Assembly: GCF_029759835.1 (NCBI RefSeq)
Contig: NZ_JAJJND010000010.1
Coordinates: 1-41,998, forward strand
DNA: 41,998 nucleotides
Reading direction: 5' to 3'
Origin: Acetobacter sp. AN02
GTDB lineage: Bacteria > Pseudomonadota > Alphaproteobacteria > Acetobacterales > Acetobacteraceae
Shown here one piece after another: positions 1 to 41,998 of this stretch. The notes beneath the pieces are model-generated. The model saw only the letters and a list, made by a program, of their open reading frames with translations. It did not search any database and was not told the DNA's origin. The position numbers and the translations under genes are program-made. Positions within the stretch are counted from its first letter, which is position 1. Each line of letters opens with the position of its first letter.

Positions 1-1
1 A

Positions 2-556
2 AAACAGGAGACATACACAATCAGGCCGGGTCAATTGCTCATGAAAATCCCGGGTCAGTTCTCAACGAAAATCAACAGTCTGCAGTCGATCCAGTATCAG
101 CGTAAGCAGGAATACGAAATCCGGCGGCCTGCGCTGATCACGATTCTTCCCGACCAGGCCGTCCAGAGATTTCTCCAGCGTGGCCCCGGTGATTTCGTCA
201 ACCTTTCCGATGAACGCAGGGAGGCCGGACGCGAGCTTGCTGCAAGGGAAATATCGCGCATTATCCGCCTTATTGAATCCGGGCCGATTGGATTGCAGTT
301 CAGCGTCCTGACCGAGAGCGAGAATTCCACAAACTGCGTTCTTCTCAGGGGACGCGAGAAAACCATGCTCGCGATCAATCCTTTCCGCTGTGATGCCAGC
401 CCGTATATCTCGACCGGTGTGTCGCTCGTCACGAGCGCACCGGAAGCGGTGAACGCACATCAGAAAGTTGTTGAGGATCTGTGGAAGAAATCCATCAAAG
501 GTATGGAAGCCGCCCAGTATCTCAGAGGTCTGCTTGCGGAGAACGGATTTCAGTGA
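2..556 (+). CDS. Uncharacterised protein, 5' end cut by the window
   Basis: I do not recognise this protein. The reading frame is open from the first bases of the window, so the gene very probably begins further left. The internal TTG at 35 and ATG at 41 are not convincing starts, because the codons before them already read as protein and no good ribosome binding site precedes them. The visible part is about 185 residues, soluble, with no membrane segment or signal peptide. It has an Arg/Glu-rich helical stretch in the middle (DERREAGRELAAREISR) followed by a mixed alpha/beta portion ending in helices. The layout could suit the effector half of a transcriptional regulator whose DNA-binding part lies outside the window, but this is a guess. 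It sits 45 bases upstream of the sulfurtransferase gene on the same strand and may be co-transcribed with it. Confidence 0.6.
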   Translation, partial: KQETYTIRPGQLLMKIPGQFSTKINSLQSIQYQRKQEYEIRRPALITILPDQAVQRFLQRGPGDFVNLSDERREAGRELAAREISRIIRLIESGPIGLQFSVLTESENSTNCVLLRGREKTMLAINPFRCDASPYISTGVSLVTSAPEAVNAHQKVVEDLWKKSIKGMEAAQYLRGLLAENGFQ

Positions 557-601
557 TTGTCTTGGCTCTCCGATAGTTTACCGTGCGGAGGGCCGGAATA
601 T

Positions 602-1468
602 ATGTCACCCCTGATTCAGGCAGAGAATGTTATGGCTCTCCTGCAGTCCGGTACTCCGGCCGGACGCGTCGCTGTTTTTGATGCGACGGCGCGTCTCCCC
701 GGGCAGCAGGATGATCCTCAGGAAGTCTATCTTCTGGGTCATCTGAAAGATGCTGCAAGGTTTGATATCGACGTTTTTGCTGACGTGGATACGGCACTTC
801 CGCACATGGCCCCGTCAGCCGGTCGGTTTGCGCGCCTTGCGGGCGAGGCCGGACTGACACGTGACGACACGGTTATACTGTATGATCAGGGAAATACCGC
901 TTCGGCCTGCCGTGCGTGGTGGCTGTTCCGCCTGTTCGGTCATGAAAAGGTATTCATTCTTGATGGCGGCCGTCCGGCCTGGGAGGCAGCGGGCGGGGAG
1001 TGTGTGACAGGAAGCGTCCCGGTTGCTGAAAAAAAAGTCTATGAGACCCGCCCGAAAATGAGCCGACTTTCCGGAGCAGGTGACATGCTGCGGAATATAG
1101 ACACAAAAAATGCCCTTGTTCTTGATGCACGGCCCCAGGCGCGGTTTGAGGGGGCGGCTCCGGAGCCCCGCCCCGGGCTTGCCTCAGGCCACATACCCGG
1201 CTCACGCAATCTTCCTTATGGCGGCCTGCTGGATCAGAAAGGCTGCTTTCTTCCGGTTGATGAACTTAAGAAAATCCTGAACGGCAAAGGTGCCGAGCCG
1301 GATCGCACGATTATCGCCACCTGCGGGTCAGGGCTTTCTGCGGCCGTTATTGTTGTTGCGGCCGAACTGGCCGGATTTGCGGACACATCCCTTTATGACG
1401 GCTCCTGGACGGAATGGGGTGCGAGGTCGGGTCTTCCGGTAGAGCAGGGTCCGGAGCGCGTCGTATGA
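602..1468 (+). CDS. sseA: Thiosulfate/3-mercaptopyruvate sulfurtransferase (tandem rhodanese)
   Basis: A 288-residue two-domain rhodanese. The N-terminal half is the inactive rhodanese fold (VILYDQG near residue 95, WWLFRLFGHEKVFILDGG). The C-terminal half has LVLDARPQARFEG, GHIPGSRNLPY and the catalytic loop CGSGLSA with Cys241. A CGSG-type loop points to the mercaptopyruvate sulfurtransferase group rather than classical thiosulfate rhodaneses (CRKG-type loop), so the enzyme should move sulfur from 3-mercaptopyruvate to cyanide or thiol acceptors in the cytosol. The ATG at 602 is preceded by GGAGG at 587-591, a suitable distance. A TTG at 557 in the same frame would add residues not typical of the family. 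Its stop overlaps the metC start (ATGA), so the two genes are translationally coupled and form a small sulfur-metabolism unit. Confidence 0.88.
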   Translation: MSPLIQAENVMALLQSGTPAGRVAVFDATARLPGQQDDPQEVYLLGHLKDAARFDIDVFADVDTALPHMAPSAGRFARLAGEAGLTRDDTVILYDQGNTASACRAWWLFRLFGHEKVFILDGGRPAWEAAGGECVTGSVPVAEKKVYETRPKMSRLSGAGDMLRNIDTKNALVLDARPQARFEGAAPEPRPGLASGHIPGSRNLPYGGLLDQKGCFLPVDELKKILNGKGAEPDRTIIATCGSGLSAAVIVVAAELAGFADTSLYDGSWTEWGARSGLPVEQGPERVV

Positions 1469-2673
1469 GCAGTCATGAAGAAGTGTCCCGGGGATGGGAG
1501 CGCCTGGCTACGCTGCTGATCCGGGCAGGACGCGACGAGAATCTTCCTGCTGAGGGAAAATTCGTTAATCCTCCGGTGACGCGCGGCTCAACCGTTCTCT
1601 TCCCTGATCTTGCCAGCCTGAATGCACAGGGCATGAAGCGGTATGATCACGAGGCCATCTATGGCGCGATGGGAACTCCGGTGCAGCACGTCCTTGAGCG
1701 TGCGGTCGCTCTGGTTGAGGGAGGAGAGGATACGCAGATCGTCTCGTCCGGTCTGTCTGCCTGCACGACCGCGCTGCTGACTTTTACGGCATCCGGGGGG
1801 CACGTGCTTATTCCGGACAGCGCATACGGGCCGACCCGGCGTTTTACGGATACGATGCTCAGGCGATTCGGTGTGGAGACCACATATTATCCTCCCTGCG
1901 TGTCAGTGGCGGAGATGGAGCGCCTGATCCGGCCCGAGACGCAGGTCATTTTTGCGGAAAGTCCGGGAAGCCATACTTTTGAAATTCAGGACATTCCGGC
2001 GCTGTCCGATCTGGCTCATCGGCACGGCGCGCTTCTGATACTGGATAACACATGGGGGTTCGGAATTTTCGAGCCTTTCCGCCATGGCGTGGATGTCTCC
2101 GTTCAGGCTCTGACGAAATATGCTGCAGGACATTCCGACGCGATTATCGGAGCGCTGACAGTTGCAGATAAGACACTGTGGAAGCGGCTCCGCGACGCGG
2201 CCATTCAGCTCGGGCAGCTTGCCGGGCCGGATGAATGCTGGCTGACGCTCCGTGGCCTTCGCACCATGAGTGTCCGTCTGGCCCGACAGTCCTGTTCCGC
2301 GCTGGATGTGGCGCGCTGGCTGGCAGACCGGCCGGAGGTGGAGCGGGTGCTGCATCCTGCCCTGCCTGATTTTCCCGGATATGAGCTTTGGAAGCGGGAT
2401 TTTAACGGAGCAGGGCCGCTGTTCAGCGTCGTTCTGAAGGAACGCTATAGCCGTAAATCCATGGAAAACATGCTGGACAGCCTGCATCTTTTCGGAATCG
2501 GAGCCTCCTGGGGCGGGTTTGAGAGCCTTGTCCTGCCAACGACAGGATCCGTCAGCCGCACGGCTACGGAAGCACCGGTTCAGGCGACGTTCAGACTGAA
2601 TATCGGGCTTGAATCCGTCCGGGATCTCTGTGGCGATCTGGAGCAGGGATTCTCGGCTCTGAACGGTTCCTAA
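1465..2673 (+). CDS. metC: Cystathionine beta-lyase
   Basis: A 402-residue PLP enzyme of the Cys/Met metabolism family. It splits cystathionine into homocysteine, pyruvate and ammonia in methionine synthesis. The cofactor lysine is Lys218 in SVQALTKYAAGHSDAIIG. SSGLSACTTALL (phosphate-binding region), the YGPTRRF segment and LILDNTWGFG (Asp contacting the pyridine nitrogen) are in the expected order. The GHSD and SWGGFESL motifs favour cystathionine beta-lyase over gamma-synthase or gamma-lyase. The ATG at 1465 overlaps the sseA stop; an earlier in-frame ATG at 1414 lies inside sseA and is less likely. Its last bases (CTAA, 2670-2673) also contain the stop of the convergent comM gene, so no terminator separates them. 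No SAM riboswitch is visible in front of it. Confidence 0.9.
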   Translation: MSSHEEVSRGWERLATLLIRAGRDENLPAEGKFVNPPVTRGSTVLFPDLASLNAQGMKRYDHEAIYGAMGTPVQHVLERAVALVEGGEDTQIVSSGLSACTTALLTFTASGGHVLIPDSAYGPTRRFTDTMLRRFGVETTYYPPCVSVAEMERLIRPETQVIFAESPGSHTFEIQDIPALSDLAHRHGALLILDNTWGFGIFEPFRHGVDVSVQALTKYAAGHSDAIIGALTVADKTLWKRLRDAAIQLGQLAGPDECWLTLRGLRTMSVRLARQSCSALDVARWLADRPEVERVLHPALPDFPGYELWKRDFNGAGPLFSVVLKERYSRKSMENMLDSLHLFGIGASWGGFESLVLPTTGSVSRTATEAPVQATFRLNIGLESVRDLCGDLEQGFSALNGS

Positions 2674-4157
2674 CGCTGGCGGAAAGCTGCCGCTTCCAGC
2701 ACATGCGGCGGCCTGATCACATCTGAACTGTCGAGGTCCGCGATCGTGCGGGCCACGCGCAGGAGCCGTGTGAAGCCGCGTGCTGACATACGGAATTTTC
2801 GTGAGATATCCGCAAGGAATTTTCTCGCGTCCTCGGTCGTCTCGCAAGCCTCAGGCGCGGCTTCCGCGTTCCTGCGGCCTTCGTTCCTGTGATACTGGCG
2901 CGTCCTTGCCTCGAGCACGCGTGCGGCAACCGCGGCGCTGTTTTCAGAAGGCGGAGCATAGAGAATATCAGCCGGAGAAAGCGGTTCTGCAGAAACCTGC
3001 AGATCAATACGGTCCAGAAGAGGACCGGACAGCTTGCCAAGGTAATCTTCTCCGCAGCGGGGAGCCTTCCGGCACTCCCGGGCAGCATCCCCGAGATAGC
3101 CGCACCGGCACGGGTTCATCGCGGCAATAAGCTGAAACCGGGCAGGGTAGGTGACATGGGCCGCGGCACGCGCAATCACGGCCTCTCCGGTTTCAACCGG
3201 TTGCCTTAAAGCCTCGAGCGCCTGACGGGAAAATTCAGGAAGCTCATCCAGAAACAGAATGCCTCTGTGAGCAAGACTTACCTCTCCGGGCTTTGCCCGG
3301 GCGCCGCCACCGATCAGCGCAGGCTGACTGGCCGAGTGATGCGGAGCGCGAAAGGGAGGACGCCTTACAGGCAGGCCTGAGGGAAGAAGACCTGCAGCGC
3401 TGTAGATACGTGTTACATCCAGTGTTTCACGCAAGCTGAGGTCTGGCAGAAGACCGGGGATGCGCGCAGCCAGCATGGATTTTCCGGTTCCCGGCGGCCC
3501 GCACATCAGCAGGGAATGTCCGCCCGCGGCAGCAATCTCGGCAGCACGACGGGCTGACTCCATACCCCGGACATCTGCCATATCGGGAGCCGCCGCGTCC
3601 TGAACATCTGCCTCGCATATTGCACCTGCCGGCGGAGACAGAACCTGCTCACCACGGAAATGACTGATGACGGCCTGCATGCCCGGTGTGGCCAGAATAT
3701 CCCGGTTGCCACCGAAGATTGCCTCTCTTGCCTGGGATGAGGGGCAGATCAGGCCAAGCTCAAGCGCAGAGGCGCCGACGGAGGCTGAAATGACATTCGC
3801 TACACCGTTGATCGTGCCGTCCAGAGAAAGCTCACCGAACGCGGCATAGCGTCCGAGTTCCTCTCCGGGAATGACGTTCATGGCAGCCAGAAGAGCCAGA
3901 GCGATCGGCAGATCGAAATGCGATCCCTCTTTCTGCAGATCGGCAGGAACGAGATTGATCAGGATACGCTTCGGAGGCAGCGCCATTCCGAGAGAGGCGA
4001 GGGAGGCACGGACACGCTCACGTGCCTCTCCCACGGCCTTATCAGGCAGACCGACAATCAGAAACGCAGGAAGCCCGGTTGCCACCTGCACCTCGACCCA
4101 GACGGGAACCGGTTCGATTCCCGAAAAGGCAAAGCTGCGTATGCGTGTGTTGATCAT
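2670..4157 (-). CDS. comM: YifB/ComM family Mg-chelatase-like AAA+ ATPase
   Basis: 495 residues with the full family architecture. An N-terminal Lon-protease-like (ChlI) fold covers residues 1-165 (GLPAFLIVGLPDKAVGEARERV, FDLPIALALLAAM). The AAA+ domain has Walker A at 220-227 (GPPGTGKS) and Walker B GILFLDELPEF. A Cys cluster follows in the NPCRCGY region, and the C-terminal Mg-chelatase domain ends in an arginine-rich helix. In Vibrio and relatives ComM is a hexameric helicase that promotes branch migration during natural transformation, and homologues are widespread in non-competent bacteria. Its job here is therefore probably some form of DNA recombination. It follows serA on the same strand with a 33-base gap and meets metC tail to tail with overlapping stops. 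Confidence 0.9.
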   Translation of the reverse strand: MINTRIRSFAFSGIEPVPVWVEVQVATGLPAFLIVGLPDKAVGEARERVRASLASLGMALPPKRILINLVPADLQKEGSHFDLPIALALLAAMNVIPGEELGRYAAFGELSLDGTINGVANVISASVGASALELGLICPSSQAREAIFGGNRDILATPGMQAVISHFRGEQVLSPPAGAICEADVQDAAAPDMADVRGMESARRAAEIAAAGGHSLLMCGPPGTGKSMLAARIPGLLPDLSLRETLDVTRIYSAAGLLPSGLPVRRPPFRAPHHSASQPALIGGGARAKPGEVSLAHRGILFLDELPEFSRQALEALRQPVETGEAVIARAAAHVTYPARFQLIAAMNPCRCGYLGDAARECRKAPRCGEDYLGKLSGPLLDRIDLQVSAEPLSPADILYAPPSENSAAVAARVLEARTRQYHRNEGRRNAEAAPEACETTEDARKFLADISRKFRMSARGFTRLLRVARTIADLDSSDVIRPPHVLEAAAFRQR

Positions 4158-4190
4158 AGCGATCCCGGTTCATGCCCGGGATGCGCGCAA

Positions 4191-5444
4191 TCAGACACCG
4201 CGATAGAGCAGGCGGGCGCGGATCGTCCCCTCCAGAGCGCGCAGACGCTCCAGAATGTCGTGATCCCTGTCGGTGCTGCCGCCAGTATCGGCTTCCACCA
4301 CGACATAGCCGACCTCTCCGTCCGTCTGCAGATACTGCGCCGTGACGTTGCATTTCTCGCGGCTGAAGATGTCGTTGATGGCGGACATAATGCCCGGGAC
4401 ATTATGGTGGACGTGCATGAAGCGTGTTCCGCGCGGGCCGGTCGGAAGCTGAACCGACGGAAAATTCACGGCTCCGAAGGTCGATCCGATGTCGGAGTAT
4501 TCAACGATCTTCTTTGCAACCTCAACGCCGATGCGCTCCTGCGCCTCAACGGTCGAACCGCCGATATGCGGAGAGAGGATCACGTTATCCAGCCCCTGCA
4601 GCGGAGAGGAGAAGCGCTCTCCGGCCACTTTCGGCTCGGCAGGGAAGACATCGATGGCCGCACCCAGCAGATGCCCGGATTTCAGTGCCTCTGCCGCCGC
4701 ATCAAGGTCGATCACATTGCCACGGGCGTTGTTGATCAGGAACGAGCCGCGCTTCATCGTCGCGATCTCTTTCGCGCCGATCATGTTTTTCGTGGAGGGC
4801 AGGGCCGGCACGTGCAGGCTGACCACGTCACTCTCATGCAGCAGTTCATCAAGAGAGGTGGTCGGAGAGGCGTTACCGTGACCGAGCTTGTCCACTACGT
4901 CATAATAGATCACGCGCATGCCCATGGCCTCAGCCAGCACCGAAAGCTGCGAGCCGATAGAACCATAGCCGATAATACCGAGCGTCTTGCCGCGCACCTC
5001 CCAGCTGTTCGTGGCCGATTTATCCCATTCCCCGCTATGGCAGCCGCCTGAGCGCGAGAAGATTCTCCGCATCAGCATCACGATCTCACCGATGACGAGT
5101 TCGGCTACGGAACGGGTATTGCTGAAGGGGGCATTAAACACCGGAATTCCGAACTCCCGCGCGGCATTGAGATCGACCTGATTGGTGCCGATGCAGAAGC
5201 AGCCGATGGCAAACAGACGATCCGCACTTTCAATGATCTCACGGGTCAGCTGCGTGCGGGAGCGGATTCCCACGACATGCGTCCCGTGCAGCGCCTCGCG
5301 CAGCGCTTCTCCTTCGAGCGCACCTTTATGACGCACGACGTTCTCATAGCCGCTGGCCTTCAGCAGAGCGACCGCGCTGTCATGGATACCCTCCAGCAGG
5401 AGGATACGGATCTTGTCTTTAGGGAGGGAGAGAAGGGGAGCCAT
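4191..5444 (-). CDS. serA: D-3-phosphoglycerate dehydrogenase
   Basis: A 417-residue enzyme of the E. coli SerA length class. It oxidises 3-phosphoglycerate with NAD, the first step of serine synthesis. The Rossmann motif GYGSIG is at 160-165, and the catalytic Arg241 (NNARG), Glu270 and His293 (SPHIGGST) are all present. A C-terminal ACT domain begins near residue 340 (FMHVHHNVPGIMSAINDIF). In the E. coli enzyme this domain binds serine for feedback inhibition, so the same control is expected here. The larger ASB domain of the long SerA type is absent. It follows hisN by 135 bases holding a hairpin and a structured leader (listed separately), so it may have its own control. No serC is visible in the window. 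Confidence 0.93.
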   Translation of the reverse strand: MAPLLSLPKDKIRILLLEGIHDSAVALLKASGYENVVRHKGALEGEALREALHGTHVVGIRSRTQLTREIIESADRLFAIGCFCIGTNQVDLNAAREFGIPVFNAPFSNTRSVAELVIGEIVMLMRRIFSRSGGCHSGEWDKSATNSWEVRGKTLGIIGYGSIGSQLSVLAEAMGMRVIYYDVVDKLGHGNASPTTSLDELLHESDVVSLHVPALPSTKNMIGAKEIATMKRGSFLINNARGNVIDLDAAAEALKSGHLLGAAIDVFPAEPKVAGERFSSPLQGLDNVILSPHIGGSTVEAQERIGVEVAKKIVEYSDIGSTFGAVNFPSVQLPTGPRGTRFMHVHHNVPGIMSAINDIFSREKCNVTAQYLQTDGEVGYVVVEADTGGSTDRDHDILERLRALEGTIRARLLYRGV

Positions 5445-5476
5445 AAGCCTCGCTCATCACTGTTACGCGGCCCGGC

Positions 5477-5519
5477 TTTCTCCGATGTCCGAAGACATTC
5501 TGCACACACGGAGAGAAAC
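5477..5519 (-). promoter_or_regulatory. Structured leader upstream of serA
   Basis: In the serA transcript a five-pair stem (ATGTC/GACAT, 5485-5498) is capped by a UUCG tetraloop. It stacks on an outer stem formed by TCTCCG (5514-5509) and CGGAGA (5484-5479), with an asymmetric bulge on the 5' side. It lies about 35 bases before the start codon. A regulatory RNA is possible; an alphaproteobacterial 'serC motif' is known in front of serC-serA operons, but I cannot match its consensus from memory. Confidence 0.35.
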
Positions 5520-5550
5520 GCTCCTTTAACCGGGCGGGAGGCGGTGTGTA

Positions 5551-5579
5551 GCACGTTCTTTCCGGCGCCGGAACCGTGC
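5551..5579 (-). terminator. Hairpin immediately after hisN
   Basis: The 14-base perfect palindrome TTCCGGCGCCGGAA (5560-5573) is flanked by GCACG and CGTGC, directly abutting the hisN stop. The hairpin should be very stable, but no U-tract follows on the minus strand. It may be a weak or attenuating terminator, or an mRNA end-stabilising structure, between hisN and serA. Confidence 0.4.
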
Positions 5580-6398
5580 TCAGTGCAGGGCGGTTTTGAG
5601 AGAAGTGACGGCCTTGTCCAGAAGATCACGATTCCCGACAGCAAGAACCGTACCATCGCCGTTAAAATCCAGAGGCTTACCCGACCAGTCAGTCATGCAT
5701 CCGCCAGCCCCCTCCACGACGGGCTGCAGGGCCGCCCAGTCCCAGGGCTTCATGTCACATTCGGCAATGATATCGATCTGCCCGAGCGCCAGAAGTCCGT
5801 AGGCATAGCAGTCTCCGCCCCAGCTGACCCGGCGGCAAGCCTGCTTCAGCGTGGCCCAGGTAAAGCATTCAGGAGCGGATTCAAGCATCTCCGGAGAGGT
5901 GCAGCTCAGTTCCGCATCTCCAAGCGAAGGGCAGGGACGGGCTGCTGCAGGAAGCGGTGTCCTGTCCTGATGCCACATGGCAGGGCGGAACAGAGTCTCG
6001 CGGCCCGCAACTCCGATCCAGCGCTCACCCGTAACCGGCTGATCGATAATGCCGATCACGGGTCTGTTCTCATACATCAGAGCGATTAATGTGCCGAAAA
6101 CAGGCCGTCCGGTGATGAAGGCGCGCGTGCCGTCCACGGGATCGAGCGTCCAGCAAAAGGGTGAGTCCGCGTTGGTGCGTCCGAACTCCTCACCGAGAAT
6201 TCCATGATCCGGATGCAGCTCTTCCAGAAATGCCCGCATGACACGTTCCGCACCGCGGTCAGCAACGGTCACCGGAGAGGCATCGGCCTTGTTATCCGCG
6301 TGCAGGGGCGCGCGGAAAAGCGGCCTGATCACGGCACCGGCAATATCCGCAAGCATGAGAGCAGTCTTCAGGCAGGATTCTGTCTGGTCCGGGGTCAT
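5580..6398 (-). CDS. hisN: Inositol-monophosphatase family, histidinol-phosphatase type
   Basis: A 272-residue Mg-dependent phosphatase of the IMPase fold. The first metal site is GILGEEFG (Glu70/Glu71). The second is WTLDPVDGTRAFITG (Asp86, Asp89), and the C-terminal metal ligand lies in PWDWAALQPVVEGAGG. The TRAFITGRPVFGTLIAL stretch resembles histidinol-phosphate phosphatases of this family, which replace the HisB-type phosphatase in many alphaproteobacteria and Actinobacteria. A generic inositol or sugar phosphatase cannot be excluded. Its ATG overlaps the stop of the upstream cytochrome gene (ATGA), so translation is coupled. A second, distinct family member lies at 19471-20259. Confidence 0.8.
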   Translation of the reverse strand: MTPDQTESCLKTALMLADIAGAVIRPLFRAPLHADNKADASPVTVADRGAERVMRAFLEELHPDHGILGEEFGRTNADSPFCWTLDPVDGTRAFITGRPVFGTLIALMYENRPVIGIIDQPVTGERWIGVAGRETLFRPAMWHQDRTPLPAAARPCPSLGDAELSCTSPEMLESAPECFTWATLKQACRRVSWGGDCYAYGLLALGQIDIIAECDMKPWDWAALQPVVEGAGGCMTDWSGKPLDFNGDGTVLAVGNRDLLDKAVTSLKTALH

Positions 6399-7279
6399 TT
6401 TCCGGTATCCTTATCCGGGGATTTCAGGCTGGAAAGCCATGCAATCAGGGCGGCACGCTCTTCAGGAGCCCGGATGCCGGCAAACATCATTTTCGTTCCG
6501 GGAGCCATATCAGCCGGAGAATTCAGCCAGGTGTCCAGACGTTCATGAGTCCAGACCCCTCCGAGTTTTTTCAGTGAATCGGAATAGGAAAAATCCTGCA
6601 CCGAAGCCACCTTCCGGCCCGCCACACCCCAGAGCGGCGGTCCCATCAGGGACGGGCCTGCGGGTGTATAGCTGTGGCACATCGCGCAGTTTTGCTCCGC
6701 AATGGTCCTCCCCTTATCGATAAGAGCATCATCCTGCGGGGCAGGAGGAGACTGTTCTGCCGCAGCCGCATCTTCTTTCGGGTTCATCTTCGCGGACTGA
6801 AGCCAGGCAACGATATCGGATCGGGTCCGGGCATCGTGAACACCGGGAAATGCCATGCGTGTGCCGGGAGCGAAGTCCGCCGGAGAGGACAGCCAGTCAT
6901 TGAGCTCTCCGGTCGTCCAGTGCCCGCCTTTGCGGGACACAAGTGCTGCGGAGTAATCATATCCGGACCGGGCCGCCATGCCACGCGAGGCGACGCCATA
7001 CAGGTCCGGCCCCACCATATCCGGCCCGTCCGGAGCGAAGCTGTGGCACATGGCGCACTGGGCTGCCGCCGCCGCCGCACCGGCCTCAGGATTGCCCGGG
7101 ATGGTATTCTCCGGTCCGGAGGAGTGGCTGTCCGTCTTGTCTGCCCCGGGCATCTTCAGGGACACAGGGACCGGTGTCGTATCCGGCACGGCCAGAGAGC
7201 CGGCCAGCCAGCACATACCGCCTGTTCCGGCCACGATCACCGCGGCCATGGCAATGCGGTTCAGTGAAATAAAATCCAT
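6395..7279 (-). CDS. Tandem dihaem class I cytochrome c
   Basis: 294 residues: a short N-terminal hydrophobic helix (signal anchor, about residues 8-27) followed by a low-complexity linker and two tandem c-type cytochrome domains. Each has a CAMCH haem-binding site (AAQCAMCHSFAPDGP and EQNCAMCHSYTPAGP). Each also has the class I downstream pattern G.WT...L..WL..P....PG with a Met ligand (GTRMAF and GTKMMF). The two domains look like an internal duplication. The protein should face the periplasm and carry electrons, possibly to terminal oxidases or from membrane dehydrogenases. The start was placed at the ATG at 7279, which directly precedes the hydrophobic segment. An ATG four codons earlier is the alternative. 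It overlaps hisN by the ATGA arrangement, although no functional link is obvious. Confidence 0.83.
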   Translation of the reverse strand: MDFISLNRIAMAAVIVAGTGGMCWLAGSLAVPDTTPVPVSLKMPGADKTDSHSSGPENTIPGNPEAGAAAAAAQCAMCHSFAPDGPDMVGPDLYGVASRGMAARSGYDYSAALVSRKGGHWTTGELNDWLSSPADFAPGTRMAFPGVHDARTRSDIVAWLQSAKMNPKEDAAAAEQSPPAPQDDALIDKGRTIAEQNCAMCHSYTPAGPSLMGPPLWGVAGRKVASVQDFSYSDSLKKLGGVWTHERLDTWLNSPADMAPGTKMMFAGIRAPEERAALIAWLSSLKSPDKDTGK

Positions 7280-7410
7280 AAGTCTCAGCAATATCCGGAG
7301 TCAGGCGGCGGGCTGTTGCGCCGGGGGAAGGTCTTTTCTAAAGTGCGGGCCGTTTTCTGTGAAGACGGCTCGTTGCAGTCTCGCATCTTTATCGTGGTTT
7401 TCATCCGCTC

Positions 7411-8160
7411 ATGATCCGCCCTCTGATTGTTATCCCGGCCCGAATGGGCTCTTCCCGTCTGCCCGGGAAACCTCTGGCAGATATTGCGGGACGCCCGATG
7501 ATCCTGCACGTGGCCGAGCGCGCCAGGGTATCCGGGGTCGGGCCTGTCGTCGTGGCTGCGGCAGAAGAGGACATTGCCGCCGTCGTCCGTCATGCGGGAT
7601 ATGAAGCCGTGCTGACCGCACCGGATCTGCCCTCGGGATCGGACCGGGTGCTTGAGGCCGCGAGGATCGTTGATCCTGAAGAAACACATGACGTGATCAT
7701 CAACCTTCAGGGCGATCTTCCTCTCCTTCGCCCCCGGGATCTGTATCGCGCGCTTCTTCCGCTGCAGGATGAGGCGGTTGATATCGGCACGCTGGTGGCA
7801 CCGGTCACGTCTGAAGAGGAGGCTGCTGCGGAATCCGTGGTCAAGACGGCATGCAGCTTCGGTCCGGAAGACGAGGAATGTGCGCGGGCGCTGTATTTTT
7901 CGCGGAACATCATCCCATGGGGGCAGGGGCCTTTATGGCATCATGTCGGAATCTATGCGTGGCGGCGCACGGCGCTGAACCGTTTTGTATCTCTTACGCC
8001 ATCAGGTCTGGAGCAGCGTGAGAAACTTGAGCAGCTCAGGGCGCTGGAGGCCGGAATGACGATAGGCTGCGCGCGTATTGCGGATGCACCGCTGGGTGTG
8101 GACACTCCCGCCGATCTGGAACATGTCCGCCGTGTGGCAGAAGAGGAAGGCCGGTCATGA
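7411..8160 (+). CDS. kdsB: 3-deoxy-manno-octulosonate cytidylyltransferase
   Basis: A 249-residue CMP-Kdo synthetase that activates Kdo with CTP for lipopolysaccharide core assembly. The N-terminal nucleotide-binding signature PARMGSSRLPGKPL is intact. VVVAAAEEDI, LPSGSDRVLEAA and INLQGDLPLL (the metal-binding Asp) follow in family order, and the C-terminal HVGIYAWRR and PLGVDTPADLE are typical. It is the first gene of a plus-strand run with pheA, dapA and smpB and is divergent from the cytochrome gene across a 131-base gap that should hold both promoters. Its stop overlaps the pheA start (ATGA). Confidence 0.92.
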   Translation: MIRPLIVIPARMGSSRLPGKPLADIAGRPMILHVAERARVSGVGPVVVAAAEEDIAAVVRHAGYEAVLTAPDLPSGSDRVLEAARIVDPEETHDVIINLQGDLPLLRPRDLYRALLPLQDEAVDIGTLVAPVTSEEEAAAESVVKTACSFGPEDEECARALYFSRNIIPWGQGPLWHHVGIYAWRRTALNRFVSLTPSGLEQREKLEQLRALEAGMTIGCARIADAPLGVDTPADLEHVRRVAEEEGRS

Positions 8161-9029
8161 CCCGGAAGACAGAGAATATTATCGCCTTCCAGGGACGGCC
8201 CGGAGCCTATTCCGATCTGGCCTGCCGCCGTGCCCGGCCAGGCTGGACAACACTGCCCTGCGAAACCTTCGCGGATGCCATCGCCGCCGTCCATAACGGT
8301 GAGGCGGAGCAGGCCATGCTGGCGTGCGAAAATACGCTCGCCGGACGAGTCCCCGACATTCACGCGCTCCTCCCTCAGGCAGGGCTGCACGTCGTGGGTG
8401 AGTTCTTTCAGCGCGTCGAACACTGCCTGCTGGGCGTGCCCGGAGCGCAGATCAGTGACATAAAACGCATCCACACTCATCCCGTAGCCATGGATCAGAT
8501 CCGTGTATTGCTGAAAGAGCTCAAAGCCCAGCCGGTTGTGGAATTTGACACGGCCGGCGCAGCCGAGCTTGTCGCCGGATGGGGACGCAGGGAAGATGCA
8601 GCCGTTGCGTCCGAACTTGCCGCTGAGATGAACGGGCTGAGCATACTGCGCCGGAACGTGGAGGATGCCGCCCACAACACGACGCGCTTTTATATCGCGG
8701 CCCGGGAGCCGGTGCAGATTGCCGCAGACGCACAGGACGTCATGACAACGGTCCTGTTCGGGGTGCGGAATATCCCGGGCGCACTTTACAAGGTGCTGGG
8801 CGGGTTCGCTACGAATGCCATTAATATGACACGGCTGGAAAGCTACATGCTTGACGGCTCCTTTGTCGCAACCCAGTTTCTGCTGGATGTGGAAGGAAAG
8901 CCGGATGATCCGGCACTGGAAAGAGCTCTGGCGGAACTCGAGTTCTTTTCCGAGCAGGTCCGGATACTGGGCGTCTATCCGGCCTCACCGTTCCGCAAGA
9001 AAGATATCTCCCCCGGGCTTGCAGCCTGA
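8157..9029 (+). CDS. pheA: Prephenate dehydratase
   Basis: A 290-residue monofunctional enzyme that converts prephenate to phenylpyruvate in phenylalanine synthesis. The catalytic domain begins FQGRPGAYSDLAC. It has LACENTLAGRVPDIHALL and the catalytic Thr-Arg-Phe in HNTTRFYIAARE. A C-terminal ACT domain (VRNIPGALYKVLGGFATNAINMTRLES) should bind phenylalanine for feedback inhibition. No chorismate mutase domain is fused to it. The ATG overlaps the kdsB stop. Pairing kdsB with pheA joins LPS and amino acid synthesis in one transcript. Confidence 0.92.
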   Translation: MTRKTENIIAFQGRPGAYSDLACRRARPGWTTLPCETFADAIAAVHNGEAEQAMLACENTLAGRVPDIHALLPQAGLHVVGEFFQRVEHCLLGVPGAQISDIKRIHTHPVAMDQIRVLLKELKAQPVVEFDTAGAAELVAGWGRREDAAVASELAAEMNGLSILRRNVEDAAHNTTRFYIAAREPVQIAADAQDVMTTVLFGVRNIPGALYKVLGGFATNAINMTRLESYMLDGSFVATQFLLDVEGKPDDPALERALAELEFFSEQVRILGVYPASPFRKKDISPGLAA

Positions 9030-9066
9030 TCCGTCCGCAGCAAGAAAAATGACAAGGCAGTAACAG

Positions 9067-9957
9067 ATGGCCGTTCAGCTTTCCGGGTCCATTCCCGCTC
9101 TGATCACCCCGATGAACAGGGGCGGGTCCCTTGATCTTCCGTCTTTCGAACGGCTGATCCGGCATGTGATCGATGCCGGATCGACAGCAATTGTCCCCGT
9201 GGGGACAACGGGCGAAAGCCCGACATTGTCCCATGATGAGCATCACACGATTGTCGAGAGCGCGATCAGGAACGCAAAAGGGCGTGTGCCGGTGATCGCA
9301 GGCGCGGGATCAAACAGCACGAGCGAGGCGATCGATCTTGCGAAATATGCCGAGTCGGCCGGGGCAGACGCCATCCTGAGCGTTGCGCCGTATTACAACA
9401 AGCCGACGCAGGAAGGGCTGTATCAGCATTTTGCGGCGATTGCGGATTCAATCCGTATCCCGGTGATTCTCTACAACATCCCCGGCCGCTCCGTGGTTGA
9501 GATTTCCGTGGAAACCATCGCGCGTCTGGCTTCAATCGGGAATATCATCGGAATCAAGGACGCTACGACCAATCTGTTCCGGCCGTTGCAGGTGCGTCAG
9601 GCTGTTGGTTCGCAGGATTTCACGCAGCTGTCCGGAGAAGACGGAACTGCCGTGGCGTTTCTGGCTGCGGGTGGTGCAGGCTGCATCAGCGTTACGGCAA
9701 ATGTTGCGCCGGAGCTTTGCGCCGGAGTGCAGTCCCTGTGGCAGGAAAGGAAGATTTCCGAAGCGATTGCGCTGCAGGATCGCCTGACACCGCTGCACGA
9801 CACCCTGTTTTGCGAAAGCAATCCGGGTCCGGTCAAATATGCCGCCAGCCTGCTGGGTCTGTGCGGAGAGACCTGCCGCCTGCCGCTCGTGCCTCTGTCT
9901 GATGCCTCGAAAGCAAAAGTGAGAGCGGCCCTTGTGTCTGCAGGTCTTCTGAACTGA
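9067..9957 (+). CDS. dapA: 4-hydroxy-tetrahydrodipicolinate synthase
   Basis: A 296-residue class I aldolase-fold enzyme that condenses pyruvate with aspartate semialdehyde at the start of the lysine/diaminopimelate branch. The pyruvate-binding Thr-Thr is in VGTTGESPTLS, the catalytic Tyr in VILYNIPGR and the Schiff-base Lys in IIGIKDATTN. GAGSNST and YYNKPTQEGLYQHF are also family signatures. It lies 37 bases after pheA, with smpB following 7 bases later, so all three are probably in one operon. Confidence 0.95.
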   Translation: MAVQLSGSIPALITPMNRGGSLDLPSFERLIRHVIDAGSTAIVPVGTTGESPTLSHDEHHTIVESAIRNAKGRVPVIAGAGSNSTSEAIDLAKYAESAGADAILSVAPYYNKPTQEGLYQHFAAIADSIRIPVILYNIPGRSVVEISVETIARLASIGNIIGIKDATTNLFRPLQVRQAVGSQDFTQLSGEDGTAVAFLAAGGAGCISVTANVAPELCAGVQSLWQERKISEAIALQDRLTPLHDTLFCESNPGPVKYAASLLGLCGETCRLPLVPLSDASKAKVRAALVSAGLLN

Positions 9958-9964
9958 ACGAAAC

Positions 9965-10459
9965 ATGGCAGAGAAAAAAAACAAAAGCGGTCTGATCGCG
10001 CACGGCATCGCAGCCCAGAATCGGAAAGGTCGCTTCAACTACTCCATTGAGGAGACGGTTGAGGCCGGTCTGGTCCTGAAGGGGCCGGAAGTGAAAAGCC
10101 TGCGTATGGGACGTGCAACGATCACGGAAGCTCATGCCGGGGAGCGCAATGGTGAGCTCTGGCTGTTCAACAGTTTTATTCCCGAATATCAGGGTGGTGT
10201 TCTGTCGCGATTCGACAGTCGTGCCCCGCGTAAACTTCTCCTCCATAAGAAACAGGTGGAGCGTCTCCTTGGTGCCATTTCCCGCGACGGGGCAACGCTG
10301 GTGCCTCTCGATATTCACTTCAATACACGCGGTCTTGCAAAAGTGACGCTTGGTCTCGGCCTGGGACGCAAGAAGGCTGATAAACGTCAGGCGATTGCTG
10401 ATCGGGACTGGCAGCGGGATAAAGCCAGGCTGATCCGGAACAAGGGGAAGGATTTCTGA
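9965..10459 (+). CDS. smpB: SsrA-binding protein
   Basis: A 164-residue partner of tmRNA in ribosome rescue. It has the beta-barrel core (ARNRKGRF-like opening AAQNRKGRFNYSIEETVEAGL, GPEVKSLRMGRATI, GELWLFNSFIPEY, RKLLLHKKQVERL). The basic tail KKADKRQAIADRDWQRDKARLIR becomes helical in the mRNA channel. The start ATG follows dapA by 7 bases. The gene ends about 50 bases before the strong terminator at 10511, closing the kdsB-pheA-dapA-smpB unit. The tmRNA gene itself is not seen in the window. Confidence 0.95.
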   Translation: MAEKKNKSGLIAHGIAAQNRKGRFNYSIEETVEAGLVLKGPEVKSLRMGRATITEAHAGERNGELWLFNSFIPEYQGGVLSRFDSRAPRKLLLHKKQVERLLGAISRDGATLVPLDIHFNTRGLAKVTLGLGLGRKKADKRQAIADRDWQRDKARLIRNKGKDF

Positions 10460-10510
10460 TCCTGAACACCGGTCCGTCAGGGTGTTACAACTGATGTTTT
10501 CCAGACAATA

Positions 10511-10542
10511 AAAAACCCCGGAAGAGATCTTCCGGGGTTTTT
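10511..10542. terminator. Bidirectional intrinsic terminator
   Basis: A perfect 13-bp inverted repeat, AAAAACCCCGGAA (10511-10523) and TTCCGGGGTTTTT (10530-10542), with a 6-base loop. A run of T follows on the plus strand and a T-rich stretch (TTTTTTATTG) follows the minus-strand copy. It lies between the convergent smpB and cold-shock genes and should stop transcription from both sides. Confidence 0.92.
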
Positions 10543-10564
10543 CGTATCAGGCTGAAAGCCCGGC

Positions 10565-11284
10565 TCAGTCGAGAGACAGAGCGGCCGCTTCCGGACCTTT
10601 CTGGCCCTGCACGACCTTGACGTTCGTCGCCTGACCTTCAGCAAGGCTGTTCAGGCCGGAACGCTCCAGAGCAGAAGCGTGGACGAAAATGTCCTTACCG
10701 CCGCCGTCCGGCGTGATGAAGCCGAAGCCTTTGGTCGCGTTGTACCATTTGACGATACCACGGATTTCCTCGGCATCAGACAGATCCGGAGCGGGACGCG
10801 GGGCGCGGGCACCACCGAAGCCACCGGCTCGCGGGCCTGCAGGAGCACGGGGACGCTCCGGCTGCGCAGTGCTCTCATCAACGGAAAGAACCTCTGCAAC
10901 CTGGCGACCTTTCGGACCCTGGCCAATGCGCACTGAAAGCGTCGCACCCGGGCTTGCGCTGCTGTAGCCTGCCTGGGAAAGAGCGTTGGCATGCAGGAAA
11001 ACGTCGCCTGATCCGTCAGCCAGCTCGATAAAGCCGAAGCCTTTCTCGCCGTTGAACCATTTGACGGAGGCGTCAATGGCCGGGCCGGATGCGATCACCT
11101 GCGGGCCGCCTGCACCGCCACCGGGACGACGCGGGGCAAAACCACCGCGATCACCGCCGCCGCCATAAGGCGACTGGTAGGCAGGGCGCTCTCCATATAC
11201 GGGGCCGCCACCACCCATAAAATCATCATCAAATCCGCCGCGGCGGGGGGAGCGGGGGCTGCGGTCGGTCCTGTTACTTCTCAA
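10565..11284 (-). CDS. Two-domain cold-shock protein
   Basis: About 239 residues if translation begins at the TTG at 11284. An N-terminal Gly/Arg/Pro-rich disordered segment is followed by two cold-shock domains joined by an Ala/Pro/Arg linker. Domain one (about 71-135) has [15 protein letters not shown] and DVFLHANAL (RNP1- and RNP2-like motifs). Domain two (about 175-239) has [15 protein letters not shown] and DIFVHASAL. Each should bind single-stranded RNA or DNA, and the basic linkers may help condensation or RNA chaperoning. The start is uncertain. Codons upstream stay open to 11410, but that region reads like leader sequence, and a later ATG at 11218 would still keep both domains. Compared with a roughly 70-residue CspA, this is the longer tandem type often seen in alphaproteobacteria. 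Confidence 0.85.
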
Positions 11285-11634
11285 GGGTCTTGATCCCGGG
11301 GTCTGACTTGGCGACAAGGTCGCGTCTGGTGAAATGAAACTTCCCGAGGGGGAAATGCGGCCCGGAGAATACTCCCCGGCGCAGTCACGACCAAAGCACA
11401 GACAGGGCACACGTTTCTACTATCTTTTACGTCATTGATGGAAGAAAAGATGAAATTACTGCAATAATTGCTCTGTCTCAAAAAAATGGTCTTTTCCCGG
11501 AGACACCGTTGCAGATTAGCCATAGTTTCCGAGGCGTTTTTTTCCGAGGGCTTCCTGCCGTTTCTTCTTTAGATTAATCAGCGGTCATCAGGGTTGTATC
11601 GGGTTTTCCGGAAATAACAGGCAGAGGGAATGGA
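11285..11634. other. Divergent intergenic region with probable long cold-shock leader
   Basis: This 350-base region between the cold-shock gene (-) and lpxR (+) holds no credible gene. The middle (about 11405-11590) is noticeably AT-rich compared with the surroundings and probably contains both promoters. On the minus strand TTGAGA (11481-11476) is followed after 17 bases by TAATTT (11458-11453), a plausible but weak promoter. It would give a leader of roughly 160 bases, as is typical for cold-shock genes. A GAGGGA ribosome binding site precedes the lpxR ATG. Confidence 0.4.
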
Positions 11635-12669
11635 ATGAGACAGGATATCCGACTGACAAAGCAGAAGATTCTTGTCTCTTTGATGGCTATCGCCGGACTG
11701 ACACCTGTTTCGGCAGCGATGGCGACTCCGCTGCAGGATAAGCAGGGAACCTGGACAATCCAGGGCGAGAACGACGCCGTCTCGACGCTCAACGGCACGT
11801 CTGACCAGTACTATACGTCAGGTCTGCGTGTGAACTGGACGTCCGGAACCGATAATCTCCCGAAACCCTTTGCGGATATGACCAGCGCGATTCTCGGAAA
11901 GGGGATGCAGAGGGTCAGCATGGGAATCCAGCAGCTGATCTTCACCCCGAGCGACACGCAGATAGCCGTGCCATCTTCGCGCGACCGGCCCTATGCCGGT
12001 CTGCTGCTGGGAACGGTGAATTTTATCAGTGATACTGACCTGTCACGTGGCATTTTCGGTATTCAGGCAGGTATGATGGGGCCGTCCTCCCTGGCGCGCC
12101 AGGTGCAGAACGGTTTCCATGGCGCCATCGGCGATACGAAAAACAAGGGCTGGAGCCATCAGCTCGCCAACCAGCCGATCTTTCAGATCCAGTACGGACG
12201 GATCTGGCGTCTTCCGGTCGCACGAATCGGCAGCGAATCACGCGGGATCAGCTTTGATGTCCTGCCCGCCGCCTCAGCACGTGCGGGCGACTACCGAATC
12301 TCCGGAACACTGGGCAGCACCTTCCGTTTCGGGCAGGGACTGGATTCTGATTTCGGTATTTCCACGATCGGAGACGGAACCGACGGCACCAACGCCTACA
12401 AGGCCACGCGCCCGTTTGCCTGGTATGCCTTTGGCGGCGTGAACGGCACCGTTGTCGGCTACGATGCAACGCTTCAGGGCAACACGATGCGCAGCAACTC
12501 CCCGCACGTGGATATGAAGAGAACCGTCGGACAGATTCGTGCCGGTCTGGCCGTCATGTTCTACGGCGTCCGCCTGTCCTATGCCCAAGTTTGGGAGACG
12601 CAGGAATTTACAACAGCCCGCTCCGGACTGTTTAACTACGGCTCGCTGATGCTTTCGGCTAAATTCTGA
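11635..12669 (+). CDS. LpxR-family lipid A deacylase (outer membrane)
   Basis: A 344-residue protein with a signal peptide (hydrophobic core about residues 12-25, cleavage near ATPL), ending in an aromatic beta-strand KF typical of outer-membrane barrels. The DUF2219/LpxR pattern is clear: ENDAVS with Asn46-Asp47, SDQYYTSGLRVNW (56-68), DRPYAG (117-122) and QNGFHGAIGDTKNKGWSHQL with His162. In Salmonella LpxR the Asn, Asp and His at these places form the Ca-dependent active site that removes the 3'-linked acyloxyacyl chain from lipid A. The residues are retained here, so the enzyme is probably active and may alter surface LPS. It converges on the EAL gene with its stop directly abutting (TGATCA). 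Confidence 0.82.
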   Translation: MRQDIRLTKQKILVSLMAIAGLTPVSAAMATPLQDKQGTWTIQGENDAVSTLNGTSDQYYTSGLRVNWTSGTDNLPKPFADMTSAILGKGMQRVSMGIQQLIFTPSDTQIAVPSSRDRPYAGLLLGTVNFISDTDLSRGIFGIQAGMMGPSSLARQVQNGFHGAIGDTKNKGWSHQLANQPIFQIQYGRIWRLPVARIGSESRGISFDVLPAASARAGDYRISGTLGSTFRFGQGLDSDFGISTIGDGTDGTNAYKATRPFAWYAFGGVNGTVVGYDATLQGNTMRSNSPHVDMKRTVGQIRAGLAVMFYGVRLSYAQVWETQEFTTARSGLFNYGSLMLSAKF

Positions 12670-13419
12670 TCAGATACTGCCCGGGGGCTGCGAATCCGGG
12701 AGGGCGATCGTTGGTCGCCCGATCAGATACCCCTGGATTTCCTCGCAGCCATGGGCGTCCAGGAAGCCAAGCTGTTCCTCTGTCTCCACGCCCTCAGCAC
12801 AGCATGTCATACCCAGAGCGTGAGCCATATAGAGTGTTGATCGCAGAATCGTTTCCACACGTGCATCAAGCCCGAGGCGGCTGACAAAAACACGGTCCAG
12901 CTTGATCTGATCGAACGGCAGGTTGATCAGTCTCTCCAGAGACGCGATTCCCGTTCCGAAATCATCCAGAACGATCCGCACCCCAAGGGCCCGAATGCGC
13001 GCAAGCTCCCTGCCGGCACTTTCTGCCGGACCGAAATCACCTTTTTCCGAAAACTCGATCTGAAGACGCGCAGGGTCCAGCCCGCTCTCCTGCAGAGCGG
13101 TCGCGACAGTGGCGGCAACTCTTTCCGTTGCAAGCCAGGCAGGAGACACGTTAACGGAAACACCGACGGGCTGAACCCATTCCTGAGCCAGACGGCAGGC
13201 CTGATGAAGGACCCAGCGGTCAATATCCTCAATCAGGCCGCGCTCCTCGGCACAGGCGAGAAAAACATTCGGATCGACGTAATCATGTTTCGGGCGCTTC
13301 CAGCGAACCAGCGCCTCGAACGCAACGACATGCTCGGTCCCTGTTTCCAGGACCGGCATCCAGTTAAGCAGAAAATCACCCTGCCGGATTGCGGCTTGCA
13401 GGTCTTCGTGCATCGTCAT
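12670..13419 (-). CDS. Stand-alone EAL-domain cyclic-di-GMP phosphodiesterase
   Basis: 249 residues consisting of an EAL domain only, with no sensor, GGDEF or membrane segment. The catalytic signatures are retained: FEALVRW (EAL), the Asn in VSVNVSP, the Glu pair in IEFSEKG, LDDFGTG (metal-binding Asp pair), the Lys in IKLDR, EGVET, and the Gln in IQGYLIGRP. It should hydrolyse c-di-GMP to pGpG in the cytoplasm. Acetic acid bacteria use c-di-GMP to control cellulose and surface polysaccharide, so such a role is possible but not shown here. The gene lies 85 bases downstream of recG on the same strand; an AT-rich TATATA-type stretch in the gap may be its own promoter. Confidence 0.85.
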   Translation of the reverse strand: MTMHEDLQAAIRQGDFLLNWMPVLETGTEHVVAFEALVRWKRPKHDYVDPNVFLACAEERGLIEDIDRWVLHQACRLAQEWVQPVGVSVNVSPAWLATERVAATVATALQESGLDPARLQIEFSEKGDFGPAESAGRELARIRALGVRIVLDDFGTGIASLERLINLPFDQIKLDRVFVSRLGLDARVETILRSTLYMAHALGMTCCAEGVETEEQLGFLDAHGCEEIQGYLIGRPTIALPDSQPPGSI

Positions 13420-13504
13420 GGTTCTTCAGGCCGCCGGTTTCTCAGGTAGGAAAGTAAGAAAAAAATCTTTCCGGATATATAACAGGCATACTGATAACGA
13501 CATA

Positions 13505-15556
13505 TTACGACGCGCCAAAGGCATGTCCGGCGTTTTCTTTTCCGAACAGTTTCAAAAGCATATCCTCGCCCCTGATCGGTCCGGTCATCTCCTGGCGGGC
13601 GATACCAGAAAGCCGTTCCAGATCCTCAAAACGGACCAGACGAAAGCCCGGAACACCGGCCTGGCGTCTGCCGGTCAGATCTCCTCCGCCGCGTTGCCGG
13701 AAATCCTCGTCGGCAATTCTGAAGCCATCCTCACTATCCCGAAGGAGCGTCAGTCTCTGCCGTGCAGACTGAGAAAGATCTGGTTCATGCAGCAGCAGGC
13801 AGAACGATTCATCAGCCCCCCGGCCGACACGCCCGCGCAGCTGGTGAAGCTGCGCCAGACCAAAGCGTTCGGCATGTTCAATCACCATAATGGTGGCCGA
13901 GGGGACGTCCACCCCAACCTCGATGACCGTTGTCGCAACCAGCAGGGAGGTCTCTCCCTTTGCAAAGGCAGCAATGGCAGCCTCGCGCTCCTCCGGAGTC
14001 TGCTGCCCGTGCGCAAGCCCGGTTCTGTCGCCGAAACGCTCCCGGAGCGTTTCGAAGCGGGCCTCGGCGGCAGCAATTTCCAGCTCCGTGCTTTCGCTCA
14101 CAAGAGGACAGACCCAGAATATCTGTGCACCGCTCTTCAGAGCACGGCCAACTCCGGACACGACCTGCTCCAGGGAGGACAGGCTGTGCAGAGATGTGCG
14201 GACCGGCTTGCGCCCGACCGGTTTGCCATCGAGGCGACTGACCTCAAGCTGCCCCCATCGCGTCAGAAGCAGCGTTCTGGGAATCGGCGTTGCGGTCATG
14301 ACCAGCATATGCGGCCAGTCGCCCTTGGCGCTTAGTTCCAGGCGCTGCTCAACGCCGAAACGATGCTGCTCGTCCACGATCGCCAGTGCGAGATCATGAA
14401 ACACGACCTTTTCCTGCACCAGCGCATGCGTCCCGACGATCAGCCGTGCAGATCCGTCTGCAATTGCCGCCAGCGCCTCTTTCCGGGCTTTCCCGCGAAC
14501 GGAGCCGGAAAGAAATACGACCGGAGCAGGGGAGAGGCGTCGGAATGTCGCGTAATGCTGACGTGCCAGAATTTCCGTGGGAGCCATGATGGCAGCCTGA
14601 GCCCCGCATTCCGCAGCGTTCAGCATGGCCATCAGTGCAACCAGTGTCTTGCCCGCACCGACATCGCCCTGAAGCAGCCGGGTCATCCGGTATCCCGACC
14701 GCAGATCGGCCGCGATCTCTTCCGTAACGCGCTGCTGAGCCGGTGTCGGTTCATGTCCGAACCGGGACAGAGCTTCCCGGCGCATGTCTCCGGAACCTGC
14801 CAGCCTGCGGCCCGGCATGTCGCGCATGGCCGCACGGGCGCGCCTCAGCGCGATCTGACCTGCAAGCAGTTCATCACAGGAAAGCCGCTCATGGGCGCGT
14901 GCCCGCACAGCCTCCCAGTCCGGATATGAGGGAAGCAGATCGCCGGGAAAATGCATCCATGCCAGTGCAGTGCGGAAATCCGGCCAGTGTCCCATGGTCA
15001 GAACATGATCCGGGTGCCATTCCGGCAGATCCGGCACGCGGGCCAGAGCCTCCCGGAGAATGCGCCGCAGCTGCCCGGTGAACAGACCGGCCGTCAGCGG
15101 CCACACGGCATCCAGCAGAGGAATCCGGCCTGTATCGCTGCCGGGAAGCAGATAGTCCGGATTGGTGATGCCAGGACGCCCGGCAAAGGACTCCATCCGG
15201 CCGGACACGACGAAAGGTGCCCCGACCCGGAGGGATTTTGCCTGCCATTTTGAGAAAAAAGTCAGATCGCACTCGCCGGTACCGTCGCTGAGCACGGCGC
15301 GAAACGGCTGCCGGGTCTTCGCAGGCGGCGTGATCCGGACGATTATTCCTCCGAACGTCGCGATCCGGCCGGACTCCGCGGCTTCCACGCAGGGACGGAA
15401 GCGCCGGTCCGTGATCGTCTCCGGCAGGTGATACAGCAGATCAAGGATCTGCCCTCCGCCCGTCGCCCGTCTGAGCAGCCTGCCCAGCGCCGGTCCCGTC
15501 CCCGGCAGGGTCTCGACAGGGGCGAGCAGAGGAGACAGAACGTCAGTATCCCGCAC
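13505..15556 (-). CDS. recG: ATP-dependent DNA helicase RecG
   Basis: A 683-residue superfamily 2 helicase that drives replication-fork regression and branch migration. The N-terminal wedge/OB domain covers about residues 20-150 (GTGPALGRLLRRA, VLSDGTGECDLTFF). Helicase motif I is GDVGAGKT at 297-304, motif Ia APTEILARQH, motif II DEQH at 395-398, motif III TATPIPRTLLL, and the C-terminal QLHQLRGRVGRG is motif VI. Length is normal for the family. The gene starts 129 bases from the divergent sdhE-mfd unit, so two transcription-conflict or fork-repair helicases are transcribed away from a shared region. Confidence 0.95.
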   Translation of the reverse strand: MRDTDVLSPLLAPVETLPGTGPALGRLLRRATGGGQILDLLYHLPETITDRRFRPCVEAAESGRIATFGGIIVRITPPAKTRQPFRAVLSDGTGECDLTFFSKWQAKSLRVGAPFVVSGRMESFAGRPGITNPDYLLPGSDTGRIPLLDAVWPLTAGLFTGQLRRILREALARVPDLPEWHPDHVLTMGHWPDFRTALAWMHFPGDLLPSYPDWEAVRARAHERLSCDELLAGQIALRRARAAMRDMPGRRLAGSGDMRREALSRFGHEPTPAQQRVTEEIAADLRSGYRMTRLLQGDVGAGKTLVALMAMLNAAECGAQAAIMAPTEILARQHYATFRRLSPAPVVFLSGSVRGKARKEALAAIADGSARLIVGTHALVQEKVVFHDLALAIVDEQHRFGVEQRLELSAKGDWPHMLVMTATPIPRTLLLTRWGQLEVSRLDGKPVGRKPVRTSLHSLSSLEQVVSGVGRALKSGAQIFWVCPLVSESTELEIAAAEARFETLRERFGDRTGLAHGQQTPEEREAAIAAFAKGETSLLVATTVIEVGVDVPSATIMVIEHAERFGLAQLHQLRGRVGRGADESFCLLLHEPDLSQSARQRLTLLRDSEDGFRIADEDFRQRGGGDLTGRRQAGVPGFRLVRFEDLERLSGIARQEMTGPIRGEDMLLKLFGKENAGHAFGAS

Positions 15557-15685
15557 GGGCTGTCATCCTTGTGACCCGGCTGCAACCCGGTTTCTGTCTG
15601 TCCTGTGCAAGGTTCGTGCTATCTCCCGCCGGAATGACGGCCAGGATGGCCATCCGCTTTCACCAGAGGTATAGAGCAGCTTCTC

Positions 15686-15997
15686 ATGGAACAAAACGGA
15701 ACCATATCTCCCGCAGCCACCGACAGCCTGACTGTCCGTCGCCGCCGTCTCTCCTTCAGGGCCGCACATCGCGGAACGTTTGAGACAGACATCCTGATCG
15801 GCGGATTTGTCGAGGCCCATGTGGATAAGATGGACGACGCGCAGCTTACCGATATGGAGCAGGTCATGCAGATGCCTGATCCCGAACTGACGGACTGGCT
15901 GTTTGGCCGTCTCCCGCTGCCTGAGGACAAAGCAACGCCCATGCTGTCGGCAATGGTGAGATGGTGCGCCGGAAAAGGCAGGGAATCCGCCGTTTAA
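15686..15997 (+). CDS. sdhE: Succinate dehydrogenase assembly factor SdhE (FAD assembly)
   Basis: A 103-residue member of the SdhE/Sdh5/DUF339 family, which helps attach FAD covalently to the flavoprotein subunits of succinate dehydrogenase and fumarate reductase. The core signature RRRRLSFRAAHRGTFETDILIGGFVE matches the family RGxxExD region (here HRGTFETD). DPELTDWLFGR is the second conserved block. The N-terminal 17 residues are variable. Its stop overlaps the mfd start (TAATG), so mfd is translationally coupled; this sdhE-mfd pairing is familiar in alphaproteobacteria. No sdh genes are in the window. Confidence 0.85.
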   Translation: MEQNGTISPAATDSLTVRRRRLSFRAAHRGTFETDILIGGFVEAHVDKMDDAQLTDMEQVMQMPDPELTDWLFGRLPLPEDKATPMLSAMVRWCAGKGRESAV

Positions 15998-18900
15998 TGA
16001 TTCAGACGTCTTCTTCCGCACATATCACGCCGGTCTGGGGCGTTCCGGAAGGATATGATGCCGTCCTCCTGGGCCGCAGGGCTCAGGAACATAAGGGATC
16101 TGTCCTGCACGTCGCCCGCGATGATGCGGCGATGGAGCGCCTCGCCACGCTGCTCGCGTTCTTTGCGCCGCAGGTCGAGGTGCTGCGTTTTCCCTCATGG
16201 GACTGCCTGCCCTATGACAGGGTGTCGCCCAACCCGGTTCTGGTCGCGACCCGCGTGGCGACACTTTCCCGCCTGCTGGAGCCGCCTCCGGCTGCCCGCG
16301 TGGTCCTGACCACACCGGCCGCGCTGCTCCAGAGAGTGGCCCCGCGCGAGACATTTGCCGGACAGTCCCTTGCCGTATCGCAGGGAGAGACGCTGGATTC
16401 CACATTCCTGACCGATCTTCTGATCGCCAACGGCTACACACGCACCGATACCGTGATGGAGCCCGGAGAGTTTGCCGCACGCGGCGGTATCTTCGATCTC
16501 TGGCCGGCGGGTCAGGAGGAGCCGGTCCGCCTCGATCTGTTCGGCGACGAGGTGGAGAATATCCGCCACTTCGATCCGGGCTCGCAGAGATCAACCGGAC
16601 AGGTGCAGGGCATGGTCCTGCGCCCGGTCTCGGAATTCTCGCTCGATAAGGACAGCATCTCCCGTTTCCGCTCGGGCTGGCGCGACCTGTTCGGACCGGC
16701 AGCCGCCTCTGATCCGATTTATGAATATGTGTCCGATGGACGGCGCTATCCCGGTCTGGAACACTGGCAGCCGCTGTTTCAGGCAACGATGGAAACCCTG
16801 TCCGACTATCTTCCGGACGCAGCCATATCGCTCGACCCGCAGGTGGAAGAGGCGATCTCGGCCCGTCTCGAGATGATCCGGGATCATTATGAGGCCCGCC
16901 GCGAGCCGCCGCGGGAGGGAGAGACACCCTATCGCCCTCTGCCGCCGCATCTGCTGTATCTCGACCGGAAGGGAATCGACGCGTGGTTCGCGCGGATGCC
17001 TGTCACGGCATTCAGCCCCTTCGCAAAACCGGACGGCGCAGCCGGGATCGATGCCGGGGGACGGCCCGGCAAGATGTTCTCCCGAATCGTTGCACAGGGA
17101 GAGCGAGAGCAGGTTTTCCGTCTTCTGGGCGATCAGGCCCGCGAATGGGGTGAGACCGGCAGACGGAGTTTTGTCGCAGCCTGGACGCGGGGATCGCGCG
17201 AGCGCATCGCAACGCTCCTGAAAGAAAACGGAATCACCGCACAGTCAGCCGAAACCTGGCCGGATGCACGCAAAACCAGGCCCGGAACCGTCGGCCTGCT
17301 GACGCTCGGGCTGGAACGCGGTTTTATCGCTGACGATATCGCGGTCGTCTCCGAACAGGACCTGCTCGGAGAGCGGATCGGCCGTCCGCCCCGCAAGCGT
17401 CGCCGCGCGGACGAGCTGATTGCCGAGGCCGGGGAGATCACCGAGGGCGATCTGATCGTCCATCAGGAGTATGGAATCGGGCGCTATGACGGGCTGGAAA
17501 CCGTCACAGTCGGCGTGGCACCGCATGACTGCCTGCGCCTTCTGTATGACGGGGGCCAGAAGCTCTATCTCCCCGTAGAGAATATCGAGCTTCTGAGCCG
17601 CTTCGGATCAGATCAGGCCGGTGTCGCACTCGACAAACTGGGCGGCACGTCCTGGCAGGCGCGCAAGGCGAAAATGAAGCAGCGTATCCGGGATATGGCC
17701 GGAGAGCTGATCCGCACCGCTGCCGCCCGCGCCCTGCTTGAAGCCCCGTCCATCCGCCCGGCAGAGGGACTGTGGGACGAATTCTGCGCCGGATTCCCGT
17801 TTGTGGAGACGGAAGATCAGTCCCGCGCCATTGCCGATGTGCTGGATGACATGGCCTCGGGCCGCCCGATGGACCGGCTCATCTGCGGCGATGTCGGATT
17901 CGGCAAGACGGAGGTAGCGCTGCGGGCCGCGTTTGTCGCCGCAATGTCCGGGGAGCAGGTGGCGGTCATCGTCCCGACCACGCTTCTCGCAAGACAGCAT
18001 TTCCGCACGTTCGAGGCCCGGTTCAGCGGCCTGCCGCTGAAAATCGCGCAGCTCTCCCGGATGGTCACGGCAAAGGATGCAGCGGACGTCCGCAAGGGGC
18101 TGGCCGACGGAACGGTGAATATTGTCGTGGGCACACATGCTCTTCTGGCAAAAACCGTCCAGTTCGCGGCACTCGGCCTCCTGATCATCGATGAGGAACA
18201 GCATTTCGGCGTCTCCCATAAGGAGAAGCTCAAGGCGCTCAAGGACGGCGTGCACGTCCTGACGCTGTCCGCCACACCGCTGCCGCGCACGCTTCAGCTT
18301 TCGCTTTCCGGCGTGCGTGAGATGAGTCTGATCGCAACACCGCCAACGGACCGCCTGGCCGTGCGCACCTTCATTATGCCGTTCGACAGCGTGGTGGTCC
18401 GGGAAGCCATCCAGCGGGAACGCTTCCGTGGCGGGCAGATATTCTGCGTCGCCCCTAGGATCGAGGATCTGGATCGTCTGGGTGAAAGGCTGCGAGATAT
18501 CGTGCCGGACGCAAAGGTGGTGCAGGCACACGGACGTCTCTCACCCACCGAGCTTGAACGCGTGATGACCGAATTCTCGGACGGGAAATACGACATCCTG
18601 CTCTCGACCAATATCGTCGAAAGCGGACTCGATATGCCCGCGGTCAATACGCTCATCATCCACCGGGCGGACATGTTCGGCCTGGGGCAGCTCTATCAGC
18701 TCCGCGGGCGCGTCGGACGCGGGAAACAGCGCGGCTATGCGTATCTGACCTGGCCGCAATCCCATATTCTGGCCGCATCCTCCCAGAAACGACTCGAGAT
18801 CATGCAGTCGCTCGATACGCTCGGCGCGGGCTTCACGCTGGCCTCGCACGATCTGGACCTGCGCGGCGCAGGCAATCTTCTGGGAGAGGAACAGTCCGGC

Positions 18901-19467
18901 CATATCCGGGAGGTCGGGATCGAGCTGTATCAGCAGATGCTGCAGGATGCCGTAACCGACATGCGGGCGGAGCGGGGCAGGGAGCGGGCGGAAGACCGCG
19001 AGTGGACCCCGAACATTATCCTCGGCCTGCCGGTGCTCATTCCGGAAACCTATGTCCGGGATCTTCCGGTACGCCTCTCGCTCTATCGCAGAATCGGCGC
19101 ACTGGCATCCGATGCCGAGATGGAGGCCATGGAGGCAGAGCTGATAGACCGCTTCGGCGGGCTGCCTGATGAGGCAAAAAACCTCCTGGAGGTCGTCGCC
19201 ATCAAGAGGCTCTGCAAGGAAGCGGGCGTAGAGCGTCTGGAGGCCGGGCCGAAAGGCATGGTCCTCCAGTTCAGGAACGGCATCTTCCGCAATCCGGAAG
19301 GGCTTATCCGCTGGATGGGTAAGTGGAAGGAAGGCACGATCCGCGTGCGTCCCGACCAGAAACTCGCCATCCTGGGCGATCTGGAGAACGCACACCGTAT
19401 CGGTCTTGCGAAGAAAGTCACCTCTGCTCTCGCGCAGCTCAGCCGCCGCGCGGAGAAAGCAGCCTGA
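15997..19467 (+). CDS. mfd: Transcription-repair coupling factor
   Basis: A 1156-residue translocase that removes RNA polymerase stalled at DNA damage and recruits UvrA. The UvrB-like N-terminal module is present (PSWDCLPYDRVSPNP; EFAARGGIFDLWP near 160). The RNA-polymerase-interacting Tudor-like domain begins near residue 485 (IVHQEYGIGRYDGL). The RecG-like motor has Walker A GDVGFGKT at 631-638, DEEQH at 732-736, SATPLPRTLQ and QLYQLRGRVGRG. A C-terminal TRCF domain (DLPVRLSLYRRIG) follows. The ATG at 15997 overlaps the sdhE stop; an ATG at 15961 lies inside sdhE and is less likely. It converges on the inositol-phosphatase gene with only three bases between stops. Confidence 0.96.
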   Translation: MIQTSSSAHITPVWGVPEGYDAVLLGRRAQEHKGSVLHVARDDAAMERLATLLAFFAPQVEVLRFPSWDCLPYDRVSPNPVLVATRVATLSRLLEPPPAARVVLTTPAALLQRVAPRETFAGQSLAVSQGETLDSTFLTDLLIANGYTRTDTVMEPGEFAARGGIFDLWPAGQEEPVRLDLFGDEVENIRHFDPGSQRSTGQVQGMVLRPVSEFSLDKDSISRFRSGWRDLFGPAAASDPIYEYVSDGRRYPGLEHWQPLFQATMETLSDYLPDAAISLDPQVEEAISARLEMIRDHYEARREPPREGETPYRPLPPHLLYLDRKGIDAWFARMPVTAFSPFAKPDGAAGIDAGGRPGKMFSRIVAQGEREQVFRLLGDQAREWGETGRRSFVAAWTRGSRERIATLLKENGITAQSAETWPDARKTRPGTVGLLTLGLERGFIADDIAVVSEQDLLGERIGRPPRKRRRADELIAEAGEITEGDLIVHQEYGIGRYDGLETVTVGVAPHDCLRLLYDGGQKLYLPVENIELLSRFGSDQAGVALDKLGGTSWQARKAKMKQRIRDMAGELIRTAAARALLEAPSIRPAEGLWDEFCAGFPFVETEDQSRAIADVLDDMASGRPMDRLICGDVGFGKTEVALRAAFVAAMSGEQVAVIVPTTLLARQHFRTFEARFSGLPLKIAQLSRMVTAKDAADVRKGLADGTVNIVVGTHALLAKTVQFAALGLLIIDEEQHFGVSHKEKLKALKDGVHVLTLSATPLPRTLQLSLSGVREMSLIATPPTDRLAVRTFIMPFDSVVVREAIQRERFRGGQIFCVAPRIEDLDRLGERLRDIVPDAKVVQAHGRLSPTELERVMTEFSDGKYDILLSTNIVESGLDMPAVNTLIIHRADMFGLGQLYQLRGRVGRGKQRGYAYLTWPQSHILAASSQKRLEIMQSLDTLGAGFTLASHDLDLRGAGNLLGEEQSGHIREVGIELYQQMLQDAVTDMRAERGRERAEDREWTPNIILGLPVLIPETYVRDLPVRLSLYRRIGALASDAEMEAMEAELIDRFGGLPDEAKNLLEVVAIKRLCKEAGVERLEAGPKGMVLQFRNGIFRNPEGLIRWMGKWKEGTIRVRPDQKLAILGDLENAHRIGLAKKVTSALAQLSRRAEKAA

Positions 19468-19470
19468 TTC

Positions 19471-20259
19471 TCAGGCCAGCGGAATACCGGTGGCGGCGGA
19501 GACAGCCTCCGCCACCCCGGGTGCCGCAGCCAGAATCGTACCAGGCCCGGTCAGGCCGCCATCGCGCAGGAACGGAGACACCACAGCCCCCGCTTCCTTA
19601 AGAAGCGGCAGCGCCCCTGCAACGTCCCACAGATTGATGACGATCTCGATATAACCATCCAGCCGCCCGGACGCGACATCAGCCAGCGCCATGGCACCGG
19701 ATCCTCCGGAACGTGGCATGGCACCTGAGGCAACCACGGCTTCCATCTTCTCCAGAAAAACCGGCATGGGCACACGGTTGCTCCAGCCCATCTCGATCAT
19801 TGCGCTGCGCGTGTCAGTCACGGGGGAGGCGTGAATCCGTCTGCCATTAAGAAACGCCCCCTTACCGATCATAGCCGTGTAGGTCTCGTTCAGAGCCGGA
19901 GCCTGGATAATACCGGCAACAGGCCGGTCCCCCTCCAGAAGACCAAGCGACACACACCAGCGATTCCGTCCGCGTGCAAAGTTGGAGGTGCCGTCAATGG
20001 GATCGACAACCCAGCGCAGACCGCCCTGCCGGGTCTGCCCCTGTTCCTCTCCCTGAAAACCGTCTTCCGGGAAGAGAAGACTCATCCGCTGCGATATAAA
20101 CGCCTCGACAGCACCATCTGCCTCGGTCAGCCAGTCCTGAGCCGATTTCTGCGTTCCGGCAGGCCCTCCCGGAGGCGGACGCATGGACATGGCAAGCCGC
20201 GCCGCATCCGAAACAACGGCGCGGGCAGCTTCAAGACGACATTCAAGGGAGGCACTCAT
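19471..20259 (-). CDS. suhB: Inositol-monophosphatase family protein (SuhB-like)
   Basis: A 262-residue Mg-dependent phosphatase. Metal-binding signatures are [34 protein letters not shown] and the C-terminal [15 protein letters not shown]. The DGTSNFARG form and [20 protein letters not shown] are closer to SuhB/inositol-1-phosphatases than the hisN-type enzyme at 5580. E. coli SuhB also has a ribosomal antitermination role, which cannot be judged from sequence here. The start chosen is the ATG at 20259; longer upstream readings run through the divergent coaA region and have no family resemblance. Divergent from coaA, convergent with mfd. Confidence 0.82.
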
Positions 20260-20355
20260 AGGATTTTTCAGACTCCTGAACAGATCGGGCAAATGATATT
20301 GCCTGTACATGACAGCGCCGTGACTTCTCCTGAAATTGAGCACGGGAGAGTTGCG

Positions 20356-20382
20356 GAGTGTCTCAGAAACACTCATGTTTCT
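20356..20382 (+). promoter_or_regulatory. Two overlapping inverted repeats upstream of coaA
   Basis: GAGTGT (20356-20361) pairs with ACACTC (20369-20374), and AGAAACA (20365-20371) pairs with TGTTTCT (20376-20382). The two share bases 20369-20371, so only one hairpin can form at a time. They lie about 60-80 bases before the coaA start, in the divergent suhB-coaA spacer. They may be an operator or an alternating RNA leader; the function is unknown. Confidence 0.35.
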
Positions 20383-20439
20383 CACGAGCCCGCCATGGCG
20401 GCTGAGATATGTCGTTATCAGGGAGGCCATCGCAAATCC

Positions 20440-21408
20440 ATGATCTGTCTGAAGGAAACCGGTCTGGCCGGTCTGACTGAAGAGGCAGCAGGTTCCTCTC
20501 TGTGGCGCGTGTTTGACCGTGCCGAATGGAGCAGGCTGCGCTTTAACACGCCGCTGTCCCTGTCCGGTGCTGACCTTGATCGTCTCAGCGGCGTGGTGGA
20601 CATGCTGTCCCTGGATGAGATCGCCCATATCTATCTGCCGCTGTCCCGACTGCTCAATCTGCAGTTTCAGGCCGCCCGCTCACTCAAGGCCGTGCAGGAT
20701 ACGTTCCTCGGTCAGCCGGTGCGGAAAAGCCCTTTCATCATCGGCGTGGCCGGAAGCGTGGCTGCAGGAAAAAGCACCTTCGCCCGCGCGCTGAGAACAA
20801 TCCTCAGCCGCTGGCCGGAACATCCCAATGTCGATCTCGTCACGACCGACGGTTTTCTCTACCCGTCCAGAGTCCTCGAAGAACGCGGGCTGATGCAGCG
20901 CAAGGGATTTCCCGAAAGCTATGACCTGCGGGACATGACCCGCTTCCTATCGGAGGTGAAATCAGGTGCTGCCGAAGTGCATGCACCGGTCTATTCGCAC
21001 GTGCTCTATGATCAGATCGCCGGGGAAACCCAGACGATCAGACAGCCCGATATCCTCATTTTCGAAGGGCTGAACGTCCTGCAGCTGTCCCCCGGAGCCA
21101 GCCTCCTGACTTCGGATTTCTTCGACTTCTCAATCTATCTCGATGCGGACGAAACCAATATCGAGGAATGGTATGTCAGCCGCTTTCTCGTCCTGAAAAA
21201 TACAGCGTTCCGTGACAGCAAATCCTATTTCCATCGCTACTGCAGACTGACGGACACAGAAGCGGAAAAGCTGGCCCGGACCATATGGAAAAATATCAAC
21301 CACCTGAATCTGAAAGAAAATATTCAGCCATCACGTGAGCGCGCCCGTATTATCCTGCACAAGGGCGCAGATCATCGCGTGAGTGAGGTCAGGCTTCGGA
21401 CGGTCTGA
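20440..21408 (+). CDS. coaA: Pantothenate kinase (type I)
   Basis: A 322-residue P-loop kinase that phosphorylates pantothenate in the first step of coenzyme A synthesis. The P-loop GSVAAGKS is at 105-112, with [28 protein letters not shown] after it. FEGLNVLQ and [12 protein letters not shown] are also standard type I signatures. Enzymes of this type are feedback-inhibited by CoA. The frame stays open far upstream (to 19831), but that part lies antisense to suhB and is not protein-like. The ATG at 20440 gives the normal family length (about 316-322) and has GGGAGG 14 bases before it. No vitamin genes adjoin it. Confidence 0.9.
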
Positions 21409-21420
21409 TCTGAGATCCGT

Positions 21421-21454
21421 AAAAAAGGCCGGTGAAGGGAAACCCGCACCGGCC
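21421..21454 (-). terminator. Intrinsic terminator after ilvE
   Basis: On the minus strand GGCCGGTG (21454-21447), a 12-base loop and CACCGGCC (21434-21427) form an 8-bp GC-rich stem. It is followed by TTTTTT (21426-21421), just seven bases after the ilvE stop. It is a clear minus-strand terminator; on the plus strand the T-run is missing, so coaA is not obviously stopped here. Confidence 0.8.
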
Positions 21455-21460
21455 GGTCTG

Positions 21461-22555
21461 TCAGAAAATTTTATGCACCCAGCCGTGCCGGTCTTCGACC
21501 TTGCCACGCTGCACATCAAGCAGCGCCTGCTTCAGGGACGAGGCAATCTGTCCGGAGCTGCTGCCTGACCCGATCGTATATTCCCCGGATGCCATCCGGA
21601 TTTTTCCGATCGGCGTGACGGCCGCAGCCGTACCGCAGGCAAAACACTCCACCAGATGGCCGCTCTGTGCATCGGCAACCCAGTCCTCGATCGCATACGG
21701 CTCTTCCCGGACATCAAGACCGCGCTCCCGGGCGATGGTCAGCAGCGTCTCACGGGTAATGCCGGGAAGAATTGTGCCGGACAGCGGCGGCGTGCGGATT
21801 GATCCGTCATCAAACACGAAGAAGATGTTCATTCCGCCCATCTCTTCCACAAAGCGATGATGAACGGCATCAAGGAACACCACCTGATCGCAGTCGTTCT
21901 TCTTTGCTTCGGCCTGTGCAAGCAGGGATGCGGCATAATTGCCGCCGCATTTCGCAGCACCGGTACCGCCGGGAGCCGCGCGTGTGTAGGTCTCGGACAC
22001 CCATACCGACACCGTACCGCCGCTGAAATAGGATCCGACCGGAGCGGCAATGACCATATAGAGGTATTCGGAAGCCGGCTTGACGCCGAGGAAAGCCTCG
22101 CTGGCAATCATGAACGGACGGAGATAAAGGCTGCCGCCCTCGATCCGGGGAATCCAGTCACGATCAATCTTCACCAGCCGGTCGACTGATTCCAGAAAGA
22201 TGCTTTCCGGAAGCTCCGGCATACCCATCCGCTCAGCCGATTTCTGAAACCGTCGGGCATTGGCCTCCGGACGAAAAACGGCGGCTCCGCCATCCTCCGT
22301 CGGAAAAGCCTTGAGTCCCTCGAAAATTTCCTGAGCGTAGTGCAGAACGGCTGCGGAAGGATCAAGCTGTATGGGCCCGCGGGCTTTCACCTGGGCATCA
22401 TGCCAGCCGCGCTCTTCGGTGTAGCGGACAATAACCATATGATCCGTCGCAACACGCCCGAAGACCGGCTGTGCCATCAGTTCGGTCCGGCGATCAGCAG
22501 AAAGCGCATCCGGATTGCGCGTGACGGTAAAGGTAAGTCCGCCTGAAGTGCTCAC
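21461..22555 (-). CDS. ilvE: Branched-chain amino acid aminotransferase
   Basis: A 364-residue fold-type IV PLP enzyme that makes the last step of valine, leucine and isoleucine synthesis. The cofactor lysine is Lys202 in GAAKCGGNYAASL. The family signature is in ECFACGTAAAVTPIG. YAQEIFEGLKAF and SLYLRPFMIASEAFLGV are also typical of the BCAT2-like branch. Translation probably begins at the GTG at 22555, which has GGGAGA a suitable distance upstream and gives the usual N-terminus; an earlier frame-open stretch is not convincing. The gene is alone between its terminator and the HAD phosphatase gene, which lies 133 bases upstream on the same strand. Confidence 0.9.
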   Translation of the reverse strand: MSTSGGLTFTVTRNPDALSADRRTELMAQPVFGRVATDHMVIVRYTEERGWHDAQVKARGPIQLDPSAAVLHYAQEIFEGLKAFPTEDGGAAVFRPEANARRFQKSAERMGMPELPESIFLESVDRLVKIDRDWIPRIEGGSLYLRPFMIASEAFLGVKPASEYLYMVIAAPVGSYFSGGTVSVWVSETYTRAAPGGTGAAKCGGNYAASLLAQAEAKKNDCDQVVFLDAVHHRFVEEMGGMNIFFVFDDGSIRTPPLSGTILPGITRETLLTIARERGLDVREEPYAIEDWVADAQSGHLVECFACGTAAAVTPIGKIRMASGEYTIGSGSSSGQIASSLKQALLDVQRGKVEDRHGWVHKIF

Positions 22556-22688
22556 GACGTTATTCTCCCGTAAGGACAGGTGTATGAAGCAGGATCCGGG
22601 TGTCCGTAAATGCCGGACCCTCGCGTATCGCATCCTCTGCCATTATCGTCCATATCCCGGGGATCATTCCGGATGCGATTAAGTGCTG

Positions 22689-23390
22689 TCAGATATGCAC
22701 CGCAGCAGCAGCGAACTGCTGACGCACCATATCCGGCAGATCGGAAGGAGAACCGGCAATGGCCTCGGCACCGGCTTCGGTCAGCTCCTTCAGCCCTCCG
22801 TATCCCCACAGCACCCCGACAGCCCGCATGCGGTTTGCATGCGCGCCGCTGATATCAAAACGCCTGTCACCCAGCATCACCGCCTGATCCGCGGAAACAT
22901 CCTGCTCACGCATCAGGGAGGCGATCAGCTCAGGCTTCTCCGCACCGCTGTCATCAGGTCGTGCGCCATAGACATCCTGAAAGTTCTCCAGAAGTCCGTT
23001 CTGTTTCAGAATAGCCTTCGCCAGATGCACGGGCTTGGACGTCGCAATGAACATACGCGTACCTGAATGACGAATGGCCGCAATCGCCTCGCGCATACCC
23101 TCAAACACCGGCGTCCGCTTCATGCCGTCTCCGTGCTCGTAATGCTTCCGGTAAAGCGTGACTGCCAGATCGGCCCGGTCATCGCCATACTGATGCAGAA
23201 TCTCGCGCAGAAGTGCCGGCAGAGGCGGCCCGACCACCCAGGTCAGATCCATCGACAGGTCAGGCTCATGACCCATATCCCGCAGAACATTATGGATGGA
23301 ATGGATAATGCCCTCACGGGAGTTGATGATCGTGCCGTCCAGATCGAAAAGCACGGCAGGGCGACGTGAAGGCGTGGAAATAAAAGTCAT
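22689..23390 (-). CDS. HAD-family phosphatase (phosphoglycolate phosphatase-like)
   Basis: A 233-residue haloacid-dehalogenase hydrolase with an alpha-helical cap. Motif I is LFDLDGTIINS (nucleophile and acid/base Asp), motif II is FIATSKP (Thr/Ser), the Lys of motif III is in LAKAILKQNGL, and motif IV is MLGDRRFDISGAHAN. The size and cap type are like Gph/PpaX, so the substrate may be phosphoglycolate or another small phosphate ester, but the sequence does not fix it. It may be co-transcribed with ilvE downstream. It is divergent from radC across 66 bases that must hold both promoters. Confidence 0.82.
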   Translation of the reverse strand: MTFISTPSRRPAVLFDLDGTIINSREGIIHSIHNVLRDMGHEPDLSMDLTWVVGPPLPALLREILHQYGDDRADLAVTLYRKHYEHGDGMKRTPVFEGMREAIAAIRHSGTRMFIATSKPVHLAKAILKQNGLLENFQDVYGARPDDSGAEKPELIASLMREQDVSADQAVMLGDRRFDISGAHANRMRAVGVLWGYGGLKELTEAGAEAIAGSPSDLPDMVRQQFAAAAVHI

Positions 23391-23456
23391 AAACCTGTCC
23401 GGTCCTGTCTTAACGTCCGCGCATTATAGGGTATCTTTCATACATTACGATTCCTC

Positions 23457-24167
23457 GTGGAAAATGTGGTGTCACCGATGCTGACAGAACTGTCCCGTAC
23501 TCCTGCCCGGACAACAGCCGGGATGATCGCTCAGCATTCTCCGGAAGCCGCAGATCAGAGTCAGGATCGGGATCGCCTGATACGCTTCATAAGCGTGGCC
23601 ATGCCAAAAAACGAAAACCCCGCCGGTCTGGCAGACCGTCTACTCCATCAGTTCGGATCATATGCCTCGGTGCTGTCCGCCTCATCCGAAGAACTGCGGA
23701 GCATACACGGCGTAGGTCAGCACATGCTGTCAGGACTGCGCGTAATCAGGGAAGCCGCGCTGCGCCTGCACCGAAGCCGCCTCATGAAAGACGCGGTTCT
23801 GGAAAACCGTGAAAAACTCTATGAATATCTGACGGCTGTACTCGCCCGTGAGGTCATAGAACAGTTTCATGTTCTGTATCTCAGCCCGTCCGATCATCTG
23901 ATCACGGACGAGGCGCAGGCTCGCGGAACGGTCAACCACACCCCCGTCTATCCGCGGGAAGTCGTCCGTCGTGCTCTTGAGCTGGATGCCGCGTCCGTCG
24001 TGCTCGTGCATAATCACCCGAGCGGTGATCCGTCGCCCTCAGCAGACGACATCAGCATGACACGACAGGTGATCAGCGCCGCTTCCGTGCTCGGGATCAC
24101 CGTGCGGGATCACATCATCATAGGAAACGGCCGCAGACTCAGCTTCTCGGAAGCCGGTCTGCTTTAA
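23457..24167 (+). CDS. radC: RadC/JAB-domain protein
   Basis: 236 residues. An N-terminal helix-hairpin-helix-like region (GSYASVLSASSEELRSIHGVGQHM) is followed by a JAB/MPN-type metal domain with the zinc motif HNHPSGDPSPSADD (His185 and His187). TDEAQARGTVNHTPVYPREVVRRALELDAASVVLVHNHPSGD contains the conserved segment before it; it is cited here only as the domain core, residues about 150-195. Despite the name, a DNA-repair role for RadC is unproven, and the fold suggests a metal-dependent nuclease or peptidase. Either the GTG at 23457 or the ATG at 23478 could be the start. Its stop is three bases from that of convergent purK. Confidence 0.88.
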   Translation: MENVVSPMLTELSRTPARTTAGMIAQHSPEAADQSQDRDRLIRFISVAMPKNENPAGLADRLLHQFGSYASVLSASSEELRSIHGVGQHMLSGLRVIREAALRLHRSRLMKDAVLENREKLYEYLTAVLAREVIEQFHVLYLSPSDHLITDEAQARGTVNHTPVYPREVVRRALELDAASVVLVHNHPSGDPSPSADDISMTRQVISAASVLGITVRDHIIIGNGRRLSFSEAGLL

Positions 24168-24170
24168 TCA

Positions 24171-25313
24171 CTACATCCCAGGACGTTCAGCCAGACAGCC
24201 CAGTGCATCCTGAACCCCGAACTCGCCCGGAAGAGCGCCCCTCGGGAACAGAATATTCACATGCCCCATCTTTCGCCCGGGGCGGGCTTCCGTCTTGCCA
24301 TAGTGATGCGGAATCATTCCCGGAGACGCGATAATCTCCGGCCACAGCGCCATATCATCCGGCCCGACAAGATTTTTCATGACCGCATCGGAATGACGCA
24401 TCAGATCCGTCACAGGCAGACCGGCCACAGCACGGATGTGAGCCTCAAACTGGTCCATCCCGCACGCATCCATCGTCCAGTGACCGGAATTATGCGGCCG
24501 CGGAGCAATCTCGTTGATCAGAAGGTCACCATCCCTGGTCACGAACATCTCGACACCCAGAATACCCGTCAGATCAAGACGCTCAGCAATACGCAGGGCC
24601 AGCGCTCTGGCTTTACAGGCCAGCTCGGGATCGATCGGGGCAGGGGCGAGAGTAATATCAAGAATACCGTCCCGGTGTCTGTTTTCCACCGGATCAGAAC
24701 AGCCCGAAGACCCGTCCGCCGAGCGGACGACCATCACGCTGATCTCCCGCTCGAAATCCACGACAGCCTCAGCAACAAGGGGATGAGGCCGCAGCTCTTC
24801 GAATGCCGCCAGAAAACCCTCACGGTCATGAACCCGGCGCTGACCTTTCCCGTCATAGCCCAGACGCGTGGTCTTAAGAATGACCGGCCATGACAGACGC
24901 TCCTCTGACAAGGTGACATCATCAGCAGACGTGACGGCAAGCCAGGGGGCAACCGGAATATCGGCCCCGGCCATAAAGGCTTTTTCAGCCAGACGGTCCT
25001 GACTGATCCGGAGTATCTCCCCGGAAGGACGGACAGGCTTCAGAGATGAGAGAAGGTCCAGCCCCTCAGCCGGAATATTCTCAAATTCGAAGGTAATGAC
25101 ATCCACCTGCTCGGCAAAGCGATGCAGGGCAGCCTGGTCATCAAAAGCCCCCAGAGTAAAACTCCCGGCTGTCTGAACGGCAGGCTCGTCCTCTGACTGG
25201 GCCAGAACATGGACGCGATAGCCCAGCCGCGCCGCAGCAACAGCCGACATGCGGCCAAGCTGGCCACCCCCGACAATACCGATGACCGATCCCGGCGGAA
25301 GAGCCGTGCTCAT
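24171..25313 (-). CDS. purK: 5-(carboxyamino)imidazole ribonucleotide synthase
   Basis: A 380-residue ATP-grasp enzyme that adds bicarbonate to AIR in purine synthesis. The N-terminal pre-ATP-grasp motif is [14 protein letters not shown]-grasp signatures are [36 protein letters not shown] and [26 protein letters not shown]. Its start overlaps the purE stop (ATGA, 25310-25313), so the pair is coupled and makes N5-CAIR and then CAIR. It converges on radC with three bases between stops. Confidence 0.95.
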
Positions 25314-25852
25314 TCCTCAGGAACATCCGCTACGGACGCCGTCTGCAGCGCGCGCCATGCCTCGACACGGGCAGACAGTTCCGGATCGGAAAGCGCCAGA
25401 ATCTGGGCTGCAAGCAGAGCCGCGTTCTTCGCTCCGGCCTTGCCGATGGCCAGTGTCCCGACCGGAACACCGCCGGGCATCTGCACAATCGACAGAAGGC
25501 TGTCCATTCCCTTGAGCGCATGGCTTTCGACCGGCACGCCAAGCACCGGAAGATGCGTCCATGCCGCACACATGCCGGGCAGATGAGCCGCACCACCCGC
25601 ACCGGCAATAATCACCGAAAGACCTCTTCCGGCCGCAGTTCTCGAATATTCTGCCAGACGGTCAGGCGTCCTGTGCGCCGAGACGATCCGTGCTTCCCAG
25701 GAAATACCAAGAGATGTCAGGCATTCCGTCGCGTGCCGCATGGTCTCGTGGTCGGACTGGCTCCCCATGATAACGCCGACATGCGGCTGCGCAGCCACCT
25801 CTGTCGAATTATCAGGATGCATCTCGGAAACGGAAGTCTCGGGTCTGTTCAT
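25310..25852 (-). CDS. purE: N5-carboxyaminoimidazole ribonucleotide mutase
   Basis: A 180-residue class I PurE that moves the carboxylate of N5-CAIR to C4. Signatures are [22 protein letters not shown] and [13 protein letters not shown] with the catalytic His. The first 25 residues before VGVIMGS are a variable extension. The upstream 76-base gap separates it from a DUF465 gene on the same strand, which could be the first gene of the transcript. It is translationally coupled to purK. Confidence 0.95.
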
Positions 25853-25928
25853 AAGGTTACAACTTTCCTGACGGCGGATCGCTCCGGCGATACGGCGACG
25901 GGGCCGGGCACAAAACGGGGAAGGGGGA

Positions 25929-26129
25929 TCAGGCGATATTATCCGGAATCAGCCGGTTTTCGATCCAGGCAATCTCATCCTTGAGCAGAAGCTTACGCTT
26001 CTTCAGCCGCTGGAGATGAAGCTGATCAGCGCTTTCACTCTGAAGCCGTCCGATAACCGTATCAAGATCGCGATGTTCGCTGCGAAGCTCATGGAGTTTT
26101 CGAAGAAGAGTATCTTTGTCACACAGCAT
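25929..26129 (-). CDS. DUF465 (YdcH) family small protein
   Basis: A 66-residue helical protein with the DUF465 pattern: an N-terminal helix ([20 protein letters not shown]) and a basic second helix ([22 protein letters not shown]) that form an antiparallel coiled coil. The function of the family is unknown. It lies just upstream of purE-purK on the same strand and is divergent from a second, similar gene at 26317. Together they form a head-to-head pair across a 187-base spacer. Confidence 0.8.
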
Positions 26130-26316
26130 CGCCGGATCGTCGCCCCAATAAAGAACCTGTGGTCTTCACGCCGGATGCTAGGGCAATTCGCTGAGAAATA
26201 CCAGTAACCGCCTGCCTGCGGAAAGCATCATACATGGACAAAATTTCATGAAAATATACGCTGTATCGGGGTTACCCTCGGGAGACTCAGACACGGAAAG
26301 AAGGGAGCCGTATCCG

Positions 26317-26487
26317 ATGGATCTCACCCCCCGCATTGAAAGTCTTGCCCGTCGCCATTCCATTCTTGATCAGCAGATCAGTGACGAAGATCACCGGCCG
26401 ATGCCTGATCAGAGGGTCCTGATGCGCCTCAAACTTCAGAAGCTGCGCATCAAGGAAGAAATAGACCGTCTGCGCAACGCAGGATAA
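26317..26487 (+). CDS. DUF465 (YdcH) family small protein, second copy
   Basis: 56 residues with the same layout as its divergent neighbour: MDLTPRIESLARRHSILDQQISDED, then a basic helix LKLQKLRIKEEIDRL. The ATG at 26317 was chosen because it gives the family length and follows a GAAGGGAG ribosome binding site. An ATG 23 codons earlier (26248) adds an unrelated leader. It converges on trcR 42 bases away. Unknown function; the helices should pair as a coiled coil. Confidence 0.75.
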   Translation: MDLTPRIESLARRHSILDQQISDEDHRPMPDQRVLMRLKLQKLRIKEEIDRLRNAG

Positions 26488-26529
26488 GGCCAAAGGGGAG
26501 CAGGGAGGCTGATCTGCCTCCCGCTTCCC

Positions 26530-27126
26530 TTATTCTACCTCGCTCTCGTCAGGCTCTGAAACGGGCACCATCGTCGGTAGCGGCGCCTCGTGTCCTTCAC
26601 GGATCAGACGCTCGTTGGCAGCCGTCACGGCGGCGTTCAGGTCAGACTGACTGCACAGACCAATGGTCACAGGGTCGCGCGGCTTGATGTTCTGCGTGTT
26701 CCAATGCTCACGGTCGCGAACCTTGGCAATCGTGTCTTTCGTCGTCCCGAGCAGGCGTGCGATCTGCTGATCCTGAAGCTGAGGATGATTGCGCAGAAGA
26801 AAGGCAATACCGTCAGGGCGGTCATTACGACGCGCGACCGGGGTGTATCTCGCGCCCTTGGCCCGGCGCTTGACAGGATTCTCAGACGCAAGAATTTTCA
26901 GCTTACGTGAGGAATCAGCCTCGCAGCGCGTGATCTCAGCCTGCGTCACCTGATTGTTGGCGACCGGATCGTATCCCACAATGCCCTGAGCAACCTCGCC
27001 ATCCGCAATCGCCTGAACCTCAAGCGGGTGCATGCCGCAGAATTCAGCGATCTGATTGAAGGTAAGGCCGGTTTTCTCAATCAGCCAAACGGCTGTCGCC
27101 TTGGGCATAAGCGGAAGCGTCGTCAT
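26530..27126 (-). CDS. trcR: DUF1013 protein, TrcR-type cell-cycle regulator
   Basis: 198 residues with the alphaproteobacterial DUF1013 opening MPKATAVWLIEKTGLTFNQIAEFCGMHPLEVQAIADGEVA; the full block runs from residue 7 to about 46. A helix-turn-helix-like segment follows (IARLLGTTKDTIAKVRDREHW). The family is annotated in many genomes as TrcR, a cell-cycle transcriptional regulator; I recall this name rather than derive it. It is highly conserved in alphaproteobacteria and is probably a DNA-binding protein. It is last in the minus-strand series rpmE, hsp20, trcR, but the strong hairpin at 27270-27308 lies between it and hsp20, so it may be separately transcribed. Confidence 0.85.
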   Translation of the reverse strand: MTTLPLMPKATAVWLIEKTGLTFNQIAEFCGMHPLEVQAIADGEVAQGIVGYDPVANNQVTQAEITRCEADSSRKLKILASENPVKRRAKGARYTPVARRNDRPDGIAFLLRNHPQLQDQQIARLLGTTKDTIAKVRDREHWNTQNIKPRDPVTIGLCSQSDLNAAVTAANERLIREGHEAPLPTMVPVSEPDESEVE

Positions 27127-27269
27127 CAGTCCGTCCTGTCGCTGCGTTCTGTCGGCGCTCTATCATACCGCAGGACCATCAGTATTTCTGAAACAGCCTC
27201 AGACAGTCCTGCCAGCGCGCATCATTGAACCCGGTTAATGACTGCCCGCGCCGTGCGGGTCAAGATTGT

Positions 27270-27308
27270 GTTTCGGAAATCCGGCTGTTTTTTCCGGATT
27301 TCCGAAAC
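27270..27308 (-). terminator. 15-bp perfect inverted repeat after hsp20
   Basis: GTTTCGGAAATCCGG (27270-27284) and CCGGATTTCCGAAAC (27294-27308) are exact reverse complements with a nine-base loop. They begin 34 bases beyond the hsp20 stop. The stem is long, but no T-run follows on either strand, so it is an atypical terminator or a stabilising or operator element between hsp20 and trcR. Confidence 0.5.
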
Positions 27309-27342
27309 GGGATGCATCATTCCTGCTCTGCAGAAAACGGAC

Positions 27343-27804
27343 CTACGCCGCCTGAGGCGCTGCTTCCTCGCGCCCCTGCGCATTTCCGGTCCGGATGCTG
27401 ATCCGCACGGGTCTGAGCTTCTCCGGCTGCAGACGCTTTACGGACACACTGAGCAGACCGTTTTCCAGAGAGGCATCCTCCACCTCCACATGGTCAGCCA
27501 GCGCAAAACGACGCTCAAACGCCCGGCGTGCAATACCCCGATGCAGCAGTTCACCCGCGGTCTGACCAGTCTCAGGGATACGGCCCGACACGAAAAGCGT
27601 GTTGTCCTGCACCGTTACGTCAATATCATCAGAGCCGAACCCGGCAACAGCCATGGTCAGAACGTAGCTGTCATCACCGTTCTTCTCGATATCGTAGGGC
27701 GGCCAGGACGGTGCCGCCTGATTCCGGGCCGCATTGTCAACAAGACGGGCAAGACGATCAAAACCGATGGCGGTACGGAAAAGGGGAGCAAAATCGCTGC
27801 TCAT
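27343..27804 (-). CDS. Small heat-shock protein Hsp20 (IbpA/HspA type)
   Basis: A 153-residue alpha-crystallin-domain chaperone that holds unfolding proteins in the cytoplasm. The N-terminal FAPLFRTAIGFDRLARLVDNA is typical of the bacterial class A type. PPYDIEKNGDDSYVLTMAVAGF begins the alpha-crystallin domain near residue 35, and GIARRAFERRFALADHVEV and LENGLLSVSV end it. The IXI-like motif is RPVRISI. Two ATG codons lie in tandem at 27807 and 27804; the second sits five bases from AGGAGG and is preferred. The ribosome binding site is masked by a hairpin (see separate entry), pointing to heat control at translation. It follows rpmE on the same strand. Confidence 0.9.
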   Translation of the reverse strand: MSSDFAPLFRTAIGFDRLARLVDNAARNQAAPSWPPYDIEKNGDDSYVLTMAVAGFGSDDIDVTVQDNTLFVSGRIPETGQTAGELLHRGIARRAFERRFALADHVEVEDASLENGLLSVSVKRLQPEKLRPVRISIRTGNAQGREEAAPQAA

Positions 27805-27805
27805 C

Positions 27806-27830
27806 ATAACCTCCTCAGAAGCAAGGTCAT
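27806..27830 (-). promoter_or_regulatory. Probable ROSE-type RNA thermometer of hsp20
   Basis: The transcript 5'-AUGACCUUGCUUCUGAGGAGGUUAU (27830 to 27806) folds into a hairpin of about ten pairs. In it UUGCU faces the Shine-Dalgarno AGGAGG, with one bulged G (27822) and the loop UCUG. The first AUG is also paired. This is the arrangement of ROSE thermometers of rhizobial and enteric small heat-shock genes, including the bulged G that is essential in Bradyrhizobium. Confidence 0.7.
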
Positions 27831-27915
27831 CCGTTCCGGCTCCCTGGATGGCAAACCGGCGGATTATGAAAAACATCGAAACCCGGCTGGCGTTCCGACC
27901 CCCTGAACGTGGAAA

Positions 27916-27944
27916 GCCCCGCACTCCTTTTCAAGAGGCGGGGC
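27916..27944 (-). terminator. Probable terminator after rpmE
   Basis: GCCCCGC (27916-27922) pairs with GCGGGGC (27938-27944), extended by CTC/GAG after a bulged A, giving a ten-pair stem. It lies 49 bases beyond the rpmE stop and only TTT follows on the minus strand, so termination may be partial. It is also part of the leader region of hsp20. Confidence 0.5.
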
Positions 27945-27992
27945 CGCAAACAGACCGCTGAAAGGTCCGCCCGTCCTGACGGTTTCTGAGTC

Positions 27993-28220
27993 TTACGACT
28001 TGCGGGTACCGATACCGGCGAAGCGCTTGTTGAACTTCGCAACCTGACCCCCGGTGTCGAGCATACGCTGCACGCCGGTCCACGCCGGATGGGATTTCGT
28101 ATCAATATCCAGGCGCAGCGTGTCACCGGCCTTGCCCATGCAGGAACGCGTCTTGTACTCGGTGCCATCAGTCATGATGACATTGATCTCGTGGTAGTCG
28201 GGGTGGATACCGGCTTTCAT
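27993..28220 (-). CDS. rpmE: 50S ribosomal protein L31
   Basis: A 75-residue protein of the large subunit at the central protuberance, bridging to the 30S subunit. [26 protein letters not shown], residues 1-26, is the signature start, and HPAWTG and [10 protein letters not shown] are the conserved end. The CxxC zinc pairs of the classical type A form are missing (a single Cys at residue 27), as is common in alphaproteobacteria. The ATG at 28220 gives the family length. A six-pair hairpin (28246-28265) lies in its leader. It follows the FAD-oxidoreductase gene on the same strand after 89 bases. Confidence 0.93.
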
Positions 28221-28309
28221 GGCTGTCTCTCTGCTGCTGGAATGAACCCCGATGCCGACCGGGGTAAGAACGCGCGCATTACCAGACACGGGCGCACAGA
28301 TCAATGTCT

Positions 28310-29989
28310 TCAGCCATAAACTCCGGTCTTTCCTCCCCGGACCAGACCATCAGCCTGCTGTCCGGACAGATCCAGCGCGACGGCTTCCGCAATCCGGATC
28401 CCGTCAATCGCCGCAGAGAAAATCCCGCCGGCATATCCGGCCCCTTCTCCGGCAGGAAAAAGCCCCCGCGTATTCAGACTCTGCCCGTCATCACCACGCG
28501 TGATCCGCAGCGGAGAGGACGTGCGCGTCTCAATACCGGTCATCACCGCATCCTCAAGCGCAAAAGCGTCCAGCTTACCGGCAAAGGCAGGCAGAGCCTC
28601 ACGAATGGCCGTCACGACGAAATCAGGCAGACACAGAGAAAGATCCGTCGGAGTCACGCCTGGCTTGTAGGACGGGACGACACTGCCCAGCGTCTCGGAA
28701 GGACGACCGGCAAGAAAATCTCCCACACGCTGGGCCGGTGCGCGATACCCGCCGCCACCTACCTCCCACGCCTTCCGCTCCCAGTAACGCTGCCACTCAA
28801 CACCCGCCAGCGGCTCATCCGGGTAATCCTCGCCAGGCCGGAGCTCAACCACGATTCCCGCATTCGCATTACGCTCGGCACGGGAATACTGGCTCATCCC
28901 GTTCGTCACCACACGCCCTTCCTCAGAAGTGGCTGCAACGACCGTCCCGCCAGGGCACATGCAGAAGGAATAGACCCCGCGTCCGTCAGACGCATGATGC
29001 ACAAGCTTGTAATCAGCAGCCCCGAGCAGGCTGTTTCCCGCCTGAGAGCCGAACCGCGCCTCATCAATCAGAGACTGGGGGTGCTCGATCCGGACCCCCA
29101 TGGAAAATGGCTTGGCTTTCATCACCACGCCCCTGTCGTGCAGCATCGCGAAGGTATCCCGCGCACTGTGGCCGACAGCAAGAATGACATGCCGGGCAGG
29201 CAGAACACTCCCGTCCGAAAGCCGCAGACCGCTCACGCGCAGTTCACCCTCAGGAGCTTCCTCCGTCAGCAGATCCTCAACACGCGTGCCAAAGCGATAC
29301 TCTCCGCCCGCCGCCTCAATCTCAGCCCGCATATGGCCAACCATGGAAACAAGGCGGAAGGTGCCGATATGCGGCTTCGACAGCCAGAGAATTTCCTCCG
29401 GCGCCCCGGCCCGCACAAACTCCTGCAGAACCTTGCGACCCAGATGCCGCGGATCACTCACCTGGCTGTACAGCTTTCCGTCCGAAAACGTACCCGCACC
29501 GCCCTCACCGAACTGAACATTGCTTTCGGTCGTCAGCTCACCGCGCCGCCAGAGCGCGAACGTATCAACCGTGCGCTCACGCACCTGCTTGCCTCGCTCC
29601 AGAATGATCGGCCGGAGCCCCATCTGCGCCAGGATAAGCCCCGCCATCAGCCCGCACGGACCTGCGCCGATCACGACAGGACGCAGATAATCCAGGCGGC
29701 TGGTCAGGGCAGGAGCGTTGATATCGACAAATCGATACGCCATGTCCGGAGCAGGAGAAATATTCGGTTTTCCCGCAATGCGCGCCAGAACGGCAGCTTC
29801 ATCCGCCACCTCCGCATCAAGCGTGTAAACCAGCCGGATACGCCCCCGCTGCCGCGCATCATAGCCACGCCTGATGATCTCCAGGGACCGCACATCATCA
29901 GGACCGACACCCATCCGGTCCGCTGCGGCATGTGTCAGGTCTTCGGGGGTATGGTCCAGAGGAAGCCGGACTTCAGTCAGTCGGAGCAT
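28310..29989 (-). CDS. FAD-dependent oxidoreductase (COG2509-type)
   Basis: A 559-residue flavoprotein. The N-terminal domain (1-100, [13 protein letters not shown]) is the ferredoxin-like part typical of this group. The FAD Rossmann motif is [14 protein letters not shown] with GAGPCG at 108-113. A GD-type FAD contact and [24 protein letters not shown] lie at the C-terminus. An [12 protein letters not shown] region and FCMCPGG are also standard for the family, which is soluble, widely conserved and of unknown substrate. The ATG at 29989 was chosen at the conserved beginning. It lies downstream of the RND efflux operon, separated by an AT-rich spacer. Confidence 0.82.
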
Positions 29990-30140
29990 CGGTTCTTTCA
30001 CAGCGCGATCAGAAAACGGACAGCTCCTTACCACATTTCAGGAGCAGTCATCCCGGAGAAGGTCAGATAAAAATTTACTTTAAAAACAAAAAATTATAAA
30101 AAAGTCCTCATAATATTACGTATAAGAAAACGTACGCAAC
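29990..30140. other. AT-rich spacer between efflux operon and FAD gene
   Basis: This 151-base gap between two minus-strand units holds no gene. Positions about 30065-30130 are strikingly AT-rich, with runs of A and T (AAAAACAAAAAATTATAAAAAAG), unlike the GC-rich surroundings. A weak hairpin, ACGTA/TACGT type (about 30118-30134), precedes T-rich sequence on the minus strand, so the efflux operon could end here. The FAD-gene promoter is probably in the same stretch. Confidence 0.35.
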
Positions 30141-31712
30141 CTACTGATTTTTATCCTTTTGTATAAAGGACGGCAGAAACGGATTATCAGTCTGCATGGA
30201 ATCCTTGGACGGCAGCAGAGAGGCATCCCATCCTCCGCCCAGACCACTGACCAGATTGACCGAGGCCAGAACTCGGCTCTGCTGAATTCCCAAAGCCGTC
30301 TGCGCGTTACTCAGCGCCGTCACTTCAGCCGTGATGACCGTCGTGTAGATCTCCGTCCCGCTCAGATACTGATTCATGGCAACTTTCGCAGCCTTCTGCG
30401 CCGTCTCAAGAGCAACCTGCTGTGCATCGGCCTGTTCGGCCAGAATACGCAGATTGGAGAGCTGATCCTCAACGTTCTGAAGTGCCGTCAGAACCGTCTG
30501 GCGATAGGTCGCAACATAGGCGTCATAATTCGCATCCGCCTCATGAACGGCAGCCGTCCGGGCTCCTCCTTCGAAAAGAACCTCCGTAGCCGAAGCCCCA
30601 AGCGCCCAGATACGATTGGCAACCTGAACCAGTGTCCCGACCGGATCACCGCTGTAGGAATACGACGCACTCAGTTTGATATCCGGGAAGAACGCAGCCA
30701 TCTGCGCACCGATCTGAGCGTTATATTCCTCCATCCGCCGCTCCGCCGCAGCGACATCAGGCCGCCGCTGCAGCAGAGAGGCCGGTACCGTCACGGGAAC
30801 AGCTGGAATATATCGTGTCAGAGCGCCGGGAAGAATGTTCAGATCCGCAGGCGGCTTACCCATCAGAACGGCAATCGCATGCTCATACTGAGCCCGCGCC
30901 ACACCGGCCTGAACGGCCTGAGCCCGCGTCTGCTCAAGCTGCGTCTTTGCCTGCAGAAGAGCCGAAGGCTCAGCCGTGCCTGCCTCATACTGGTTTTTCA
31001 CGATCTGATAGGAATGTTCGTAATACCGTGCATTCCGCTCAAGCAGATCTTTCAGACTGTCCTGATAACGCAGATTGAAATAGGCCGTTGCAAGCTGTGT
31101 CTGATAGGACAGGGTCATATTCGCCAGATCAGCTGCACTTGCCTGCGCCTCTGTCACCTGCGCCTGAATCTGCCGTCTGATCTTACCCCACAGATCCAGA
31201 TCCCAGCTGGCCGACGGCCCCATGGAATAGGTCGTATCCGTAGAGTTTGACTCAATATATGTGCTCGTTTTCGAGCCCGAACCATAATTAACCAGAGCCC
31301 CGCTGCTGGCAGAACGTGAGCCGCGCCCCTGCGAGTTCCTGTTGAAGCCGAGCGATCCGCTCAGCGTCGGGTAAAGCTGAGCGCGGATACCGTTGATCGC
31401 CGCACGGGCGTTGCGGTACCGGGCTTCATACTGCACGAGATTCTGGTTGCTGATCGCAACCTGCTCCTCAAGCCCGTTCAGAATGGGATCATTATAGATT
31501 TCCCACCATTTTCCCTTGGGCACGGCCGCAAGAACCGGCTGGGCATAGGACCAGCCCGCCGCTGGTTTCAGTTCCTTGAATACCGGGGAAATAATAGCGG
31601 CAGGGCGCTTGTAGGACGGGCCGACCATACAGCCGGAAAGACAGACACCACTCAGGGCAAGTGCGGCACGCGCGTGAAGACGGGACCGGCGGGATGAGAG
31701 AGCAATGCTCAT
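30141..31712 (-). CDS. RND outer-membrane factor lipoprotein (OprM/NodT family)
   Basis: A 523-residue TolC-type channel. A signal peptide ends at the lipobox LSGC with Cys28, so the protein is a lipoprotein of the outer membrane. MVGPSYKRP after it is a typical OprM/NodT start. Long coiled-coil repeats (TLSYQTQLATAYFNLRYQ, AEQADAQQVALETAQKAAKVAMNQY) and two duplicated halves are as expected. It should form the exit duct for the two RND pumps encoded just upstream; six bases separate it from the second pump. It is the last gene of the operon. Confidence 0.92.
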   Translation of the reverse strand: MSIALSSRRSRLHARAALALSGVCLSGCMVGPSYKRPAAIISPVFKELKPAAGWSYAQPVLAAVPKGKWWEIYNDPILNGLEEQVAISNQNLVQYEARYRNARAAINGIRAQLYPTLSGSLGFNRNSQGRGSRSASSGALVNYGSGSKTSTYIESNSTDTTYSMGPSASWDLDLWGKIRRQIQAQVTEAQASAADLANMTLSYQTQLATAYFNLRYQDSLKDLLERNARYYEHSYQIVKNQYEAGTAEPSALLQAKTQLEQTRAQAVQAGVARAQYEHAIAVLMGKPPADLNILPGALTRYIPAVPVTVPASLLQRRPDVAAAERRMEEYNAQIGAQMAAFFPDIKLSASYSYSGDPVGTLVQVANRIWALGASATEVLFEGGARTAAVHEADANYDAYVATYRQTVLTALQNVEDQLSNLRILAEQADAQQVALETAQKAAKVAMNQYLSGTEIYTTVITAEVTALSNAQTALGIQQSRVLASVNLVSGLGGGWDASLLPSKDSMQTDNPFLPSFIQKDKNQ

Positions 31713-31718
31713 GAGCGG

Positions 31719-34700
31719 TCAGATTTCCTGAGGTTCGGATAAAGAGCGGCTGAAGAGACGACGGACGGCCCTGCGGGTCCTGAAGGCCAATCTGTCCAGT
31801 ACGATATAGACAACAGGGGTGGTGTAGAGCGTCAGCGCCTGGCTGACCACAAGCCCCCCGACAATGGCAATACCAAGCGGGTGACGCAGCTCCGCTCCGT
31901 AACCATTGCCGATAATCAGCGGCACGGCCCCCAGAGCAGCAGCCAGAGACGTCATCATGATCGGGCGGAAGCGCAGAAGGCATGCGCTGCGGATCGCCTC
32001 AACCGGATCGGAGATGCCCGAACGCTCGGCCGAAATGGCGAAATCGACAAGCATGATCGCGTTTTTCTTGACGATCCCGATCAGCAGAATCACCCCGATC
32101 ATGGCCATCAGAGAAAACTCCTCGCCGAAAATCTCCAGAGCAAGCAGCGCACCGACACCGGCAGAGGGCAGGGTGGAGAGAATTGTCAGAGGATGGATGT
32201 AGCTCTCATACAGCACACCAAGCACGACATAGACCGCAATCAGCGCCGCAAGGATCAGCAGCGGCTCATCATTGACGGATTTCTGGAACTGGGCAGCATT
32301 TCCGGCAAAATCACCATGAATGGACGCCGGCATATGCAGCTCCACGGTTGCCGCACGGATAATCTCCACAGCCCGGCTGAGCGACGTGCCAGCAGCCAGA
32401 TTGAAAGAGATCGTCGCGGCAACCGACTGCCCCTGATGATTGACCGAAAGAGCCGTGCGCGCCGGGAAGATAGTCGTCAGGAACGTCAGCGGAACCATCG
32501 GCTCCTGGGACGTCGATACAGCCGAACCGGTCGAGGCCGCAGCCCCCCCGGCCAGGCTGTTGGCGATCTGATTACGGAAATTCTGCTGGGCGGTGCTCAT
32601 TGAGGAAGAGGTGGAGGACGTACGCACCCTGATCGTGTTCGAACGCGCGCTTCCGCTGGCGCTCCCGCCGGTTGTGCTCACCCAGACCTGCCGGATCGCC
32701 TCCGGAGAGGCGGAATATTCCGGAGCAACCTCCATCACGACATGGTACTGATTGAGCGGGTTGTAGATCACCGAAGCAGATCGCTGCCCGAACGCATCAT
32801 ACAGTGTATTGGAAATCAGCTGAGGCGTGATCTGCAGCCGGGCCGACGTGTCACGATCAATATCGGTCACAACCGAGCTTCCGCCCTGCTGCACGTCACT
32901 CGACAGGTCACGCAGCTCCGGATGTCTGCCCAGTTCGGCCAGAAGCCTTGGGATCCAGTAATACAGTTCCTGAGAGGAATCCCCCTCAAGCGTATACTGG
33001 TAGGCCCCGTCGCCCGAGCGCCCGCCGGCCCGGACTCCTCCCGGCTCCATCAGGAAAAGCTGCGCGCCAGTAAGGTTTTTCAGCCTGCGATCAATCCGGC
33101 TGATCAGAGAGGAGGCCGGACCACGTTCGGATTTTTCCTTCAGCTGAAGAAAGAAATTCGCCTGATTGGCTGTCCCGCGTCCGCCGAGAAAAACGGAAAC
33201 ACCGGCCACATCCCGCTTTTCGGACATGAGCACATCCGTTGCCTCACCGATCTTGCTCAGCATCCCCTGAAACGAGATCGACTGATCCCCCCGCAGATGC
33301 CCCATCAGCATCCCGGTATCTTCCGTCGGGAAAAAACCCTTCGGCATCCGGATAAAGAGCGCGACAATCAGGAGCAGCGTCAGAGGCAGGGACAGCAGCA
33401 CCAGTCGCCTGTGCCGGAGCGCCACGTCCAGACTCCGCTCATATCCCCGGAGCATCGCCTGCATCATGTTCTCCGACAGATCGGAAAACCTGCGTATCAG
33501 ACCCGATGAAGCCACAGCACCTTCATGAGCGGCATCCGGCGCCCTGAGAAGCCGCGATGCCAGCATCGGCGTAAGGGACAGGGAAAGAAACATGGACAGG
33601 ATGATCGTGATGGACAGCGTGACTGCAAATTCGTGAAACAGTCTTCCCGCCACACCCTCAAGAAGCAGGATCGGAATAAATACGGCAATCAGGGACAGGG
33701 AAATGGACACAACCGTAAAGGCAACCTCGCCGGAGCCGCGGATCGCCGCCTCGTGCGGGTCCATACCCTGCTCGGTATAACGCGCGATGTTCTCCGTCAC
33801 GACAATCGCATCATCAACAACAAACCCGGTCGAGATCGTCAGCGCCATCAGGGAAAGATTATCAAGCTGATATCCGAACAGCTTCATGAACGCGAAAGTA
33901 CCGATGATCGACGTCGGCACGACCAGAGCCGGAATCAGGGTCATCCGCAGGGAACGCAGGAAAAAGAACGTCACGGCCGTAACCAGCACGATCCCGACCA
34001 GAAGCGTAAGCTTCGTATCACTCAGCGCATCACGGATCGTCACGGACCGGTCCAGCCCGATATGCAGATCCACATCGCCGGGAAGTGCGGCCCTCAGGGC
34101 AGGAAGATGCTCCTTGATCTGATCGGTGGTGCGAATGACATTCGCACCGGCCTGGGCAAAGACAATACCGATCACCGCATGGCGGCCGTTAAAGAACCCT
34201 GCGTTCCGTATATCCTCCACGCCGTCATGCACGGTCGCCACATCCGACAGACGCACCGGACGGTTATTGCGCCAGGCAATCACCAGATCACGATAGGCCT
34301 GCGCCTCCTGCGCCTGATCATTGGTCTGCAGCGTGTAGCGCATGCCGTTCTGATCAATGATGCCCTTCGGAGAATGTGCGTTGGCCGAGGCAAGAGCCGC
34401 ACGGACATCCTCAAATCCGATCCCGTAGCGATAAAGCGGATGGGGGTTGATTTCCACACGAACGGCGGGCAGGGCGGAACCAGCCACCTCAACTTCACCC
34501 ACCCCCACGATCTGGGACAGGTGCTGCTGCAGCACATTCGTCGCGATATCATAAAGCTGGGCAGGCGTGCGCGTCGGAGAGGTCAGCGCCAGGATCAGGA
34601 TCGGCGCACCGTTCGGATTGGCCTTGGAGTAGTTCGGATTCTGCCGCAATGAGGTCGGCAGATCGGCACGCGCGGCCTGAATCGCTGCCTCCACATCACG

Positions 34701-35015
34701 TGCCGCACCGTTGATATCGCGATCGAGCGAGAACTGCAGCGTGATCCGCACCTGGTTCTGGGACGACTGGGACGTCATCTCCATAATGCCCGCAATCTGC
34801 CCCAGACGCCGCTCCAGAGGGGCCGCCACAGTACTGGCCACCGTCTCCGGAGAGCCGCCAGGCTGGCGGGCCTGCACCTGGATCACCGGAAAATCAACAT
34901 TCGGCAGATCGGCAACCGGAAGCTTCATATAACTCAGGATACCGGCCAGCAGCAGCGCAACGGTCAGAAGGATCGTTGCAACAGGCCTGTCGATAAAAAT
35001 CCTGACCGGATTCAT
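31719..35015 (-). CDS. mdtC: RND efflux transporter, second pump (MdtC-like)
   Basis: A 1098-residue inner-membrane proton-driven pump with 12 membrane helices and two large periplasmic loops. The N-terminus MNPVRIFIDRPVATILLTVALLLAG is typical (residues 1-25). The proton-relay Asp pair is DD401-402 in GFVVDDAIVVTENIARY. FFPTEDTGML and the C-terminal GYGAELRHPLGIAIVGGLVVSQ are conserved. It resembles MdtC/MuxC of the MdtABC/MuxABC pumps, but is about 70 residues longer. The extra part is a Ser/Gly/Ala-rich segment at about residues 781-839 in the second periplasmic region. The reading frame is unbroken there. It follows the first pump by 31 bases and should form a heteromultimer with it. Confidence 0.92.
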   Translation of the reverse strand: MNPVRIFIDRPVATILLTVALLLAGILSYMKLPVADLPNVDFPVIQVQARQPGGSPETVASTVAAPLERRLGQIAGIMEMTSQSSQNQVRITLQFSLDRDINGAARDVEAAIQAARADLPTSLRQNPNYSKANPNGAPILILALTSPTRTPAQLYDIATNVLQQHLSQIVGVGEVEVAGSALPAVRVEINPHPLYRYGIGFEDVRAALASANAHSPKGIIDQNGMRYTLQTNDQAQEAQAYRDLVIAWRNNRPVRLSDVATVHDGVEDIRNAGFFNGRHAVIGIVFAQAGANVIRTTDQIKEHLPALRAALPGDVDLHIGLDRSVTIRDALSDTKLTLLVGIVLVTAVTFFFLRSLRMTLIPALVVPTSIIGTFAFMKLFGYQLDNLSLMALTISTGFVVDDAIVVTENIARYTEQGMDPHEAAIRGSGEVAFTVVSISLSLIAVFIPILLLEGVAGRLFHEFAVTLSITIILSMFLSLSLTPMLASRLLRAPDAAHEGAVASSGLIRRFSDLSENMMQAMLRGYERSLDVALRHRRLVLLSLPLTLLLIVALFIRMPKGFFPTEDTGMLMGHLRGDQSISFQGMLSKIGEATDVLMSEKRDVAGVSVFLGGRGTANQANFFLQLKEKSERGPASSLISRIDRRLKNLTGAQLFLMEPGGVRAGGRSGDGAYQYTLEGDSSQELYYWIPRLLAELGRHPELRDLSSDVQQGGSSVVTDIDRDTSARLQITPQLISNTLYDAFGQRSASVIYNPLNQYHVVMEVAPEYSASPEAIRQVWVSTTGGSASGSARSNTIRVRTSSTSSSMSTAQQNFRNQIANSLAGGAAASTGSAVSTSQEPMVPLTFLTTIFPARTALSVNHQGQSVAATISFNLAAGTSLSRAVEIIRAATVELHMPASIHGDFAGNAAQFQKSVNDEPLLILAALIAVYVVLGVLYESYIHPLTILSTLPSAGVGALLALEIFGEEFSLMAMIGVILLIGIVKKNAIMLVDFAISAERSGISDPVEAIRSACLLRFRPIMMTSLAAALGAVPLIIGNGYGAELRHPLGIAIVGGLVVSQALTLYTTPVVYIVLDRLAFRTRRAVRRLFSRSLSEPQEI

Positions 35016-35046
35016 AGGCAGATCCGCTCAGGATGCACCGGACCCG

Positions 35047-38000
35047 TCATATCTGCGTCGGAGCCTGTGCCGGAGACGCCTGTCCCGACAGCGGAGCCGG
35101 TCGCCAGCGCTGTGCCAGACGGTCCAGGGCAAGATAGATGACAGGGGTCGTAAACAGGGTCAGAAGCTGGGAAAGCGCCAGCCCGCCAATGATGGCAAGC
35201 CCGAGAGGACGCCGCAGCTCGGCTCCGGTCCCGCTGGAAATCACCATCGGCAGTGCGCCGAGCATGGCCGCCAGAGTGGTCATCAGAATGGGACGAAAGC
35301 GCAGTGTCGCCGCCTGACGGATGGACTCAAGAGACGTCTTGCCCTCAACCCGCTCAGCCTCCAGCGCGAAGTCGATCATCATGATCGCATTCTTCTTCAC
35401 AATGCCGATCAGCAGAACGAGACCGATAATCCCCATCACGTCCAGCCCCGCACCGGCAATACGCAGTGTCAGCAGCGCGCCGATACCGGCAGAGGGCAGG
35501 GTGGACAGGATCGTAATCGGATGAACGAAGCTCTCATAAAGAATACCGAGCACGATATACACCGCGACAAGTGCCGCAAGCACAAGGAACATCTCGTTCC
35601 CCAAAGACCCCTCAAACGCCGCCGCAGTTCCCTGGAACGCCGTCTGGAAAGACGCCGGAAGCCCGATATCCTTCTGCACCCGGCTGATCGCCTCGGTCGC
35701 CTGACCAAGCGTATAGCCGGGCGCGACGTTGAACGAGATGGTCGTGGCCGGAAACTGCCCGAAATGCGTGATGAGCAGAGGTGCCGTCTTGCGGGTCACC
35801 TGCGTTACGGCCTTGAGCGGCACCAGCCCCGCCGTCGGTGCACGCGTCGGCCCGGAAGTGCTCGTCCCGGTGCTGCCGGAAATACCGGGCAGATAAAGCT
35901 GATCAAGAGATCCGAGATTCTTCTGAAACCTCGGATCAGCCTCCATGATGACCCGGTACTGATTGGCCTGGGTATAGATCGTCGATATCTGACGCTGGCC
36001 GAATGAGTCATACAGCACGTTGTCGATCGTCTGCGGCGTGACGGAAAAACGCGCGCCGGTCGAACGGTCGAGCGTCACCATCGCAACCAGCCCCTCGGCC
36101 TGAAGGTCGGACGTGACATCGGCCAGAGCCGGCTCTTTCCTCAGACGGTCCAGAAACTTCGGAACCCAGGCCGTAATCTCGGCGGAATCCGGATTTTCCA
36201 GAAGAAACTGATACTGCGTGGCGGCCACGGTCGTATCGAGCGACAGATCCTGCACCGGCTGGAGGTAGAGCTTCACCCCCGGCACGCCCGAAGCCTCCTC
36301 CATGATCCTGTCCGCAATCTCCCTGGCACTCAGGGAGCGGTCATCATGAGGCTTCAGATTGATCAGGAAACGCCCCTGATTGACCGTCGGATTCTGCCCG
36401 TCGATCCCCGTAAAGGACGACAGGGAAGCAACATCCGCATCCTTCAGGATGACACGCGCCAGAGCCTGCTGGTGCTCCTTCATCGCATCAAAGGAGGAGG
36501 TCTGCGCCGCAACGGAAATTCCCTGAATGACACCGGTATCCTGCACCGGGAAAAACCCCTTGGGAATTTCCCAGATCATGAACCCGGTCAGAAGCAGGGT
36601 GAAACCGAACACCGCCAGGGTCAGCCTCTGATGATCCAGAACCACGTCCAGCGCCCGGTCATACGCCGCAATCAGACGCTCGGTCGCAACTTCCATGCGT
36701 GCGGACCAGCGCTCGAACGCAGTGGTCGCCCCGGACACATCATGCGGCCGCTCCGTCAGCATCAGCGCACACATCATCGGAACCAGCGTCAGGGAGACAA
36801 TGGCAGACAGAACGATGGTAATGGCCAGCGTGAAGGCAAACTCATGGAACAGCCGTCCGACCACGTCGCCCATGAACAGAAGCGGGATCAGAACGGCAAT
36901 CAGGGAGACGGTCAGGGAGATGATGGTAAAGCCGATCTCTCCGGCCCCGCGGATCGCCGCCGTCTTCCGGTCCTCGCCCATCTCGATATAGCGCGCGATA
37001 TTTTCAATCATCACGATGGCATCGTCCACCACGAAACCGGTCGCGATGGTCAGGGACATGAGCGAGAGATTATCGAGCGAGAACCCCATCAGATCCATCA
37101 GGGCAAACGTGCCGACAATGGACAGCGGAACGGAAAGACTGGGGATGATGGTCGCCGGAATGTTGCGGAGGAAGATAAAGATCACGGCAACAACCAGGAC
37201 AAGCGCAAGAAACAGCTCGAACTCCACGTCCGCCACCGATGCGCGGATCGTGGTCGTCCGGTCCGTCAGCAGTACGATGTCGATCCCCGGCGGCAGGGAC
37301 GCTCGCAGCCGGGGCAGCTCCGCCTTGATATTATCCACCACGGAAATCACGTTCGCACCCGGCTGGCGCTGCACGTTCAGGATCAGACCCGGCGTCAGGT
37401 TCGCCCAGGCCGCAAGCTGATCATTCTCCGCTCCGACCACCACCTCAGCTACGTCCCGGATACGGACAGGACCGTTGTTCTGATAGGCAATGACCTGACT
37501 GAGAAGCTGCTCCGTACTCGTGATCTGCCCGTCCACCCGCAGCGTGGCCGCACGCTGCGGACCATCGAACGTGCCGGTCGGGGAGTTGATGTTCACATTG
37601 CCGATCGTCGTCCGCAGCGTGTCCAGATCAATCCCGTAGGACGTCAGCTTGGGAACGTTCACACGCACCCGGATCGCCTTGCGGTTGCCGCCCGACAGCG
37701 TGACAAGGCCAACACCGCTGATCTGACTGATCCTCTGCTCCAGCCGGGTATCGACGTAATCCTCGACCTCGGGCAGGGGAATGGTCTTCGACGTGATCCC
37801 CAGTGTCAGCACCGGCGTGTCAGCCGGATTGACCTTGGCATAGACCGGCGGGGCAGGGAGATCGGTCGGCAGCAGCGAACCGGCCTGATTGATCGCGGCC
37901 TGAACCTCCTGTTCCGCAATGTCCATCGACATCGTCAGACCAAAACGCAGCGTAATGACCGAAGCCCCGCCCGAGGAGCGGGACGTCATCTGATCCAGCC

Positions 38001-38226
38001 CCGGCATCTGCCCGAACTGAGTCTCCAGAGGCGCGGTGACGGAGGTGGACATCACATCCGGCCCCGCACCGGGATAGAACGTCTGAACCGTGATGGTCGG
38101 ATATTCCACCTGCGGCAGGGCCGAAACCGGCAGGAAGTGATAGCCCAGCATACCCGCCAGCATGATCGCCAGCATCAGCAGCGTCGTGGCAACAGGCCGC
38201 TCGATGAAAATCCGTGAAGGGTTCAC
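35047..38226 (-). CDS. mdtB: RND efflux transporter, first pump (MdtB-like)
   Basis: A 1059-residue RND pump. It begins MNPSRIFIERPVATTLLMLAI and carries DD401-402 in GFVVDDAIVMIENIARYIE, the pair that carries protons in AcrB. FFPVQDTGVIQGISVA and TGAELRRPLGLAIIGGLALSQ are conserved. A short Gly/Ser/Thr/Pro-rich insert (about residues 825-845) parallels the longer one of the second pump. MdtB and MdtC assemble as a mixed trimer (2B:1C in E. coli), and the two genes here have the same order. Its ATG overlaps the stop of the adaptor gene by four bases. Confidence 0.93.
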   Translation of the reverse strand: MNPSRIFIERPVATTLLMLAIMLAGMLGYHFLPVSALPQVEYPTITVQTFYPGAGPDVMSTSVTAPLETQFGQMPGLDQMTSRSSGGASVITLRFGLTMSMDIAEQEVQAAINQAGSLLPTDLPAPPVYAKVNPADTPVLTLGITSKTIPLPEVEDYVDTRLEQRISQISGVGLVTLSGGNRKAIRVRVNVPKLTSYGIDLDTLRTTIGNVNINSPTGTFDGPQRAATLRVDGQITSTEQLLSQVIAYQNNGPVRIRDVAEVVVGAENDQLAAWANLTPGLILNVQRQPGANVISVVDNIKAELPRLRASLPPGIDIVLLTDRTTTIRASVADVEFELFLALVLVVAVIFIFLRNIPATIIPSLSVPLSIVGTFALMDLMGFSLDNLSLMSLTIATGFVVDDAIVMIENIARYIEMGEDRKTAAIRGAGEIGFTIISLTVSLIAVLIPLLFMGDVVGRLFHEFAFTLAITIVLSAIVSLTLVPMMCALMLTERPHDVSGATTAFERWSARMEVATERLIAAYDRALDVVLDHQRLTLAVFGFTLLLTGFMIWEIPKGFFPVQDTGVIQGISVAAQTSSFDAMKEHQQALARVILKDADVASLSSFTGIDGQNPTVNQGRFLINLKPHDDRSLSAREIADRIMEEASGVPGVKLYLQPVQDLSLDTTVAATQYQFLLENPDSAEITAWVPKFLDRLRKEPALADVTSDLQAEGLVAMVTLDRSTGARFSVTPQTIDNVLYDSFGQRQISTIYTQANQYRVIMEADPRFQKNLGSLDQLYLPGISGSTGTSTSGPTRAPTAGLVPLKAVTQVTRKTAPLLITHFGQFPATTISFNVAPGYTLGQATEAISRVQKDIGLPASFQTAFQGTAAAFEGSLGNEMFLVLAALVAVYIVLGILYESFVHPITILSTLPSAGIGALLTLRIAGAGLDVMGIIGLVLLIGIVKKNAIMMIDFALEAERVEGKTSLESIRQAATLRFRPILMTTLAAMLGALPMVISSGTGAELRRPLGLAIIGGLALSQLLTLFTTPVIYLALDRLAQRWRPAPLSGQASPAQAPTQI

Positions 38227-39443
38227 TGAGCGTGCCCCGCCTCATCCGCATGCTGCGGACTGTCCGCCGGAATGGTGACCTTCGCCCCCGCCCGCAGATG
38301 ATCCGTCCCGTCCGTCACGACACGATCCCCGGCAGAAAGACCGCTCTCAACCACCGTGCGCTGTCCATCGGTGATACCGGGCTTCACGTCGCGGGCCTCA
38401 ACCGTATTGTCAGACTTCACGACATAGACAAACTGCCCCTTCGGCCCCGTCTGAAGCGCGTTGGACGGCACGATCACGACATTATGCTGCGTATTTACAA
38501 GAAGCCGCGCATTGACGAACTGGTTGGGGAACAGACGCTCATCCTCGTTCGGGAAAATCGCACGAATACGCACGGTGCCCGTGGAGGTGTCGATCTGACT
38601 GTCGAGCGCACTCACGCTGCCATCGGCAAGCCGGACGGAGTTGGAGCTGTTCCAGGCAGAAACCGGCAGCGTCCCGACCTCCCGCAGCCGGCTTGCAACC
38701 TGATCAAGTTGATCCTGCGGCAGGGTGAAAATCACGGAAATCGGCTGCATCTGCGTCAGAGTCGCCAGACCGCTCGTCTGACCTGCCGTGATGTAGTTCC
38801 CCTTATCCACCGCACGGATGCCGATCCGTCCGTCCACCGCAGCCGTAACATGACAGTACACAAGCTGAAGCTTCTGATTATCGACCAGAGCCTGATCGGA
38901 TTTCACGGTCCCTTCAAGCTGATGCACCGTATATTCCTGATCCTGCGCCGTCATCGCGGAAACACTGTCCTGACGTATCAGACGCTGATATCGCGCATTG
39001 TCCCGTCGGGCCTGGTCCAGCTTGGCCTGATCCTGCCTGAGCTGTCCCTCATACTGCTCAAGCTGCACCTCATACGGGCGCGTATCGATCAGGGCGAGAA
39101 GATCCCCTTTCTTAACGTGCTGCCCTTCCGTGAACAGTACATCCATCAGATACCCGTCGATACGGGTCTGGACCGTAACGGTCGTAATCGGAATAACGGT
39201 GCCAAGCTCGGTCAGGACAACCGGCATATCCCCTTTCGTCACGGACTGAACCGCAACAGGCTGCGGCATGTCCCCCGGAGCGCCGTTCCGGGCATGATGC
39301 CTGACCGCACCCTGCCGTGATCCGTGCAGCAGCAGACTCAGAATGATGAGACCGGAAACAAGGAGAAGAATGATAATCCATAACCAGCGGCGGCGCGGGC
39401 GTGCTGGCGGCGCGGAACCGGAAGCAGTCGGCTTGTGATCCAT
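38223..39443 (-). CDS. mdtA: RND periplasmic adaptor (membrane fusion protein, MdtA-like)
   Basis: A 406-residue adaptor. A basic N-terminus and one membrane anchor (about residues 20-40, RRWLWIIILLLVSGLIILSLLL) lead into a lipoyl-like domain (RIDGYLMDVLFTEGQHVKKGDLLALID). A coiled-coil hairpin follows (QYEGQLRQDQAKLDQARRDNARYQRL), then beta-barrel and membrane-proximal domains (ARLLVNTQHNVVIVPSNAL). This is the order and type of MdtA/MuxA. The ATG at 39443 precedes the TM anchor directly. It is first in the operon adaptor-pump-pump-channel; no regulator gene adjoins. The 232-base gap to the divergent csbD-like gene must hold its promoter. Confidence 0.92.
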   Translation of the reverse strand: MDHKPTASGSAPPARPRRRWLWIIILLLVSGLIILSLLLHGSRQGAVRHHARNGAPGDMPQPVAVQSVTKGDMPVVLTELGTVIPITTVTVQTRIDGYLMDVLFTEGQHVKKGDLLALIDTRPYEVQLEQYEGQLRQDQAKLDQARRDNARYQRLIRQDSVSAMTAQDQEYTVHQLEGTVKSDQALVDNQKLQLVYCHVTAAVDGRIGIRAVDKGNYITAGQTSGLATLTQMQPISVIFTLPQDQLDQVASRLREVGTLPVSAWNSSNSVRLADGSVSALDSQIDTSTGTVRIRAIFPNEDERLFPNQFVNARLLVNTQHNVVIVPSNALQTGPKGQFVYVVKSDNTVEARDVKPGITDGQRTVVESGLSAGDRVVTDGTDHLRAGAKVTIPADSPQHADEAGHAQ

Positions 39444-39599
39444 GCGGGAGATGTGTCCGTTACTCAGGTCTGATGATGCACGCACCGGAAGGAAACCGCG
39501 CAGCGATTCCGACGTTGCCTTTGGAAGGTGCCAGAATACATTTCCTGCCGCAGAGGGGAAGAGCGTGGCGTGTATCGCCCCGTTACAATTTTGCCCGTA

Positions 39600-39614
39600 C
39601 TGCGTCATACGCAG
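39600..39614. promoter_or_regulatory. Inverted repeat in the mdtA/csbD-like divergent spacer
   Basis: CTGCGT-CAT-ACGCAG is a perfect six-base inverted repeat with a three-base spacer. It lies about 60 bases before the start of the CsbD-like gene, in the 232-base divergent region that also contains the efflux-operon promoter. It could be an operator or a short mRNA hairpin; no regulator is known from the window. Confidence 0.3.
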
Positions 39615-39675
39615 GAAAGTGTATGGTTTTCCCGTGGGTAAGCACCCGCAACATGAACCGGATCAGGAGAAAGAC

Positions 39676-39981
39676 ATGTCCGAAGACAAGCTGAACGCAG
39701 CAGGTGAGAAGCTGGAGGCCGCGGCACAGAAAGTGACAGGACACATCAAGGATGCCGCAGGCGGACTGACCGGTGATGCCGGACTTCAGGCCGAAGGAAA
39801 GGTGGACCAGCTTGCCGGAATGGCCCGGGAAGAATTCGCCGATCTCTATCAGGAAAGCGAAGGCTTTCTGGAGCGCGTCATAACCTTCGTCCGCGATAAA
39901 CCCCTGCCTGCACTGGGCATCGCCTGGCTCGTCGGTGTCATTTCCGGCCGTATTCTGCTGCCGCGCCGCCGCAGAAAGTAA
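39676..39981 (+). CDS. CsbD-like small protein with a C-terminal membrane helix
   Basis: 101 residues. The N-terminal 50 have the CsbD-type repeat pattern (DKLNAAGEKLEAAAQKVTGHIKDAAGG, LQAEGKVDQLAG). The rest is a YqjD/ElaB/DUF883-like tail: DKPLPALGIAWLVGVISGRILLP is a single membrane helix (residues about 76-96) with a Gly-rich face and a strongly basic end (RRRRK). It probably associates with the inner membrane and may be a stress protein. The ATG at 39676 follows CAGGAG. It is divergent from the efflux operon and 149 bases ahead of rnhB on the same strand. Confidence 0.72.
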   Translation: MSEDKLNAAGEKLEAAAQKVTGHIKDAAGGLTGDAGLQAEGKVDQLAGMAREEFADLYQESEGFLERVITFVRDKPLPALGIAWLVGVISGRILLPRRRRK

Positions 39982-40016
39982 TTTTTTTCACGGAATAATC
40001 AGGTTTTATCCCCGGG

Positions 40017-40031
40017 GAGTCTTCCTGACTC
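40017..40031 (+). promoter_or_regulatory. Two GANTC sites forming an inverted repeat upstream of rnhB-ccrM
   Basis: GAGTC (40017-40021) and GACTC (40027-40031) are both CcrM targets and are reverse complements of each other, five bases apart. They lie about 100 bases before rnhB, in the 149-base spacer that should hold the promoter of the rnhB-ccrM unit. In Caulobacter the ccrM promoter region also carries two GANTC sites that affect its shut-off. Confidence 0.55.
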
Positions 40032-40080
40032 TTGCGCGAAACCCCTGAATGATGGTTTTTCTTATCCCGAGCCGAAAAGT

Positions 40081-40103
40081 TCCGCAGGCCCGTGTCCTGC
40101 GGA
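40081..40103 (+). promoter_or_regulatory. Hairpin in the rnhB leader
   Basis: TCCGCAGG (40081-40088) and CCTGCGGA (40096-40103) form an eight-bp perfect stem with a seven-base loop, 27 bases before the rnhB start. There is no T-run, so it is not a classical terminator; an attenuator-like or translational role in the rnhB-ccrM transcript is possible. Confidence 0.4.
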
Positions 40104-40130
40104 GCATCACCAGCCCGGGTAAGGACCTTC

Positions 40131-40751
40131 ATGCCTGATTATTCACGAGAAGCCAGGCATGGCGGGCGCGTTGCAGGGGTGGATGAGGCAGGCTGCGGAC
40201 CACTGGCCGGTCCGGTCATCGCCGCTGCCGTCGTTCTTCCCGCTGCCCCCGGGGAAAGTCTGTGCTCTCTTCTGAATGATTCCAAAAAGCTGACGGAACG
40301 TCAGCGACGGCAGGCGTTCGACGCGCTCCATGCCGAGCCTGGTGTCGAAATCGGCGTCGGTGCCGCATCCGTCCGTGAAATTCACGAACTCAATATTCTC
40401 AATGCCTCTCAGCTCGCCATGCGCCGCGCCATCTCCCGCCTGCGCCACCTCCCGGAGCTAGCTCTGGTCGATGGCAGCCGCAGGCCCGCACTGCCATGCG
40501 CAGTCGAGACGGTCGTGGGAGGAGATGCTCTCAGCCTGTCAATCGCCGCCGCCTCCGTCGTGGCCAAGGTCACACGGGACCGCGCCATGCACCGGCTCGA
40601 CCGGCGCTGGCCCGCCTATGGCTGGGCAAAAAACGCAGGCTACGGAACAAAAAAACACAGAGAGGCGCTGGCCGTATCCGGCGTCACCCCGCATCATCGT
40701 CAGGATTTCGGAACGGTAAAGCGCTATCTTCAGCAGGAGTTATATTCGTGA
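40131..40751 (+). CDS. rnhB: Ribonuclease HII
   Basis: A 206-residue enzyme that cuts RNA in RNA-DNA hybrids and at single ribonucleotides in DNA. Active-site residues are Asp18 and Glu19 in [14 protein letters not shown], Asp in ALVDGSRRP, and the C-terminal catalytic part in [17 protein letters not shown]. The ATG at 40131 has AAGGA six bases before it; an ATG at 40092 is in the leader and lies before the conserved region. Its stop is 14 bases before the ccrM start, and the two are surely co-transcribed. The rnhB-ccrM pairing is common in alphaproteobacteria and links ribonucleotide removal with the DNA methylation gene. Confidence 0.93.
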
Positions 40752-40765
40752 GCGGAGCGGCACTG

Positions 40766-41839
40766 ATGGACATCCCGCTTGATCAGATCCTGAGGGGCGA
40801 CTGCATCGAGACCATGAAATCGCTGCCTTCGGGAAGCGTAGACTGCATCTTCGCCGATCCGCCATACAACCTCCAGCTCCGCGGAGAACTCCGCCGCCCG
40901 GACGATACCATCGTGGACGGCGTGGATGACGACTGGGATAAATTCTCGGACTTCGAAGCCTATGACCGCTTCACGCGCGACTGGCTGAGCGAAGCCCGGC
41001 GTCTGATGCGCAAGGACGCGACCATCTGGGTTATCGGCTCCTATCACAACATCTTCCGGATCGGCGCCATCCTCCAAGATCTCGGGTTCTGGATCCTCAA
41101 CGATATCGTCTGGAGAAAATCAAACCCGATGCCCAATTTCCGGGGGCGTCGCTTTACCAACGCGCACGAGACCATGATCTGGGCCGCCCGCGACCAGCAG
41201 AGCCGATACCGCTTTAACTATCAGGCGATGAAAGCCCTGAACGACGACGTCCAGATGCGCTCGGACTGGTATCTGCCGCTCTGCACCGGAAATGAGCGCC
41301 TCCGCAACAAACACGGCCTCAAACTGCACCCGACGCAGAAGCCGGAAAGCCTGCTCCACCGCGTTCTCGTCGCCTCCACGAACGTGGATGATATCGTGCT
41401 TGATCCCTTTACCGGAACAGGAACGACCACCGCTATCGCCAAGCGCCTGCGCCGCCGCTATATCGGCATCGAACGCCATCCGGACTATGCCGATGCAGCA
41501 CTGGAACGCGTGGAACAAGAAACACCCCTGGCCGATGATGCGGTCCTGACAACCCCGATGAAGCGCGAAGCCCCGCGCGTGCCCTTCGGCAGCCTGGTCG
41601 AACAGGGCATGATCCAGGCCGGAACCATCGTCAGCGACAAGGCCCGCAGACTGTTCGCAACAGTCTCTCCGGACGGAACACTCGTTTGCGGAAACAAGCG
41701 CGGCTCAATCCACAAACTCGGTGCAATGCTCACAAATGCCCCGTCCTGCAACGGATGGACCTTCTGGCATTTCGAAAGAAGCGGAGAATTTCTGCCGCTC
41801 GATATTCTGCGCGCGGAGAGCAGAGGGGAAAAGCGTTAA
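40766..41839 (+). CDS. ccrM: CcrM-type GANTC adenine methyltransferase
   Basis: A 357-residue beta-class DNA N6-adenine methyltransferase. Motif IV DPPY (31-34) comes before motif I DPFTGTGT (213-220), the order of the beta class. ILNDIVWRKSNPMPNFRGRRFTNAHETMIWAARDQ (residues about 110-144) is the typical target-recognition region, and the C-terminal RAMA-type domain (280-345, GSIHKLGAMLTNAP, CNGWTFWHFE) contacts DNA. CcrM methylates GANTC and controls cell-cycle transcription in alphaproteobacteria. It is the length of Caulobacter CcrM (358) when started at this ATG. GGAG lies eight bases upstream. A GTG at 40748, overlapping the rnhB stop, is a possible longer start. Confidence 0.95.
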   Translation: MDIPLDQILRGDCIETMKSLPSGSVDCIFADPPYNLQLRGELRRPDDTIVDGVDDDWDKFSDFEAYDRFTRDWLSEARRLMRKDATIWVIGSYHNIFRIGAILQDLGFWILNDIVWRKSNPMPNFRGRRFTNAHETMIWAARDQQSRYRFNYQAMKALNDDVQMRSDWYLPLCTGNERLRNKHGLKLHPTQKPESLLHRVLVASTNVDDIVLDPFTGTGTTTAIAKRLRRRYIGIERHPDYADAALERVEQETPLADDAVLTTPMKREAPRVPFGSLVEQGMIQAGTIVSDKARRLFATVSPDGTLVCGNKRGSIHKLGAMLTNAPSCNGWTFWHFERSGEFLPLDILRAESRGEKR

Positions 41840-41923
41840 AAGCACCGCCAGCGTCTCAGATAATATTCGGAAATGACTGAAATGAATTTCGATAAGTTTT
41901 TGGCACGTAAATTTCGTCGAATA

Positions 41924-41998
41924 GAGAGTGTTATGCATTTTGCGTGAGCAGGTTGGCTGCGTTTTTCAGCATGAGACCTGCGAAGGCGATGGTGTGCA
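41924..41998 (-). mobile_element. Possible insertion-sequence end with a transposase C-terminus
   Basis: Sequence after ccrM turns AT-rich and then, from GAGAGTG at 41924, may be the terminal repeat of an insertion sequence. On the minus strand a frame open from the window edge ends with a TAA at 41931-41933, and its end reads IAFAGLMLKNAANLLTQNA. GAG-type ends and a stop codon inside the terminal repeat are common in IS5/IS427-group elements found in acetic acid bacteria. Only 75 bases are visible, so the family is not proven and it may be an ordinary gene end. Confidence 0.35.

Follow-up and report, generated by a model that had tools for sequence, protein, structure and literature searches.

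Probable ROSE-type RNA thermometer in the hsp20 leader of Acetobacter sp. AN02 and its relatives

The hsp20 locus

The window considered in this study, by which we mean the whole 41,998-nucleotide stretch of DNA from Acetobacter sp. AN02, carries on its minus strand a gene for a small heat shock protein, hsp20, with the ribosomal protein gene rpmE as its upstream neighbour. The genes and the signals around the leader are given below, with the basis of each assignment in brackets.

27993..28220, minus strand: rpmE (ribosomal protein L31), upstream neighbour of hsp20 (Pfam, E 7.6e-26)
27916..27944, minus strand: hairpin GCCCCGC-CUCUU-GAAA-AGGAG-U-GCGGGGC followed by UUUCC, a possible terminator of rpmE whose tip holds the -35 box (folding; relatives)
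27930..27935, minus strand: CTTGAA, taken to be a sigma-32-like -35 box (sequence; relatives)
near 27915-27906 (approximate), minus strand: putative -10 in TTTCCACGTT (sequence)
27810..27815, minus strand: Shine-Dalgarno sequence AGGAGG (sequence)
27805..27807, minus strand: first AUG of a tandem pair, 2 nt after GGAGG and unlikely to be the start; its A and U are able to join the stem of hairpin 3
27802..27804, minus strand: second AUG of the pair, the likely start, 5 nt after GGAGG (protein alignment)
27343..27804, minus strand: hsp20, IbpA-type small heat shock protein of 153 aa, start AUG 27804-27802 (Pfam HSP20, E 1.7e-17)

Against the NCBIfam IbpA model the hsp20 product scores 127.7 bits, which is top among its matches but short of the curated cut-off of 212. 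Translation probably starts at the second AUG, in that the protein read from it (MSSDFAPLF) aligns with relatives beginning MTYDFAPLF, MSYDFAPLF and MAYDFAPLF, all of the form M-x-x-D-F-A-P. The call rests on this protein alignment; the script that recorded start spacings accepted starts only from 4 nt after the Shine-Dalgarno core onwards, and its spacings are therefore no evidence against a closer start.

The arrangement of rpmE upstream of hsp20 on the same strand is found in 106 of 110 loci (window included), and a sigma-32-like promoter behind rpmE probably drives hsp20, to judge from the letters of the intergenic region. Of 199 distinct leaders, 192 have a CTTG[AT] box 76-180 nt upstream, which we take to be the -35 element of such a promoter; the count carries no chance control for mere presence. 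Among the 192 leaders having the box, 133 have it at the tip of a hairpin of 10 bp or more, as against 172 of 960 random positions; a looser hairpin measure around the box separated the two poorly (184/194 against 406/594 random) and was replaced by this stricter one. A pattern scan for terminators found no such site in 27200-28350, so that the terminator reading rests on folding and on the relatives. A terminator and a heat-shock promoter may be superposed behind rpmE.

Predicted fold of the leader

Three hairpins are predicted in the leader, two of which covary among relatives, and each of the three carries a bulged G.

27875..27899, minus strand: hairpin 1, GUCGGAAC[G]CC-AGCC-GG.GUUUCGAU, bulged G27891 (fold; covariation in relatives)
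27829..27864 including the outer extension, minus strand: hairpin 2, CCGGUUU[G]CC-AUCCA-GG.GAGCCGG (27859-27836), bulged G27852 (fold; z -2.82)
27806..27830, minus strand: hairpin 3, ROSE-type, AUGACCUU[G]CU-UCUG-AG.GAGGUUAU (predicted fold; motif kept in relatives)
27822, minus strand: bulged G of hairpin 3 (aligned column G in 80/80 rows of alignment A3 and 33/33 of alignment A2, both defined below)

This number lies within the range of the ROSE-like class, which is described as having two to four hairpins, the one nearest the 3' end pairing a motif U(U/C)GCU imperfectly with the Shine-Dalgarno sequence (PMC3669281, PMC4166951). In the window the last hairpin of the leader, hairpin 3, sets the minus-strand letters ACCUU[G]CU (27827-27820) against the Shine-Dalgarno letters AGGAGGU (27815-27809) around the unpaired G27822, exactly as the initial annotation had read them, and the motif is present as UUGCU (27824-27820), imperfectly paired with AGGAGG. 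The outer pairs are A27827-U27809, C27826-G27810, C27825-G27811, U27824-A27812 and U27823-G27813; the inner pairs beyond the bulged G are C27821-G27814 and U27820-A27815, closed by the loop UCUG (27819-27816). A possible extension of the stem (G27828-U27808, U27829-A27807, A27830-U27806) takes in the A and the U of the first AUG (27807-27805), in agreement with the earlier remark that this codon is paired as well. It had also been proposed that the second AUG may be the true start, freed on melting. The codon is indeed the likely start, but it is unpaired and lies outside hairpin 3, so that melting would free the Shine-Dalgarno sequence and not the start codon; the Pseudomonas ibpA thermometers, as described in PMC3669281, also leave the AUG unpaired. 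The interval 27806-27830, first marked as the whole element, is only its last hairpin, and the conserved element spans about 27899-27802.

The strength of hairpin 3 as judged from one sequence is modest. A bulged-G hairpin search finds 10 pairs at the window Shine-Dalgarno sequence, and with this sequence held fixed and the 60 nt upstream shuffled, at least the same pairing arises in 31 of 2000 dinucleotide shuffles (about 1.5%); folded by itself, the hairpin is no more stable than shuffles (z -0.36). Taken alone, the pairing is moderately unlikely by chance, which is suggestive only, and both figures leave some room for a chance pairing of the purine-rich Shine-Dalgarno sequence with an upstream pyrimidine run, a reading on which the relatives bear in the next section. 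The whole leader is only mildly more stable than its shuffles (z -1.20). Hairpins 1 and 2 are predicted to be stable folding or stabilising modules, and the outer extension of hairpin 2 (AUCCG/CGGAU) competes with the foot of hairpin 3.

Conservation in relatives

The window belongs to an Acetobacter by comparison of loci: among genomes of its genus, one has an hsp20 locus that equals that of Acetobacter farinalis over 3420 nt (L014/L192), and another shares 93.9% identity with A. pasteurianus (L018/L198). An hsp20 match is present in 145 of 150 genomes of the family (own genome included). Class 1, as used here, consists of the best-match leaders of 130 family genomes besides the window, and 14 of the 145 genomes, which have distant matches only (best E 1e-18 to 6e-29), were left out of it. 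The motif [CU]UGC[UC] stands shortly before a Shine-Dalgarno-like string, of which the count accepts five, in 129 of the 130 class-1 leaders, and exactly as CUUGCU in 109 of them; the sole leader without it (L024) has AUGCUC in its place. It is because the motif is conserved in these 129 leaders of other genomes that hairpin 3 is raised above chance. A bulged-G hairpin of at least 7 pairs is found in 114 of the 130, the best one being the Shine-Dalgarno hairpin in 106 and an upstream hairpin in eight, and in the set of 80 named loci the motif is present in 78 (the exceptions are L207 and L219). In one locus (L009) the anti-Shine-Dalgarno sequence ACCTTGCT occurs twice in tandem just upstream of hsp20, as if recently duplicated.

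A three-hairpin covariance model, here called R1, was made from alignment A2, which consists of 33 leaders of other genera chosen by eye for clear hairpins and contains neither the window nor any member of the same genus; the structure was drawn on one leader. The whole R1 match in the window lies at 27802..27915 on the minus strand and scores 54.1 bits, with 11.9 bits for the next best match in the window, and genome-wide the hsp20 leader ranks first, followed at 15.1 bits. A sequence-only model from the same alignment gives 38.5 bits at the window leader, so that about 15 bits come with the structure, in a comparison between searches whose filter settings differed. R1 matches each of the 80 named loci once, in the hsp20 leader, and each match stops where the protein match begins or no more than about a dozen bases from there. 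That the motif is kept in 129 of 130 leaders, that the score is 54.1 bits and that the place is the same in 80 of 80 loci all speak against a chance pairing in hairpin 3, which we regard as extremely improbable, the shuffles and the free-standing z value notwithstanding.

Beyond these sets, R1 matches at E 0.01 in 301 of 397 family genomes, counted whatever gene lies downstream. Across 289 genomes of the class Alphaproteobacteria it matches in 32 besides the own genome, at 37 places outside the family, 28 of which are directly upstream of hsp20, two before dnaK and one before a sigma-70 factor. Matches at L274, L275, L276, L279, L280 and L282 have no hsp20 downstream and were taken for chance. 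The two matches before dnaK (L264 and L278) belong to other alphaproteobacterial families, and L264 shows a ROSE-like UUUGCCU hairpin against AGGAGA, a pairing read by eye. The match before the sigma-70 factor (L273), again from another alphaproteobacterial family, precedes a protein with regions 1.2 and 2 that is possibly RpoH.

Covariation

Support from compensating changes is distributed unevenly over the three hairpins. In A2, which was not fitted to the model, the pairs changed on both sides number 8 of 10 in hairpin 1, 5 of 9 in hairpin 2 and 0 of 8 in hairpin 3; in A3, an alignment of the 80 named loci fitted to R1 whose pair counts accordingly lean towards the structure, they number 9 of 10, 8 of 9 and 1 of 8. 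The covariation score is 0.274 in A2 against 0.191 in shuffles, and 0.434 in A3 against 0.178. Sliding the A3 structure along the alignment brings the score to at most 0.137. Shifting the A2 structure by -1 column gives a score of 0.237, with two-sided change in 14 pairs as against 13 unslid, and leaves 63.9% of cells paired as against 84.3% in register.

The outer pairs of hairpin 3 show no covariation beyond shuffles. This hairpin is supported by the conservation of both its arms and not by compensation, the anti-Shine-Dalgarno arm being conserved although nothing else is known to constrain it. The variant [CU]UGCC is found in 20 of 198 distinct leaders, and in examples of it the pairing is kept in a slipped register, as in ggauct[G]ccu-AUG-agg.agguuc. 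The expectation that relatives would show compensating changes and a kept bulged G has thus been borne out for hairpins 1 and 2, which covary, and for the bulged G itself, but hardly for hairpin 3, whose arms are almost fixed and nearly without compensation.

Relation to the known ROSE families

The initial annotation had further predicted that the Rfam ROSE models would hit positions 27800-27950. They do not at threshold, and nothing in Rfam scores at gathering level anywhere in the window. When 401 nt were searched permissively, ROSE_3 (RF02523) came out top of five matches, with 15.6 bits (E 0.97) against a gathering score of 43; the match takes in all 69 positions of the model on the correct strand, ends just past the start codon and lays the hairpins of the model on hairpins 2 and 3. 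We read it as a hint from under the threshold. Neither ROSE (RF00435, gathering score 45) nor ROSE_2 (RF01832, gathering score 65) has a match in the window, or in the own genome at E 0.1, and the E. coli K-12 control scores 100.4 bits with ROSE_2. At a loose threshold ROSE_3 gives five weak hits in the own genome, none of them at the hsp20 leader, in a search that has no power because all 14 control genomes match as well.

Among the relatives, ROSE_3 and ROSE_2 each match over their cut-offs in 0 of 150 family genomes, and two of 12 weak ROSE_3 matches in these genomes fall on class-1 leaders. RF00435 exceeds its cut-off 20 times, in 16 of the 150 genomes; 17 of these matches are in leaders of a second class of hsp20 genes and the other three are also elsewhere than at a class-1 locus. 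With stricter filters, no ROSE family is over its cut-off at any class-1 leader of the 150 family genomes; no match at gathering score was found in the 20 of the 80 named loci examined, nor over the cut-off at any of the 37 R1-match places outside the family.

The second hsp20 class in the family (L138-L157 without L152) has leaders of the type CCAUGUUGCUC...GAGGAUAUGG, except for L157, which is of another type. A bulged-G hairpin was found in 18 of its 19 leaders and RF00435 catches 17 of the loci; the leader missed by the hairpin search (L148) has GAGGG, which is outside the Shine-Dalgarno list of that search. The second hsp20 gene of the own genome (L002, on contig C139) was considered as a ROSE gene and rejected, there being no Rfam match at E 0.1 and a fold that amounts to a 4-pair stem over the Shine-Dalgarno sequence.

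In architecture the window leader resembles each of the known families without coinciding with any. Common to the consensus of all three Rfam ROSE families is a bulged G in the first hairpin. ROSE_3 has an upstream bulged-G hairpin, then a cGCu hairpin against aGgAGg with the AUG just after it, as does the window leader, which however has a further 5' hairpin and scores 15.6 bits against the required 43. ROSE (RF00435), the rhizobial hspA type, shares the UUGCUC hairpin against the Shine-Dalgarno sequence, the bulged G in the first hairpin and the association with small heat-shock genes, but in the family it marks leaders of the second hsp20 class and not those of class 1. ROSE_2, known from E. 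coli ibpA, likewise has a bulged-G upstream hairpin and UCGCU against AGGA, but reaches its cut-off in none of the 150 family genomes. Among the elements described in the literature, the short ROSE-like elements of Pseudomonas ibpA (PMC3669281) share the IbpA-type gene, U(U/C)GCU opposite the Shine-Dalgarno sequence, a stable 5' hairpin and the unpaired AUG; they are described with two hairpins, as against three here, and with a function that was shown there and is inferred for the window. ROSE-G, in the account of PMC12857270, is comparable in its bulged G and in the [CU]UGCC of a minority of the relatives (those 20 of 198 distinct leaders), and differs in having CUGCU, two opposed bulged Gs and a place before ABC transporter genes, where the window has UUGCU and one bulged G.

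For acetic acid bacteria, Table 2 of PMC5756330 lists a ROSE element of 84 nt, annotated with RF00435, before an hsp20 gene of Gluconobacter oxydans 621H, and the same source reports that no transcription start was detected for it. This element shares with ours the position before hsp20 and the group of organisms; its length, however, fits class-2 leaders (84 nt in genome G085), with which we would identify it. Among the papers listed in searches of the open-licence literature for ROSE elements of acetic acid bacteria, none deals with the hsp20 leader of the window. The leader type of class 1 is most probably a branch of the known ROSE class that is uncatalogued by Rfam.

Thermosensing and its alternatives

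All structural features of the ROSE-like class are present in the window leader, namely the motif, the bulged G, three hairpins and the place before a small heat-shock gene, and such elements before ibpA are temperature-controlled in Pseudomonas (PMC3669281). From sequence, predicted structure, position and conservation, the hsp20 leader is very probably a ROSE-type RNA thermometer, as was first proposed for the last hairpin, with heat sensing inferred from the resemblance. The mRNA would be made from the sigma-32-like promoter behind rpmE, and its leader would fold into the three hairpins, the last pairing UUGCU with the Shine-Dalgarno sequence around the bulged G. By analogy with the tested ROSE elements, the weak helix of hairpin 3 would keep ribosomes off at growth temperature, and at heat-shock temperature it would open and translation would begin at the second AUG.

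Melting simulated with ViennaRNA is small: the mean unpaired probability of the window Shine-Dalgarno sequence rises from 0.23 at 25 C to 0.26 at 50 C, the leaders of relatives change little with temperature as well, and the E. coli ibpA control goes from 0.09 to 0.24, a larger change than that of the window. ROSE elements are reported to contain non-canonical pairs. Nearest-neighbour folding omits these, and the small simulated change is therefore weak evidence against melting and not a refutation. Together with the CTTG[AT] box, counted above in 192 of 199 leaders without a chance control for presence, it is what one would expect of a static, conserved Shine-Dalgarno hairpin that lowers translation at all temperatures while heat control is only transcriptional, through sigma-32. 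Such a hairpin would leave it odd that nearly every relative examined has kept a weak, bulged, U-G-containing pairing and has not perfected it, and where this arrangement was put to the test, in the work described in PMC3669281, it proved thermosensory; we consider a static hairpin quite improbable and the ROSE-type thermometer the better reading of the leader.

The recurrent bulged G

A bulged G recurs in the upstream hairpins, which do not mask the Shine-Dalgarno sequence. In the bulge column of hairpin 1 every row carries G, 80 of 80 in A3 and 33 of 33 in A2. For hairpin 2, in which two registers occur, the aligned place is G in 77/77 (A3) and 33/33 (A2), and when each row is read in the register that it adopts, 71 of 77 A3 rows have an unpaired G (C in five, A in one), as do all 33 of A2. 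The outer pairs of both hairpins meanwhile vary freely. When the pyrimidine-[G]-C core is sought with five or more outer pairs, it turns up in 113 of 129 hsp20 leaders, as against 3, 6 and 4 for a bulged A, C or U; in 2000 random stretches, whose source loci include some hsp20 leaders, the same search gives 107 with a bulged G, 41 with A, 64 with C and 50 with U. A narrow literature search found no paper on the upstream bulged G of ROSE leaders.

A hairpin of this kind also precedes dnaK in Acetobacter. Alignment A4 contains the dnaK leaders of 18 of 19 same-genus genomes (the partial L310 was left out), with the structure drawn on the own-genome row, and provides the basis for one further feature.

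1391-1497 of own-genome locus L294 (contig C125): dnaK leader hairpin with a UUCG loop and an invariant bulged G (A4 alignment)

The hairpin, GGUCC..UCCGGU[G]C-UUCG-G.GCCGGA..GGACC in own-genome letters, stands shortly before the Shine-Dalgarno sequence and is followed by GCU in 17 of 18 leaders. Eight of its 12 pairs are changed on both sides, and the covariation score in A4 is 0.460 against 0.258 in shuffles; the core of U-G, [G] and C-G is invariant, with G at the bulge in 18 of 18. No Rfam match occurs in the own-genome dnaK locus at E 0.5. The strict core search finds 10 of the 18 Acetobacter dnaK leaders and none of the 22 Acetobacter rpoH leaders, which come from those of 25 same-genus genomes that have the locus. 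Sharing of the hairpin by rpoH leaders was accordingly rejected for Acetobacter (0/22), though the R1 match at L273 precedes a possible RpoH.

These observations bear on a different account of the conservation, in which the hairpins are a site at which the small heat-shock protein itself binds for autorepression of the IbpA type and heat works chiefly through titration of this protein onto aggregates, RNA melting being minor. There is a precedent in E. coli, where IbpA, as described in PMC10474464, represses its own translation via the ibpA 5'UTR and binds the leader through R93, and where this autorepression needs an aromatic residue at position 34, W being tolerated. Aligned with E. coli IbpA, the window protein carries R94 at the place of R93 and W34 at that of Y34, and hairpin 1 and most copies of hairpin 2 retain a bulged G away from the Shine-Dalgarno sequence. 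Related work reportedly links IbpA to rpoH, so that the lack of the core in all 22 Acetobacter rpoH leaders tells against autorepression of this type, and it argues against a regulon-wide rule of Hsp20 docking. Autorepression is moreover compatible with melting and does not exclude it; as the main reason for the conservation we think it unlikely, and the thermometer remains our preferred reading.

Docking of Hsp20 on bulged-G hairpins is, as a prediction from these comparisons, possible. A broader proposal sees in the bulged-G hairpin, whose pyrimidine-[G]-C stands opposite G-G, a recognition module repeated in alphaproteobacterial heat-shock messages, with three copies in the hsp20 leader and one in that of Acetobacter dnaK, to which the small heat-shock protein could bind. 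We put this forward as a speculation that is distinctly unlikely to hold. If true, one leader would join a thermometer with protein feedback, and the bulged G would be more than a device for weakening a helix.

Conclusions

The analysis adds a ROSE-type branch before the main hsp20 gene in nearly all Acetobacteraceae leaders examined, and the branch recurs in other Alphaproteobacteria. Annotation based on Rfam would miss it in the class-1 hsp20 leaders, where, if the thermometer reading is right, it would place the translation of the small heat shock protein under the control of temperature.
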